Source of the DNA: a cyanobacterium endosymbiont of Epithemia clementina EcSB
Lineage (GTDB): Bacteria; Cyanobacteriota; Cyanobacteriia; Cyanobacteriales; Microcystaceae
DNA: 64,000 bases
Reading direction: 5' to 3'
Assembly: GCF_029919255.1 (NCBI RefSeq)
Contig: NZ_CP123991.1
Span: 489,110 to 553,109 of the forward strand
The translations under genes were made by a program, and so were the position numbers. Below are positions 1 through 64,000 of the stretch, one piece after another; positions within the stretch are counted from its first letter, which is position 1, and each line of letters starts with the position of its first letter. The notes beneath the pieces are model-generated. The model was not told the DNA's origin and did not search any database. It saw only the letters and a program-made list of their open reading frames with translations.

Positions 1-227
1 AGTATGGTTCCTTGCTCGTAAAGTTGATTAAATAAAGGGGAGACTGTAGTATCTCGGAAAATAACTAGACAGTCAATTTGCACGTCATGACTGTTTACTA
101 AGTTGAGCAGCTCCTGAGAAGAGTCAACTAGTTGAATAGAGTAGGATTTACCGCTCAGAATATTCGTCAAATTCTTGGCAATGCGGTGATCTCTGATATA
201 GAGAAAAATTGATAATCTAGATTGCAA
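1..227 (-). CDS. kaiA: Circadian clock protein KaiA, N-terminal part (runs off the window edge)
   Basis: KaiA stimulates KaiC autophosphorylation in the cyanobacterial clock. The reverse strand reads from a TTG at 225-227 (LQSRLSIFLYI...) with no stop to the window edge, giving 75 residues. The pattern is that of the KaiA pseudo-receiver domain: LSI near the start, IDCLV around residue 50, and FNQLYEQG near the edge. TTG is the only usual start codon between the upstream in-frame stop and the conserved LSI segment. The C-terminal KaiC-binding domain lies outside the window, so I cannot say the gene is complete. The recognition rests on remembered family sequence. Confidence 0.85.
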   Translation of the reverse strand, partial: MQSRLSIFLYIRDHRIAKNLTNILSGKSYSIQLVDSSQELLNLVNSHDVQIDCLVIFRDTTVSPLFNQLYEQGTI

Positions 228-654
228 GGTTTTAATATTAAGAACTAGGTCACTAGAGAATTATTAAAGAACAAACTGAAGAGTATCAGCAACTCCTTCC
301 CATAAAAGTTAACACAAATACTTTCAGATCAGATAATTCAGGGTCTTGGACTAAACTTTCTCAAGAAAAATCAAGCACTCACTTACAAGTTTACTATTAT
401 CAATTCTTCGTGATCAAGATAGCGCTACATTTTATAGCAGGTAAGCTTAAATAAGCCTACTACTAAAAAATAGTTAAAGAATAATAGTTGCTAGATACTA
501 ACTTAGCCTAAAAATTAGTTAAAAAAATTTAAAAATCAAGAACTTTGAGAGTTAACTGGCGATAAACAAATACTCCCAAACGAGGACAAGAACCCAAGTT
601 TTATATGTAAATGTAAAAAACAAAGCCAAAATAATTGCAGAATAGGTAAGATAT

Positions 655-699
655 TTGAATAATCCAATCATAAATTATCTTTATGATTGGATTATTCAA
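655..699. repeat. Perfect 20-bp hairpin
   Basis: Arms 655-674 and 680-699 are exact reverse complements, with a 5-nt loop. It is not at the 3' end of either neighbouring gene and has no T-run after it, so it does not look like their terminator. Confidence 0.85.
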
Positions 700-1361
700 G
701 TAAAGGAAAGAAAAGATCAAATCTATTGAATAGCCTTTATAAAAGGATGAACGTACTTTCTAATAACCAAGAATCATCTTTCTTCTTTTTTTTAAAAAAA
801 AGTTCAATAAACTCTTAGAATCATTCGTTATTTTTTAAAATTTAGGATCGAATAAAACTTGAAAAATAAAAATAAATCTTCAGTATTTAGTTTTTTAAAA
901 TGAATATAATTGTAGAGAATAGTTGATTTTTTTAAAATAAGTACTACGATAGCGATCAAAATATTTTGTGTTTAACTCTAATTTTTTTTAAAAAAAAGAA
1001 ATAAAAAAATACTTGAGCAAAAAATATTATATTATTTTATGTAGAGAGAAAATAATATAATATTTAATTCTTATAAAAACAAGTTTTACTAGTAATTAAG
1101 TAATTGTATAAATATCTTTTAAAAAGTTAAATGTGCTTTTTATCCATGAGTTTGCGAGAAATTTTTTTATTTTTTACTTGTTGAAATTAACTTAAATGTT
1201 AAGAACAATTATAGAAATAATTGTTGAATATAAATCTGCCTAAACATGAAATATTTTTAACTGAGTTTGATAAATTAGTAGCTAACGACTTTCAAGACTC
1301 TCATTTCAACTGTATTGAACAAGTTCAAAAACTGAATTTTTATAGAGCTCAAGTTTGTAAA

Positions 1362-1396
1362 AGCTATGAAGTCTTGCTTTGCAAGACTTCATAGCT
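1362..1396. repeat. Perfect 16-bp hairpin upstream of the hybrid kinase gene
   Basis: Arms 1362-1377 (AGCTATGAAGTCTTGC) and 1381-1396 are exact reverse complements around a TTT loop. It lies about 140 bp upstream of the kinase start, so it could be in the 5' leader or be neutral. Confidence 0.85.
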
Positions 1397-1534
1397 GGTT
1401 TAGATAAGCCATAAGTTTTTGTACTAAAAAATTTTTGTAAACTTATTCTAAGAATTGTAATCATTTGTAATTTCTAAGTCTTTAAAGACTACTAATCAAG
1501 GCAAGATTTAAAATGAAGGATAGAGATACCTGTC

Positions 1535-4099
1535 TTGTATTCGGACAGAATCACCCCCGTTAGGCCGATGCTGACCCTAAAACAATTCCTGCACCCTGTC
1601 CCGATTTGTCAATCTTCTATCACCATTGAAGAGATTACTACCCTATTTCGCTCAGGGAACTATGAGCAGGTAGTAATGGTAGATTGTGACCAAAAGCCAT
1701 TAGGCATGGTCTCTAGCCATTATTTTCTTTCATTACTCCTACAACAGTCTTTTGAGGCTATGCCTTCATTGTCTAGGTTTTCTGAAAACAGTACTCAAGT
1801 ATCTCAATCGTTGACGCTAAATGACCTGGAGAATTTGTTAACTCCTTTAGTACTTATTCCTTATGACCTAAAAGTCATAGATTTTTCTGCTTATTTACAA
1901 GACAAGAACGTTGACCCAAGGACTTCTCCTACCTATGGACTTGTGAATGATAGTGGAAACTTTCAGGGACTTTTCGATAGCCGAAAAATGCTAAAAGCTT
2001 TTTTGACTCAAACATTCCCTATTGCCAGTCAACTTTCTTCATTAGTCACCTCAGGATCGTTACTGATAGAATTGTTAGAGCAATTTCCCTTACCAGTTAT
2101 GTTACAAACAAAACAGGGAAATGTGATACAACGAAATCGTACTTGGCGTGAGCAAATTGGGGAATTAATTCCCTCTAATAATGCTAGTACTTGCTCCTTA
2201 TCGAGCCAAAAACTACAATCTCTCTCGGATCAAGTCGTCGCAGTTGGCCAAACCCTTGCTTCTCACTTTCCCTCCCCCTACTACTTAGCAGACCGTTCTT
2301 CTCTGACGACTCATCCTTCTTATTCTCAATGGTTTCAATCTATTCCTGAGAAGTGTAAACCTCAAGAGCCTATAAACGATACCAATTCGTTACATCCTCC
2401 GTTGCCTTCTCCTAGCTCATTAATCAGCCCTAATCTAGGCAAAGAAAGAGTTTGGAAATTTGTTAAATGTCCCTTAAGCACAGAAGATGAAGAAGTTTCT
2501 CTAGTCTTAGCCACTGATGTCACAGAGCAGCAAAGGCTGTGTCGAGAATTAGCGGCAAAAAATGCTGATTTAGTTCAGCTTAATCGTCTCAAAGATGAAT
2601 TCCTCGCTTGTATTAGCCATGAGTTAAAATCACCCCTCACAGCAGTGGTGGGATTGTCGAGTCTTTTAAGAGAACAAAAAGTTGGTAAACTTAATTCTCG
2701 TCAAATCCATTATGCCCAGTCAATTTACCGCAGTGGCCGTCAATTAATGACTATAGTGAACGATTTACTCGATCTTACTCACTTAGAAACGGGGCAGCTT
2801 AAGTTGACTTTTATTTCACTTAACATCCAAAGTGTCTGTGAACGAGCCTACCATTCCATCGCTGAAAAATACCAGGATAAAATCGATAACTCCATATCGT
2901 TTTTCCTAGAAATAGAACCAGGATTAGAGTTTTTCTTAGCCGATGAACTGCGGTTACATCAGATGTTAGTGAATCTGTTAGATAATGCTATAAAATTTAG
3001 CAAATCTGGTGGATCAGTTGGCATAAAAGTAAATTACTGGGAGGATTGGGTTGCGTTTAACGTTTGGGATACAGGCATTGGCATTCCTGAAGAGTCCCAA
3101 CACTTGATCTTTCAGAAATTCCAACAATTAGAAAATCCGTTGACTAGTAAATTTGAAGGGACTGGCTTAGGACTGATACTAACCCAGCGCTTAGCAAGAG
3201 CTCACGGGGGTGAGATTTCTTTTATTTCTAAAGCAGGACAAGGAAGTCAGTTTACACTACTGTTGCCCCCTGATGCTAAATCTCAGGATAAGAAACATCA
3301 CCATCAATCTTCGCCAAGTTCTTATCCCTTGGTGTTGATTGTCGAAGCCATTCCTCAATGTATCGAAAATTTGATGAGTAAGCTGAGTGAATTAGGCTAT
3401 CGAGTGGTTATCGCCCGTACTGGCACAGAAGCAGTGGAAAAAGCACGACGATTACGTCCCTATGCTATTTTGCTAAATCCCTTATTACCCTTACTATCGG
3501 GATGGGACGTATTGACATTACTCAAATCCGATCCCCAAACTCGGAAAATTCGCGTTTTCATGACAACTACGGAGAATCGTCAACCTTTTAAAGAACCAAA
3601 TCAAGCGGACGGCTTTGTATCAGTTCCTCTTGATTCATCAGTGTTAAAAACAATTTTTGGGGAAGTTAATCCTCTAAAAAAGACTTCTGATCGTGCTTTG
3701 ACTCTATTAAGCCTTTGTCCTAACTATTCTGATGGCAAAACTAGCTCTGTTCTATGCTCTCCTCTAGACTGGGCTTTAACGGATTTGTCCTCTCAATTGA
3801 ATCATCGTATTCTTGAAGGCGATGATCTCGAACAAGCACAAATATTAACCAGTGTTTGGCAAGTAGATGTAGTGATCCTAGATGGCCGTTATCTTGATGA
3901 TCCAACCGATTACGTACAATTATTTTCTGAACAACCTAGATTAGCTGAGTTACCTTTAGTCACCTTAGACTTAAAAACAACTGAAGCAGCCAATCGAGTT
4001 GAAAATCTATCTGTTTTTCCTTGCTTGATTCCTCGGAATCAGAAAAATACTCAGCAATTATGGCAGGTGATTTCTATTGCCGCCTCAAGTACGCTTTAA
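1535..4099 (+). CDS. Hybrid sensor histidine kinase with CBS-like, PAS-like, kinase and degenerate receiver domains
   Basis: An 854-residue two-component kinase. The N-terminal ~170 residues resemble two CBS units (QVVMVDCDQKPLGMVSS; GLVNDSGNFQGLFDSR), followed by a PAS-like stretch. The H-box is SHELKSPLTAVVG (His near 362), the N-box LLDNAIKF (~481), the G1-box DTGIGIPEE (~511) and the G2-box GTGLGL (~542), so kinase catalysis looks intact. The receiver from ~599 is degenerate: the phospho-acceptor position reads LLNPLLPLLSGW, with Asn in place of Asp, and the acidic pair reads VEAIP. A second receiver-like unit ends the protein. No transmembrane segment is obvious. The listed start is TTG; an ATG at 1568 (MLTLKQF) is the alternative. 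Ligand and output are unknown. Confidence 0.85.
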   Translation: MYSDRITPVRPMLTLKQFLHPVPICQSSITIEEITTLFRSGNYEQVVMVDCDQKPLGMVSSHYFLSLLLQQSFEAMPSLSRFSENSTQVSQSLTLNDLENLLTPLVLIPYDLKVIDFSAYLQDKNVDPRTSPTYGLVNDSGNFQGLFDSRKMLKAFLTQTFPIASQLSSLVTSGSLLIELLEQFPLPVMLQTKQGNVIQRNRTWREQIGELIPSNNASTCSLSSQKLQSLSDQVVAVGQTLASHFPSPYYLADRSSLTTHPSYSQWFQSIPEKCKPQEPINDTNSLHPPLPSPSSLISPNLGKERVWKFVKCPLSTEDEEVSLVLATDVTEQQRLCRELAAKNADLVQLNRLKDEFLACISHELKSPLTAVVGLSSLLREQKVGKLNSRQIHYAQSIYRSGRQLMTIVNDLLDLTHLETGQLKLTFISLNIQSVCERAYHSIAEKYQDKIDNSISFFLEIEPGLEFFLADELRLHQMLVNLLDNAIKFSKSGGSVGIKVNYWEDWVAFNVWDTGIGIPEESQHLIFQKFQQLENPLTSKFEGTGLGLILTQRLARAHGGEISFISKAGQGSQFTLLLPPDAKSQDKKHHHQSSPSSYPLVLIVEAIPQCIENLMSKLSELGYRVVIARTGTEAVEKARRLRPYAILLNPLLPLLSGWDVLTLLKSDPQTRKIRVFMTTTENRQPFKEPNQADGFVSVPLDSSVLKTIFGEVNPLKKTSDRALTLLSLCPNYSDGKTSSVLCSPLDWALTDLSSQLNHRILEGDDLEQAQILTSVWQVDVVILDGRYLDDPTDYVQLFSEQPRLAELPLVTLDLKTTEAANRVENLSVFPCLIPRNQKNTQQLWQVISIAASSTL

Positions 4100-4435
4100 A
4101 ATTCCCCAATAATAATATATTGTGATTCATCAACTCCTTCGATGAATTACCAAGGAGTTAATCAGGTCTTTAGCTTCCACACTGGGGACCCATGCTATAA
4201 ACAAAAGGGAACGCCTCGAACCGTGGAGGAATTCCGCAATAATCTCAGGGCTGAGATGAAAATGAGCTCAAGACTTGACAACTAAAGCTGATAGGAATGT
4301 TGGTAGTGCTGACTTTGGAGGTACCTAGGTGGGGTAGGTAAATGGAAGTATTTTCTATCTAGAAAAGTAGAGGTGAGGTAGCAAGGTTTTATTGTGAGGT
4401 ACAAAAAGCCCGTGCTCATCAACAATGTCAATAGT
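4100..4435. other. Convergent intergenic region with a possible small ORF
   Basis: 336 bp between the 3' ends of the kinase and plsC. It is richer in GC than the deserts elsewhere, and I saw no tRNA, SRP RNA, tmRNA or RNase P motif. The only open frame of note is at 4142-4285. Confidence 0.5.
4142..4285 (+). CDS. Possible 47-residue ORF or remnant, unrecognised
   Basis: An ATG frame (MNYQGVNQVFSFHTGDPCYK...RTVEEFRNNLRAEMKMSSRLDN) with an ordinary protein-like composition in a locally GC-richer stretch. The downstream sequence in a shifted frame (KADRNVGSADFGGT) also looks protein-like, so this may be the 5' part of a frameshifted gene. I do not recognise the family, and the translation signal is not clear. 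Confidence 0.25.
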   Translation: MNYQGVNQVFSFHTGDPCYKQKGTPRTVEEFRNNLRAEMKMSSRLDN

Positions 4436-5086
4436 CTAACGCCCTAAATCATGCATTTTGTTAATGGCCATAGCACATTTTTGGGTAACAGCTGTTAATT
4501 CAGGACGTTTAACTGATGCAGGGGGATCGATTAAGGTTCCAATGCGTAAAGTAATAGGAACAGGAAGGGGAACACGAACACCCTTGGGGAGGATTTTATC
4601 AGTCCCCCATAAACAGACTGGAAGTAAGGGAAGTTGAGCTTTAGCAGCAATCATAGCTGCTCCCAATTTGGGTTCATGAATACGACCATCTGTTGTGCGA
4701 GTTCCTTCAAGGAAAATACCTACAATCCATCCTTCTTTGAGAGCATTTAAGGCCGCCCGAATTGCCCCGCGATCACCTGAACTTCGTTTAACAGGGTAGG
4801 CTCCATATAACTCAATTCCCTTTCTCAAGAAGGGAATCTCAAATAACTCTTGTTTAGCCATGTATGCCACGGGACGACCAACTCCACTGCCCAAAATAGG
4901 AGGATCAAAGTAACTAGCGTGGTTACTGACAATAATTAAAGGATTTTTTAGCGGAACATTTTCAAGTCCATAAATTTTCCCTCGGAAATAAGTATAGAAG
5001 ATTGGAGCAATAATAATTCCCTTAAATAAATAATAAAGAATTAGATTTTTAAGAGTCTCTCGTTCGCGAAATTCACTGTTAGACAT
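4436..5086 (-). CDS. plsC: 1-acyl-sn-glycerol-3-phosphate acyltransferase (PlsC family)
   Basis: The family acylates lysophosphatidic acid to phosphatidic acid at the inner membrane, the second acylation step of glycerolipid synthesis. The 216-residue protein has the block I motif NHASYFDPP (N55, H56, D61: the HX4D catalytic pair) and the block III motif EGTRTTDG near residue 126. A hydrophobic stretch at ~14-34 would anchor it in the membrane. The length is usual for cyanobacterial PlsC. It lies 32 bp downstream of the coiled-coil gene on the same strand, so the two may be co-transcribed. Substrate preference cannot be read from the sequence. Confidence 0.9.
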   Translation of the reverse strand: MSNSEFRERETLKNLILYYLFKGIIIAPIFYTYFRGKIYGLENVPLKNPLIIVSNHASYFDPPILGSGVGRPVAYMAKQELFEIPFLRKGIELYGAYPVKRSSGDRGAIRAALNALKEGWIVGIFLEGTRTTDGRIHEPKLGAAMIAAKAQLPLLPVCLWGTDKILPKGVRVPLPVPITLRIGTLIDPPASVKRPELTAVTQKCAMAINKMHDLGR

Positions 5087-5118
5087 GGTTATTACTTATT
5101 TTTTCCTATTTTTTCCCC

Positions 5119-5703
5119 CTAATCAAACCACCATATATTCTCATTGGTCAGTTTCTCCTTGGATAAAGAGGATGCAACATAATCTTCAAATAATCGCGGC
5201 GGATGACTTGTCTGAGATTTTTTAATTTTAAGAACCATTGCTGCTTGAGACTCAGGAGAAGATTTAGGTAAATTTGATTTTTGGGCTACTTCAGCTTTGA
5301 GTTTATCAATTACTTGTTGTTGAGCTAATTTAACAGCAATCTCTTCCTTTTTTTTGAGTTGCGTGTTAAGCCTTTCAACTAGTTGTTTTTGTTTTTCCAA
5401 TTCTGTCTGATATTGATTCGCTTTGTGAGTATCTAGTTTAAGACTTGTGACCGATATTTTTTCTTGTTCTAAGCTCATTTGTAGCTCATTAACTTGTTTA
5501 TTAGTTTTATCTAAAGTTTCGGTTAATTCCCGAACTTTAATTTCGAGTTCAGCTTTATTCATGCGACTTAACCTAGCATTGGTAGTAAATTGCGATGAGG
5601 GGAGAGCCTGAGGACTTTTTTCTTTAGTTGTGTCGGAGGTATTTCTAGGAACATCTGAGAAAGCTTCTTTCCTTAGGAAATCAGATAAACTTTTCTTTAT
5701 CAT
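5119..5703 (-). CDS. Coiled-coil protein encoded directly after the ParA-like gene
   Basis: 194 residues with a polar, probably disordered N-terminus (~1-45) and a long central coiled coil rich in Gln, Lys and Glu (~50-135, starting NKAELEIKVRELTETLDK). A Ser/Pro/Lys-rich linker leads to a short hydrophobic tail ending NIWWFD. Its start codon overlapped the original stop of the ParA-like gene (ATGA), so the two were translationally coupled and the product is probably the partner of that ATPase. ParA partners of the McdB type also combine a Gln-rich coiled coil with a C-terminal Trp, which makes a carboxysome-positioning role conceivable. That is inference, not homology I can show. Confidence 0.6.
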   Translation of the reverse strand: MIKKSLSDFLRKEAFSDVPRNTSDTTKEKSPQALPSSQFTTNARLSRMNKAELEIKVRELTETLDKTNKQVNELQMSLEQEKISVTSLKLDTHKANQYQTELEKQKQLVERLNTQLKKKEEIAVKLAQQQVIDKLKAEVAQKSNLPKSSPESQAAMVLKIKKSQTSHPPRLFEDYVASSLSKEKLTNENIWWFD

Positions 5704-6341
5704 AATTTACTCGAATCTCGTTGTGACTCTTCTGTTACCCTACGATAATCCGCTTGAGCTTCTTTGGCATTTTTCCTCTACCATTCTGTGATAAGAACTC
5801 CTTCTAATACCGCTCGTTCATGGGCTTTATACTGACGGATAAAAGTATGGCAAGTAGGAGTAATTTTCAATTCTAGGAGGGTATTTTTTGCCTCTAAGGT
5901 TTCTTTAACGCTACGGGAATCTATCTTAGTTAACAAAACCAGGTGAGCAGTTTTAAACGGCACTACCATGGTGTGTACTGACTTAATTAAGGTTGTTAAA
6001 TCCATCAGAGTTGGTGGTATAGACAAAATTAAATGATCAGCAGACAAAATCACAGCTCTTAGGCCTTCTGAACGCAATGCTGGAGGTGTACCTACAACAA
6101 GTCTATAATTACTGATTTGATAGATTTGTGCTAATAATTTAGCGTTGTTTTCTACCGTTAAATCAAAATAAATACCTTCTTTGTCACGTCGTGTCCACCA
6201 AGTTGCAGATTTCTGATGCTCAGAATCTACTAACAAAACTTCTTGTTTTTTTGATAAAATAGCGGCTAAATTGACGGCTGTGGTAGTTTTACTTACGTCC
6301 CCTTTACCATTAACGACGGCGAGAATAATCGTTTTTGACAA
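5700..6341 (-). pseudogene. ParA/MinD-like ATPase gene, degenerate and prematurely stopped
   Basis: The open frame 5778-6341 encodes 187 residues of a ParA-type ATPase (VNGKG...KTTTAVNLAAIL; switch region DSEHQKSATWW). An in-frame TAG at 5778-5780 ends it, yet the same frame stays readable for 24 more codons (RKNAKEAQADYRRVTEES...) to a TGA overlapping the next gene's ATG. The original gene therefore ran to 5700. Functional residues have also changed: the deviant Walker A, normally KGGVGKTT, reads KGDVSKTT; DxDPQ reads DSEHQ; and the Walker B Asp before TPP is Gly (VVGTPPA). ATP hydrolysis seems unlikely. This ORF is better annotated as a decaying gene than as an active partitioning ATPase. 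Confidence 0.75.
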
Positions 6342-9091
6342 AGACGATGTTAAGGAAGACTTCCCTTAGCTCATAGTTAGTTTTTGCTACATCGATGATT
6401 CTTTTCACCATATCATGGGGGTTGACCTTTGGTCATTAATTGTCATTAAGCTAAATTGAATAATAGTATCTCACTATCATTTAGAAAATCCTTCTCTAAG
6501 AGAATTATCTAAGTACTCAATGGCTGCTCCACATCCAGCATGAGTAAGTAATTTTAGATAAATCTAAAAATAGAAAAGTAGTTAAAGAAGAGCAATCTTC
6601 TAGATTTCAACTTGTCTAAAAATTAAGCTAATAGAATTAGAATGGTAAGCACTATACAAAGTTGACTGGCAACCCTAAAATTCTCTCTAGAACTAGAGAA
6701 AGAGTAAAAAGATCATGCTTAAATTCAAAAATATGGAAAATTAAAGAGATAGTAGACAAAGTAAATATACCATAAAATATTATTTAGAGAGTAATTAGAA
6801 AAACAACTTCTAGATAATTTCTTTAATAAAAATAAGTACTATGTGAGTATCCGAGAAGTGGGAAAAATCTAGAACAAGGACAATACAAAATTTCTTGAAA
6901 AGATCTCGGCAAAAGGAAATAAACTCATCATAGCCAATAATTTTTTTAAAAAAATAGAAAAGTTGAGTTAATTCTGGAAGAAATATGTAAGTCCTTAAAA
7001 AAGAACTGTCAATGGAAGTAAACAAAGTTCAGAGCTAGAAGTAATCCGTACTAAAATAGTTTTTTAGAAAAAATTGCAGAAAGACCACATATATACAGCC
7101 AATAATCATTAAAAATGATTATTGGCTGTATATATGTGGTTTAGTTTTAATAAAATTAAAATGATAGAAATAACAAGAAGGATACTTATTTCCTTTCTAT
7201 CATCTTTTTTTGTGGACTATACGTGAACAGAAAAAAAAACTGATGAAATCATTGGAAGTATATCTGAAAATATATATCACAACATTTACAATTTCTATAA
7301 TTATTTTGAATTTAGGCAATATATATTTTATAAAAATTTTTACAACTAATTATCAATTTTCTTTAAGTATAGATAGTAAAGCTAGAGATACTCTAGTTTA
7401 GAGCCTGTTTTTTTATCATGTTTATGATTTTTTTATAAAAAGTGGCATTATCAAAATAATAATACCTTCTAGTTATCATCGAATAATGAAACTTATAAAT
7501 TATAAATTAATATATTTATACTAAAACTATTTCTGCTATTTAAAAAAACTTTACATATTTTCTTATTATTTTATGTTTTATCGTAGTATCATTGTTTCTA
7601 TTATAGAGAACTATAAATATATGGAGAGCTTCCTCTATTATTACTTCTAATTTTATCTATATATCCTCTTCTTATTTTAGTTTTTTTAAAAAACCAAGCA
7701 ATTTTATTTCTCCATAATTAAGTCATTTTTGTTTTAGTTTTGTCATTATTTCACTTGGAAAATAACTTTAACCTTTGTTTATATTCAATTTTACTATATT
7801 TTTATTGCCTATTTAAAAAACTATGTAATCTTACATTTACTTACTTTTTTTACCATAACTTTAAAGGTATATAACTAAGTTTAAATAAACAGCATATTTT
7901 AACTACTTTTAAATTTTAATTAAAAATTACTACTATAATTCATAGTTATAACTATACAATTCAATTGCTTATTTTAGAGGTAGAAAAAGATTACTCTTAA
8001 TATGTGCTATAATCGTGGCTTAGTTTTCATAAATATGAAAAAAATGTAGATCAATAATGTAAGTATGTATATTTTATTAATTCATAAAAGTATACAAGCT
8101 ATTGATTAGTGTGCTATGCCGAATAAATAGCTTGGCTGGTACTAAAAAAAGTGTAAAAAAACACAAGCAGAAAAAGAAAGTTTTATTACTAATAATAGAT
8201 GTGTAAATAATTTCAAGAATGATGTAGATAACTTATACTAAGAGTGCCGAATAACCCAGTTAATTATAACTTAATTGGTTACTTAATTAATCACTTAATT
8301 GAAAATTTTATGATTCTAATCTTTTTAAACTAGAATTTTTTATTATCAAATAATAGTTTTAATCAGGCTGAATTCAAGAGAATAAGTTTATTTAAAAAAT
8401 TATTCTCTGACAAACATATTAACTTTTCAATCTTTTTAGACTTATATTTCAGTAAGTCATTCATAACGACACAAGCTTCTAATTATAGACTCAATACGTC
8501 TATTTTAGAATAAGTTAAAGCTTCTTTATTTGTTCATTATTCAAAAGTAAAATAAGTAAAAAAATTGATGTACTGAGCAATCTAATTAAGATAATATTTT
8601 CCTCTCAGTTATTAATAAATTTTCCATAAGTTCGTCTTCCTTCAGTTACTCGGGTACAATGAGAAATCATGGCTAAATAAACTCAGATTTTCTAAAAAAA
8701 ACCAGGTTTTAAAAATTAGAGTTATCTCAACATCGTCAAATATTTCCATGTTAGAGTTTGAACTCTATCTGTGCAAACTGCAAAAGCATAAAGTATTTTT
8801 TTAGGCTAACTTAAGTTTGTATGCTAAACAATATATGGTCAGGATATTAACTGTAATATCTATTTTTTATGTAAGCGAGTACTTAGTTTTTATAGAGTGG
8901 CACTGCAATTTTATTCTAGCAATTATTCTATCTCAATCAAAGAGACTTTCTTAAGCTATCAAATAAATTTTTATGCTTTTTGTTGTTTCATAACGTCTAA
9001 GGAGAAGATTGACAACACTATAGATATAGATGACTTGAAAAGGCTCTGTTAGTTAACGCCGATTTTTTTCTAGAAATACAGAAAGTTCACA
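6342..9091. other. 2.75-kb AT-rich desert
   Basis: The short open frames at 6810-7025 (-) and 7210-7401 (+) are AT-driven and lack family features. Two short minus-strand stretches look like protein debris: ~6480-6550 (reads THAGCGAAIEYLDNSLREGF) and ~8605-8690 (reads ISHCTRVTEGRRTYGKF). Neither can be assigned. The longest perfect hairpin of the window is at 7084-7140. Otherwise I see nothing. Confidence 0.6.
7084..7140. repeat. Perfect 27-bp hairpin, the longest in the window
   Basis: Arms 7084-7110 and 7114-7140 are exact reverse complements around a 3-nt AAA loop. No gene ends nearby. The arms are mixed sequence (they include CAGCCAATAATCATT), so this is not a simple AT run. Confidence 0.9.
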
Positions 9092-9973
9092 TCACATTTT
9101 TCCTAAAATAACCCGCGCCCACCAAAAAGGAATTAAAATTGCTAAAGCAACCCAATCCCACTGGATTAAGCGTAATTGGTGCCATTGAACTCGGTGTTCA
9201 TTAGGATTCGTAAACCCTCTGACTTCCATGGCAACTGCAATCTCTTCGGCCCGCATCAGCAAATTTTCTAATAATTTTTCAACTACAACTAGCCAGACCT
9301 GTAAAGCGCGCTTAATTCCTAATTTTTTCCAATTAATTGCCCTAGTCCGAATTGATCTGGCTAAATTTTGTAACTCTTCTAACACCAGGGGAATAAACCG
9401 TAACGAAAGAGTTAAAGTTAGCATAATTTCTGTAATGGGAAGTTTAAGATGACGCAAAGGTGCTAATAGGTCTTCTAACCCAGCAGTAATTTCTTCTGGA
9501 GCGGTGGTTAAAAGATAAAGGTTAGTACTATAAATAAGAATAAAAATTAGGGTACTGATACGGATTCCTAGCTCAACAGACCGACGGGTAATCAACCGTC
9601 CCTTATCAAATAAAATATAATTATAATCAGTAGGCTGTGGTAAAGATAAGTCACCATCCAAGAGTCGAGGTTGGGCATTGACCGCCAACCCATCAGGGGC
9701 GATTGCTGTAATTATAAGTATGAAGATTGAGAGAATGATTAACCAGCCCATTTGTTGTCGCCAGACTCTTAGTGGAATCCGGGCAGCTATGGTCAGTAAG
9801 ATTAGAATTCCAACAACCCCAAGTTGCCAGAGAGGGTTAGCTAAAATTGGGGAAGCAAGAAATGTCATTAACCAAACTAACTTCACTCTAGGATCGAGTT
9901 GATGTAACCAAGTGATAGGTTTTTCAAGATAGAGTCCAATGGGAAGTGATCGTAGTAAGTCCATAGTAAACAA
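9092..9973 (-). CDS. CbiQ/EcfT-type transmembrane subunit of an ECF transporter
   Basis: Energy-coupling T components link vitamin- or metal-binding S components to a pair of ABC ATPases. The 293-residue protein has the family layout: LDPRVKL near residue 26, several hydrophobic spans (~30-110, 140-165, 180-205, 270-288) and the coupling-helix signature MEVRGF near residue 250. Met4 (MDLLRSLPIGLYLE, 9964) is a plausible alternative start. No S component or ATPase gene is adjacent, so the substrate (cobalt, biotin or other) cannot be named. Confidence 0.8.
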   Translation of the reverse strand: MFTMDLLRSLPIGLYLEKPITWLHQLDPRVKLVWLMTFLASPILANPLWQLGVVGILILLTIAARIPLRVWRQQMGWLIILSIFILIITAIAPDGLAVNAQPRLLDGDLSLPQPTDYNYILFDKGRLITRRSVELGIRISTLIFILIYSTNLYLLTTAPEEITAGLEDLLAPLRHLKLPITEIMLTLTLSLRFIPLVLEELQNLARSIRTRAINWKKLGIKRALQVWLVVVEKLLENLLMRAEEIAVAMEVRGFTNPNEHRVQWHQLRLIQWDWVALAILIPFWWARVILGKM

Positions 9974-10299
9974 TTTAAACTATTATCTTCAACCTAAAAA
10001 AAATAACAGTTAATGTAAATATGAACAAGGTTATTTTTTCTCTATACTAACCTATCTTATCATAGCCAATTAATTTCTTGAGTCATTTTCTCAAAATTTA
10101 GGGTACTGTCTTAATAGTTAATCTTTTTAACTCAAGACTTTTTGCTAATTAGTGACATCATGAGAAGATTTTTGACAAAACTATTTCTGTTGTCTAAATG
10201 CTTCAATACTTCAGTTCTAATTTTAGAATATTAGAGGATTTTTCCTCGCAAAGACAAGCAGATATTCAAAGGTATTAACCTTTATCGTAAGATTTATTT

Positions 10300-10450
10300 A
10301 TGAAGTTGTACTCCATAAATATTCTCATTAAAATCATAGAAACTAACAAATAAGACCAATCAATCAACCAGACAACTAACAGATCCTTTTCAATTCATCT
10401 ATAGAATAATTGCTAGAATAAAATAACGGTGCTCCTCTATAGAAGTTCTG
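10300..10450 (+). mobile_element. IS630-family transposase remnant, copy A (N-terminal end only)
   Basis: The plus frame from ATG 10300 reads MKLYSINILIKIIETNK then a stop. After a frameshift QLTDPFQFIYRIIARIK follows. This matches the IS630 transposase opening (MxxYSxDLRxKIIE... QLAxRFxVSxSFVxKLLxRY). A second, ~105-bp similar segment lies at 46851, and the two align along that length with many substitutions. No terminal inverted repeats or target duplication are recognisable. Confidence 0.55.
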
Positions 10451-11035
10451 ATATCTTTATAGCTAGAAGCTTATATATTCCTTGAATATTTACCAGCTTA
10501 TAAAGCAATTAAAATCAGAAAAATCTAGTTTACAGGGAAAAATATATTTTTATTGCCTTATTTTCAAAATAAAGACCTCATTAGTAATTTTTTTAAAAGT
10601 TAAATATCTGCAAAATTAATAATTTTATAACTCTATAACTTTTAATTAAGCGATTGATTTACTAACTGATAAAACATAAATAGCTAGTTGTCACACTTCT
10701 GTTATAATGAGTTATTGAATGGAAAAACGCTATTAGTATGTAGAAGTACTTTAGTCAAAGTAAAACTAAAGCAATAGTAAAAAAATTTTTGTATATAATT
10801 GCAGTTGATTTACATCTTTAATCGAAGGTATATAGCTTCAAATAAAGTTTACAAAAATGTTATAATTCTATTTATAGAGAGATATAATTTAGCTAAGGCA
10901 GTCAAACAAAATATTTGCTAAAGACACGATTATAAATCGTTTGAATTAAAGCAATGTAAATTTCCCTTCAATTACTTCAATATAAAGATATAAGATAATT
11001 AACGTTGTCGATATTTATTCAGAGTCATCTATCTA

Positions 11036-11300
11036 ACGTTGAAGTTTATGCCGCTGATCAACTTTTTGCAACCTTTAGAGTTGGATTGATCCAGGAAGTT
11101 CCCCTGTCATTAGTCAATGCTTTTGAGGCTACCCCAGGAGAAAAAATTTACTGAAACTGATGCCCTTCCCCTCTCTGTGTGGTTGACTTCTCTCGCCTAG
11201 CGTAGGCAATTTAGATTGCATCGGTTATGATGATTTTGGGAAAGATGTTCATAACTCTTAAGTCGATGTTGTTGAGGTTTAACACAATTGATTCAGATGG
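11036..11300 (+). pseudogene. Decayed protein-coding gene, family not recognised
   Basis: Protein-like frames follow one another on the plus strand: ADQLFATFRVGLIQEVPLSL continuing to EATPGEKI, then after a frameshift TDALPLSVWLTSLA, then after another VGNLDCIGYDDFGKDVHNS ending in TAA. The local base composition is less AT-biased than the surrounding desert. Frameshifts and stops show it is not translated as one protein. I do not recognise the family. Confidence 0.5.
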
Positions 11301-11441
11301 AAAGTAATATTTTTGGACAGACTAAGGCTAAATATTTATAAGCTGTGTTGACTTATTGACTTATGTGAGCAAGCAGTTTGAGTTAGAAACCTTACATCAA
11401 AAGTCAGAACATTTGATTTACTTTACACAGGGTTACATACT

Positions 11442-12935
11442 TTAGTGTAGTTTTACAGCTAAGGCTTTTCTAGCTTGTTCACGATCATCAAAGTGTACTT
11501 TTTCTGTTCCTAAAATTTGATAATCTTCGTGACCTTTTCCGGCAATTAAGACCCCATCTCCTGGTTTTGCTCGTTGAATAGCTTGATCAATAGCCTCAGC
11601 ACGATCACTAATAACAATGGGGTTCACCGAATCCGAAATCCCTTCTAAAATATCAGCTAAGATCCTCTGGGGATCTTCAGTTCGGGGGTTATCAGAGGTG
11701 ACAATGCACACGTCCGCTAATTGGCTGGAAATTCGACCCATCAGGGGACGTTTAGTGCGATCACGATCGCCGCCACACCCGAAAACACAAATCATCTTGC
11801 CCCGAATAAAGGGACGGGCAGCATTGAGCAAATTTTCTAGACTATCAGGGGTATGAGCATAGTCTACAATAACGCTAATATCCTGTTCATCACTAATTTT
11901 TACCCGTTCCATACGCCCTGGAACCCCTGTAAATTCAGGTAATTTAGCAACAATTTCGTCTAAATCTAGCTTAAAATGTGAGACCGTTGCGACTGCGGCT
12001 AAAAGGTTGGATAGATTGAATTGTCCGACTAAGGGGGAAGTAAAGGGAACAGTTCCCTGAGGCGTATGTAAGGCTCCTGACACTCCTGCTGCTTCGTAGA
12101 TAAGATTGCTTGTATGAAAGTCTGCTGTTTTATCACTAACACTGTAACTCCATACCTGATCAGAATTTAACCCCTCAATTAACCGTTTTCCATAGGGATC
12201 ATCTAGGTTAATAATTGCCCGTTCTGTAAGGTATTCTGAGCTGAACAAGAGACTTTTGGCGAAAAAATAATCTTCCATATCTTTATGAAAGTCCAGGTGA
12301 TCTTGGGTCAGATTGGTAAAAACTCCTACCTTAAATTGGCATTCTTTAACCCTTCCCTGGGCTAAGGCGTGGGAACTCACTTCCATGACACAATATTGAT
12401 TTTGAGCCGCCACTGCTTCGGCCAGTCGTCCTTGTAATTCTGCGGCAAAGGGAGTGGTGTGAGTAGCCGTTTGTTGAAACCCCTGCCAACGAGTATATAG
12501 GGTTCCGAATAAGGCAGTGGGGTATTGTCCTTTAGTCAAGAAAAATTCAATTAAGTGGGCAATAGTGGTTTTTCCATTAGTTCCGGTAATCCCAATCATG
12601 TTTAACTGTTGACTTGGATAGTTGTAAAATGTCGTGGCTACTTGGGCACAAACTATCACCATGTCCTCTGCTGTAAGAATGCAAACGTCAGGGGTAGGAG
12701 GAAATTGGGCAGCCGCTTGGGGGGTAATAATAGCGGCGATCGCCCCTGCTTCTATGGCACTTTGCCAAAATTGGCCACCGTCAACACGGGTTCCTGGCAT
12801 TCCGATAAATAAATCCCCTGGTTTACAAGCATGAGAATTGGTGCAAATGCCTTTAATTTGGCGATCAAGTAGCTTATCAGTACAAAATTCACCAGAGATA
12901 GAAATTTTTTTGAGTAAATCTCGTATTTTTACCAT
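11442..12935 (-). CDS. murE: UDP-N-acetylmuramoyl-tripeptide synthetase MurE
   Basis: MurE adds the third stem-peptide residue to UDP-MurNAc-L-Ala-D-Glu in the cytoplasm. The 497-residue protein is full length. It has an N-terminal UMP-binding domain, the ATP-binding loop GITGTNGKTT (115-124), the Mur family segment ending HTTPF, and the DNPRTEDP motif starting at Asp415. DNPR is the signature for meso-diaminopimelate rather than lysine. GKGHE near residue 466 is also typical. Flanking deserts make it monocistronic. Retention is expected, since diazoplast-type symbionts still need a peptidoglycan wall. Confidence 0.96.
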   Translation of the reverse strand: MVKIRDLLKKISISGEFCTDKLLDRQIKGICTNSHACKPGDLFIGMPGTRVDGGQFWQSAIEAGAIAAIITPQAAAQFPPTPDVCILTAEDMVIVCAQVATTFYNYPSQQLNMIGITGTNGKTTIAHLIEFFLTKGQYPTALFGTLYTRWQGFQQTATHTTPFAAELQGRLAEAVAAQNQYCVMEVSSHALAQGRVKECQFKVGVFTNLTQDHLDFHKDMEDYFFAKSLLFSSEYLTERAIINLDDPYGKRLIEGLNSDQVWSYSVSDKTADFHTSNLIYEAAGVSGALHTPQGTVPFTSPLVGQFNLSNLLAAVATVSHFKLDLDEIVAKLPEFTGVPGRMERVKISDEQDISVIVDYAHTPDSLENLLNAARPFIRGKMICVFGCGGDRDRTKRPLMGRISSQLADVCIVTSDNPRTEDPQRILADILEGISDSVNPIVISDRAEAIDQAIQRAKPGDGVLIAGKGHEDYQILGTEKVHFDDREQARKALAVKLH

Positions 12936-13710
12936 AAGAGTTTTTCGTTTTTTATAAATTGGGGTCAGATTTTATAATCTGTTGTGAGTGATGTTAGCAG
13001 AATTCTCTAAATAAGTTTTCTCAGAAAGATAAAATCTAAAATCAAGCATATTAACAGTGCACATGTTTTCAGCTATTAGATAAAGATATAAAATAATTAT
13101 TTTATATCATAATTATTTGTTCTCAAAAGAAAGCTCTTTAGGAGAATCGAGATAAAGTTCATCTTTTTACTTCGTATCTAACATATCGCAAAGCATTGCC
13201 GTAACTTTTTAGAGGAGTGCCACTTAAATAAGTGTATAAATTAATACTTTAACATTCTTTGATTTAAGTTCTAGAATTTACAACTTTTTTGTTTTAATTT
13301 TTGTGTTTCGAATATCCCTATTTTTCCAAAGTTAGAGCAGTAAAAATAATTAGACATTTTTAAAAATTCATAAATTAAATGAGCCAAATTTAATTACCAC
13401 TAACCGTTTCTTATTTAAAAGTTCAACAGTTATCTATAGCCATCTCTAAATTATCAACTTTATATTTTTTAATATTACATTATACTTGTTTATAGTTTTT
13501 AAAACTTCAATGGTAAATTATAATAGCTTTTGCCTTTTTAGATAAGAAAATATCTTTATAAGATTGTCTGTCAAAATGTTGTTACCTATTTTTTCTATAA
13601 AGAAAGGTAAAAATAGAGATTCATTAAACTTGCCCGACAAGAAAATAGCAAACAGTAGTCAATTATCAACAAATTACACTATTCAAAGACTCCAACAGTT
13701 GGACTAACGC

Positions 13711-13734
13711 AGAGACGCTGTATGCAACGTCTCT
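13711..13734. repeat. Short dispersed palindromic element (AGAGACG...CGTCTCT)
   Basis: Arms AGAGACG and CGTCTCT flank CTGTATGCAA. Palindromes of the form GAGACGTTGCATGCAACGTCTC are common interspersed elements in free-living cyanobacteria. This looks like a single partly eroded copy. Only one was seen in the window. Confidence 0.5.
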
Positions 13735-13742
13735 AAAGGCAC

Positions 13743-13761
13743 TTTCCCTAAATGAGGGAAA
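13743..13761 (-). terminator. Possible terminator of desA
   Basis: A 7-bp perfect stem (TTTCCCT/AGGGAAA) with a 5-nt loop, 20 bp downstream of the desA stop. The minus-strand T tract after it is weak, so the call is tentative. Confidence 0.4.
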
Positions 13762-13781
13762 CTTCGAGCCAAAATTCCCTA

Positions 13782-14858
13782 TTAGATCAGATAAGAAACA
13801 TTGGTATTTTTTGATTTTTTGTGGTAGTAATTCTTAAAAGATTGGTAATTAAACTCGAGGTGATAAAGATGGCACTTAGTTGTAATCTCCTGGATTAAAG
13901 ACCAAGAAAAACGGTATTCACAAAGATAATTTCCCCAATTCTCCTTTAAACTTTGATGGGCTTGGCGCAAATTATAACTGGGAATTCCCGGAGAAATATG
14001 GTGGGGAATGTGAACATTGATATCATGGCAAAGAATTTCTATCCAACGGGGATAGTCACAATGAACGGTACCACTTAACTGAGCCTGGGCCTCGTTCCAT
14101 TCGTCAGCCTTTTTAAAAGCAATATTCGGGACTGTATGATGCACTAGAGTAAAGGTACTCATCCAGGTGTGAAAGACTAACCAAGGTAACAACCAAAATT
14201 TAACAAAACCCCAGACTCCCAGGGTCATTAATAAAAGAGGAAAACCAATAACTGCACTAGTAATCACAACTAATACAGAAAAACGAACTTGATCTCGTTC
14301 TTTTCCAGTAAAAGTCGTCCAGTCAAAGTGAATCTTAGCCCAATGAACAACAGAAGCAAACCACCAAAATCGTCCTCGGAGTTGACGATAACCCCATTTA
14401 GCCAACGGGGAAGAACTTTCATAAGATTCTGTGGTGAGGGGATTCCAGGCGTTGTCCACATTAAGCTTGTTGGTATGTTTATGATGGTAATTATGGAGAA
14501 TACGCCAACTATGGAAAGGATAGATAATCGGTAAAAAAGCTAAATGTCCTACCAAATCATTAACCCAAGTACGATTAGAAAAAGAACGATGGCCACAGTC
14601 ATGACCAATCACAAAAAATCCTGTCAAAGCAGTTCCTGTAAACACCCAAAGAATAGGCAGTAAATACCAAGGAGTGATCGTTAAAGCGCCCATCCCTAAA
14701 GCCACCATAAAAATACTTAGAACTACCTTAAACCATGCTTTACGAGGGTCTTTAGTAAATACGTCTAAGGGAAGGGTATTGATAATATCCCTTAAACGTA
14801 CTGTGGGGTCAAGTTGTGATAAAGTTTCGTGTTGAGTAGGACTAGTCAGTGTTGTCAT
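13782..14858 (-). CDS. desA: Delta-12 (omega-6) acyl-lipid fatty acid desaturase DesA
   Basis: Cyanobacterial DesA introduces the delta-12 double bond into oleoyl chains of membrane lipids, using ferredoxin as electron donor. The 358-residue protein keeps all three His boxes: HDCGH (86-90), HNYHH (122-126) and HIPHH (near 285), plus DNAW and NGTVHCDYPRW-like segments as in Synechocystis DesA (here SGTVHCDYPRW). Hydrophobic pairs at ~45-85 and ~195-245 form the membrane spans. The last ~20 residues are Lys/Tyr/Asn-rich and poorly conserved. It is divergent from the Crp-like gene at 15113, sharing a 250-bp upstream region. Its presence shows that lipid unsaturation is still maintained. Confidence 0.93.
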   Translation of the reverse strand: MTTLTSPTQHETLSQLDPTVRLRDIINTLPLDVFTKDPRKAWFKVVLSIFMVALGMGALTITPWYLLPILWVFTGTALTGFFVIGHDCGHRSFSNRTWVNDLVGHLAFLPIIYPFHSWRILHNYHHKHTNKLNVDNAWNPLTTESYESSSPLAKWGYRQLRGRFWWFASVVHWAKIHFDWTTFTGKERDQVRFSVLVVITSAVIGFPLLLMTLGVWGFVKFWLLPWLVFHTWMSTFTLVHHTVPNIAFKKADEWNEAQAQLSGTVHCDYPRWIEILCHDINVHIPHHISPGIPSYNLRQAHQSLKENWGNYLCEYRFSWSLIQEITTKCHLYHLEFNYQSFKNYYHKKSKNTNVSYLI

Positions 14859-15112
14859 GAACGATGAATAATATTGAAATGGTGAATCCGGAGTAATTAA
14901 AAAGCCAAATTAACATAGAGAAACCAATTTATCCCAGTGGGGAAGTAACATATACCCCCCATGAATAAAAATCTCTTAGGTTAAGCCTTAATAGTTATAT
15001 CACAATCTATGAGTCACCCTATCTTAGTTGACAAACAGTATGGTGTAATGGAATGGTAGATCTCTTGTGATTTCCTAACCCGTTATTTCAGTGAAACACT
15101 GACACACTTTGC

Positions 15113-15796
15113 ATGGAGACTCAATCAATTAGCGAGCTGTTTCCCTTGTTCCATACAGCTAATCCAGAAACATTAGAATGGTTTTTATCAGTTGTAGACC
15201 AAGAGGACTATTCCCCTGATATTAAAGTTGTGAGGGAGGATGATTGGGGAAAAGCGGTTCACTTTGTCGTTTCTGGTTGGGTTAAAGTCCGTTCCCATTA
15301 CCAGGGTTCCGAAACAACCCTAGAAATTCTCAGTCGAGGAGATTTTTTTGGAGAAATGGAGGTTATTGAGGAATCTATTAAGTCGATTGAGGTCATATCT
15401 TTGTCTGAGTTGCAATTATTGAGTATTTCCGCTCAGCGCTTCCTACAAATGCTGTTTAAAGACCCTCAATTACATCATCGAATGTTACAGCTACAAGTCC
15501 GGCGGGTTCGTCAACTTTATCGCCGTCTTCTATTGCGTCAACAGTCTCCTAAAGTTAGGTTAGCTAAAACTTTGATTAAGTTAGCAGAAACCTACGGTAA
15601 GTCTACTGAGAAAGGGACAGAAATTTGGTATTTTCCTGAAAAAGATTTAGCAGACATCGCTGACGTTTCTCTAGAAGAATTACAGTCAGCAATAACTCAA
15701 TTACAAAGTCAAGGTTGTCTAGAAATAGACCTAATTGGTCATAATTTATATTTAAGTAATCTTAAGCAGATTCACCATTTTTCTCAACAACTTTAA
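15113..15796 (+). CDS. Crp/Fnr-type regulator with cyclic-nucleotide-binding fold
   Basis: 227 residues: a cNMP-binding beta-roll (~15-130, with SGWVKVRSHYQG and GDFFGEMEVIE), a dimerisation helix (~125-160) and a winged HTH (~165-220, with EKDLADIADVSLEELQ). The phosphate-binding cassette usually reads GExxxxxxxxRSAT. Here it is GEMEVIEESIKSIEV without the Arg, so cAMP binding is doubtful. The M61 peptidase ATG lies 2 bp after its stop, so the two genes form an operon. Target genes are unknown. Confidence 0.8.
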   Translation: METQSISELFPLFHTANPETLEWFLSVVDQEDYSPDIKVVREDDWGKAVHFVVSGWVKVRSHYQGSETTLEILSRGDFFGEMEVIEESIKSIEVISLSELQLLSISAQRFLQMLFKDPQLHHRMLQLQVRRVRQLYRRLLLRQQSPKVRLAKTLIKLAETYGKSTEKGTEIWYFPEKDLADIADVSLEELQSAITQLQSQGCLEIDLIGHNLYLSNLKQIHHFSQQL

Positions 15797-15798
15797 GC

Positions 15799-17577
15799 AT
15801 GACTAGAGCAACAAGAAACGATAGCTCAGATATTTCTAAGACGTCTCCAATTATTGCCTACACTGTAGCTATGTCTCAACCAAATTCCCATATTTTTGAG
15901 GTGAAGCTACAAGTTAGCCAATGGCAAAAATCTATCCTAGAATTGGGAATGCCTGTGTGGACTCCAGGTTCATATTTAGTTCGGGAATACGCTAGACATA
16001 TTCAGTATTTTCGTGCATCTTCTAGTCAAGATAAAACAAAGTTATCAAGTCAGAAAATTAGCAAAAACCATTGGATAATTGAAACAGTAAATGTTAACGA
16101 TATTACGATAGACTATCAGGTTTATGCCAATGAGCTAACCGTCAGGACAAATCATTTAGATGGGACTCATGGCTATTTTAATGGAGCCGCCTTATTCTAT
16201 TTTATTCCAGGGCTAGAAAAACAGTCCATTACTGTACAAATAATTCCCCCAATTGCTCAATGGAAAGTTAGCACAGCCCTGCCTGAAATTCCTGGAAAAA
16301 TCAATTTATTTCAAGCAGATGATTATGATACCTTAGTAGACAGTCCCTTTGAAATTGGAACCCAGAACATTTATCCGTTTGAAGTATTAGGAAAATCTCA
16401 TCAGTTAGTCATTTGGGGACATGGCAATATTCGACCAATTACCCTTATTAAGGATATAAAAAAAATTATTGAAATAGAAGCCAAATTATATGGAGAACTT
16501 CCCTATGATCACTATCTATTTATCCTACATCTATCAGGGAGTAGTTTCGGGGGATTAGAACATAAAAGCTCTTGTTCTCTAATTTATCCTCGTTTTGGTT
16601 TTCGAGCTAAGGATAAATATAATCATTTTATTCAGTTAGTAGCTCATGAATTTTTCCATCTGTGGAATGCTAAACGTATTCGACCAAAAGCCCTAGAAAC
16701 TTTTGATTATGGGCGAGAAAATTACACTAAATCTCTTTGGTTTTTAGAAGGTACGACTAGCTATTATGATATGATAATGCCCCTAAGGGCAGGAGTTTAC
16801 AATATCGCTAACTTTCTCGACATTCTAAGCAAGGATATTACTCGATATTTGAACACGCCAGGGCGAAAAATTCACTCTTTAAGTGAATCAAGTTTTGATG
16901 CTTGGATTAAATTGTATCGCAGCGATGCTCACAGTGATAATGTTCAGATTTCCTATTATTTAAAAGGGGAATTAGTCTCATTGCTTCTGGATTTATTAAT
17001 TCGAGCACGTCACAATAATCAGCGATCACTCGATAATGTTATGAGTCAGATGTGGCAAGAATTTGGAAAACTAGAAATTAGTTTTACCCCCCAACAACTA
17101 CAAGACGTGATTGAGTCAGTGGCCGGAATTGATTTACAAAACTTCTTCGCACGTTATCTTGATGCCACTGAAGATTTACCTTTTGATGATTATCTAGAAC
17201 TCTTTGGATTAAAGCTAAAACCTATCCTAGATTATGAAACTATTCCCTTTCTGGGAATACGAATTAAATCGGAAAATAACAAAGAAATTATTAAGTTTGT
17301 TGAAGCTGGGTCACCAGCCGAGATGGGAGGACTCGACGCAAACGACGAGTTGTTGGCTATTGATGGAATTTACGTTAATTCAAGCCAATTAAGCGATCGT
17401 CTAAAAGACTACCAAAGTGGTGATATTATTTCAATTACGGTCTTTCATCAGGATCAACTGAAAACTCTTTCTATTACTTTAGCAGATCCCCAACCCAGTC
17501 GCTATGAGGTGATTCGTATTGATCATCCATCTGATAGCCAAAAGCAAAATCTGATAGATTGGCTAGGGAAAGAATGA
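15799..17577 (+). CDS. M61-family (glycyl aminopeptidase-like) metallopeptidase with C-terminal PDZ domain
   Basis: 592 residues. The N-terminal ~170 residues form the beta domain of M61 peptidases. The zinc motif HEFFHLWNAKR starts at His283 (HExxH: H283, E284, H287), with the third ligand expected in FLEGTTSYYD about 30 residues later. A PDZ domain covers ~485-565 (GIRIKSENNKE...GSPAEMGGLDANDELLAIDG). There is no obvious signal peptide, so it is probably cytoplasmic. It is translationally coupled to the Crp-like gene (2-bp gap). Characterised members cleave N-terminal Gly or Ala; the substrate here is unknown. Confidence 0.9.
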   Translation: MTRATRNDSSDISKTSPIIAYTVAMSQPNSHIFEVKLQVSQWQKSILELGMPVWTPGSYLVREYARHIQYFRASSSQDKTKLSSQKISKNHWIIETVNVNDITIDYQVYANELTVRTNHLDGTHGYFNGAALFYFIPGLEKQSITVQIIPPIAQWKVSTALPEIPGKINLFQADDYDTLVDSPFEIGTQNIYPFEVLGKSHQLVIWGHGNIRPITLIKDIKKIIEIEAKLYGELPYDHYLFILHLSGSSFGGLEHKSSCSLIYPRFGFRAKDKYNHFIQLVAHEFFHLWNAKRIRPKALETFDYGRENYTKSLWFLEGTTSYYDMIMPLRAGVYNIANFLDILSKDITRYLNTPGRKIHSLSESSFDAWIKLYRSDAHSDNVQISYYLKGELVSLLLDLLIRARHNNQRSLDNVMSQMWQEFGKLEISFTPQQLQDVIESVAGIDLQNFFARYLDATEDLPFDDYLELFGLKLKPILDYETIPFLGIRIKSENNKEIIKFVEAGSPAEMGGLDANDELLAIDGIYVNSSQLSDRLKDYQSGDIISITVFHQDQLKTLSITLADPQPSRYEVIRIDHPSDSQKQNLIDWLGKE

Positions 17578-17743
17578 GGAGATTATTCTCGATAATAGAG
17601 GATCGACTTTTTTTCTAAAATTTTCAATCAGTAAACTATAACCTAATACCTAGAAAGATGGCTTATTTGTGCCTATAATTAGGAAATATCTTAAGTAATA
17701 AAAATATCTAGGGTATTAGACCCAATACTTCATAGAACCAGCG

Positions 17744-18655
17744 ATGCATCAATTTCTTCCTATTGCTTACTTTCAAAATCAATTTATTCCCTTCGAAAAT
17801 GCGAACATTTCCATTGCTACTCACGGGTTACATTACGGAACAGCAGCTTTCGGAGGAATGCGAGGGATTCCTGATCCCGAAAATTCTTCACAGATCTTAT
17901 TATTTCGTTTAGATCGTCACTGTCAACGTTTAAGTCAAAGTGCGAAATTTTTAAACTATGAATTGCCGGCACAAAAAATTGAACAGATTATTATTGACTT
18001 TGTGAGAAAAAATAAGCCGTCAACTTCTTTTTATATTAGACCCTTAGTCTATACTTCAGGATTGGGAATTGCGCCCAGACTTCATAAAATTGAAAAAGAT
18101 TTTTTTGTTTATGGCTTAGAAATGGGCGATTATTTATCCTCAGACGGAATCAGTTGTCGTATTAGTTCTTGGTATCGTCAAGAGGATCGTAGTTTTCCCT
18201 TACGGGGTAAGATTAGTGCTGCCTATATTACCTCAGCTTTAGCCAAAACAGAAGCAGTAGAATCAGGTTTTGATGAAGCTATTTTAATGAACTCTCAAGG
18301 TAAAGTTTGTGAAGCAACAGGAATGAACATTTTTTTTGTTAGAAATGGTAAATTAATTACTCCTGGACTTGACCAAGATGTACTAGAAGGAATCACCAGA
18401 GATAGTGTTTTAAACATAGCTAAAATTTTAGGAATTGAGACCATTGAAAGACCTGTTGATAAATCAGAATTGTTTATTGCTGATGAAGTATTTTTGTGTG
18501 GAACTGCCGCAAAAATTATTCCTGTTAAACAAATTGAGACCTTTAAATTCTCAGAAGAACGTCCCATTATGGAAAAATTGCGGAATAAATTATTTGCCAT
18601 TACAGAAAATAAAGATTCAGAGTATCAAGACTGGGTATATCCTGTTACTATTTAA
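17744..18655 (+). CDS. ilvE: Branched-chain amino acid aminotransferase
   Basis: A PLP class IV aminotransferase, 303 residues, for the last step of Leu, Ile and Val synthesis. Visible features are THGLHYGTAAFGGMRG near residue 27, FRLDRHCQRL (~62), the PLP-lysine region RGKISAAYITSALAKTEA (Lys near 156), EATGMNIFFV (~190) and EGITRDSVL (~213). The ATG at 17744 starts directly at the conserved N-terminus. It stands alone, 166 bp after the M61 gene. Family members acting on aromatic or D-amino acids cannot be wholly excluded, but the motif set fits IlvE. Confidence 0.9.
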   Translation: MHQFLPIAYFQNQFIPFENANISIATHGLHYGTAAFGGMRGIPDPENSSQILLFRLDRHCQRLSQSAKFLNYELPAQKIEQIIIDFVRKNKPSTSFYIRPLVYTSGLGIAPRLHKIEKDFFVYGLEMGDYLSSDGISCRISSWYRQEDRSFPLRGKISAAYITSALAKTEAVESGFDEAILMNSQGKVCEATGMNIFFVRNGKLITPGLDQDVLEGITRDSVLNIAKILGIETIERPVDKSELFIADEVFLCGTAAKIIPVKQIETFKFSEERPIMEKLRNKLFAITENKDSEYQDWVYPVTI

Positions 18656-19199
18656 AATTTCTCAAGTTATAGAAAAAGGTGATTCTTAAGAAAGATTTTT
18701 AGAAAAAAAATGCTGTTTTTTTATAAAGACAGGTAAAGTTATGCTCTTGAAAACTGATGACATATTGCTCGATAATTTTTTTTGAAAATCTCTATTAATA
18801 ATAACTTCAGGTGATCACTTGTCATTAACAAAAGATGAAGTAAAAATTAGTAACACTGACTGATAAAATTTAACTTTGTTAAGTGTCTTTCGACCAAAAC
18901 AATCAACGACCAACTTTAAAATATCTCTTATATTAAACGTTAGAGACATCGGAGTATTTAAGACTGTTTTGTTAGCTTATTTTTGACTGATCACTGAATA
19001 CCTATTTACCTATTTTCTCTTTAACTTAGGATTAAAAGGCAAAACTAACTTGCCTTCTGTTCAGTCTTGACTGTCAGCGGTTACAATTTTAGATAATCGT
19101 CAACTTTGTCGTGTTTTGACTTAGATATTGACAATAACAACAGTGTTTTAAGTTTCATAGAACTCTCATATCTTGACTCAAACCCTTTTTCAGCTGTAT
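18656..19199. other. Convergent intergenic region, ilvE / histidine kinase
   Basis: 544 bp between two 3' ends. It contains one candidate terminator for the kinase gene (19036-19056). No coding remnant was recognised. Confidence 0.5.
19036..19056 (-). terminator. Candidate rho-independent terminator of the histidine kinase gene
   Basis: Arms AAGGCAA (19036-19042) and TTGCCTT (19050-19056) form a 7-bp stem. Read on the minus strand the last arm runs into TTAATCC, a short T-rich tail. It lies about 145 bp past the kinase stop. Confidence 0.4.
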
Positions 19200-20711
19200 C
19201 TACCTAATTTTTTGCTGATAAAGAGGATTTAAATCATGGTTACTAGAATCTTGACCTAAAGGAAGGAAAATAGTAAAAACTTGTTTGTACTGTGATCGCT
19301 GACGCACAATCAATTTACCTCCTAGGACATGAAACAAATGTTTAGTCACATCTAAATTGAGACTTAACCCTCCAGTATTAGGATGAAACATTAATAACTG
19401 GCCCAAAGCTTTTAAAGGGTTATGAGGGCAAGAAGACTCTGTGCGAAATTGTAATTTCAGTTGATGGCCCGCAGTGGTAACTTGAACGCGAATATTTCCA
19501 CCTTCAGAGAAGCTACGGGTAAACTTTTCGATCAACCCCATTAACACCTGATTAAGTATCGCTGGATCACTGACAACTTGGGGTAATTTTTGGGGAACCA
19601 CTATATCAAGAATGACATTGCGTCGTTGAGCTTGTTTTTTCCAACGAGGAATACTTTCATTTAGGACATTTTCTAACGACGTATACACCAATTTAACTGA
19701 GTTTTGTTTTTTAGAAGTGATTTTAAGTTCGGTAGCCCGAAAAATCAACTCCATACGATTAATTTGCTCTGTACATTCTTGATCAATTCCTTCGAGCAAT
19801 TTAATTATTTGGGGAGTTAATCCTCTGTTGCGCAACAATAACCGTGTCATAGTGTGGATAGTGGTTAAAGGTGTGCGGATTTCATGGGTTAATGCCTGGA
19901 GTATGGCTACGTCTGGGGCATTATTAAAAAGTTCTAAGGACGATTTTTCTCTATTCTGAGATTCCCAATGAATTAAGCGATGCTGTGCTGAATGTACTGC
20001 GGGTACTTCAGGTAAATAATATAGTAATAATCGACTAAATTGGGTAACTAAGCGATAGTCAGGGATTGGCGGGGAAAAATGTCTAACTAAAGCATCAAAC
20101 TGAGATAATTTAGGATAATTAATAGCAACTAGTCGAGATCGTAGAGCCAACCATCCTTGGTTGATAACTTCTGGTTCAAAGGAAAACTGAAAAGCAGGAA
20201 GTCTTTGAGAATCTTCTCCTAAAACTGCAATCAATCCGAAATAGGGAGTTAGCACTAAGCAGAATTGTTCAGTAGCGATAGGATCTTTAGGAAACAAAGG
20301 AAGTTCGGCTACCGTTTCTATAGTGTGTGACTCAGTCTCGCGAGCAGCCGGAAGTTGGGATCGCATCGAGGTCAACTTCTTCCCTGTTTGAGGTGTAAAT
20401 ACTCCTGTTTGGAATTGACAATTAAGGGACTGATGGCAAAGGATTGTGGTAGGAGCCGATAAAATTAATCCTCGACAAGTAGTATCGTCTGTCTTCGTCT
20501 CATTAACTTGGGACAGTAAAATTTCTTCTAAAGTAGCGATAGCTCCAAACCATTGTCTTTGGGCTTTTGTCTTGGCTTGGTTAATTTTGTCTGGGGTATG
20601 ATCGATGTCTTTGACAATTGTTGACACAGCTGGCGACAGACAAGCATCAACCGCCATGGCTTCGTAACGATTGATAATGTCACTTAATTTCATCAATAAT
20701 CCCTTAGACAC
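19200..20711 (-). CDS. Histidine kinase-like protein with a degenerate ATP-binding domain
   Basis: 503 residues. The N-terminal ~250 residues form a sensor region that I cannot assign to a known domain. The HisKA segment ALTHEIRTPLTTIHTMTRL is well conserved (His near 276). The C-terminal domain is not: the N-box position reads LNQVLMGLIEKFTRSFSEGG with no NxxxNA, the DxGxG box is absent, and only GGLSLNLDVTKHL resembles the G2-box before a normal GGKLIVRQ...FTIFLPLG end. ATP binding is therefore doubtful, and the protein may be a pseudokinase or phosphotransfer scaffold. Met7 (MKLSDIINRYEAMAVDACLS, 20693) is an alternative start. Confidence 0.75.
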   Translation of the reverse strand: MSKGLLMKLSDIINRYEAMAVDACLSPAVSTIVKDIDHTPDKINQAKTKAQRQWFGAIATLEEILLSQVNETKTDDTTCRGLILSAPTTILCHQSLNCQFQTGVFTPQTGKKLTSMRSQLPAARETESHTIETVAELPLFPKDPIATEQFCLVLTPYFGLIAVLGEDSQRLPAFQFSFEPEVINQGWLALRSRLVAINYPKLSQFDALVRHFSPPIPDYRLVTQFSRLLLYYLPEVPAVHSAQHRLIHWESQNREKSSLELFNNAPDVAILQALTHEIRTPLTTIHTMTRLLLRNRGLTPQIIKLLEGIDQECTEQINRMELIFRATELKITSKKQNSVKLVYTSLENVLNESIPRWKKQAQRRNVILDIVVPQKLPQVVSDPAILNQVLMGLIEKFTRSFSEGGNIRVQVTTAGHQLKLQFRTESSCPHNPLKALGQLLMFHPNTGGLSLNLDVTKHLFHVLGGKLIVRQRSQYKQVFTIFLPLGQDSSNHDLNPLYQQKIR

Positions 20712-20872
20712 AACTATTTATTTTCCTAAATATTCAGTATCAGTATAGTCTACCCTTCGTCTCCACAATGGTAATTGTATTTAGGAGTTAAATGCGGTAG
20801 TAGAACCGAACCAATCAGTCGAAATCTCCGACATATGTGTATAACTTTGAGTCTCTGAGAGTATTTTTTAGA

Positions 20873-20912
20873 CTTTTTACTTGTTAACTTTTTTAAGTTA
20901 ACAAGTAAAAAG
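20873..20912. repeat. Perfect 18-bp hairpin
   Basis: Arms 20873-20890 (CTTTTTACTTGTTAACTT) and 20895-20912 are exact reverse complements with a TTTT loop. It lies upstream of the start of the histidine kinase gene, not at a gene end. Confidence 0.85.
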
Positions 20913-23451
20913 AACTTTTATATAGACCACTTTTTAGTAATTATTTGGTCAATTTTAAGTAGAGATAATACTCTACTTAAATTTTAAAATTGTGTCAGGA
21001 GGATAGTGCTCTTGGGTTTAAGGTTTACTAATTCTTTGATATTTGTTAAGTGTACGAACAAAAGTTATGCCGAAGTTAATCACTGCACCTGTCTTTAACA
21101 GAGTAAGTATTTCAGGAACTGTGCTAAAAAAATTAGCTATCCAAAAATTCACTTAATTATTTCTAAGTGAAAAGATTGTGCTACTGGCCTCTTCAATAAC
21201 TTTTACAATGCTCACTCTTCCAATTATGTTAGCTAAATTTTTAGGTAAACTGAGATCTGGCAAAACACTCTTTTTTAACTACTTGTCTATTTTAGATTTA
21301 TTTAAGCTTACGTACTCAGTGAACTATTTAACTCAAACTATTTTATCTAATTTAGTTTTTTCTAATTTTTTTTGAAAAAAGTACAATATAAAGATCTTAT
21401 TGACTACACTAGTCTACTGACTAATTTCCTCTATTTATTTTAAAAGAGAAATATTTTTCATTAACTTCTTAGCATAACTTGAGGTTGACTCAATATTACA
21501 TGGTAGTCACTAGTCAATCTTTAGTAACCTTCACTGACCTAAAAATATTTTAACTAGGTGGTAATAGTGTGAATTCTACTATGGTCACGTCCATAGCTTT
21601 AAAAATAGTTAAAACAATTGTTTAAAAAAGAGAATATTTATTGACTTTTAACTGCTCATGAATTTTGTCTGTTTAGATGGGTATTTTTAGTTATCACACT
21701 CCAAAAAATATCATAAATTATTGCAATTATGCCTAAGACTTAAATCTCAAAATAAATTGTCATAATATTAAACAAAGTTTTTATGAAAGAAGTTTATTTA
21801 ATAAGATCTTTAATATCTTATAGTTTCTCTCTAAGATATTAAACGACCCTTAATTTAGCCAAATATCAACTATTATAGGTTATTCTTGTTCTGACTCAAT
21901 GTTAAGTAACTAAAAGGGTGATAAGTGTCCTCTAATACTTAAGAAATTTCCGCTTTAATAGTTCTTATTTTAGAAAAATTGGACAGACGGAAGTGTCCTC
22001 GTGGGTTCATGGAAAGTTTTCATCATCAAATTTAAGCGAAAAAACTTACATTGTCTGATACCTATCACCATATTTGTAATCCAAACTCCATGAAAGTATC
22101 TATTGAGCAGCTTTTAGATAAGTCTTATATAAGACAACGTTGTAATTTGATTAGTTAATAAACTATGCTTTTAGCAACTCCTGAAATTAGAAAAGGTAGA
22201 ATTGTTAATTTATATACTGTTGATACTCACTTAATAGTATCTTTAGTATATTTTATTCAATCTAATTGAAATGAGTTTGACAGTGAGATCTTAATTATAG
22301 CAATAGGAATTATTTAACAAAATCGTATGTCTAAATTTACCTTGTAAGCAAAACATACTTTTCATACTTTTATTTAAATAAAAAAAATTTTTTAAACTCC
22401 AATAATCATTGGTCTTTAGCTTTCTTTAATTTTATGGACACCCCAATATAATCCCAAGAATATCTACAAATAGCAGTAGATTCAATAAACTTCAAAATAA
22501 ATTAAAGGAATTTGAGTTACTACTTCTGAAACTCGCACTGACAGATTAGGGTTAGGATATTAATCTAGTATATTAGAAATATATAATAACGATATTGGAC
22601 AATTGTGTAGTGAATAATTTTATGCCTGGGCTCTATACTTGGTAGGCTATAGTTTAGAAAAAAAATAGGGTTTAACTATGTTAAACTTTTATCAATTGTT
22701 CAAAAATATATTGACTAATTTAGCCTAAAGCTGAGATAAAAAACTATTTTTTTACTCGATATAATCGTCACTTTATTTTGTGCATTAATTCCAATAGGTT
22801 TTTTAAAAAAAGTCCAATAATAGCATGAAACATTGAAATTATAGCTTTAATTAAAAATCGGTTCTTCAAATTAATCAGTATTTTTATAGACAAAACTAGA
22901 ATTTGTTTAGCAATAATTTGTTAGAGCAGTCAAAGGAGAGCGAGCTTATGAAAAATATACCAATAATTGTATATTAATAGGAGTAATCGTTACATCAAAC
23001 TTTTTCGCTTCTTATATTTGTGAACAATGAATAAATTAAAGGAGCTTTTCTTACTTCCAAAACAGAAGTACTGATATTATAAATCTGGCTAGGAGCTTAT
23101 ACATTCATGGATAACCTGCCGGTTCGCGAAGCAACAAAAGTTAGAAAAATGATTGAATCTATAAGAGTAGAGGTCCTATTCTTAATTTCCTTACTCTCTT
23201 GATTTTAATCTCATTGGTAACTATTGGTCAAAAATCAAAGAACTTCTGTCAACTTAAGAATTTCGGAATTCCTGAGTCCTCAATTATGCTATCAATAAAT
23301 TTTTTAAATATCTTCTATCCAGAGTTCTTAGCATTTTATTATCCCTTTTTCATAATCGCCTGGTACAAGCCAGAATTTCCGAGAATTTCCTTTCAAAACT
23401 AAATACAGAGAAGTTTATCCCTAGCTGAAACACCATTCTTTTCAAAGAGAG

Positions 23452-23474
23452 GGGGTTTAATCAAATTAAACCCC
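23452..23474 (-). terminator. Probable terminator of the bacterioferritin-like gene
   Basis: Arms GGGGTTTAA (23452-23460) and TTAAACCCC (23466-23474) form a perfect 9-bp stem with a 5-nt loop, 36 bp past the stop codon. A T-run (ATTTTTTC) exists only on the plus side, so strand assignment rests on position. Confidence 0.5.
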
Positions 23475-23509
23475 TTACTAATTTTTTCTATCAACTAGAC
23501 ATTTAAAAT

Positions 23510-23944
23510 TCAGACATAATCCCGTAACATTTTCTTTAGTTCAATATTATGAAGTTCTTCTTGTCCAATCATTCCGCGAGCGAACTCTTCGATATAGATA
23601 CTCCCGTCCTCTACAACTTCTAATAACTCCTTATATAAATCCAAGGCTTTCTTTTCATGGTTGAGACTTTCCGTTAAAATTGCACGTAAGTCATGTTCAT
23701 TAGTTTCCTCCATAGAAGCAATTGATAAACTAGGATGACCTTCTAACCCAGTCAATATCTCTCCCACTTGTTGAGCGTGAAGAAGAGATTCAGTCGCCTG
23801 TTGTTGAAAAAACTGCACTATGGGAATACGATGAGGCCCTGTGACCATTAAACTATAGTGAGTGTAGCGTACGACTCCGGCTAGTTCATACTCCATGATT
23901 GAGTTTAGGAGTTTATTGGTTTTTTCGCGATTGAGTTCTCGCAT
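23510..23944 (-). CDS. Bacterioferritin / ferritin-like diiron protein
   Basis: 144 residues forming a four-helix ferritin-like fold used for iron storage or detoxification. Metal ligands are placed as in bacterioferritins: Glu18 (SIMEYELAG), Glu52 with His56 (ATESLLHAQQ), Glu in LNHEKKALDLYKEL (~95) and the pair E129xxH132 (GQEELHN). No Met equivalent to the haem ligand Met52 is evident, so it may not bind haem. It is monocistronic. A diazotrophic symbiont has a heavy iron demand for nitrogenase, which would explain retention. It could also be called a Dps-like ferritin. Confidence 0.8.
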   Translation of the reverse strand: MRELNREKTNKLLNSIMEYELAGVVRYTHYSLMVTGPHRIPIVQFFQQQATESLLHAQQVGEILTGLEGHPSLSIASMEETNEHDLRAILTESLNHEKKALDLYKELLEVVEDGSIYIEEFARGMIGQEELHNIELKKMLRDYV

Positions 23945-24256
23945 TTATAGTACCTACGACAAAGGAAAGTTCTATGCCAATGGAAACACTTTTGATAGTA
24001 ATCTGTCAAGGTAAATTTAAATGCTTGTCAAGAGACGATCACTATTGAGAAATTAACTTTGACTTCTTAGATATTCGTTGAATCTTAAACTACATTAATT
24101 CTAATCACTTATTTTAAAAAAATTTTTTTGTCACTGTTAATATGTAAATTTTGTACTTATCTTTATTTATTAGAAGTTTAGTTAGCTTCTTGAGCGCAAA
24201 TAAACTGTTTATTTCTAAATAAAGATGAGAAAATTTTCTAGTATAAGAAGCTTAAA

Positions 24257-24293
24257 ACTAAATATATATATCAGTATAGTATATATATTTAGT
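24257..24293. repeat. Perfect 14-bp AT-rich hairpin
   Basis: Arms 24257-24270 (ACTAAATATATATA) and 24280-24293 with a 9-nt loop. Low complexity makes chance occurrence more likely here than for the other hairpins. Confidence 0.7.
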
Positions 24294-24428
24294 GTCACTT
24301 TAGTACTTAATTTTAATTTTTTATGACGATTGAAAGTAATTTTTAGATTGTGATCTGTTTTTTATTATTGCTATAAGTAATTCATATTTGGAAATATTAC
24401 CTACTAATTTTTTTGATTTTTTTTGGTC

Positions 24429-24475
24429 ATTTATTTATGATTAGATTCTCTTAAAGAATCTAATCATAAATAAAT
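24429..24475. repeat. Perfect 21-bp hairpin
   Basis: Arms 24429-24449 and 24455-24475 are exact reverse complements with loop CTTAA. No neighbouring gene ends here. Confidence 0.88.
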
Positions 24476-25206
24476 TTAAATCTTGTTTATTTCATGTCTT
24501 ATCTTATATTTTTCTAGTTATATTTGTATATAAATACAACTAGAAAAATTTATCAATTAGCTAGCTTATAATTTCACTGGTTAACTAACTATATACAATT
24601 ATATCTTTCTAGACTCTTTAAAACTATGTTTCTCTAAACATAGATATTTATGTAGAATAAATCTATTCATTTTTATATCATCCTTTTTTGGAGCAACTAT
24701 TGGTGACAAGCTACCAGCGATTCAAACTTAATTCATATAAAAATTTAAAATTGACTTTATTGTAGACAATAAGATTATTCATCTAAGTTTTTTGGATATA
24801 AATATTGTACTTGCTGCTTATAAAATCTTTGTTAAACTAAGAATAAAACTGTTTATTTGTTTTTTAAAAGTTTTAATAACTTACTTAAGTTTAAATAAAT
24901 TATTCACCATTTTGACTTTAAAAACTATTTAAAAGTAGTGTTTTTCTACAAAAAATACATTAAAATAAAACTGTTTATTGATTTTTAACTATTTATTAGT
25001 TATATATTTACAATATAACCGAATACTGGTAACATTATTTATATCAATAAATTTGCTTAAAAAGCAAATTATACTATAATACTTTTTATATTGAATTTAA
25101 AATGACTTCAAGGATAAAAAATAATAACTGCGCTTTCATATAAAAAGCCAAAAAATATAGTTGAAACTATATTGCAAATAAACCAATTATAATTATTGGC
25201 TTACCT

Positions 25207-25239
25207 ATGGCGATTAAACTAATTTAGTTTAATCGCCAT
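25207..25239. repeat. Perfect 15-bp hairpin upstream of the pmbA-like gene
   Basis: Arms ATGGCGATTAAACTA (25207-25221) and TAGTTTAATCGCCAT (25225-25239) with a 3-nt loop, followed by an A-rich run. It is about 205 bp upstream of the 25445 start. Confidence 0.85.
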
Positions 25240-25444
25240 CAAAAAAAACAAAAAAAGTTACCTATATTAGTTGCAATGATTAATATACTAGAAATCTTAA
25301 AATTTACTTATTTGATTTATGAAAAATTAAAATAATTGCAATTAGCCGGAAAATCTAATAAGATTGAAATTAATTGTGAGCAGTAAAAAATTAAATTAGT
25401 GTTTATCTTGTCTAATAGAAATTAAGTATTTAGTTATTAAACTT

Positions 25445-26731
25445 ATGATAATTAATCCCCAAAAAATTATTGATCTAGCCCTAACATATGATGTGTCAGA
25501 AGCAGAAATTTATCAGTTAAGTTCTCTATCTCATCCAGTTGTTTTTGAAGCTAACCGTCTTAAACAACTACAGAGTAAACAGTTCCAAGGAACTGCACTA
25601 CGCTTATGGAAACAAGGACGTCCAGGATTAGCAGTGGCCTACGGTTCTATTGATCCTCAGGAATTAGTAGAGAAAGCGATCGCTCTGTCTCAATTAAATC
25701 CCCCCAAAACTATGGAGTTAAGTAAACCCCGCATTGCTATCTATCCTAACATTGGATCTTCTATCTCAGTTGAAACCCTAATTTCGAAGGGAAAAACTGC
25801 GATCAATCAACTTCGAGATACTTATCCTGATGCTATTTGTAACGGTGAATTTAGCTGTGAAGAATATACGACTTTATTAATGAATTCTCAAGGACTCCAT
25901 TGTCAATATAAAGAAACATCTATAAACTATTATTTAGGATTAGAATGGATAAGAGGAGAAAATTTTTTAGGCATTTATGACGGTGAATCAACCCGAAATA
26001 AACTGGACCCAGATAAGGTCATTAAATGGATTTTACAAAGGTTACAATGGGCTAACAAAAATGTGAGTCCCCCTACAGGAAAAATTCCCATTCTGTTTAC
26101 TCCTGATGCAGTTACTATGTTGTGGGAAACAGTTGCTGATGCAATCAATGGAAAGCGAGTCCTAGAAAACTCTTCCCCTTGGAATGGTAAATTAGGTGAA
26201 GTGGTTATGTCCCCAAAAATTACCTTATTTCAAGATCTCCAGCGTGATCCGTATAGCTGCCCCTTTGATGATGAAGGAACTCCTACTCAACTCTTATCCT
26301 TAATTACACAAGGACAATTAAAACAATTTTACAGCGATCACACTGTCGCCAGGGAGTTAGGTCAAAATAGTACAGGAAATGGCTTTAGACCAGGGTTAGA
26401 ACATTATCCAACTCCTAGTTTAGGGAATATGATTATTGAGTCAGGAACTCAGTCTTTTGAGGAATTGATTAGTAAATTAGATAATGCCTTAATTGTAGAT
26501 CAAATGCTGGGAGGTGGGGCAGATATCTCAGGAGAATTTTCCATTAATGTTGACCTAGGATATCGGATCGACAAAGGAGAAATTACGGGTCGAGTTAAGG
26601 ATACTATGGTAGCTGGAAATATTTATACTGCCCTCAAACAGGTGATCGGATTAGGGAATGATTCTCGATGGAATGGTTCTTGTCACACTCCATCATTAGT
26701 AGTAGAAGGCTTGTCAGTTATCGGTGAATAA
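25445..26731 (+). CDS. PmbA/TldE-type protease-complex subunit
   Basis: 428 residues of the TldD/PmbA family (M103). TldE/PmbA pairs with TldD to degrade unfolded peptides or process modified peptides; TldD carries the zinc site. Here there is no HExxxH motif, which fits the TldE subunit. Family features are the N-terminal SEAEIYQ...FEANRLKQL, the central IPILFTPDAV, and the C-terminal GGGADISGEFSINVDLGYRI...GRVKDTMVAGNIY. The partner tldD gene is not in this window. The start at 25445 directly precedes the conserved N-terminus. Confidence 0.85.
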   Translation: MIINPQKIIDLALTYDVSEAEIYQLSSLSHPVVFEANRLKQLQSKQFQGTALRLWKQGRPGLAVAYGSIDPQELVEKAIALSQLNPPKTMELSKPRIAIYPNIGSSISVETLISKGKTAINQLRDTYPDAICNGEFSCEEYTTLLMNSQGLHCQYKETSINYYLGLEWIRGENFLGIYDGESTRNKLDPDKVIKWILQRLQWANKNVSPPTGKIPILFTPDAVTMLWETVADAINGKRVLENSSPWNGKLGEVVMSPKITLFQDLQRDPYSCPFDDEGTPTQLLSLITQGQLKQFYSDHTVARELGQNSTGNGFRPGLEHYPTPSLGNMIIESGTQSFEELISKLDNALIVDQMLGGGADISGEFSINVDLGYRIDKGEITGRVKDTMVAGNIYTALKQVIGLGNDSRWNGSCHTPSLVVEGLSVIGE

Positions 26732-27093
26732 ATTTATATTTATGGTTCTGCCAAACCTGTTATGCAAAGTTATTAATGCTAATGTATTGAAAGCTTTTGA
26801 GCATTGGTAATTGGACCAAAATCAATTTTATTTATCACAACACCACCTTATTCAGTACAGTTTCGGGGACCAGATATTCATTATCTTCAGCTAAAACCCA
26901 AAATATATAGATTTTGAGTTCGCTGATCAACACAAACCAAACAAATAAATTGGTTAAAACATTATAAACATTAACTGACAGCTCACAGTATATCAACTTT
27001 CTAATTATCCATTGATAAGTATTTTAGCTGTTTTTTAGCTGATTGTTGTTCAAAACATTCTGAAAGTTAATAACAGTATGCTGTTTTCACCAT
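26732..27093. other. Convergent intergenic region with possible coding debris
   Basis: 362 bp. Two short plus-strand stretches look protein-like (LCKVINANVLKAFEHW at ~26760, then SVQFRGPDIHYLQLKPKIY at ~26840-26900) in different frames. They could be a remnant, but I do not recognise them. Confidence 0.35.
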
Positions 27094-28179
27094 TTATCTT
27101 AAATCAGGAAAAACATCTAAAATAGCTGGATGTACTACACGACTTCCTTTGACATTTAAGCCTTTCCCTAAAGCAACATCTTTGTCTAACACATCTAAAC
27201 TGTAATCAGCTAATTTCATCACATATGGCAAAGTACTGTGGTTGAGGGCTTGGGTGGCTGTCCAAGGAACTGCCCCAGGCATGTTAGGAACCCCAAAATG
27301 AATGACTCCTTCTTCCATGTAGATCGGGTCAGTATGGGATGTAGTTCGTGAAGTTTCAATACACCCTCCCTGATCTACAGCTACATCAATAATGACTGAA
27401 CCTGGGCTCATTTTGCCTACTAATTCTCGTGAAACTAAAATGGGGGCACGTTTTCCTAAAAGTAACACCGCTCCGATTAATAAATCAGCTTGGGGAACAA
27501 TCGACTCAATGTTATATGTATTGCTATGAAGTAATTCAACCCTCGATCCGAAAAGAGTTTCTAGGTAGAATAATCGGTCAACATTAATATCAAGAATTTG
27601 TACCTGTGCACCCATTCCTACAGCAATTTTAGCCGCTTCAGTTCCGACGACACCACCGCCTAGAATAGTAACACGACCTGAACGCACCCCAGGAATTCCC
27701 CCCAACAGAACTCCTCGTCCTCCTTGTTGTTTCTCTAGGTATCTTGCGCCAAATTGTACTGCTAACCGCCCGGCAATGACACTCATAGGGGTTAATAAGG
27801 GAAGTTTACCGTCGGGCAATTCTACAGTTTCATAGGCGATAGCCGTAATTCCTGAGTCTATCAATGCTTCAGTTAGATGGCGATCAGCAGCTAGGTGAAG
27901 ATAAGTAAATAATAACTGGGGTTTATCTAAATAGAGGTATTCTTCAAGAAGAGGTTCTTTAACTTTAACCACTAATTCTCTGTCCCAAGCATTGATTGCG
28001 GTAGGAACAATATTTGCTCCTGCCTTTTGGTAGTCCATATCGGAGAATCCTGCACCCATTCCTGCATTAGTTTCGACAAAGACAAGATGACCACGATCAT
28101 GCAATATCCTAACACTGCTGGGACTCAACCCGACACGGAATTCTTGGTCTTTAATTTCCTTAGGAACGCCTATCTCCAT
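27094..28179 (-). CDS. ald: Alanine dehydrogenase
   Basis: NAD-dependent interconversion of L-alanine and pyruvate plus ammonia. At 361 residues it has the standard length. Visible are MEIGVPKEIKDQEFRVGLSP at the N-terminus (start at 28179), the NAD-binding loop ILGGGVVGTEAAKIAVGMGA (~173-192) ending in ILDIN, and VIIDVAVDQGGC (~263). The C-terminal GVPNMPGAVPWTATQAL is also diagnostic. In a nitrogen-fixing symbiont this enzyme can assimilate or release ammonia; direction is inference. It is monocistronic and convergent with the pmbA-like gene. Confidence 0.95.
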   Translation of the reverse strand: MEIGVPKEIKDQEFRVGLSPSSVRILHDRGHLVFVETNAGMGAGFSDMDYQKAGANIVPTAINAWDRELVVKVKEPLLEEYLYLDKPQLLFTYLHLAADRHLTEALIDSGITAIAYETVELPDGKLPLLTPMSVIAGRLAVQFGARYLEKQQGGRGVLLGGIPGVRSGRVTILGGGVVGTEAAKIAVGMGAQVQILDINVDRLFYLETLFGSRVELLHSNTYNIESIVPQADLLIGAVLLLGKRAPILVSRELVGKMSPGSVIIDVAVDQGGCIETSRTTSHTDPIYMEEGVIHFGVPNMPGAVPWTATQALNHSTLPYVMKLADYSLDVLDKDVALGKGLNVKGSRVVHPAILDVFPDLR

Positions 28180-28700
28180 TTTTGTCCTTATTCTAATTAA
28201 TCTTATTTATCATAATGTAACGAGAATTAAAGCTAATGGGGTAATTAATAGAAGTAATTATCACTGAGTCTAAGCGATTCAGAAAGAGAAAATAGATTAA
28301 TTTCGTTACTAACAATCGTTAGAAAACTTTAAAAACTGACAGTTTACCAATAGTTGTTAGGTTCTCTGGTATTATCGCATCGTACTCGACAGCTTTTTGC
28401 AAGGCTATCGAGTACGCATAGGAGCGAAACGCTTGAGCTTATTTTAGAAGACTTTAAACGCTGGGTCGTATTGTTAAAAAATCGAACATATTTTAAAGCT
28501 TATTCTAGTAATCTATTAGTGTTTACCAAAAGTAAATTTTTTGAGCAGATGATTTAGTTTTTTAAAAAATATGTTTTTCACTTTCTATATTTACCTTCCA
28601 AAAAATAATTGGATTGATATTAAAAATTAAGAAAAAAGTATTTTTATGAAATTTCTGTTAAGATAAAAAAAGTTGTCTTTTTGTTCAAGTTATTCTTTCC
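28180..28700. other. Intergenic region upstream of ald, with a doubtful small ORF
   Basis: An open frame at 28354-28557 (+, 67 codons, MLGSLVLSHRTRQLFARLSS...) has a more normal residue mix than other short frames here, especially its first 45 residues. It has no recognised relative, and its C-terminal part looks random. It may be a fragment of a decayed gene. Confidence 0.35.
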
Positions 28701-29168
28701 ATGAAACTTAATTTTCAAAAAATAGCGGCTTTATTAGCGATATTTACGATAACTCTTCCCCGTCAGATACTAGCTCAAAATCTACCGGCTGAAACCTATC
28801 AGCCTGGCTATTGGCAACCTGTAGATAGATTTGATGTTCAACGTTCGGTAGAAGTTTTATTGATTAATAAGACAGAAATACCTTTGGAGTATGACATAAC
28901 TGATCTAAAGTCAACTAATCCACAAGCCCTTAAGGCTGGAGAAATGGGAACATTAAAAAATTTTGGTGACTCTGCTTATATTGTTGTTTATCCAATCATT
29001 TCTGTTGATCCTAATAATCCCTTAACCCTTAGATTCAATGTCAAAGTAGAAGAAGATAACCAAATTATCGTCATTATTGAAAAAGGCATAATCAGTAAAA
29101 AAAATCCTGATTTTTTAGGACATCGAGCTATTAATTTACAAAAAAACGGGGGGATTTATTTATACTAA
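28701..29168 (+). CDS. Secreted hypothetical protein
   Basis: 155 residues with a clear signal peptide: basic start MKLNFQK, hydrophobic core IAALLAIFTITL, and cleavage probably after ILAQ near residue 26. The mature part is beta-rich and soluble (VDRFDVQRSVEVLLINKTE ... NPLTLRFNVKVEEDNQIIVI), suggesting a periplasmic domain. I do not recognise a named family. An AAGTTATTC segment just upstream of the ATG is a poor ribosome site. It is flanked by deserts on both sides, so its intactness suggests selection. Confidence 0.65.
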   Translation: MKLNFQKIAALLAIFTITLPRQILAQNLPAETYQPGYWQPVDRFDVQRSVEVLLINKTEIPLEYDITDLKSTNPQALKAGEMGTLKNFGDSAYIVVYPIISVDPNNPLTLRFNVKVEEDNQIIVIIEKGIISKKNPDFLGHRAINLQKNGGIYLY

Positions 29169-30425
29169 ATTTTATTTAAATTTTATTTGTTCTAGATATT
29201 TTAGACTAAAAATACTAAATTAATAACCGACAAATTATAAAACCCTTATTATGAACGGTATTCTGTAACTTCATAAACTTGGTTTTTGTAAAGATTAAGT
29301 GTCTGGAATCTTAAAAATTTTGCAATTTTTGTAAAGTAAAACTTTCGAACTTTATTTACTATAATGTTTTCACAGCCAGTCTAGAAAAACGTCAATTATC
29401 TAAATTTTCAAGTCTTCTGAAAATCAGGAGGAATAACACTTGGCGAAATTAAACTAGATGGAGAATCACGATCTAAGTTCTGACTATTATATGTAGATTT
29501 TAACCTTGCTATGATAATTAATTCGATCATATACTACTATTAATATCTATCCCTGTTCAAAATCAGGGAAATTAGGGACAAAATCGGTTTCGATGGATAA
29601 CTTACCTTTCTAATATTTACAATAGTTAGAGTTCTTTTTTGAAGATAAAAACTGGCTATCACCCCAAATAGTTCTTGATTTAAACAAGTATTATCTAAGT
29701 TAATTTACAGACAAGTATGACGCCAATTATTTCCCACTTCATGGGATAAAAAAACGTGGAAATTGCAACTACAATCCAAATAATTATTCTGTATTGAACA
29801 CATTGCCTATTTATAAATTAAGATATATATTTCAAATGGTTATTTGAGCGGTACTTTATGATTTTTGGATAGTAACTTATTTTTAATTTTGATTAATGAT
29901 TAAATCAGAATAACGAACAATTTTAATAAAAATATTTTCCTCATTATCCACATATCTATTCTCATGGTGCTATTTAAACCAATACCTAGTTTTACTGGGA
30001 CTAACTAAGCAGAGACTTTTATAGTTAAAGACTAAAACTTCAGTGTCTAATTCATAGTTCCATTCCATGGAATCACTAAAATTTTAAAATCCTAAAGCAG
30101 TTAATTATAAGTTAAGACGAATAAAAAAAACTAAAAAACTAGATACTTTTAGTCCATCAAAAAATTAAAGATTATATGCACTCTTTATTAAAAAGTTAAA
30201 TAATTATTTAATAATTTTTGTCGTTACACTACTTCAATAGAGATTGAGGTTTATTTTGACTCCAATAGATGATTATAAATATTTCCTGTTCTTGGCTCAA
30301 TTTTAGGATGAACAAAGATTCTTCTAAGTTTAAGTGAGATAAATAATTTGATCCAACAGTTTCTAACTTTAACGTTTCTAATTCTAGACTATAGAGGCAA
30401 CTTACTTCTCTTCCATCCAAAAGGC

Positions 30426-30474
30426 TAATAACTTAGCTTTTAAAGCTAAAATTGAGTTTTTAGCTAAGTTATTA
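30426..30474. repeat. 13-bp inverted repeat
   Basis: Arms TAATAACTTAGCT (30426-30438) and AGCTAAGTTATTA (30462-30474) are perfect, with a 23-nt loop that has its own partial pairing. Confidence 0.75.
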
Positions 30475-30546
30475 ACTTATTTTCAAATTTTTTAAAAATT
30501 ATCCTGGGACAATTACACCAAAATTAGAATATAAAAATTGGTTAGC

Positions 30547-30790
30547 TTAGGTTTCTTGTTGAGATCTTTTAGTTTGAACATAACGATAGGTGACTGTTAC
30601 ACTTTTCTAGCTGACGTAGATTGCTAAAATAGTACCATCTTGATCTAATTAGTCTCCAACTATTTTTATTCCTAATTCCAGTTTTACTGTTCTATTAACA
30701 TAAGGGATTTCCTAATAAAATAGGCAAGGATCGTAAAAAGTATTCTTGAGCTAGTTAGTTGAGTGCCTTTGACTAAGCTATTATAAGTCT
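30547..30790 (-). pseudogene. Decayed gene, family not recognised
   Basis: The minus strand reads LAQEYFLRSLPILLGNP, then after a one-base shift VNRTVKLELGIKIVGD, stop, LDQDGTILAIYVS, stop, KSVTVTYRYVQTKRSQQET, stop. Replacing the two stops by sense codons gives one continuous plausible protein end. Thus this is a recently broken gene, downstream of and on the same strand as the AI-2E-type gene. I cannot name it. Confidence 0.55.
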
Positions 30791-30960
30791 AATAATTAAA
30801 ACTATCATATTTGCATAGTTAAGAGCATAATTCAGATTACCAGAATAAAAAGTATTTTAACTTCTATATTCTTTAATTTTTATCAAAAAATATAACACTT
30901 TCGATGTCTATTTAGTAGAAGTAATCAATAATTTAATTTGTTTCTAAGCTATACTCTTAT

Positions 30961-31989
30961 TTATGATTTGTCTTGCCAAACATCTAAAATATCTGTAGCT
31001 AATATTTCCTTCAACCAAACTTTGCTAACTACCGCTAGAGGCAAAGCAAGAAAAAATCCTAAAATACCAAATATAATAGTAAAAAATAGTTGAGACAATA
31101 GAATGAGTGCTGGTAGTAAAGAGATTTTTTTATGTATAACTAAGGAGTTTAAAAAATGAGTTTGTATCTGGTGTATTGAAACATATAAAATGATAACAAT
31201 GATCGATTTCCAGGGACTTTCTAGAAGAGCAATAGCCACAGGAGGAACAACACTTAAAACAAAACCTATATTAGGTATAAAGGCAAGAATTCCTGCTAAC
31301 ATAGCTTGAGATAGTGCTAGAGGAATTTCTAATGCTAATAATCCCAGAAAACTTAATAAGGCTATCACTAGAATGTCAAACAAAACACCAATCAACCATC
31401 CTTGTAATGCTTCATCACATTGATATAAAATATCATCAATTTTTTTCCTATAAAATGATGGAAATAGCCGTATAAATCCCTGGCGATAAGGTTGAGGATT
31501 AGCCAATAACATAAGGGTTAGTGCTAACAATAAAAGTAAACTTAAGGGAATAGCAATAGTATTGTAAAATACAGACAAGCCCTGTCCAGCAATTTGATTA
31601 ACTAAAGGTCGTAACTGTTGAGTCAGTTCTTGCGTATTAGGGAAATTAAGAATCCATTCTGGATCAAGTTTAGAAATAAATTCTTTTAAGCTTATGATTA
31701 ACTGTTCAATGCCTTGAGAAACTAACTGAATTAACTCTGGAAATTGGTTAGTGAAAGGAGGAACAATGATTAAAAAAAAACCAACTATAGTAGCTAGTAA
31801 TATTCCCGTGGAAAGTAAAACTCCATAACTCCGTCTAATGCCCTTATCTTGGAACCATTTAACTAAATGGTTCAATCCATTAGCAATCACAACAGCTGCA
31901 AAAAACAACGACAATAGTTGGCGTATTTGCCATAAAATATGGAGAGCAATAGCTATAACTATAAATCCAAGCCATTGAGAAAAATTCAT
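30961..31989 (-). CDS. AI-2E-family transporter / PerM-like membrane protein
   Basis: 342 residues with about eight hydrophobic spans: two near the N-terminus (~1-40, 60-80), a soluble helical segment (~85-140), then spans to ~330. The family covers TqsA-like exporters and Na+/H+-antiporter-like proteins, so substrate is open. Typical features are the internal amphipathic region before PYRQGFIRLFP (~168) and the conserved P-N-I/L-G turn (FIPNIGF, ~240). Its ATG overlaps the stop of the 76-residue gene upstream (4-bp overlap), indicating translational coupling. Confidence 0.82.
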   Translation of the reverse strand: MNFSQWLGFIVIAIALHILWQIRQLLSLFFAAVVIANGLNHLVKWFQDKGIRRSYGVLLSTGILLATIVGFFLIIVPPFTNQFPELIQLVSQGIEQLIISLKEFISKLDPEWILNFPNTQELTQQLRPLVNQIAGQGLSVFYNTIAIPLSLLLLLALTLMLLANPQPYRQGFIRLFPSFYRKKIDDILYQCDEALQGWLIGVLFDILVIALLSFLGLLALEIPLALSQAMLAGILAFIPNIGFVLSVVPPVAIALLESPWKSIIVIILYVSIHQIQTHFLNSLVIHKKISLLPALILLSQLFFTIIFGILGFFLALPLAVVSKVWLKEILATDILDVWQDKS

Positions 31990-32216
31990 CTGATTGAATC
32001 CTTATCAATATAAGGATCGATTGAGGGTTGATTTCTCAGTCTCCATACTAGGGCACAAACCATCAACAGAGGAGAAATGGCAATTCCTATGATTGCATTG
32101 AACGTAGTGGGGGTAATCGCCACCCGTTCTTCTCTATACTTAATGACAATCGAAAGAACGATCAAAAGTCCCAAAACTTTTATCATAAAGCCAATTTGAT
32201 AATCAATTATGTCCAT
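31986..32216 (-). CDS. Small two-span membrane protein, coupled to the AI-2E-type gene
   Basis: 76 residues: hydrophobic spans at ~9-25 and ~38-58, then a polar tail (RNQPSIDPYIDKDSIR). Its stop codon overlaps the start of the transporter gene, so both are translated from one message. I do not know the function; an accessory role for the transporter is inferred from coupling alone. A pseudogene seems unlikely, because the frame and overlap are preserved next to decayed DNA. Confidence 0.6.
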   Translation of the reverse strand: MDIIDYQIGFMIKVLGLLIVLSIVIKYREERVAITPTTFNAIIGIAISPLLMVCALVWRLRNQPSIDPYIDKDSIR

Positions 32217-32908
32217 GGTTTTGTCTAAATTGGTTAAATTTAACCGAAATTAAATCTTTATTACTTTTTACCTTGATAGGCTCTCTTCTCAAGTACAAAA
32301 ATTCTAAGCGTTTTTACTAAAAAATATAAGTCTAAGTTTAATGACTAATCATCAATACAGTCAAGCTCTAAATGAGCAGCATTGTAAAAATTTTCGATGT
32401 CTAAACATAAGAATAAAAATAAAAAATTTTACTAATTATAAAGATTGTTAACAGCCTTAAACCGACATTAAGTATAAGATCATACAATCTATCACATTCT
32501 TGACCAAGTCAAACAAAGTAACGCAGACAGGATGGGAAAATAAAATTGATCTCAATAACAAGTAATTAACCAAGTTTCCACTGGAAAGATTAAATCCCTT
32601 AGAAGTAAGATTAAAATTCGATATTTGCATTTATTGGCTGGATTTAACCAGCGTTTATAATGAGGAGTTCGAATATCAGTTGACCATTGATGAATCTAAG
32701 GCTTATTATTTTTCATAATCACTAGTAAAAATCTTTGGTTTGAGTGGACCAAGTCTCGTCTTTTATGGGACATAATATAAATATCTACGAAGGGAACTCC
32801 TCAAGAAATTGGAGATCAGAGGTTCAAAAATCTAATCTAAACCCTACAATGAGATATTAAGTCTTGTGACGGAATTAGTTCCGATTATTTATAACTGCTG
32901 TTTAAAAA
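32217..32908. other. Intergenic region, largely a decayed gene
   Basis: The 5' half (32217-32490) is AT-rich without features. The rest is the plus-strand ruin at 32494-32900, ending just before the tRNA. Confidence 0.6.
32494..32900 (+). pseudogene. Decayed gene with about four in-frame stops, family not recognised
   Basis: A single plus frame stays protein-like for ~400 bp: VTQTGWENKIDLNNK, stop, LTKFPLERLNPLEVRLKFDI ... TIDESKAYYFS, stop, SLVKIFGLSGPSLVFYGT, stop, YKYLRRELLKKLEIRGSKI, stop, SKPYNEILSLVTELVPIIYN. The stops look like TAA or TAG from single changes of sense codons, with no indel. This is an early-stage pseudogene. I do not recognise the family. Confidence 0.6.
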
Positions 32909-32981
32909 TGGAGAATAGGGGAGTCGAACCCCTGACCTCTGCGGTGCGATCGCAGCACTCTACCAACTAAGCTAATTCCCC
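32909..32981 (-). tRNA. tRNA-Ala (anticodon CGC)
   Basis: The minus strand folds as a full cloverleaf of 73 nt. The acceptor GGGGAAT pairs with ATTCTCC (one G-U), followed by discriminator A. The D-arm contains AGTTGGTA, the anticodon stem CTGCG/CGCAG encloses loop ATCGCAC (anticodon CGC), and the T-arm is CAGGG-GTTCGACTCCCCT-like. No CCA is encoded. The anticodon arm contains the octamer GCGATCGC (32946-32953), one of only three HIP1 sites I found. Confidence 0.93.
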
Positions 32982-33014
32982 ATAAGGTTTCACGACCCAT
33001 TATCATAACATTTA

Positions 33015-33308
33015 ATGCTCGTATTTGTTATCTTCTGTAATTTCTTGCTAACAATTCTTAATTTTTATGTCGCTTTCCGCCTCTGGAAAATTCACTGTCT
33101 CCTTGTTAAGATTACTAAAATCTCAACAAGGATTGAACGACATACCGACTACATTTTCAAGCAGCTCTCTGTAGTAATTATGGATAGACAACTCCAAATT
33201 TATCAAATCAGACAACTTTATCAAAAACTCACTTGGAAACTTCAAAAATTACAACAAAGTTTACAGTTAATTAATCTAGGATTTTACTGTTGTAAACGTC
33301 ATTTTTAA
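33015..33308 (+). CDS. Small membrane protein with C-terminal coiled coil, conserved hypothetical
   Basis: 97 residues: a hydrophobic span at ~3-24 followed by basic, Gln-rich helix (~25-90, with LQIYQIRQLYQKLTWKLQKL) suited to a coiled coil at the cytoplasmic face. I recall similar short cyanobacterial proteins of unknown role with the same span-plus-helix layout. It starts 33 bp beyond the divergently oriented tRNA-Ala 5' end. The frame is kept in a region where other genes are broken, supporting a real gene. Confidence 0.6.
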   Translation: MLVFVIFCNFLLTILNFYVAFRLWKIHCLLVKITKISTRIERHTDYIFKQLSVVIMDRQLQIYQIRQLYQKLTWKLQKLQQSLQLINLGFYCCKRHF

Positions 33309-33610
33309 ATAGTAATAGATAAAATATCAATATAAATTGATTATTTAGTTAAATCTTGAACTGATTAATTGATTTGTAATTTACCCCTGAAGCAATTCAA
33401 ACAGATTGACCTAAACTGTCCATAGTGCAATATCAACATTCACAATTTATTTGTGCTGAAAAATTTTAACTAATTCACGGAAAAATTTGTAATTTTTTTA
33501 AAAAAACTAAGAATAGATAAAAGTAACCATGATAGTTAATATTTCTTCTAAAGAGAAAGCAGTAAAAAATAGATTAATAGATACTCTGTTTTTAACAATT
33601 TAATTAAAAT

Positions 33611-33654
33611 AAAAAACACACTTAAAAATAACTATATTTTTAAGTGTGTTTTTT
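33611..33654. repeat. Perfect 20-bp hairpin with A/T-run flanks (possible bidirectional terminator)
   Basis: Arms 33611-33630 and 33635-33654 are exact reverse complements with loop ACTA. The outer part is a T6 run on both strands, so it would work as a terminator in either direction. It lies about 300 bp past the 33015 gene. Confidence 0.85.
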
Positions 33655-34374
33655 AGGTATTTTTAAAATTTATGAAATCTAATTTAAAAGGATAGAATTG
33701 TCGTATTTTAGTTTTTGACTAGTTACTCACCACTTTAATTATAAATACTACTTAATATAGACAACTGTTTCTAACTTTTTTATATATAGAGAAAGTTAGA
33801 AAAATCTTTTATTTTTTTCATGAAACCAAAATAATGGAACGTTTATGATCTTAATCTACTAAAAGTCGTTATAAGTTAGATATAAAAATGATAATTCATC
33901 AATTACTTGATTTTTTACTGCTATATAAATTATATGAATTTACCATTTTACACCTTATTAATTATTAATTATACATAATTTAGGTTTTTGATTTTTTATA
34001 AAAAAAATATCAGTAAGTATAAATAGAATTAAAACTATAGATAACATTTTTATTTATCTATTCTCTGTACTGTTTTAATCAAAAAATATTGCACATTAAT
34101 TTTGGATTAACAATGTTACTATTTTTCAGTATTACTAATTAATAAAACTGAACTTTCTGAGGTAATAGCAGACTAAGTTAATTTTAGTTGAATTTACGAA
34201 TGCATTATTGTCTTAACGTCTAATAATTTTTCACTCGACTTTATCGCTCAAGAAAAATGTACTAAAAGATCAAAATTCTAAATAATTATCACTTAACAAT
34301 TTGTATTTATTATCATCATAGTTGCGTTCTATTTCAGACTGTCAATTAGTTTGTTTGTAATTACACTGAGTTTT

Positions 34375-34410
34375 TTAGCTTTTAATTTTAGAAATAAAAT
34401 TAAAAGCTAA
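34375..34410. repeat. Perfect 16-bp hairpin
   Basis: Arms TTAGCTTTTAATTTTA (34375-34390) and its exact reverse complement (34395-34410) with loop GAAA. Confidence 0.82.
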
Positions 34411-34689
34411 CTTATAGTACTACATACTTTATTAGCTATTTTTTAATGCCTAGCGTAAAAAATAGCCAATAATTATTACTGAATAGCTGCTTGGTTAGCA
34501 TACTAAAATTTTATATACTATACTCATATATAATTTTATCTTCATTATTTATTTATTTATTTAAATAAATAAATTAGTTTACTTTTAAAGACTTGTATCA
34601 ATCACTATTGTTATAACTAACGATTAATTTAAATTAACTTATACCTCATACTTTTTTATGCTACTTATTTCCATTCATCTCTGTCAATG

Positions 34690-34712
34690 AGGTGGACAAT
34701 AATTGCCCACCT
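34690..34712 (-). terminator. Candidate leuS terminator
   Basis: Arms AGGTGGACAA (34690-34699) and TTGCCCACCT (34703-34712) pair with one internal mismatch, directly after the leuS stop. There is no T-run on the minus strand, so it may not be a classical terminator. Confidence 0.4.
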
Positions 34713-34719
34713 TTCAATG

Positions 34720-37296
34720 TTATTGTACAACTACAAAATTAACTAACTTTCCAGGTACAACAATAATTTTTTTTACTTCTTTTCCGTCTAAATAGTGTTG
34801 TGCAATTTCTGACTTATAAGCCAGTTTTTTTAATTCATCTTTAGTTGCAGTTGCTGATACTTGAATAGTTCCTCTTGTTTTACCCATGACCTGAATAACG
34901 AGGGTAATTTCATCCACAATTAAAGCATCAGGATCAAGTTTTGGCCAACTTGCTAAATGAATAGAGTTTTTATGTCCTAAATTGTGCCATAATTCCTCAG
35001 TGATATGGGGAGCAAACGGTGCAAGTAAAAGCAATAAGGTTTCTATTCCTTCTTGATAAACTTCAGAATCTAAACATTTTCCTTCATTAAGTGCATTACT
35101 TAACTTCATTAGTTCTGAGACAGCAGTATTAAATTGATAGTCTCCTTTTAAGTCTTCGGATATCTCTTTAATTGCCGTATGGATTGCCCGTCGTAAGTCT
35201 TTTTCAACTTTGATTAGTTCATTAGTTTTTTTAACTTTTTTAGATTTATTGTTAGATTTATTGTTTACATAGTTAGCAACTAACCGCCAAACTCGATTTA
35301 AAAACCGAAATTGTCCTTCAACATCTGCATCATTCCATTCTAAATCTTTCTCTGGGGGTGCTTTAAACAGAATAAACATTCGCGCCGTATCTATTCCATA
35401 TTTTTCAATCACTTTTTCTGGATCAACCCCATTATATTTAGACTTTGACATTTTTTCATAAAAGACTTCTAATTTATCTCCTGTACTAGGGTCTTTAGGA
35501 TCTTCAGAGTTTACTTGATTTGAGGGAATATATTTACCTGTGTGGGGATTTTTGTAAGTTATTGCCTGTACCATTCCTTGAGTTAAAAGACAGTTAAAAG
35601 GTTCATCTACATTAATTAACCCTCTATCTCGTAAAACTTTAGTAAAGAAACGAGAATATAAGAGATGTAAAATGGCATGTTCAATACCTCCTACATATTG
35701 ATCAATAGCCATCCAATCATTAGCTTTTTCTAAGTTAAAAACTTCGTCTTTATTGTTTGCATCGGTGTAGCGTAAATAGTACCAAGAAGAGTCAATAAAA
35801 GTATCCATCGTATCGGTTTCCCGTTTTGCCGGTTCTCCACAACTAGGACAAGTAACATTGATCCAACCTTCCAATCTTGCCAGAGGAGATGCACCCCGTC
35901 CTGTAAATTTGATATTTTCTGGCAATTTTACAGGTAAAGCTTCATCAGGAACCGCAACTGTACCGCAACTGGAACAATGAACAACAGGAATAGGACACCC
36001 CCAATAACGCTGACGAGAAATCAACCAATCCCGCAAACGATACTGTATCTTGGCCTTGCCATAGCCTTCTTTTTCTGCATATTTGACAATTGCTATTTTG
36101 GCTTCTGTAGACTGCATTTTATTGAAATTACCTGAATTAACCATAATTCCAGGTTCAGTATATGCTTCTGTTAAGGTAAGGTTAGTATCCTTTGAGTTTT
36201 CGGGAATAATAACAACTTTGATGGGTAACTTCTTCTGGATTGCAAACTCGAAGTCACGGATGTCATGTCCGGGAACTCCCATCACTGCACCTGTACCATA
36301 TCCATAGAGGACATAATCGGCAATTAAAATGGGTATTTCCTGATTATTAAAAGGGTTTATGGCAATTCCTCCCGTTAAAACACCGCGTTTTGGTTTATCC
36401 TCGGCAGTTCGTTCTATTTCACTTTCGTTAGCGACTGTCTTTATAAATAAGTCTACTGCTATTTTCTGTTCTTCTGTGGTAATTTTGGGAGTCAAAGGAT
36501 GTTCTGGTGCTAAAACTACATAGGTCACACCATAGACAGTATCGGGACGGGTCGTAAAGACAGCTATCTTCTCTTGACTTCCTTTAATAGGAAATTCCAA
36601 ATGTGCACCCACAGACTTGCCGATCCAATTTTCTTGCATTAATTTAACGCGTTCAGGCCATCCAGGGAGTTTGTCGAGATCTTTTAATAATTCTTCCGCA
36701 TAATTAGTAATTTTAAAGAACCACTGGCGCAATTGTCTTCGTTCTACTTTAGCACCTGACCGCCAGGAATAACCCTCACTATCTACCTGTTCATTTGCTA
36801 ACACAGTTTGATCGATGGGGTCCCAATTAACTGCTGCTTCCTTCTGATAAGCTAACCCTGCTTGATAAAATTGCAAAAACAGCCATTGTGTCCATTTATA
36901 ATAGTCAGGAGAACAAGTAATAATCTCTACGTCCCAGTCAATAGAAAGTCCCAAAGTTTGCAATTGTTGCTTCATTTGAGCGATGTTTTTATATGTCCAT
37001 TCTGCAGGGGGAATACCGCGATCAATGGCTGCATTTTCAGCCGGAAGTCCAAACGCATCCCACCCCATTGGGTGTAAGACACGGTATCCTTGCAATCGCT
37101 TGAGACGGGCGATAACATCAGTGATAACATAGTTGCGAACATGACCCATGTGTAGGTTTCCCGAAGGATAAGGAAACATGGATAATGCATAAAATTTGGG
37201 TTTGTCGCTGTTTTCTAAGGTTTTATTTAACTCCTGTTTAACCCAGTCCTGTTGCCATTTTTGTTCAATTGCTGCTGCCTTATATTGAGACTCCAC
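34720..37296 (-). CDS. leuS: Leucyl-tRNA synthetase
   Basis: Class I aminoacyl-tRNA synthetase charging tRNA-Leu. The 858-residue protein is full length. The HIGH-type motif lies in [16 protein letters not shown] (~42-57), with the editing domain inserted (~220-420, including TTRPDTVYG) and a zinc-binding-like segment with paired cysteines (HCSSCG ... TCPSCG). The class I signature KMSKSKYNG follows near 613 and then the anticodon-binding domain. An Asn/Lys-rich insertion ([15 protein letters not shown], ~ residue 680) reflects AT pressure. It is monocistronic. Confidence 0.97.
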
Positions 37297-38366
37297 GAAT
37301 GTTTCTCCACCATTAACATTTTCTCATTATCAATTATCCATGATTGTCGAGGGAAGTCAGAAGTTTGAAGTCCTCAAGTCAGAAATTTTATTAGTTCTTA
37401 TCGGGAGGGGATAAGCAATCAAGAATTCCTGTAATTTCAGATCTGGCCGAAGTGTCGACAAAAATTTGATTGTATTTCATAAAAGTAAGGTATTGAACAG
37501 GTTAATTACCCTAATAGTTTGAACGTCTTTTGTCTGTTTGCTATTTCTTACTATCTTTGTACTTTTTTTTAGAAATTAAATAAAATCATTGGCTGACAAT
37601 TAAACGGTATAAACGTTATAGTCAGTCATGTTTTTAATTTTTTATTAGACATAGATTTTTTAAAAAATAGATTTAAATTCTATTTATTTGGAGTAATTAA
37701 TACTAGGGGTTAAAAGCGATTATTCATGAAAATTATCTGTCATTATTTTCCTTTAAAATGTAAAAATTAATCTTAATGAAATTAAACAATTAAGTGTCTC
37801 AATTTTCAAAAAGTAAATTTTTGATTTTTCTTGAAAATGAGTATTATCTTCCTCATCAATACATTTTTTATATTTTATATTTTTTTAAATTACTTAAGAG
37901 ACATTTTTTTTTATTTTAAAAAATAAAATAGTACTATTTTTTAGTATATACGATGTATGAATAAAATTCAAAATCCAAAAAAAACTAAAGCTATACAGCT
38001 GGTTAAACCTAAACAAATATTGGAATAAATAATTCAATAATTATCACTGACTAAGTTATCTATTCTTTTAAATGAAAAGGTGTCAGTAAGAAACAAAGAT
38101 ATTGTAGCTGTCTATCCCAATCTCAAATTCCTTAAATTTAACTTGCACTTGTCTGGATTCATGATTAACTGAAAATGATTAGGCATATTGATATCAATAA
38201 GCGAGCGTACATTAACATATCTACTTACGACTTTATCTCTATAAGTATCAACAATTGTTAATCTCTGACTTTGCTTGTTATTTGGATCCAGGTTCTCATA
38301 ACTCCTTATTCTTTCCGAGTTAATCCTAATTAGCTGATTTATGCAGTATAATTACTCAAATTATCC
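37297..38366. other. 1.07-kb region upstream of leuS and rpmI
   Basis: Mostly AT-rich filler with the promoters of two divergent units. It includes the open but start-less minus frame at 38112-38351, listed as a decayed gene. infC, often next to rpmI in other bacteria, is not here. Confidence 0.5.
38112..38351 (-). pseudogene. Open remnant frame without a usable start, family not recognised
   Basis: 79 codons are open on the minus strand without a proximal start codon: NSERIRSYENLDPNNKQSQR continues LTIVDTYRDKVVSRYVNVRS and LIDINMPNHFQLIMNPDK to a TAG at 38112-38114. The residue mix is that of a real soluble protein and unlike random AT-rich translation. The N-terminal part and start seem lost. 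It overlaps the presumed rpmI promoter region. Confidence 0.5.
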
Positions 38367-38426
38367 TTGTCTAATTCCATTGGACTGTGGTACAGTGAGG
38401 AATTGTTTCAAATTTGTCCTAAGTTT

Positions 38427-38630
38427 ATGCCTAAACTAAAAACTCGCAAAGCTGCCGCTAAGCGTTTTCGTCCAACTGGGAGTGGTAAAAAGATTTTGCG
38501 TCGAAAAGCTTTTAAAAACCACCTGTTACAACATAAAAGCTCGGAGCGCAAGTATCGTCGCTTATCCCAACTGTCTTTGGTCAGCGAACAGGATGAACCA
38601 AATGTACGTTTAATGCTCCCTTATATGTAA
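38427..38630 (+). CDS. rpmI: 50S ribosomal protein L35
   Basis: 67 residues starting at [20 protein letters not shown], the exact N-terminus expected for L35. A longer frame to 38367 exists but its first 20 residues are not L35. The protein is highly basic with the [12 protein letters not shown] segment in the C-terminal half. rplT follows 77 bp downstream on the same strand, the usual rpmI-rplT order. L35 is a component of the large subunit near L15/L33. Confidence 0.96.
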
Positions 38631-38707
38631 GGGAAAGGTGCAAGAATCTAATCACTGAAACCTAACTCACACGACAACTGTTTAGAAAATTAAGTAGAGA
38701 GTCATTT

Positions 38708-39061
38708 ATGACAAGGGTAAAACGAGGTAATGTTGCTCGCAAACGCCGTAAGAAAATTCTTAAATTAGCCAAAGGGTTTAGAGGATCTCACTCTAAACTA
38801 TTCCGTAGTGCGAATCAACAGGTAATGAAGGCCTTGCGGAATGCTTACCGTGATCGCCGGAAACGGAAACGAGACTTTCGCCGTCTATGGATCACTCGGA
38901 TTAATGCTGCGGCGCGGATGTACGGGGTTAGTTATAGTCAACTCACTGGCCAACTCAAAAAAGCTAATATTGAACTTAACCGTAAAATGTTAGCGCAATT
39001 AGCTATTACAGATCCCCAAGCGTTTGAGAAAGTAGTTGAAATGGCCAAAACAGCTCAATGA
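38708..39061 (+). CDS. rplT: 50S ribosomal protein L20
   Basis: 117 residues beginning [20 protein letters not shown], with the family's [14 protein letters not shown] (~20-33) and conserved [13 protein letters not shown] (~61-73). L20 is needed for early 50S assembly and in other bacteria represses its own operon; no repressor structure could be verified here. It is co-directional with rpmI. Confidence 0.97.
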
Positions 39062-39076
39062 TTACAATGGAGTCAA

Positions 39077-39112
39077 CAGCGAAGAATTCAGTTAATTGAG
39101 GAAACTTCGCTG
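39077..39112 (+). terminator. Possible rplT terminator
   Basis: Arms CAGCGAAG (39077-39084) and CTTCGCTG (39105-39112) form a perfect 8-bp stem with a 20-nt loop, 15 bp past the rplT stop. There is no following T-run. Confidence 0.35.
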
Positions 39113-39195
39113 CAATTCATCAGTCCTCGAAAGAGGTCAGACATTATAAATAAAGCTTTTATGGGACAATAATTAAGGCGGTATGTAGAATAACC

Positions 39196-40509
39196 ATGAA
39201 TTCACCTCCAAAAATTATTGTCCTTGATGATGACCCCACAGGTTCTCAGACCGTACATAGTTGTTTACTACTGATGCATTGGGATATCGATACCCTACGG
39301 TTGGGTTTAACAGATAAAGTCCCCATTTTCTTTGTTCTTACCAATACGAGAGCATTAACTCCAGAAAATGCTGCTACTCTTACGAAAGAAGTTTGTCACA
39401 ATCTAAAATTAGCCGTTAAAGCAGAGGGAGTTGAAGATTTTCTAGTAGTTAGTCGGTCTGATTCCACACTACGTGGACATTATCCCATTGAAACCGATAT
39501 CATTACCCAGGAATTAGGTGGATTTGATGCTCATTTTCTTATTCCTGCTTTTTTTGAAGGGGGAAGATTAACCCGTGATAGCATTCATTATCTACACGTG
39601 AATGGCGTTTCTACTCCTGTTCATGAAACAGAATTTGCAAAAGATTCTGTTTTTGGCTATCATCATAGTTATCTTCCTGATTATGTAGAACAAAAGACCA
39701 ATGGACGTATTAAGGCAACAGAAGTAAAACGGTTTTTACTTCGGGATATTCGTCAAGGAAGTGTGAAAAGATTAATGGAATTAAAGAGAAATCAATGTGC
39801 AGTTGTTGATGGAGAAAATCAACAGGATTTGGATCAATTTGCACAAGATTTATTGACTGCAGCAGCATCGGGTAAGCGATTTTTGCTTCGTGGTGCAGCT
39901 AGTATTCTAACGTCTTTGGCACAATTAGGACTTCAACCGAGCGCCCCCGAAGAAATGGCTAAGTATAAACCCAGCATCAACCCTGGGGTTGTTTTAGTGG
40001 GATCTCATGTCGAAAAAACTACTCAACAGCTTAAGCAATTACTAAAAGAAGAAAATGTAGCAGGAATTGAAATAGATATTAAACAGTTGCGGGATAATCC
40101 CAGTCAACGGGAAAGTCTACTTGCACAAACTTTAGATAAAGTAAAGGTGGTTTACAAAAAAAATAAAACTCCGGTAATATACACTAGTCGAGAAGAATTA
40201 ACCTTTAAAAAGACACAAAAACGCTTAGATTTTGGAGTTGAGGTGTCTAGTTTATTAACGGATGTGGTGCAAGGGTTGCCCCACGATATCGGATTTTTAA
40301 TTAGTAAAGGGGGTATCACTTCTAATGATGTCCTCAGTAATGGGCTAAACTTAAGAACAGTCCGCTTGTTGGGTCAGATTTTAGCAGGATGTTCAATGGT
40401 AAGAACATCAGTAGATCACCCAATCTTTCCTGATTTACCGGTAGTTTTATTTCCTGGTAATGTGGGAGATGATCAAGGGTTAGTTAAAGTTTATCGCCGC
40501 TTAAGTTAA
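39196..40509 (+). CDS. Four-carbon acid sugar kinase family protein (DUF1537)
   Basis: 437 residues. The N-terminal domain opens IIVLDDDPTGSQTVHS, the substrate-binding DDDxTG signature. It also has VSRSDSTLRGHYP (~98-110). The C-terminal nucleotide-binding domain includes LISKGGITSNDVL (~370-382) and FPGNVGDDQGL near the end. Characterised members phosphorylate 3-oxo-tetronate or erythronate, or act as D-threonate kinases. Cyanobacterial members are not assigned to a pathway, and no partner genes (aldolase, dehydrogenase) are nearby. Confidence 0.8.
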   Translation: MNSPPKIIVLDDDPTGSQTVHSCLLLMHWDIDTLRLGLTDKVPIFFVLTNTRALTPENAATLTKEVCHNLKLAVKAEGVEDFLVVSRSDSTLRGHYPIETDIITQELGGFDAHFLIPAFFEGGRLTRDSIHYLHVNGVSTPVHETEFAKDSVFGYHHSYLPDYVEQKTNGRIKATEVKRFLLRDIRQGSVKRLMELKRNQCAVVDGENQQDLDQFAQDLLTAAASGKRFLLRGAASILTSLAQLGLQPSAPEEMAKYKPSINPGVVLVGSHVEKTTQQLKQLLKEENVAGIEIDIKQLRDNPSQRESLLAQTLDKVKVVYKKNKTPVIYTSREELTFKKTQKRLDFGVEVSSLLTDVVQGLPHDIGFLISKGGITSNDVLSNGLNLRTVRLLGQILAGCSMVRTSVDHPIFPDLPVVLFPGNVGDDQGLVKVYRRLS

Positions 40510-40923
40510 AATGCGGGGTTAACTAAATGGCTCCATGATCAAAAAGTTAAATTTAAAAGCTTAAAATGCCTAAACTTCAAGTTTTAGTTTTGTAAAAAAT
40601 ATCTCAAAAAATCAAAAGGTTAGAGTGAACTACTAGGAAACAATCAGTGCTTTATCCTCACCAAGCTTGTCGATATTCACAATAACAATAATAAAATTCT
40701 TGCCATTGCCCACGATAACTTTCTCCCATCACAGAAAAAAGTTGGCTAATTTACACTTGTCTAATTCTATTAGCAACACCGTGACAATGAAGATAATAAA
40801 ATGTTATACGATAAACGCTGTTTGAGTCCAAGTGAGAGAAAAAGAATTAAAAGCATCCATTGCTTCAAGTTCCTTCAATAAAGTCAATAAAGTGAATCGG
40901 ACTGCCTTGACAACTACTACAAC
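40510..40923. other. Convergent intergenic region with a decayed minus-strand gene
   Basis: 414 bp between the DUF1537 gene and the radical SAM gene. Most protein-like sequence is at 40658-40822 (-), listed separately. Confidence 0.5.
40658..40822 (-). pseudogene. Short gene remnant, family not recognised
   Basis: One minus frame reads VYRITFYYLHCHGVANRIRQ followed by a TAA, then ISQLFSVMGESYRGQWQEFY and YCYCEYRQAW to TGA. Both halves are protein-like and in one frame, separated by a single stop. It lies directly downstream of the radical SAM gene on the same strand. Confidence 0.45.
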
Positions 40924-43521
40924 TCAACTTATGTCTTGTTTTAATTTGTTGTTTGTTAGAATCAACTGTTGACGGTGAATCTGTAATAATTGTAATTTCT
41001 GTTGAGAAATCTGTTCTAACATATAAATCACTTGTTTAGGTTTTAATACTGTCCCATCATTGCGACAACTTCCTAAATATTTCAATACGACAGAATTATC
41101 TGTATTATAAGATTCTAGGTATAAATCAAATAAGTACTCTCCTAAATTTACTACAATTTTTTTACCAGATTTTGTAGTTTTTTCCAAACTAATCTTCGGA
41201 CAATTATTTACCTGATCAATCCAATGTTGCCATTGTCCTAATGAGACCAAATCATGGGGTTTGACGGTAATTAAATAAGCAGCTTTGTCTAATAACTGAG
41301 TAGCTGCCAAGGATTTAATTGAGACTTCTTCAACTTGATAAATTGGAATATCTGACGGAAGTTGTGTTGATAAAACTTGAAAGAATTCTCCAAGTTTTAT
41401 TCTTTCAGTCAATTCAAAATCAACAATTTCTCCATTACTTGTAATTCCTAAACTTAAAGCATTTGCAATCGAAACTCTGGGTCCAGGGTGATATCCCCCT
41501 GTACAAGAAATTGGTAATGCCCCACGACGGATTGCTCGATCAAATAATCTGACTAAATCTAAATGACTCACTAAGGCCATTTCCCCAACTTTACCAAACC
41601 AAACTCGTATACGTTGCGCCCTATTTTGATTTGGTTGAGACTTTCCCTGAAACTCAGGAATTGGCGGAGGTTCTATTGCTATATTATGACCAAAATCTGG
41701 TCCGCACACTCCACAATTAGAGCAACTATTAAAGGCACAATCGGGAACGATTGCTGCTTCTAAGGCCCTTTTCAAATCCGCTTTTAGCCAGGCTTTGTTA
41801 ATTCCCGTATCAAGATGATCCCAAGGTAAGGCTACGTCATAATCATCTACCGCTTTAAAAATATTCCATTCTCCATTCTTCACCTGACGGTATTTTCCGG
41901 TTAACTCCGCCTCGTCGATGGCTTGTTCCCAAGCAGAATGGACTTTATCTACATTTTCCCACCAAGAATCCATTCCTGCTCCTAGTTCCCAAGCACGACG
42001 TACCACAGGGGCTAAACAGCGATCACTCCGTCCAACAAAATCTTCCATAGCGGAGATCCGAATATCAGTGTAATTAACTTTAACTCCCCGAACTTTACGA
42101 AACGCTTCTCTCAATAATTCCTGTTTACGACGAAATTCACTGCTAGATACAGAATGCCATTGAAAGGGAGTGTGGGGTTTGGGAGTAAAGTTAGAAATTG
42201 TTAAGGTAAGTTGGAGTGGTCGCTTGCCCTTGGGACGACATTCTTGTTTTAACCAGCGCACAGTTTCTACAATACCAAGCACATCAAAATCTGTTTCCCC
42301 TGGCAAGCCAATCATAAAATAGAGTTTAATTTTATCCCATCCCTGCTCAACAGCGGTTTTGATGCCCCTGAGTAATTCTTCGTTGGTTAACCCTTTATTA
42401 ATAACATCCCGCAGCCTTTGGGTTCCTGCTTCGGGGGCAAAGGTTAACCCTGACTGACGAATTCCTCCAATGATCTTGGCGATATTTTCATCAAAGCGAT
42501 CAACCCGTTGACTAGGCAAGGACAAGGAAATATTTTCCTCTTTAAGGCGGTTTTTGATTTCTAACCCTACTGACGGGAGAGAAAGATAGTCGGAACAGCT
42601 TAACGAAAGTAGGGAAAATTCGTTATAGCCTGTCTGACGAATTCCTTTTTCAACAGTATCAATGATTTGTTTAGGTTCTACATCTCGTGCTGGACGGGTC
42701 AACATTCCTGGTTGACAGAAACGACAGCCACGGGTGCATCCTCGACGTATTTCTAATACTAGGCGATCATGTATAGTTTCTACGAAGGGGACTAACCCAA
42801 TTGAATAAGCAGGAATAGGGGTCGCTACCCTTCGTAAAATTCGTTTAGGGACATCGGGACGGTTAGGATAGACTGAACTATCTTCAGCGATATCATAGAA
42901 ACGGGGGACGTAAACCCCTGGAACTTGAGCTAAATCTAAGAGTAAGTCTTCTCTACTCAAGTTGTTAGTTTTTCCCTCTTCGAGCACTAAGCCAATTTCT
43001 GGAAGTAATTCTTCCCCATCTCCTAAAGCGACAAAATCGAAAAAGTCTGCAAAGGGCTCAGGGTTAGAGGTTGCAGTTTGTCCTCCTGCCAAAACCAAAG
43101 GATAATCTCCCTGGCTGCGTTCTTGCCAAGTTAGGGGGATTTGGGCTAAATCAAGCATTTCTAAAACGTTAGTTATCCCTAGCTCATAGCCGAGGTTAAA
43201 GCCCAAGATATCGAACTCAGTGAGGGAACGACGAGATTCCAGAGCAAATAGGGGAGTTTTGGTGTCTCGAAGTTTAGTTGCTAAATCTGGGGCTGGGAGA
43301 TAAGCGCGGTCGCATAGTTGTCTGGGTTGAGCGTTTAGGATATTGTAGAGAATAATATGACCTAAATTAGAAGCTCCAATTTCGTAGATTTCTGGATAGG
43401 TGAGAACCCAATACACATTCGCCTTATCCCAAGGTTTATGCTGAGCTCCCAATTCATTGCCTAGGTAACGGGCAGGTTTGTTGATCTCAGGGGTGATTAA
43501 TCTTTCTATTGCAACTGTCAT
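40924..43521 (-). CDS. B12-binding-type radical SAM protein fused to a DUF2344 domain (TIGR03960/TIGR03936)
   Basis: 865 residues in three parts. The N-terminal cobalamin-binding-like domain (~1-235, NLGHIILYNILNA, GGQTATSNPEPFADFFDFVA) is followed by the radical SAM core with the cluster motif RRGCTRGCRFCQPG near 265 (CxxxCxxC). A Cys-rich linker CAFNSCSNCGVCG (~600) leads into the DUF2344 domain (~630-790, ISCTGGYHPGPRVSIANALSLGI). The fusion is standard in cyanobacteria; the substrate is unknown. The frame is intact throughout. It is monocistronic. Confidence 0.9.
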   Translation of the reverse strand: MTVAIERLITPEINKPARYLGNELGAQHKPWDKANVYWVLTYPEIYEIGASNLGHIILYNILNAQPRQLCDRAYLPAPDLATKLRDTKTPLFALESRRSLTEFDILGFNLGYELGITNVLEMLDLAQIPLTWQERSQGDYPLVLAGGQTATSNPEPFADFFDFVALGDGEELLPEIGLVLEEGKTNNLSREDLLLDLAQVPGVYVPRFYDIAEDSSVYPNRPDVPKRILRRVATPIPAYSIGLVPFVETIHDRLVLEIRRGCTRGCRFCQPGMLTRPARDVEPKQIIDTVEKGIRQTGYNEFSLLSLSCSDYLSLPSVGLEIKNRLKEENISLSLPSQRVDRFDENIAKIIGGIRQSGLTFAPEAGTQRLRDVINKGLTNEELLRGIKTAVEQGWDKIKLYFMIGLPGETDFDVLGIVETVRWLKQECRPKGKRPLQLTLTISNFTPKPHTPFQWHSVSSSEFRRKQELLREAFRKVRGVKVNYTDIRISAMEDFVGRSDRCLAPVVRRAWELGAGMDSWWENVDKVHSAWEQAIDEAELTGKYRQVKNGEWNIFKAVDDYDVALPWDHLDTGINKAWLKADLKRALEAAIVPDCAFNSCSNCGVCGPDFGHNIAIEPPPIPEFQGKSQPNQNRAQRIRVWFGKVGEMALVSHLDLVRLFDRAIRRGALPISCTGGYHPGPRVSIANALSLGITSNGEIVDFELTERIKLGEFFQVLSTQLPSDIPIYQVEEVSIKSLAATQLLDKAAYLITVKPHDLVSLGQWQHWIDQVNNCPKISLEKTTKSGKKIVVNLGEYLFDLYLESYNTDNSVVLKYLGSCRNDGTVLKPKQVIYMLEQISQQKLQLLQIHRQQLILTNNKLKQDIS

Positions 43522-43609
43522 AATAAAACCTCCGGCACTTAGACTTCAGAATAAAACCCTGTCGCTTTTCTAAATATATACCGGAAGTTTTGGAAGGTGA
43601 GATGCAAGT

Positions 43610-43969
43610 TTAGGCTGCTACAGCTTTGGGCATTAACAATTCAAACTGACGACGATTCTCAAAAATTTCTAAGGCCTTATCTAATTGGGTTAGCTCAAAA
43701 ATTATACGTACCGAGGGTTCTAAAGAACACACACTGAACCGCTTGCCCAAACTTTCGGCTAAAGAATAGACATACACTAGTGCCATTAATCCTGCACTGT
43801 CAAGAAACCCTACACTGTGCATATCGATCAAAAAGATAGAATGCTTGGAAGAAATTATCGCTTGAGTTAATTCCTGTTGAAAACTAGCTGCATTGGCAGC
43901 CGTGATGTAGCCACTGGGCTCAAGGATGGCTAGTTCGTGATCAATAAAATTACTCCTCATCATTGCCAT
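43610..43969 (-). CDS. STAS-domain protein (anti-sigma factor antagonist-like)
   Basis: 119 residues, a single STAS fold as in SpoIIAA. The phospho-acceptor loop is present in IDMHSVGFLDSAGLMALV with Ser58 at the expected position (D-S-A/S-G). It would be phosphorylated by an RsbW-like kinase and act by partner switching. Such a kinase is not in this window. The start MAMMRSNFI has alternative Met codons within four residues. It lies 88 bp upstream of the radical SAM gene, possibly in the same transcript. Confidence 0.85.
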   Translation of the reverse strand: MAMMRSNFIDHELAILEPSGYITAANAASFQQELTQAIISSKHSIFLIDMHSVGFLDSAGLMALVYVYSLAESLGKRFSVCSLEPSVRIIFELTQLDKALEIFENRRQFELLMPKAVAA

Positions 43970-44794
43970 GTATCCTCTGTTTAAAGCAGTTTCCGTGATT
44001 AATGTGTACTCAAATTATAACCAGTTATCTGGGAAAAACAGTTAATCGAAATCAGTTGCGTAACTGCAACTTAACTTTAGACAGTTAACTAACATCAATG
44101 TCTAGTGTCATGATTTAGTTATTCCTGGTCAAAGAGAAAATCAGTGTTCTTGACATTAGAAATCTTGACTAAATCCTAGTTAACTTCAGTTGTTTTTTAG
44201 CAGGTATGGATTCCTGGGATTGTTTTGAGTTCAACTTTCAACTTGAAATCTTAAATTGGTCCACAGTGAAAACTCTATAAATAAAAAGTCGAAAACTCTA
44301 CTAAAGTTAGTCAAATCCGGACGACTTTAACTAGTCGATGACCTCAGTATCAATCTGAAACAACGGGCTATTTATAGTCTATTTATCCTTTAGTTCGCGT
44401 CTTGTTTGTCATCATCAAGAAATGATAAGTCCGCAGACACTGCGGCACCTTAATCTAAATCCTTAAAGTATTAAAATTTTCTTAAAAAATGCAAACGTAA
44501 ATTCAGCTTACATAAAGTTGTCCAAATCCCTTCATTTTTAGTTTAAACTTCTATATGGTGTAATGATAATGGTGATCAAAACCTATAGAAAGGCTGCTGA
44601 TAACGGCGAATATTACTGTGGATATCATAGCTATTCGTTTTTTCGATTGAGACCGCGATCACTTTAATATCAAAATTTAGACTATAAACATGTTTTCTGT
44701 TCTTGATTTCTAACTTTCAGTTTACTAACCTAAGTTTAGTCAAACCATTTTTTTCTTTCCCAGCAAACGAAAATAAAATAATCATCAGTCATTG
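43970..44794. other. Intergenic region, no supportable gene
   Basis: 825 bp. The stretch 44570-44667 is less AT-biased and has short frames on both strands (plus: MVIKTYRKAADNGEYYCGYH; minus: VIAVSIEKTNSYDIHSNI), so it may be an eroded gene. A GC-rich mini-hairpin (CCGCAG ACA CTGCGG) occurs near 44432-44446. Confidence 0.4.
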
Positions 44795-45766
44795 TTATTG
44801 ATAAAACTTTTGGTACCATGCAACAAATTGTCGAAGACCTTGGGTAATTGTAGTCGTCGGTCTGAATCCGATATCGTTGACTAATTCATCTATATCAGCA
44901 TAAGTCGATAAAACATCTCCAGGTTGCATAGGTAAGAAATTCTTAACCGCTTTCATATTTAAAGCTGTTTCAATTGCCTCAATAAATTTTGTTAATTCTA
45001 CTGGGTTATTGTTTCCGAGATTATAAATTTTATATGGGGGTTGATTAAGATTATTTAAGGGAGACTTAGGGATAATCCTCACCATAGCTTCAATGACATC
45101 GTCAATATAGGTAAAATCACGCTTCATCCTGCCGTAATTGTAAACGTCAATGGGTTTTTTTTCTGTAATCGCTCGAACAAATTTAAAATATGCCATATCT
45201 GGTCTTCCCCAAGGACCATACACCGTAAAAAAGCGTAATCCAGTAATAGGAATTTGATATAAATGACTATAGGCATATGCCATTAATTCATTCGCTTTTT
45301 TAGTAGCTGCATAAAGAGAAACCGGTCTATCTACATTATCGGTAATAGAAAAAGGAACCTTTTTATTAGAACCATAAACTGAACTAGAAGAAGCAAAAAT
45401 TAAGTGATTAATATGGTTATGACGACAGCCTTCTAAAAGATTAGCAAATCCAACTAAATTACTATCAATATAAGGTTCAGGATTTTTTATGGAATAACGA
45501 ACTCCAGCCTGGGCAGCTAGATGCACAACATATTCAAAAGAATATTCTTTAAACAGCTCCATAACCAAAGATCGATGGCTAATATCTAAACGGTTAAATT
45601 CAAAGTTATTTTTGGATAACAATCGCTCTAAACGAGCTTGTTTAAGGGTAACATCATAATAGTCGTTGAGATTATCGATTCCACATATTTGGTGGCCTTC
45701 TACTAATAATCGTTGTGTTAAATGATATCCAATAAAGCCAGCTACGCCTGTAATTAAAATTTGCAT
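44795..45766 (-). CDS. NAD-dependent nucleotide-sugar epimerase (UDP-glucuronate 4-epimerase type)
   Basis: 323-residue extended short-chain dehydrogenase. It has the Rossmann loop GVAGFIG (7-13), DNLNDYYD (31-38) typical of UDP-GlcA 4-epimerases (CapI/LspL type), the SSSSVYG region (~126-132) and catalytic Y152/K156 (YAATKKANE). RMKRDFTYIDDV and QPGDVLSTYADI near the C-terminus are also typical. It supplies UDP-galacturonate or a similar sugar for envelope polysaccharide. The adjacent glycosyltransferase is wrecked, so this pathway may be on its way out. Confidence 0.88.
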   Translation of the reverse strand: MQILITGVAGFIGYHLTQRLLVEGHQICGIDNLNDYYDVTLKQARLERLLSKNNFEFNRLDISHRSLVMELFKEYSFEYVVHLAAQAGVRYSIKNPEPYIDSNLVGFANLLEGCRHNHINHLIFASSSSVYGSNKKVPFSITDNVDRPVSLYAATKKANELMAYAYSHLYQIPITGLRFFTVYGPWGRPDMAYFKFVRAITEKKPIDVYNYGRMKRDFTYIDDVIEAMVRIIPKSPLNNLNQPPYKIYNLGNNNPVELTKFIEAIETALNMKAVKNFLPMQPGDVLSTYADIDELVNDIGFRPTTTITQGLRQFVAWYQKFYQ

Positions 45767-45830
45767 TTTTATTTATTAAAGGTTTTAATTTAAAATTAAT
45801 GAATCAATGAATCAGGGATTTTATCAGTTT

Positions 45831-46789
45831 TTATTTAATGAGTGGATCATAAATTTTCATTAGCCGACTATAGTGTGTTTTTCCTGTATATTTAGTTGTA
45901 AACTTCATTCTGACTGCATGACACATTCCATCACGCTCGACTGGATGTTTCCATAGTCACTCTATTTTAACTGCTAAATCAATTGAATTGTTAGGATGAA
46001 AAAGGAGTCCAGTAGGACTGTGGTCAACTAGTTTAGCGATCACCTCAGTATTAGAAGCAATAACAAGATTACCTCTAGTAAAAGCCTTAATTACTACTTT
46101 ATTAAAGGTTTTATAGCATTTTGAAGAAAACACTAAAAACATAGCTTTTCTTACCAGTTAATAAATTTATGCCATTGGTCGATAGCCTAGCCGTTCTAAT
46201 TTCAGAAAATTTTTGAGTAGCCTCCATTGCTTAGTTACACTAAATAACATCTCCGACAATTTTCAGGAGAATTGGGTAATTAAACTGTTTCCAGGCTACT
46301 AAAAGAACATTGAGTTCTTCTACAAAAAGTAGCCTAACAGAAAAAGCATAACCCCCTTCCACCTGTTCCATAACCTAATTTTTATCAATTAAATTTACTT
46401 AACTACAATTTTTTCTTAGAGCCACTCTTTTTCCATAAATTTATGTTGTGCAAACTAGCTCATAGAAATAAATTGACTTGTCTGGTCCAGGTCGGTATAT
46501 TTAGGTGTAAGCAGAGGAGAGTAGTAGTTATACTAGTAGTACTTTTGTCTTATCAGTAACAAGCAAAAGCGATTCCAAGTTAGAAAAACAACTTTCCTCA
46601 GTAATCTTCACATACTTGTCCATCTTGAAAAAAGAGTCTATTGGGGTATGGTTGGCAATGGTTTTGTAGAGTTTGGATACGAGAATCTCTTTGAGTCGAA
46701 GCAGCATATCTCTCTAATGAGAAAATTAATGGGAAAAAATTCTGGGTATGGACGAGTTTAGTAAGCGTTTGTTTGAGTTTGCCTCGCAT
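45831..46789 (-). pseudogene. Decayed GT4-family glycosyltransferase gene
   Basis: The minus strand retains recognisable family segments in order, interrupted by stops and shifts: FFPLIFSLERYAA; LFFQDGQVCEDY; GKLFF-stop-LGIAFACY; TWTRQVNLF; SQFISMS-stop-FAQHKFMEKEW; EKIVVK; VEGGYAFSVRLLFVEELNVL; AWKQFNYPILLKIVGD; then an open stretch (45957-46142) VVIKAFTRGNLVIASNTEVI...DHSPTGLLFHPNNSIDLAVKIE. This ends in a TGA where the family has Trp; after it LWKHPVERDGM...YSRLMKIYDP runs to a TAA at 45831. About the first 70 residues are missing, where the IS630 remnant lies. It was probably in the epimerase locus for envelope polysaccharide. Confidence 0.85.
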
Positions 46790-46850
46790 CGTCTAGTACA
46801 TTCCATAATAACGGTTTTCATTTAGAAACATTAAAGTGAACAGACAAAAA

Positions 46851-47140
46851 ATGAGGTCGTACCCCATAGATATTCCTACTGAAATTATAGAAACTAACAA
46901 TAATACCAATTAATTAACTTAACAACTAGCAGAACATTTTTGAGTTAGTTATAGTTTTCTCAGTCTTCTCCTTAGACGTTATTAAATAATAGAAAATATA
47001 AAATCATTGCCTTATTTCCGAGGCAAATATTCTTTAATTGAGGCAAAAAACTTTTAGGAGAAAATAACGATGTTACTCTACAAGAACTAGATGGTAGTAT
47101 AAAAAAATGTTTGAGTTTGTATTATTACTATTGATTGTTC
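46851..47140 (+). mobile_element. IS630-family transposase remnant, copy B
   Basis: The plus frame from ATG 46851 reads MRSYPIDIPTEIIETNNNTN, stop, LT, stop, QLAEHF, stop, VSYSFLSLLLRRY, stop: the HTH-containing N-terminus of an IS630 transposase. Further on, KLLGENNDVTLQELDGSIKK (~47050-47110) matches the next conserved stretch of that domain. The DDE domain is gone. It abuts the truncated 5' side of the GT4 pseudogene, suggesting that an old insertion disrupted that gene. Confidence 0.65.
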
Positions 47141-47943
47141 ATTGTTCATTTTAAAACTTAAGTTACTTCGCAGATAAACACTTTATTTTTTAGTAATTTA
47201 AATAAATTAAATCTTTTTTCAACTATCTTCTATTTTTTCTGTCTACATTGTACTTAATTACACTCTATGTTTATTAGAACATAATAGACTTATTTAAACT
47301 TCTAAATATATTTTTTAAGTTTATTTCAATTTTTAATTAAATAATTTTCTTTTCTTGAATAGGCTTTTATTCATTAATCTATTAATCAGATAACAGTATC
47401 TAGACTTTTTAAATTTATTTTTCTATCTTCAGTTCTAAATTTATTTAACATATTTTTTGAAAAACTACTTTAATTATTATCTATATTGGTTTATATTTTA
47501 AACTTAATGTTAGTTGACAAACTAATATTAAGAGATTTGTTTCTATAAATAAAGTTTTTTAGCTCTTTAATTCAAATCCTTATTCCTCATAATTTTATTT
47601 TTTTATTCTGCTAATGGATTAAATTTTCCATAAATGTTCTACTGAAACTAAAATTTATTTCTAAAGTAATTATGCTATTTTTGATAGTCTATGCCTGAAA
47701 TACTTTTCAAAATAAATATGATCTTCTTAATTCTACAGAATCTTTACTTTTTACTTAACTAAGTTTGGGATTGAATTAGATTTTACGGACAGTATTGTTT
47801 CGAGAATAACTGTTAGAGCTATACAGTTCAGCAGAAAGTACTAACGCGTTGATATAAACGTTGATTGAATTAAAGTTAATACCTATGGTTACTTGGATAT
47901 TTCCCTAGAAAATCATAGTTTTAATTGTCTAGGCAAAGTATTT
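47141..47943. other. 800-bp AT-rich desert upstream of the IS remnant and downstream of sucD
   Basis: I see no gene, RNA or repeat in it apart from short AT tracts. Confidence 0.5.
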
Positions 47944-48831
47944 TTAAGAGATGGCCATTTTAACTAGCTTAATAAGCTCAGTTTGATTTTGAGCTACTTT
48001 AACCTTAGCTTTTTCAAAACCATCTATGATGGACTTTACGGAGGAAATTTCTATTACTGACGAAGAGAGTTGAGCGGCCACAATTGTTTTAGCATCCCGA
48101 AAATTACGGTCTATAGGAGCATAAAGTCCAGCAATATAAGCAATCACAGGTTTTTTAATAGCTGAGGCAATGTATTCAACCGCACAGAGTTCAGCATGGC
48201 TATTGCCTCTTCCTAAAAGAACAATTACTTTAGTGGTACTGTCCTCTTCGAGTATCCGTAACCAATGCTCAAAATTTGAGCCAATAATGAAATCTTTGCC
48301 TAAACTAACAACGAGAGACTGACCTAACTTAGCTAGGGTTAATTCTCTAGCTACTTCATCAACTAGGCGATCACAACGACTAATAATCCCCACAGATCCC
48401 GGGCTATAAAAGGAATGCTCACATATCCCTAACCAAAACTGATTAGGAACAACTAATCCCTGACTGCCTGAGCCCAAGATAAAAGTCTGGTTAACTTTGG
48501 CTTTATGGAGAAGGTCAACCATATCTAGAGGAGGAACCCCTCCGGATATAATCACTAGTTGTCTAATTCCTGAATCCATTGCCTCTAAAGCTGCATCTAA
48601 GACTTTATAGGGGGGTGTAAAAATAACACTAATGTCGATGTTTTCGAACTCACTGACAGCTTGTTCTACTAAATTAAAAACTGGAATTCCATCTATCTTT
48701 AGACCGTCACCGTTTATACTAATTCCAGCTACGATATTCATCCCAAAAGCTTTCATTTGTTTTCCGTAGATAGTTCCCAGAGGAGTTGTAATTCCCTGGA
48801 TAATAACTTTACTATCAGCTTGCCATTTCAT
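47944..48831 (-). CDS. sucD: Succinyl-CoA synthetase alpha-subunit homologue, active-site His replaced
   Basis: The alpha subunit binds CoA and carries the phosphohistidine (His246 in E. coli). This 295-residue homologue has the overall fold (VIIQGITTPLGTIYGKQMKA, SVIFTPPYKVLDAALEAMDS, GSVGIISRC). The catalytic segment, normally APxGxRMGHAGAI, reads APIDRNFRDAKTI, so His is Asp246. The CoA-cysteine region, normally GPNCPG, reads GSGSQG. If translated, it cannot use the standard phosphohistidine mechanism. It follows sucC after 117 bp on the same strand. Either it is a protein losing function with the frame still open, or a repurposed subunit. Confidence 0.8.
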   Translation of the reverse strand: MKWQADSKVIIQGITTPLGTIYGKQMKAFGMNIVAGISINGDGLKIDGIPVFNLVEQAVSEFENIDISVIFTPPYKVLDAALEAMDSGIRQLVIISGGVPPLDMVDLLHKAKVNQTFILGSGSQGLVVPNQFWLGICEHSFYSPGSVGIISRCDRLVDEVARELTLAKLGQSLVVSLGKDFIIGSNFEHWLRILEEDSTTKVIVLLGRGNSHAELCAVEYIASAIKKPVIAYIAGLYAPIDRNFRDAKTIVAAQLSSSVIEISSVKSIIDGFEKAKVKVAQNQTELIKLVKMAIS

Positions 48832-48948
48832 AAATCAATGAGTTGTCGTGTGATTGAATTGCAATCTTAGTCAGATTAAATCAGAAAATTAAATCAGAAA
48901 ATAACCTAATATTTTATTAACTTTTGCCTAGACTGGGGTGAGGATAGC

Positions 48949-50223
48949 TTATTTTTTGGGAGCCTTAGCTAAAGAAACTGTTGTAGTGATCGCTTGTCCT
49001 AAATCCTCAGTCAAGTTAATCTCTAATCCAGAAAGACTTTCTTTAATTGGGTCAAGATCGCCCCCGAGCAAACGAACTACTAAAGATGGTAGTTTCGTAA
49101 CTTGGGACAGATGATTTTGAAGTTGACCATCCTGTTGATGCTCAAGGGAGTTAGCTCTAGTGGGTCTTGGAAAAAGGTCTTCACGGAAGAATTTTATCTC
49201 GCGTTTCAGATAAGGTTGAAAATAATCAGCAATTCCCTTTGCGATTACTTCGGAAGTCTCAGGACTACCCAAAATATTTATTAACAGAACCTTTATATGA
49301 GTTGACTTAATGGCTTGTTCTAAGGCGATAGTCAACTGCTCGGCAAAAGAGATTAATCCTTCCTGTTCGTTGAGCATCCAGCCACAGGCAGGATTACCTT
49401 GTTCATGAACTAACAGCTCCCAACTAGTAATGGTCAGTCCCCAGCCATTACTGATGATACCGATATTACCTTCTCCTGGGGTAGCTTTAATTACACAAAC
49501 TTGAGGAAGATTTAAAGGTTGAGGGATAACAGGTTCGAATACTATTGACGAAGTTTCTAATTTAGAGGATGTAAGTAATTCTACTAAATCTCGATGGCGA
49601 GACAAAGCTGAATCGTTAACCGCAATTTTTCCATCGAGGGCCATAACTTCTCCGGTTGGACTCACCGCCAAAGGATTGATCTCAATCGAATCTAAATCCT
49701 TTTCCCAAAAAATCTGGTACATCTTTTCAAGAATGGAACTCACTGTCTGGATTAGTTCCCCTTGGAGTCCCATTTTTACGGCTAAACGGCGGGCATAAAA
49801 GGGCGAAAAGTCGCTATCAACTACCACTTTTTCCATATGCTCGAGGAGAGTTTCCACATCAATTCCTCCTTTGGGTGAACCAAGCAAAACTGGACGCTGA
49901 AGTTTATAATCAAGCAGAACCGAAAGAAAAAACTCAGATTTGGTATCGTAGCGAGCTTCTGCCAGAATAACTTCTGGATATTCTCCTAAAATTGCCAGAC
50001 TAAAAATTGCTTGGGCAGCTACGATTGCATCGATCGTATTTTCCACAAAACGAATGCCCCCGGCTTTTCCACGACCTCCAGAACGGACTTGTGACTTTAA
50101 GACGACAGGATAAGGAATATGAAGGTGTTTTATTTCACTGAGATTAACGATAGGTTGTGAGGGTAAAATAGGAATACCCACTCGATGAAAAAGTTCTTTA
50201 GCCTGATATTCAAGTAAATCCAT
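48949..50223 (-). CDS. sucC: Succinyl-CoA synthetase beta-subunit homologue
   Basis: 424 residues from MDLLEYQAKELFHRVGIPIL, which is the family N-terminus. The open frame extends upstream to 50316, but those 31 residues are unlike SucC. The ATP-grasp domain shows VVLKSQVRSGGRGKAGGIRF (~27-46) and DLDSIEINPLAVSPTGEVMALDGK (~190-213). The C-terminal ligase domain is present (GEGNIGIISNGWGLT), but the usual Gly-rich segment after it reads WMLNEQEG. A C-terminal tail beyond the domain (~360-424) is less conserved. With sucD it should convert succinyl-CoA to succinate with nucleotide phosphorylation; the sucD lesion questions this. Confidence 0.82.
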   Translation of the reverse strand: MDLLEYQAKELFHRVGIPILPSQPIVNLSEIKHLHIPYPVVLKSQVRSGGRGKAGGIRFVENTIDAIVAAQAIFSLAILGEYPEVILAEARYDTKSEFFLSVLLDYKLQRPVLLGSPKGGIDVETLLEHMEKVVVDSDFSPFYARRLAVKMGLQGELIQTVSSILEKMYQIFWEKDLDSIEINPLAVSPTGEVMALDGKIAVNDSALSRHRDLVELLTSSKLETSSIVFEPVIPQPLNLPQVCVIKATPGEGNIGIISNGWGLTITSWELLVHEQGNPACGWMLNEQEGLISFAEQLTIALEQAIKSTHIKVLLINILGSPETSEVIAKGIADYFQPYLKREIKFFREDLFPRPTRANSLEHQQDGQLQNHLSQVTKLPSLVVRLLGGDLDPIKESLSGLEINLTEDLGQAITTTVSLAKAPKK

Positions 50224-50339
50224 GACACTTGTAATCTGAGAAGTATAGTTTTTAGAAAAATAGGGGAACATCTCAGTTAGTATCCTACATTCTCCGAATC
50301 TGGAATTTATCATCAAATTCTAAAGAAAAAAGTAAAAAG

Positions 50340-51205
50340 CAAGACTATACTAAGTGGTCCATGTTTCTTAGACCTGAAGCAAACATTTTCGTATTTAACA
50401 ACCTCTTTGATTGAGGGCATTGGGATATTTGGTTTATTTTCCTCAGCTTCTTGGGGCGTATCTACAATGTCAGCTAATCCCTTCTAAAGAAAGAGCGGTT
50501 TCTGGAAATTTTGGCCACAGTTGGGACAATCTTAGGGTGGGGGAAGTCACATAACTGGCAATGATACGAAAAGCGATTAATTGCCCCAGGATGAGTTCTT
50601 TCTCCAAAACTAAACAAGCTCTTATCCACAATGCCAGCAATTCAGAGAGCTTATTGAAGAAGTTACTGATGGAAGTAGCTGAGCTGGAAGTAATTACGGG
50701 ATTAAATCCAGCTGAAACCTAACGGGAGTATTTCTCTTGCCATTACTAACGTGAATACAATTCCATATTTTAAGCTTTAACAGTTTGAATTCCTGAGATC
50801 ACCTCAACTAGATTAGGATTAAGTATGAGCATTACGTTTGACTTTCGTCCATAGTTGACGGCGGATAGTTGGGAAGAAAATTAAAGTCATCACCAAATCG
50901 GGACAATCCCTAAAGCCACTAAGGTTAGCGGAGGACCATAGAAGACCATAACAACAATGTAGATGATGGAGAACACCGAATCAAGTGTCACAGTTAAGGT
51001 TATTCCAGTGAGAAATTTCTGTTCGAGTCAATGAACTCGAACAGAAATTTCTCCTACAGATCGTTTTTCAAAGTAGCGTGATGGTAAACGTAGTAAGTGA
51101 TCGATAATTTCTAAGCCCAAACTCATGTAGATAAGACTCATCGTATCGACAAACAGAAGAGAATTATGGTTTATATAGTTAAAATTCAAAGTGATTTCAG
51201 TCTTT
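50340..51205 (-). pseudogene. Decayed type I secretion ABC transporter gene (HlyB-like), N- and C-terminal parts missing
   Basis: Consecutive minus-strand segments match the transmembrane domain of bacteriocin/HlyB-type exporters: SLGLEIIDHLLRLPSRYFEK, then LDSVFSIIYIVVMVFYGPPL and TLVALGIVPIW, then LVEVISGIQTVKA, VSAGFNPVITSSSATSISNF and FNKLSELLALWIRACLVLEK, GQLIAFRIIASYVTSPTLRL and SQLWPKFPETALSLEGIS, and finally EENKPNIPMPSIKEVVKYEN. Many stops and shifts interrupt it. The N-terminal peptidase or cNMP region and the whole nucleotide-binding domain are absent. A perfect 19-bp hairpin (51010-51053) has formed inside it. Confidence 0.82.
51010..51053. repeat. Perfect 19-bp hairpin inside the ABC transporter pseudogene
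   Basis: Arms GAGAAATTTCTGTTCGAGT (51010-51028) and its exact reverse complement (51035-51053), 6-nt loop. On the minus strand one arm encodes the conserved EISVRV segment and the other LEQKFLT. The family normally has about LEKIRxFLTG there, so one arm appears rewritten to match the other. Confidence 0.9.
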
Positions 51206-51213
51206 ATTAGATA

Positions 51214-51931
51214 TTATTGTCTATTCATATCGAACAGCATTTGATTTTGTAAGCATCCTTGAAATAGTTCATTGAGGAGTTTTTTTCTTGTTGGTTTATC
51301 AAGTTGCGCTGATAAATATCTTTCTAAACGAAGAATTATCCACCATTTTCCGATCTGAATTGGCTTTGAAAGTTGTCCTAATTGACTGGTAGACAGAATC
51401 CGCGATATTTGCGGGTGAGGGACATTTAAATGCACTGGACCAATTAATCCTCCTGTTTGGGCTTTGGCATCTTCAGAATATCGTCTAGCTAGTTTCTCAA
51501 AAGAGCTTTCTCCCTCTTGAATACGAAAATAAAATTCTTGGGCGATTCCAGGATTTTTTGTCCTAATCAGGAAATAAACCACCCGATCAAGTTTTCCTTT
51601 ACATTGCCAAAGATAGTCTTCGAGTTAATGATCCCATATTGATTATTTTAACTTTTCGATTTTTAAATCCCGTACTTTCAGGTGAACTAGCTATTCACGG
51701 GTCATCCCCCATTTGTCAATCCAAGCTTGGACTTTATCCTTATCAGTTAGTTTTTTGATAAAATTACTGTTGCTCTAAGAGTGTTTCTTCTGGGCTACAC
51801 TTAATAGTGGTGATTACCTCGTCAATTATTAGCTCTCCAGCTAACTGGGGTAATAGTTAATATCGGGTTAATAAGAGATGTAAATGTCGGTCTAGAATAT
51901 TTCAATTACTAATCTGTAAGATAACACTCAT
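51214..51931 (-). pseudogene. Decayed PpiC-type peptidyl-prolyl isomerase gene
   Basis: The last 122 codons (51214-51582) are open and encode a parvulin domain (IQEGESSFEKLARRYSEDAK, GGLIGPVHLNVPHPQIS, LNELFQGCLQNQM). Upstream, the minus strand continues the same gene with stops and shifts back to ATG 51929-51931: MSVILQISN; LLPQLAGELIIDEVITTIKC; SPEETLLEQQ; KSSP-type linker debris; then GNVKENLIGW. PpiC-like proteins of this type accompany ABC exporters in cyanobacteria, consistent with the neighbouring ABC ruin. The open 3' part could still give a fragment, but no start signal was identified. Confidence 0.8.
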
Positions 51932-52561
51932 TTTTTCTCTCCTTCTAGGAGGGCTTCACTGACCTTTTTCATTAAGACATAATCAACCATTATTTTTGAT
52001 AAACAAAAATAAGTTACACCAGATTTTACACTCAAGATTATGTCGATTGTAAAAATGGATGTCTAACTTTGTTTGCTTGAAATATACAGCCTAAACTTAG
52101 CAAAGACGATGAACAGATTGGTAGAGTATCATAGAAAATACACAAATGAGGTGAGGGATACCATAATCAGAATCGATTCTAAAATTTTGAGAATTCGAAA
52201 AGCAAACCACAAAAGTACGAGGAATTCTACAGAATTTTAGAACCTGGAACTTTGACTTGTAGTGAGCCTCAGCTATATTACTTGCAATTAATTGGAGCCA
52301 TCTACATTGTAGCTAATGGCTATTGCAAACCTGCTTAAATTTTGGTATACCATTATAATTTGGCAAGTTTTTTAAAAGAAACTATGTATCCTGTATTTAA
52401 GTAAAAACACATTAAATAGCTCATCAAAACATCCTCAAAATGTTAGGTTTGGAGATGATGTAGAAAGCCAGCGCTGTAAGCTTACGCGACTCGTCGGAAC
52501 TGGTAACAAAGCTCATCCAATTAATATAGTCGATTTAACCTGTTTGAGGTTTTGAAAAATT
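51932..52561. other. Intergenic region upstream of the Deg protease gene
   Basis: 630 bp between a decayed minus-strand gene and the protease gene. I see no gene. Short less AT-biased patches (52130-52330, 52440-52520) do not give a continuing protein-like frame. Confidence 0.45.
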
Positions 52562-53776
52562 ATGAAGTTTACAAAACTGCTACGCCAATTGGGTAGTTGC
52601 CTGATATCACTTTTACTTGGTATGCTTCTGTGTTTTGGTGGCTTCCACTTTCTTTCGTCTCAAGCTGAACCTTTTGTGGAACCATCCCTAAATGATCAAG
52701 AAAATATTTCGGCTCCCTTAAACTTAGCTAAAGTTATCGTTGCTGAAGATCGCGATAACTTTGTCTCTGCAGCTGTAGCCCGCACTGGCTCTGCAGTGGT
52801 TCGCATTGACACGGAAACAGTTGTCACCCGGAGCATTGATCCATTTTTTAACGACCCCTTCTTTCGAGAATTTTTTGGGGAACAATTTCGCTCTCGTCTC
52901 CCTCAAGAACAAAGAATTGCAGGACAAGGTTCAGGGTTTATTATTGACGAAAATGGGATAATTTTAACCAATGCTCATGTAGTTAATAAGGCTGATAAAG
53001 TCACCGTTACTCTTAAAGATGGGCGTACTTTTAATGGACAAGTTCGAGGAACCGATGAAGTTACTGACTTGGCAGTGGTGAAAATATCTGCCCAAGAAGC
53101 TAAATTGCCAGTTGCTCCTCTAGGAGACTCAGCTAATCTTAAAGTAGGAGATTGGGCGATTGCCGTGGGGAACCCGGTTGGGTTGGATAATACTGTCACC
53201 CTGGGGATTATCAGTACAATCGGCCGTTCAGCCGCTAAAGCCGGCATTCCCGATAAGCGCCTCGATTTCATTCAAACTGATGCGGCGATTAACCCGGGAA
53301 ATTCTGGAGGTCCTCTCTTAAATTCCCAAGGGGAGGTAATTGGCATTAATACCGCTATTCGCGCTGATGCGATGGGAATCGGTTTTGCTATTCCCATCAA
53401 TAAGGCCAAAGCTTTGCAGAATATTTTAGTCAGTGGAGAAAAAGTTCCTCATCCCTATATTGGGGTACAAATGGTTAATCTCACCCCTGAATTGGCTCGG
53501 GAAAATAACAAAAATTCAAACTCACCTATTCTGATTCCTGAAGTTGAAGGGATTTTAGTAGTGCAAGTTGTCCCTAATACTCCTGCCGCTAGAGCCGGAA
53601 TCCGTCGAGGGGACGTCATTGTAGGAGTCAATGGAAAATTGGTGACCGACGGCAGTGACTTACAATCCATTGTAGAAAATTCAGGTCTCAATGCTTCCTT
53701 AAAGCTTCAACTTTATCGTGGTGATCGCGTTATTTATTTAACGGTAAAAACTGCCCAATTACAAGGAACACCTTAA
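52562..53776 (+). CDS. Deg/HtrA-family serine protease (HhoA/HhoB/HtrA type)
   Basis: 404 residues. An N-terminal hydrophobic segment (~11-32, LISLLLGMLLCFGGFHFL) is a signal peptide or anchor, so the protease acts in the periplasm or at the membrane. The catalytic triad is visible: His139 (LTNAHVV), Asp169 (TDLAVVKI) and Ser248 (NPGNSGGPL). One PDZ domain follows (~300-400, GILVVQVVPNTPAARAGIRRGDVIVGVNG). Cyanobacteria have three paralogues; I cannot say which one this is. It handles misfolded envelope proteins. A hairpin at 53793-53817 may end the transcript. Confidence 0.93.
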   Translation: MKFTKLLRQLGSCLISLLLGMLLCFGGFHFLSSQAEPFVEPSLNDQENISAPLNLAKVIVAEDRDNFVSAAVARTGSAVVRIDTETVVTRSIDPFFNDPFFREFFGEQFRSRLPQEQRIAGQGSGFIIDENGIILTNAHVVNKADKVTVTLKDGRTFNGQVRGTDEVTDLAVVKISAQEAKLPVAPLGDSANLKVGDWAIAVGNPVGLDNTVTLGIISTIGRSAAKAGIPDKRLDFIQTDAAINPGNSGGPLLNSQGEVIGINTAIRADAMGIGFAIPINKAKALQNILVSGEKVPHPYIGVQMVNLTPELARENNKNSNSPILIPEVEGILVVQVVPNTPAARAGIRRGDVIVGVNGKLVTDGSDLQSIVENSGLNASLKLQLYRGDRVIYLTVKTAQLQGTP

Positions 53777-54148
53777 ATAACCACGTCCTGGTGGTGTGGT
53801 AATTGATTTGCCACACCGTCACAATTGGTTTAAAAGATTATGTGAGGAGGTTATGAATTGCCTGCTGGTCAAAAACTATTTTGAAATCTGACGAAGAAAA
53901 ACTGCAGTTTCAAACTTAGACGGTGTACAAATGAAAGAACTGTAGTTTAAAGGTAAGAACTAAAATTTTCGGAGCAATGAGGTAAGCAAGTACTAATCAA
54001 TGATAGACCAGTAACGTTATTCTTAGAATCTTAAGCGACCGTCTGCATTCAAAAGGTGGATGCAGTGTTCACAAGGACTCAACTTCTTCTATAGTTTAGA
54101 ATATATAATGAACTTAGGCATAATTGCGGAATGGATTAAATAACGGTT
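53777..54148. other. Intergenic region between the Deg protease and TonB-like genes
   Basis: 372 bp with the hairpin at 53793-53817 and otherwise no feature. The promoter of the TonB-like gene should lie here; a TATAAT occurs at 54103-54108 (within atatataatgaac), but no convincing -35 was fixed. Confidence 0.4.
53793..53817 (+). terminator. Possible terminator of the Deg protease gene
   Basis: Arms GGTGTGG (53793-53799) and CCACACC (53811-53817) form a perfect 7-bp GC-rich stem with an 11-nt loop, 16 bp past the stop. There is no strong T-run. Confidence 0.45.
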
Positions 54149-55552
54149 ATGACTTCCACTTTTTTTATTAAACCAATGTTTATTAGAGTATTTAACTCCA
54201 ATAGTTTACCTATGATAACATCGGTTGGGATTCATGCGTTGTTGTTGGGTCTGCTGCTTCCTAACTTAACTGACTTAAACCCCTTAGAAAAGTCGGACTC
54301 TAATCAACGTGACGTTGAAATAATCGAATTAACCTCTGCTGAAATAGCACGTTTACCAGATCAGTTGCCATTGTCAGATATACATGACTCTCCTGAGATT
54401 TCCCCCACAGATATACCACCCGTCTTAGACTCCTCTTCCTTAAACCCTTCCGTACCCCACACTTTCACTACTTTACCAGCCCCTCCCGCGTTACCTGCGT
54501 TACCAGCCCTTCCGTCCCTAAGTTCTCCTCGTCCTTCTTTTCCTAGACCACTTCCTAAGCCACAGCAATTATTCCCAATTGCACCTCGTCCAAATCTGCC
54601 CTCAAGACTGCCTGTCCCCCCTCAGCCTACTTCTGAGCTGGACGACTCCCAATCTTCAATTTCCCGATTTCCACCTATTTCTAAAAGACCCGATTTCGGT
54701 ATGTCGAAAGCTCCAGTTCCCATTGATCAATTAATCAATCAAGGCGGGAATGATAGTCCCGATACACTTACTTCGGAAAAACCCATTAACCGTAATGTTG
54801 AGCCCCCTCAAACAGCCCCAAATTCAGAGCAAGCTCGGAAAGATAAACTGATCAGTAATTTAGTACGTGAGACAATTGAAGGGGCGGACAATCTTCGTTA
54901 CAACAAGGATAATACAACTAATGAAGATGCAAGACGCAATGATGCCCAGTGGATGGCGAAAATAGGCAGTCCTGTTACTAAACAAGAGAATTGGCAAGCT
55001 TTAAGCGGAGATTACCCAAAAGCAGCTTGTTTAAGACATTTAGAGGGTACAGCTGTTTATGGTGTCACTGTTAACCCTGGGGGTGATGTAGCTAAAAATC
55101 CTTATCTCATTAAAAGTTCAGGTTATGGCATCTTAAACCAACAAGCGTTTAATCAAATTAAGTCCACTAGTTTTAGTACAGACAGTCAACTTCAACACTA
55201 CCGAGTCAAGATATCTTTTAATTTTGATCCGAAAATTTGCCCTGCTGTTACCCAAAGTCCACAAAACCAACAGGACCAATCCACAACCTCAGAGACTCCA
55301 GCTGAATCAGCTCAACCGACTTCTGATAAGAAAACCGAACCGACGACTAGAGAAATGTCAACCCCAGAGACTCCAGCTGAATCAGCTCAACCGACTTCTG
55401 ATAAGAAAACCGAACCGACGACTAGAGAAATGTCAACCTCAGAGACTCCAGCTGAATCAGCTCAACCGACTTCTGATAAGAAAACCGAACCGATTACTAT
55501 TCCGACTTTTAGCAAGGATGCTCCGCTTCTCCCTCCTAGTACTAAAAAATAG
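54149..55552 (+). CDS. TonB-like protein with Pro-rich spacer and C-terminal tandem repeats
   Basis: 467 residues. A hydrophobic anchor (~22-40, MITSVGIHALLLGLLL) is followed by an acidic then Pro-rich periplasm-spanning region (~75-170). A TonB-C-like domain sits at ~275-368 (LEGTAVYGVTVNPGGDVAKN...GYGILNQQAFNQIKS). The tail (~375-455) is 2.7 copies of a 25-residue unit, ETPAESAQPTSDKKTEPTTR plus EMSTx. TonB proteins energise outer-membrane receptors; no ExbB/ExbD or receptor gene is in this window. The first 22 residues precede the anchor, so Met22 is a possible alternative start. Confidence 0.75.
   Translation: MTSTFFIKPMFIRVFNSNSLPMITSVGIHALLLGLLLPNLTDLNPLEKSDSNQRDVEIIELTSAEIARLPDQLPLSDIHDSPEISPTDIPPVLDSSSLNPSVPHTFTTLPAPPALPALPALPSLSSPRPSFPRPLPKPQQLFPIAPRPNLPSRLPVPPQPTSELDDSQSSISRFPPISKRPDFGMSKAPVPIDQLINQGGNDSPDTLTSEKPINRNVEPPQTAPNSEQARKDKLISNLVRETIEGADNLRYNKDNTTNEDARRNDAQWMAKIGSPVTKQENWQALSGDYPKAACLRHLEGTAVYGVTVNPGGDVAKNPYLIKSSGYGILNQQAFNQIKSTSFSTDSQLQHYRVKISFNFDPKICPAVTQSPQNQQDQSTTSETPAESAQPTSDKKTEPTTREMSTPETPAESAQPTSDKKTEPTTREMSTSETPAESAQPTSDKKTEPITIPTFSKDAPLLPPSTKK
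55292..55496 (+). repeat. 75-bp tandem repeat, about 2.7 copies, within the TonB-like gene
   Basis: Units start at 55292, 55367 and 55442. Copies 1 and 2 differ at one visible codon (CCA versus TCA, at the last position of the unit), and the third copy is cut short. Near-identity at the DNA level shows recent expansion. Confidence 0.9.
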
Positions 55553-55722
55553 GTAACTCCAGTCAATTTAGAAAACTTTTAGCAGAATCTGTTCAACGAT
55601 GTTTTTACAACCTATTGAGGACTTTGAAGGTTGTTTAGCAATTTTTGTCTACAACTTTTAAACTAGAAAAACTTGACAAGGATGTTAAATTTCAAGTAGT
55701 ATTGTGAGCGGATAGTACACTG

Positions 55723-55795
55723 GGGGCTATAACTCAGTTGGTAGAGTGTCACAATGGCATTGTGAAAGTCAGCGGTTCGAGTCCGCTTAGCTCCA
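55723..55795 (+). tRNA. tRNA-Ala (anticodon GGC)
   Basis: 73-nt cloverleaf: acceptor GGGGCTA pairs with TAGCTCC (one G-U) with discriminator A, D-arm ACTC-AGTTGGTA-GAGT, anticodon stem TCACA/TGTGA around ATGGCAT (anticodon GGC), T-arm with GGTTCGAGTCC. No CCA is encoded. Confidence 0.93.
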
Positions 55796-55897
55796 TTAGA
55801 AAATAGAAAGAGAGGTGAAGATGGATGTGTGTTTTATTGTCCATCTTTGTGACTTGTCTTTATTTATTTTTAAAAGTTCCTCCCTCGGGCTAGAGAA

Positions 55898-57025
55898 TCA
55901 TGCAGCTTTAGCTTGGGTTTGTTCTTGGAGAAACTTGATAATTGATGCTTTTTCTAATAACCCTAATATAATCCCATTTTTATGAATAACAGTTAGTTGC
56001 TGACGAGGGTTATTTTCTAAAATTTTTACTACTTCTAACAAAGATTTATCTGCTTCGATCATGGTTACACTATCGTTGATTGGCTGCATTATTTCTGAAA
56101 TTTTTAACTCAGTCCATTGGGAAGTAGAAACTTTATTCAAAGTATTTAGTTCAAGAATTCCCGATAGTTTTCCTTCTTCATTAGTTATTAAGAAAATCTT
56201 CCATTTTCTCTTTCCAATTACATAATTATTAACAAATTCTCTCAGGTTAAAACTATCAAGAACTACTGGACTATAAGGAATTATAGCATCTTTGGCTGTA
56301 TAACCACTTAAAGTTTCTTGAAACCTAGCAGATTGACCTGAAAATACTGCATTTTGTAAGAGGAAGAAACCAATTAATAATGTCCAAAAATTTCCAATAG
56401 GACTAATTCCTAAAATTGCCAAACCACCGATAAAAACAGCTAACCAACCAAAAACTTGTCCAACGCGACTGGCAAAAATAATTCCTTTATTTGGGTTTCC
56501 AGTGATTTTCCAAACTAGTGCTTTAAGAATATTACCACCATCTAAGGGTAGACCAGGAATTAAGTTAAATAATCCTAAAATTAAATTAATTGAAGTAAGT
56601 AGTGAAATAATCGCTGTAATTGGTTCACTAAAGGAAAAATTAACTTTAATCAGGTTCAATATAGCAAAGAGTACTAAACTAACAGTAGGCCCCGCAATCG
56701 CTACCAAAAAAGATTCTAAGGGGGTCTCAGATTCTTTTTCTAAACTAGCTAATCCCCCAAATAAAAATAGGGTAATGGAGTTAACATTAATCCCTTGGGA
56801 AAGTGCAACAAAACTGTGCCCTAATTCATGGACGACAACAGAAAAAAATAGTAACAATGCAGCAAGAAAACCTAAAATCCAAGGGATAATTCCTACTAAT
56901 TGGGGAAATAATGCCAACTGTCTCCCATAACTGACGGCAACTAACCCCAGAACTAGAAACCAAGAAGGGTTCACATAAAAAGGAATCCCGAATAAATTGC
57001 CAACCCTTATATTATTATTATTCAT
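55898..57025 (-). CDS. M50-family site-2-type metalloprotease with CBS domains
   Basis: 375-residue membrane protein. About six hydrophobic spans precede a soluble C-terminal part. The zinc site is HELGH (66-70) with the third ligand in PLDGGNILKAL (Asp162). The C-terminal ~140 residues form a pair of CBS domains (SEIMQPINDSVTMIEADKSL, QQLTVIHKNGIILGLLEKAS). Such rhomboid-like intramembrane proteases release membrane-bound regulators; the CBS pair may sense adenine nucleotides. The substrate is unknown. It starts at a standard MNNNNIRVGN. Confidence 0.92.
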   Translation of the reverse strand: MNNNNIRVGNLFGIPFYVNPSWFLVLGLVAVSYGRQLALFPQLVGIIPWILGFLAALLLFFSVVVHELGHSFVALSQGINVNSITLFLFGGLASLEKESETPLESFLVAIAGPTVSLVLFAILNLIKVNFSFSEPITAIISLLTSINLILGLFNLIPGLPLDGGNILKALVWKITGNPNKGIIFASRVGQVFGWLAVFIGGLAILGISPIGNFWTLLIGFFLLQNAVFSGQSARFQETLSGYTAKDAIIPYSPVVLDSFNLREFVNNYVIGKRKWKIFLITNEEGKLSGILELNTLNKVSTSQWTELKISEIMQPINDSVTMIEADKSLLEVVKILENNPRQQLTVIHKNGIILGLLEKASIIKFLQEQTQAKAA

Positions 57026-57276
57026 GGGTCGAACCTCCTATTTAATTTGTGAAATCTGTTTCAACAACTTTACTCTTGCCTAATCCCATTGTAACGAGAT
57101 GTAAAATTAATGAGACTTAGAAATAACAGTAAAACCCGTCTTACTAAGTTCGGTTATCTACCGTAATTATGAATTATGCCTTATGAATCTACGGTTAACC
57201 ATAGTTCGGTCGATACAATGACGGTCTGTTCTCTACAGACAAAAAGACACCATCTATAACATAGAGTAAAATAACT

Positions 57277-58200
57277 ATGACAACTCTAAGTCAACGAGAT
57301 ATTCTAGGAATTGCTGATCTTAGTGCTACCGAACTTAAGGATGTCCTAGAATTAGCAGTACATCTTAAGAATGGGAGGCAATCGCCTGTCTCTCAAAAGG
57401 TCCTAGGACTTTTATTTTATAAAGCTTCCACCCGTACCCGTGTTTCCTTTAGCGTGGCGATGTATCAGTTAGGAGGACAAGTTATAGATCTTAACCCTAG
57501 TGTTACCCAAGTAGGGAGAGGGGAACCCATTGCCGATACTGCTAGAGTTTTAGATCGCTATTTAGACATTTTAGCCGTTCGCACATATAAACAAGAAGAC
57601 TTAGAAACCTTTGCTAATTATGCGGAAATTCCTATTATTAATGCCTTAACTGATTTGGAACATCCCTGTCAAACTTTAGCCGATTTGTTGACAATTCAAG
57701 AGAATTTCAACACCCTATCCGGTATTACGGTTACTTATCTTGGGGATGGAAACAATGTTGCCCATTCTCTGATTTTAGGAGGAGCATTAATGGGGATGAA
57801 AGTTCATATTGCCACTCCTGATAACTATCAACCAAATAGTCAGATTGTTGAAAAGGCCAAAGAATTAGCAGTAGACGGATTTGAGGTTATGATAACCAAT
57901 GACCCTATTAAAGCCGCTAAAGACTCTCAGGTCCTTTATACTGATGTTTGGACGAGCATGGGACAAGAAGATTTAGCAGCTTCAAGAATTCCCTTATTTG
58001 AGCCTTATCAAGTCAATGAAACCCTACTGAATTATGCCGATAAGGAAGCTATTGTTTTACACTGTTTACCTGCTCATCGCGGAGAGGAAATTACTGATTC
58101 AGTGATTGAAGGGAAACATTCCCGGGTATGGGAGCAAGCAGAAAACAGAATGCATGCTCAAAAAGCATTGATAGTAAGTTTATTAGAAGTTAACAGTTGA
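57277..58200 (+). CDS. argF: Ornithine carbamoyltransferase
   Basis: Catalyses carbamoyl phosphate plus ornithine to citrulline in arginine synthesis. 307 residues. Carbamoyl phosphate site STRTRVSF (51-58), HPCQ (129-132), and the ornithine loop with HCLPAHRGEE near 262-271 are all intact. Arginine feeds cyanophycin and nitrogen export in diazotrophic cyanobacteria, so retention is sensible. The decayed MazG-like gene begins 13 bp after its stop, suggesting the two were once co-transcribed. Confidence 0.96.
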   Translation: MTTLSQRDILGIADLSATELKDVLELAVHLKNGRQSPVSQKVLGLLFYKASTRTRVSFSVAMYQLGGQVIDLNPSVTQVGRGEPIADTARVLDRYLDILAVRTYKQEDLETFANYAEIPIINALTDLEHPCQTLADLLTIQENFNTLSGITVTYLGDGNNVAHSLILGGALMGMKVHIATPDNYQPNSQIVEKAKELAVDGFEVMITNDPIKAAKDSQVLYTDVWTSMGQEDLAASRIPLFEPYQVNETLLNYADKEAIVLHCLPAHRGEEITDSVIEGKHSRVWEQAENRMHAQKALIVSLLEVNS

Positions 58201-58212
58201 TGGGTATGAACT

Positions 58213-58410
58213 TTGCGTCAATATGTAAATAAATTAGTTAGGAGTAAAATTTTAGAAATTATTGAACAATCTGGAGACGGACTTGAAGTGAGAACTTTCT
58301 CTGACGTGTAACACTTACAGAACTTAAAAAATAAATTAGTCAATAAATTAGTCGAAGAATCTCAAGAGGTTGCTGAAGCTAATTCTAACAATATTTTGCA
58401 GAAGTATTGA
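58213..58410 (+). pseudogene. Decayed MazG-like (house-cleaning NTP pyrophosphatase) gene
   Basis: In one frame the plus strand reads YVNKLVRSKILEIIEQSGDG and LEVRTFSDV, then TAA, then LQNLKNKLVNKLVEESQEVA and EANSNNILQKY before TGA. The family reads YNKLVRDKIPEIIxxSGxxCEVxxLS-x-LxxKLxEEAQEV, with E-E-x-x-E metal ligands partly kept (EESQEVAEA). The stop and the lost C-terminus (the ADVYEV segment) make it non-functional. It lies directly downstream of argF. Confidence 0.75.
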
Positions 58411-58423
58411 GAATTGTAACACT

Positions 58424-58495
58424 GCAGGTATAGTTTGGTGCTGAAATATCACCTTCCCAATCTGAATGTCATTGGTTCGAGTTCCACCAGATGCT
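58424..58495 (+). pseudogene. Decayed tRNA-Gly (anticodon CCC)
   Basis: The region is collinear with tRNA-Gly: GCAGGTA-TA-GTTT-GGTGCTG-AAAT, anticodon loop TTCCCAA (CCC), then variable loop, T-loop TTCGAGT and a 3' acceptor strand CAGATGC. The acceptor stem has mismatches at three of seven positions, the anticodon stem at two of five and the T-stem at two of five. It can no longer fold properly. tRNA-Gly(UCC) can read GGG, so loss is tolerable. Confidence 0.75.
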
Positions 58496-59723
58496 GCTGC
58501 TTATTTATTCTGAAAATGTATTTAAGACAACAAGAATGCCGAGAGGTGTATGACAGCAGATTAAACCCACTATCAAAGCTTACTACCAAGAAACGGGGGT
58601 CTTAAACTTCTTGAAAAGAAACAAAACAATGCTAATAAATTTTAATTGTGATTCAAATTTTCATGTTGCTTGTTGCCGGGTCCAAAGTCTCTTCTTCTGA
58701 GGGAGGGAAGATAATAAGTAGGCAACTTCAAATCAACATCAACGTTAAAAGAGCAAATTATTTTACAATTCTGTGTGTAAGTAATTACACTATAAATTTT
58801 ATTACTTTAATTAATATTTTTTATAGTAATTTTAAATTTTAAATGAAATTTATAGTGTAATTATATCTATTTAAGAGTACTATTTTGGTAGTAAAATAAG
58901 TGTTTATTTAAACCTATTTCTCTTCTATTAGATTTATTTCTAGACTATAAATCAGTAAAAATAATAGATACAATTTTCTTTCCAGAGTTTCAGTTTTACT
59001 TCACCTTAACCACTTATATCCACTAATTTTTATAAAAAAACTATATCTAGTTCTTTATCTTTGCAGTATTTTTTAGTTTTATTTGCCTCTCTAGTTAAAA
59101 TATTTTTGCTATTTTAAGTTCTTTATTATCTAGGACATAGAGTTAATTTTGTTCTTACTTTTTTCTTTTATATTTCCAGTCTTTTTTTTATTTTTACTGT
59201 TTCTCTCTGAAGTCAACTTAACTTTTTTCTCTCTTTTTTTAAAAAAGCTAAATAATTATTGAATCATATCAAGTTCTCTAATACTTCTCCGAGAGCTATT
59301 CAAAATACTCTATATTTTTTCTTTCCAAGTTCTTTCTTTCTTTTCTACTTTTTGGACAATCCTACAATCACCATTTCCCTTGAGTAATGACCACAGAAAT
59401 TGTTTTTATCATTGTAATTTCTGAAATATTTACCAATCTGCAATTTTTTTACTTTCCCTCATTTTGTATCTGAACAAAACGCTTCTACTTCTTAATTTTC
59501 TCTAAAATCAAGAAGTAGAAAATTAACTTTGATAGTTCTTGACTTTTGTAATTCTGTTTGCTTAATTTCTAGGCAGGTTGCTAGTTAGCTATCGTTCTTT
59601 ATTGAAATATTTTTCTATATCTAAACTTATTGTAAGTTAAAGTATTTACTATTTGATTTGAGTCAAACTGGAGCTCGTATATTAAAAATAACAAAAAGAG
59701 GGCAGAAGCCCCCGCTAAAAATG
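58496..59723. other. 1.2-kb AT-rich desert
   Basis: No gene recognised. The open frame at 58648-58842 (+) has no family features and runs into an inverted repeat. Further inverted repeats: 58782-58863, and arms at 59483-59493 and 59510-59520 (11 bp). Confidence 0.55.
58782..58863. repeat. Perfect 18-bp inverted repeat with 46-bp spacer
   Basis: Arms TAATTACACTATAAATTT (58782-58799) and its exact reverse complement (58846-58863). The spacer has a minor internal pairing (ATTACT/AGTAAT). It lies in the desert downstream of the tRNA-Gly ruin. Confidence 0.8.
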
Positions 59724-59921
59724 TTAGTAAGCCAAGGTTTCTAGAGTTTCTCGGAGATAACAGCGTACTTGCTGGTCGAGAAGAGAGGAATCATGATCCG
59801 TGGTTTGGCCAGACTGCCACTGTTTAAAACCAGAACAATCAGCAATTGCCTGTTTTAAATGCTCCCAAATTTCATGATCTTGATCAGACTTACGATTACG
59901 GGAGGGAGTTGAGCTCAACAT
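59724..59921 (-). CDS. Small conserved-looking hypothetical protein, or 3' part of a split gene
   Basis: 65 residues, soluble and acidic-aromatic: DQDHEIWEHLKQAIADCSGF, then DQQVRCYLRETLETLAY at the end. The C-terminal half has the look of a conserved domain. The preceding frame (59915-60043) ends by overlapping this start (TTATGTTGA), and its last residues (SHLMNFL) run smoothly into this one if a single base is shifted. It may therefore be the 3' part of one broken gene of ~105 residues. Function unknown. Confidence 0.5.
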   Translation of the reverse strand: MLSSTPSRNRKSDQDHEIWEHLKQAIADCSGFKQWQSGQTTDHDSSLLDQQVRCYLRETLETLAY

Positions 59922-60043
59922 AAGAAATTCATCAAATGACTAACATTATCCTTCTTTAAGGATAACTCAGGCAATTCGGAAGATTCTGATAATTTTGAGA
60001 CAAATTCCCAAAAATCATGAATTTTTTGGATAAGTTCATTCAT
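59915..60043 (-). CDS. Short ORF upstream of the 59724 frame, possibly the 5' part of the same gene
   Basis: 42 residues from MNELIQKIHDFWEFVSKLSE to NFLC. The open frame extends to 60097, but the extension overlaps the previous gene and has no protein character. The residue mix (amphipathic helix, then ELPELSLKKDNVSHLMNFL) suggests a genuine coding start. See the 59724 entry for the split-gene reading. Confidence 0.45.
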   Translation of the reverse strand: MNELIQKIHDFWEFVSKLSESSELPELSLKKDNVSHLMNFLC

Positions 60044-60056
60044 AAGAGGACAAAAA

Positions 60057-60647
60057 TTAAACCTTGATCGGGAAAATTTTTTGCACGCGAAGTCCAAAAA
60101 GGGTAAAGTCTTGAAGAATTTTTTCGGTTGTGTAAGGTTCAGTGGTTAGCCATTGTTGTTGAGGAGTCAGGAGAATCCCAATAACTGCGATGGGAATTTG
60201 AACAAACAAATTACTCAACAAAAAACCAATCGCCGCAATAAACAATCCTAGTATTCGCCATTGAGGTAGTGTAGCGACCGTCATTGCCCCCAGAGGAGCA
60301 AGTAGATAAAGTTCCCATAGAATACCTAACATAGCAAACGCCGCGATCACCGTCAAAATTCGGATGTTTCGAGTTTTTAATGACCTTAAAATCTTACGTT
60401 GTTCAACGGTCAAACTATCAGGATGAAGGGAGAGCATTAATACACTAAAAATATCGAAGGGTCTAGTCAACTGCATCAAGAGAATTGGAACTACCCCAAA
60501 CACTCCAACGATTAAAAATTCTAGCCAAAACAGAGGTAAGGGGTCTCCTACTGCTAGTCCTAACAAGACTAGTTGTAAACTTAAAGGAGCAACAGCAATT
60601 CCGGCTAGATGAATCCATAAAAACGGTTCCGAACGAAAGTTATTCAT
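60057..60647 (-). CDS. Multi-span membrane protein next to infB ('low-complexity tail membrane protein' type)
   Basis: 196 residues from MNNFRSEPFLWIHLAGIAVA, with hydrophobic spans at ~10-32, 38-60, 97-120 and 128-160, and a polar C-terminus (LTPQQQWLTTEPYTTEKILQ). The open frame reaches 60686, but MGFIYSGLCSFCV precedes the conserved FRSEPFLW start. I recall this family being conserved beside infB in cyanobacteria, with unknown role. It follows infB by 78 bp on the same strand. Confidence 0.75.
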   Translation of the reverse strand: MNNFRSEPFLWIHLAGIAVAPLSLQLVLLGLAVGDPLPLFWLEFLIVGVFGVVPILLMQLTRPFDIFSVLMLSLHPDSLTVEQRKILRSLKTRNIRILTVIAAFAMLGILWELYLLAPLGAMTVATLPQWRILGLFIAAIGFLLSNLFVQIPIAVIGILLTPQQQWLTTEPYTTEKILQDFTLFGLRVQKIFPIKV

Positions 60648-60725
60648 AACACAAAAAGAACATAATCCAGAATAAATAAAGCCCATAATTGCTTATAAAC
60701 TAGCTATTATGGACTTTTTGTTGTC

Positions 60726-63700
60726 TTACCTTCCCGCTAAGGTACGACGTTTCATTACCATTTCGTAAGCCTCAATAATATCTCCTGCTTGCCAATCACT
60801 GAACTTATCGATTCCGATACCACATTCGTAGCCGGCGTTAACCTCACGAGCAAGTTCTTTAACCCGTTTGAGAGAATCGAGATTTCCTTGATAAACGATG
60901 TTATCGCCGCGCCGCACTCTAACAAAGCGGTTTCGTACCACCTTGCCAGACTGGACATAACAACCGGCTACTGCTCCTCGTCCCAGGGGAAAGACAGCCC
61001 GAACTTGGGCTTGTCCAAGGGGGGATTCCACTTCTTCGGGTTCGAGTAATCCTTCCATAGCTCCTTGAATATCATCGAGGAGTTTGTAGATAATGTCGTA
61101 CTCTCGAATATCCACCCCTTCGTGGTCGGCCGCCACCCTAGAGCCACTAGCAAGGGTAGTATTAAAGCCTATTACTACTGCACCACTGGCGGCCGCTAAG
61201 TCTACATCGGTTTCAGTAATTTCCCCAGGAGCAGCCAGAAGAATTCGGATTTGAACCTCATCTTGAGGTAACTGTTCTAGGGAGCCGAGAATTGCTTCTA
61301 CAGATCCTTGAACATCAGCTTTAACAATAAGATTGAGTTCTTTCAATTCTCCTTCTTGAGCTTGAGCCGAAATGGTACTGAGGGTAACGCGACGAGAAGA
61401 AGTTGCTTGTTGTAGACGGGTTTGGCGTTGGTCAGCAGCTCCTTGTTCAGCTATAACACGGGCTTCTTTTTCACTGGCATAGACATCAAATTCATCTCCC
61501 GCCGAGGGAACGTGATTAAGTCCAAGAACCTCAACGGCAAATGAGGGAGAAGCGGCCTCGACTTTTTCTCCGCGATCATCGATCATGGCACGGATTTTAC
61601 CAAAGACTGAGCCAGCAACGATGGGATCTCCTACCCGTAACGTTCCATTTTGGATAAGAAGGGTGGCTACTGGTCCCCTAGCACGGTCAAGGTTAGCTTC
61701 GATGACTGTTCCTTTAGCGAGACGATTGGGGTTAGCTACCAATTCTTCTACTTCTGACAGCAGGATAATCATCTCCAGAAGAGTATCAAGGTTTTCCCCT
61801 TTGAGAGCACTGACGGGAACCATAATGGTTTCTCCTCCCCATTCTTCAGAGAGTAGACCCAATTCTGCTAATTCTTGTTTGATGCGATCAGGGTTAGCTT
61901 CAGGTTTATCGATTTTATTGATAGCCACTAATAAGGGAACCTTTGCTGCCTGAGCGTGACTAATTGCTTCTCGTGTCTGAGGTTGAACCCCATCATCGGC
62001 AGCCACTACTAGGATTGCAATATCTGTTACCTTAGCTCCGCGCGCTCGCATGGCGGTAAAGGCTTCGTGACCAGGGGTATCCAAAAAAACAATCTGTTCT
62101 GATTGTCCATTGTGTTTAATATCCACATGGTACGCCCCGATGTGTTGGGTAATTCCTCCAGCTTCTCCTTGGGCAACTTTGGTTTGACGGATAGAATCGA
62201 GCAAGGTAGTTTTTCCGTGATCGACGTGACCCATAATAGTGACTACTGGAGGGCGACGCTCAAGATTCTCCAAGTCGTGTTCATCAAGCATTTCCGTATT
62301 CTTAGTCGCTGCAGCTTTTACTTCGGGGATTTCCACTTCTACCCCTAATTCTTCTGTGACTAATTGAGCAGTTTCTAGATCCAGCGTTTGGGTGATATTG
62401 ACTGCAATTCCTTTAGAAAAAAGATTTTTAATAATTTCAGTTTCAGGAATTTGTAGCCTATTAGCGAGTTCTCTAACTGTCAGATTACTGTCGAGAATAA
62501 TCATTTCAGGACGTTGAACGACTTCTTGACGTTCGCGACGTTCTGTTTTATGACGTGTTGTTGATCCCCCACCAGTGTCGGGTTTGGGCATCGGTTTTTT
62601 AGGCTTGCTGACAGCAGCTGGTTTCGTCTGAGATTGAGGTTTAGGGGGACGGGCTGTAGAGAGACTTGCCATCAAAGGAATGGGATTGAGACCAGTTGTT
62701 GATTCAAAATCTTCATCTTCTTCGTCAAGACGTTTAGTCCGACGCTTAGCTTTGGCAGCTCCTTTGTTTTTTATCTTAGACTCGCGTTCTTCCTCTTCTT
62801 CTTCCCATTTTTGCTGTTTTGAAGGACGCGCTGACGTTGGACGTTTTAAGGTTGGTTTCGGTTTTAGGGCCGTTTCAAGAACATCATCATCGGCTACATC
62901 TGAATCATCAATTTCTTCTGATGGGGGTTTGACCGAAGGAGCAATTAATTCAAGAGTTTCCTCTTTTAGTGGCCTCACAAATTGCGGTCGCTGGGAATCC
63001 AGTTTAGCTTTGATTTTAGTTATTTTTTTATTAGGAGCCGGATTTTCCGCGGAAACCGTTTTTGGAGTCGGGGTGGTCTCCAACGAGAGTTTCTTCTGTG
63101 GCTCAACTCTGTCTGTTGGTTCAGATTTAGGAGTAAGTTTTAAACCTGACTTCTCGGAAGGAGATGTCTTAGAAGATTGAACTAGAGGTTTAGATAGTTG
63201 GGGAGGATTGAGAAGAGTCGGAATAGGTTCAGGTTCTTGGTTATCTTCAACTAGAGGAGTTGTAAGTTTTTCGGAGGGTTTGGTTTTTTCAGGAAGTTTT
63301 GGCTTCTCGCTAGGAGCAACAACCGTGTCCTCTTTATTTGATACTTTTTGAGGCGATTTTTGGGAGTGTGTGAAGGGTTGAGGAGGTTGTGGCTTAGCAG
63401 GTGGCCGAGGGGGAGCTACTAAGGTCGGAGAAGAACCCTGAGCTTGTCTTGAAGCTTGAGTAGAGGAGCTCTTCTGGATTTGCTTATGATGAATAGCTAA
63501 AATTTGTTGTTTGTTTTGTCCGGTAGGAGATGCTTTTTCTTGTTGGTTAGTTGTCTGGCTGGCAACATATTTACTTGCCATGGCCTTAATCCGTTCAGCC
63601 TGGGATTCACTAATCGTGCTACTGTGGCTCTTAACAGGAATGTTAAGCTGGGTGCAAATTTCTAGGATATCTTTATTTTCTAGGTTCAACTCTTTCGATA

Positions 63701-63734
63701 AATCGTAAATTCTAACTTTTTGTGCGTTGTTCAT
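60726..63734 (-). CDS. infB: Translation initiation factor IF-2
   Basis: 1002 residues. The IF2-N subdomain (~8-50, [20 protein letters not shown]) is followed by a long Pro/Lys/Ser-rich disordered linker (~60-410), typical of cyanobacterial IF-2. A second IF2-N domain (~412-470, [17 protein letters not shown]) precedes the GTPase. G1 is GHVDHGKTT (~500-508), G3 DTPGHEAF, and G4 NKID. Domains II, III and IV follow ([20 protein letters not shown] near the end). It recruits formyl-Met-tRNA to the 30S subunit. It sits in the nusA-ylxR-infB order, with the ylxR 3' end upstream. Confidence 0.97.
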
Positions 63735-63914
63735 CCACTATCCCCCTGACTAGGTTTGTGTTGGTTTAAAGACTTGGACCCTTGGCTTTTGAGCAACGGG
63801 CAAGTTCTGGTTTTGGTCAGTTCCATCCGACTGCAATCATGATGATTTTAAAAATGACCTTACTCCTATGCTAACTACCAAAGACATCGAGACGCATCCC
63901 TAATGACCTAAATG

Positions 63915-64000
63915 TTAGGAATTAGGAAGTTTAGCTGATACAGACTCAGCACTTAGTGTCTGCCAACGATTCCATAGGGTTTGGTAAATGCTATCAGGGA
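63915..64000 (-). CDS. 3' end of YlxR (DUF448) nucleoid/RNA-binding protein gene, partial
   Basis: The minus strand enters the window open and reads PDSIYQTLWNRWQTLSAESV then SAKLPNS to a TAA at 63915-63917. The IYQxLWxRWQ ending is that of cyanobacterial YlxR, which normally precedes infB. The remainder is outside the window, so completeness cannot be judged. The 180-bp gap to infB holds no gene. Confidence 0.65.
   Translation of the reverse strand, partial: PDSIYQTLWNRWQTLSAESVSAKLPNS

Follow-up and report, generated by a model that had tools for sequence, protein, structure and literature searches.

The sucCD locus

The window, a stretch of 64,000 nucleotides from the genome of the cyanobacterial endosymbiont of Epithemia clementina, carries on its minus strand two adjacent genes that encode homologues of the subunits of succinyl-CoA synthetase (SCS), with sucC upstream of sucD (Table 1). 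The first-pass annotation of this DNA had described the sucD frame as fully open over 295 codons and the sucC frame alongside it as also open, and our analyses agreed on both counts. Translation of sucC probably starts at the ATG at position 50223 rather than at the TTG at 50316. Elsewhere in the window, a short open frame at 51214-51582 (-) resembled a fragment of a parvulin-type peptidyl-prolyl isomerase and may be what is left of a once longer gene.

Table 1. Coordinates of the sucCD-like genes and of altered sites in the window.
Feature	Position	Strand	Remarks
sucD-like gene (SCS alpha homologue)	47944..48831	-	295 aa, without phosphohistidine
Former phosphohistidine loop APIDRNFRDAKTI, residues 238-250	48082..48120	-	
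Codon 246, GAT (Asp)	48094..48096	-	Column of E. coli His246
Codon 208	48208..48210	-	Arg instead of catalytic Glu208
SRCDR, residues 151-155 (start of power helix)	48367..48381	-	Canonical SRSGT; Cys153/Asp154
GSGSQG, residues 120-125	48457..48474	-	Canonical GPNCPG
sucC-like gene (SCS beta homologue)	48949..50223	-	424 aa; ATP-grasp residues all present, no GGGA phosphate loop

Missing catalytic residues in the alpha subunit

In SCS, His246 of the alpha subunit is the phosphorylated catalytic carrier, stabilised by Glu208 of alpha and Glu197 of beta, and the phospho-His246 is proposed to move across to the nucleotide site in beta (PMC10342173). In the alignment of residues 238-250, the window SucD reads APIDRNFRDAKTI and the Thermus SCS alpha reads APKGKRMGHAGAI. 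Asp246, encoded by GAT, aligned without gaps to the column of E. coli His246, and GSGSQG stood in place of the CoA and active-site motif GPNCPG, both as the first-pass annotation had stated. We identified further losses beyond these. Glu208, the stabiliser of the phosphohistidine, was replaced by Arg in the window protein and by Gln, Arg or His across the clade to which it belongs (hereafter the Asp clade), the Ser153/Gly154 of the power-helix start SRSGT had become the Cys/Asp of SRCDR, and Lys42 had become Gly. Ser replaces the Cys123 of GPNCPG in many of the cyanobacterial SucD that have the His as well.

The SCS alpha fold was recovered in the predicted structure (pLDDT 89), which matched SCS alpha chains with TM scores of 0.87-0.90, the loop around residue 246 being poorly modelled (pLDDT 53-57). 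In addition, the N-terminal CoA_binding domain PF02629 was matched at 64.6 bits. The scores against two curated families fell short of their cut-offs (TIGR01019, 196.7 bits against 353.2; NF004230, 202.5 bits against 336), and the TIGR01019 cut-off was passed only by the early-branching L202 among the five cyanobacterial proteins tested. Descent from SucD was indicated by the nesting of the window protein within the cyanobacterial SucD on the tree described below and by its place in the same operon.

Majumdar et al. (1991) reportedly dealt with replacing the phosphohistidine of the E. coli enzyme; our search of open-licence papers for an E. coli SCS half-reaction returned nothing. The genome gave a single TIGR01019 match, with no second, canonical SucD elsewhere, and no relocated phospho-acceptor His was conserved above 30% within the clade. 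With both the carrier and its stabiliser in alpha missing, and with no conserved His in their stead, the phosphohistidine relay is unable to operate by the established route. The annotation would still be roughly right if the pair slowly interconverted succinyl-CoA and succinate, or carried out only the half reaction of succinyl-CoA and phosphate to succinyl phosphate, and the retained fold and CoA-binding domain are consistent with such activity. We consider it improbable because His246, Glu208, Ser153/Gly154, Cys123 and the GGGA loop of beta have disappeared together, the residue lost at position 246 is the catalytic phosphate carrier (PMC10342173), and no other His in the clade is conserved.

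The replacement residues were themselves conserved in the Asp clade: Asp246 in 32/35 proteins (91%), Gly122 in 35/35, Asp154 in 29/35, Asp158 in 26/35 and Gln208 in 23/35. Asn122 and Cys123 had changed along with His246, Glu208, Ser153/Gly154 and the beta GGGA loop. The conservation of Asp246 would be expected if this residue had taken over as the phosphoryl carrier, with an acyl phosphate in place of the phosphohistidine. This seems very improbable to us, as some clade members have Asn or Ser at the position and related lineages have Gln, Tyr or Glu, and as the helix-start residues that hold the phosphate have changed, with a further acidic residue now at one of these positions.

Nucleotide site and phosphate loop of the beta subunit

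The residues of the ATP-grasp domain that contact ATP and Mg (K46, G53, R54, E197, N199 and D213) were kept in 30/30 of the beta subunits of the Asp clade. The GGGA phosphate-binding loop was absent from the window SucC, which reads LNEQEG. This loop was altered in essentially all cyanobacterial loci, even in most of the His-bearing SucCD, and was canonical only in L202 (genome G058), the sole cyanobacterial SucCD here to combine a canonical beta loop with a TIGR01019 score above the cut-off.

Distribution and age of the loss

Our collection comprised 219 loci from cyanobacteria, with about 180 different proteins among them, from which 182 rows, including two references, were aligned. Position 246 was His in 104 rows, the Thermus reference included, and another residue in 74 (Asp in 41, Gln in 17, Asn in 8, and Glu, Tyr, Ser, Ile or Pro in the remainder), the rest being gapped. 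A SucD of this kind was present in 117 of the 291 genomes drawn from the class, and the His was absent in a Synechocystis genome and in Anabaena, Picosynechococcus, Crocosphaera-type and Hydrococcus genomes. No report of a His-less cyanobacterial SucCD was found in the open-licence papers searched.

The alignment to free-living relatives and diatom endosymbionts that the first-pass annotation had proposed showed Asp246 to be common to both. It was shared by every relative in the genus, free-living ones included, and by almost every member of the family that has a SucD; sucD was absent altogether from other lineages of the family (G013, G019 and G021). The nearest named relatives of the window SucD were those of the endosymbionts of Rhopalodia gibberula (90% identity) and Epithemia turgida (88%). 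All four diatom-endosymbiont genomes carried Asp246 in an open sucD, and the unicellular cyanobacterium SU2 (5.2 Mb, 73% identity), which we took as free-living on account of its genome size, carried it too. A sequencing error at Asp246 was excluded by the occurrence of the residue in the four endosymbiont genomes and in free-living relatives.

A tree was built from 94 diverse proteins with the trait columns left out. The distribution of His and non-His residues on it needed six changes, at least five of which were forced by well-supported branches. The heterocystous Nostocaceae formed a separate Gln246 group beside a His-bearing sister (L081), and position 246 was Tyr in Trichodesmium versus His in its Okeania relatives. 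Three His-bearing sequences (L028, L061 and L068) were nested among His-less ones, and some reversals are therefore possible. A formal test of whether His246 and Glu208 disappear jointly had five independent pairs on supported branches, two of them informative, which is too few for significance. Together, the tree and a distribution that includes free-living relatives indicated that the Asp of the window protein is much older than the symbiosis.

Comparison of a Trichodesmium metagenome-assembled genome (L101) with Okeania (L105) showed a recent change of His246 to Tyr with Glu208 still in place, and L101 may represent an early stage of the same loss.

Purifying selection on both subunits

Estimates of dN/dS for both subunits, also proposed in the first-pass annotation, were obtained as pairwise omega values by NG86 between the diatom endosymbionts and SU2, with codon-bootstrap limits. 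Omega was about 0.17 for the two genes (0.13-0.29 for sucD and 0.16-0.20 for sucC), with whole-gene bootstrap upper limits of no more than 0.5, indicating purifying selection; intact neighbouring genes gave 0.09-0.34. Within sucC, the ATP-grasp half had an omega of 0.05-0.08 versus 0.24-0.37 for the C-terminal half, and nothing else in the pair was under such tight constraint as the ATP-grasp site. In canonical SCS beta, compared between E. coli and Thermus, 0.55 of the C-terminal half and 0.46 of the ATP-grasp half were alike, whereas the order was reversed in the cyanobacterial beta subunits (0.33-0.41 versus 0.62-0.70). This pattern points to a function that would still need the nucleotide site and would no longer need the phosphohistidine site.

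The sucC gene adjoined sucD in 61 of 67 loci. The neighbourhoods of these 67 loci gave no hint of function, sucC being the only widely conserved neighbour; a short-chain dehydrogenase gene lay upstream in 22/67.

These data also bear on whether sucD is an early pseudogene on its way out of a decaying endosymbiont genome. Other genes of this genome are broken, sdhA included, and sucD is missing from the three family lineages mentioned above, as decay would predict. However, the presence of the Asp in free-living relatives refutes decay as the cause of the His loss, omega was about 0.17 in all comparisons, and sucD is open in all four diatom endosymbionts. On the evidence of the free-living relatives and of omega we rejected this explanation, and its probability is close to nil.

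Comparison with related enzymes

The window pair shares with canonical SCS (SucCD; TIGR01019/TIGR01016; E. coli, Thermus and mitochondrial SUCLG1) two subunits, the order of sucC upstream of sucD, the alpha and beta folds, the ATP-grasp site and the N-terminal CoA_binding domain, but it lacks the phosphohistidine, Glu208, GPNCPG and the beta GGGA loop. The His-bearing cyanobacterial SucCD (e.g., Leptolyngbyaceae L048, Oscillatoriales) are orthologous to it by tree and operon and share the alteration of the GGGA loop in beta and the variability at position 42; unlike the window pair they have kept His246 and mostly Glu208, with a TIGR01019 score of 305 bits. Citryl-CoA synthetase/ATP-citrate lyase and ADP-forming acetate-CoA ligase have the same superfamily fold, with only 19-25% identity to the window SucD in structure matches, and these enzymes use the same phosphohistidine.

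The SucCD of the heterocystous Nostocaceae (Gln246, e.g., Anabaena subtropica L096) resemble the window pair in having lost both His246 and Glu208, each replaced by Gln, in a change that lies apart from that of the Asp clade on the tree. They differ in having kept more of the alpha catalytic domain, and in their beta subunits Asp213 has become Asn in 15/16 and Gly53 has been lost in 14/16. With the ATP-grasp site kept in the Asp clade and altered in the Gln group, the two largest groups without the His have diverged along distinct paths. Asp213 binds Mg, and given its replacement in the Gln group, use of ATP is not a property common to every His-less pair. In L096, L110 and L162-L188, all heterocystous, the Gln246/Gln208 SucD and a SucC with Asp213Asn and a degraded GGRGKAGG loop are still encoded in one operon, and from their residues neither half of the active site appears functional.

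Metabolic context of the pair

Outside the window, an sdhA-like gene (G000:C1:211881-213052; locus L233:1489-2729) is disrupted by a stop codon and a change of frame. Its homologues contained stops in the diatom endosymbionts G003 and G005, had no full match in a further diatom endosymbiont, G002, and were whole in the relatives G001 and G006. The sucCD pair has outlived the loss of succinate dehydrogenase and is therefore not retained for turning the TCA cycle. The first-pass annotation had offered two explanations for the missing His, loss of this branch of the TCA cycle or another role for the subunit. The cycle is indeed damaged in the endosymbiont, through the broken sdhA, but this damage is not the cause of the missing His, as the same Asp occurs in free-living relatives of about 5 Mb and in the family and is conserved in 32/35 proteins. 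Another role is the better supported of the two, by the purifying selection, the retained operon, the ATP-grasp site and a knock-out phenotype in an Asp-bearing genus.

Cyanobacteria are described as being without 2-oxoglutarate dehydrogenase (PMC5160925). At G000:C1:342972 to approximately 346000 (L226 and L227), also outside the window, an open gene for an aldehyde dehydrogenase (best model: succinic semialdehyde dehydrogenase) is followed by one for an open thiamine-diphosphate enzyme, which NCBIfam names acetolactate synthase (865 bits). The two are probably ssaD-ogdA, the arrangement of the bypass from 2-oxoglutarate to succinate, the name ogdA being one that we infer.

Asp246 was found in two genomes whose plasmids match those of Picosynechococcus PCC 7117 and PCC 7003 at 100%. 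In Synechococcus PCC 7002, deletion of sucCD made growth under 2% CO2 sparging impossible and lowered succinate and malate, to about 60% under illumination and about 40% in darkness, a phenotype that its authors read as the loss of succinyl-CoA synthase (PMC5160925). If PCC 7002 has the Asp like its two congeners, this phenotype is that of a His-less pair. The drop in succinate and malate could mean that some succinyl-CoA-consuming activity persists, which is the remaining point in favour of the residual SCS activity judged improbable above (PMC5160925).

The same phenotype (PMC5160925) is also consistent with the main rival to our interpretation, in which the pair has become a new catalyst whose beta ATP-grasp site directly forms an acyl phosphate or some other phosphoryl product from a substrate other than succinate and without a His carrier; Asp246, Asp154 and Asp158 are possibly a new polar site. 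The very strong constraint on the ATP-grasp half (omega 0.05), the intactness of every ATP/Mg residue in 30/30 subunits and the acidic residues that have become fixed near the former phosphate site would fit such an enzyme. We regard it as rather unlikely because the C-terminal half of beta, which lines the other site, evolves fast, no pathway gene is linked to a pair whose sole widely conserved neighbour is sucC itself, and beta Asp213 has also been lost in the Gln clade.

An ancient SucCD variant

Ancestry, operon and fold all identify the pair as SucCD. It should nevertheless not be classed as a functional succinyl-CoA synthetase, because it lacks His246, Glu208, SRSGT, GPNCPG and the beta GGGA loop and falls short of the curated family scores. 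Our preferred reading, to which we assign a probability of roughly 0.6, is that the pair at 47944-50223 (-) is an ancient and still selected SucCD variant that is no longer a phosphohistidine-dependent SCS and that has kept its nucleotide site. Under this preferred reading the alpha and beta subunits would still form a complex that binds ATP/ADP in beta, and a CoA-like ligand may be bound in the N-terminal domain of alpha. Phosphate would not be ferried between the two sites, and no ATP would be made from succinyl-CoA. The most likely role of such a complex, devoid of SCS activity, would be a regulatory or ligand-sensing one, with the nucleotide-bound pseudoenzyme acting in carbon metabolism, which we take to be the commonest outcome.

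With the PCC 7002 delta-sucCD phenotype as a hint, we tentatively speculate that several cyanobacterial lineages independently made SucCD phosphohistidine-free, and that in the clade of the window pair the ATP-grasp site may drive a new reaction or a regulatory switch, dependent on both ATP and acyl-CoA, of importance for growth when CO2 is high. In reviews, Synechocystis is shown with a functional SucCD that is assumed to produce succinyl-CoA (PMC7133116, PMC9855186). Should the complex not be an SCS, this step would be wrongly drawn for the His-less organisms, and the published delta-sucCD phenotype would need a new explanation. The repeated loss of one catalytic residue from a gene that is kept would also provide natural replicates for how enzymes change role.
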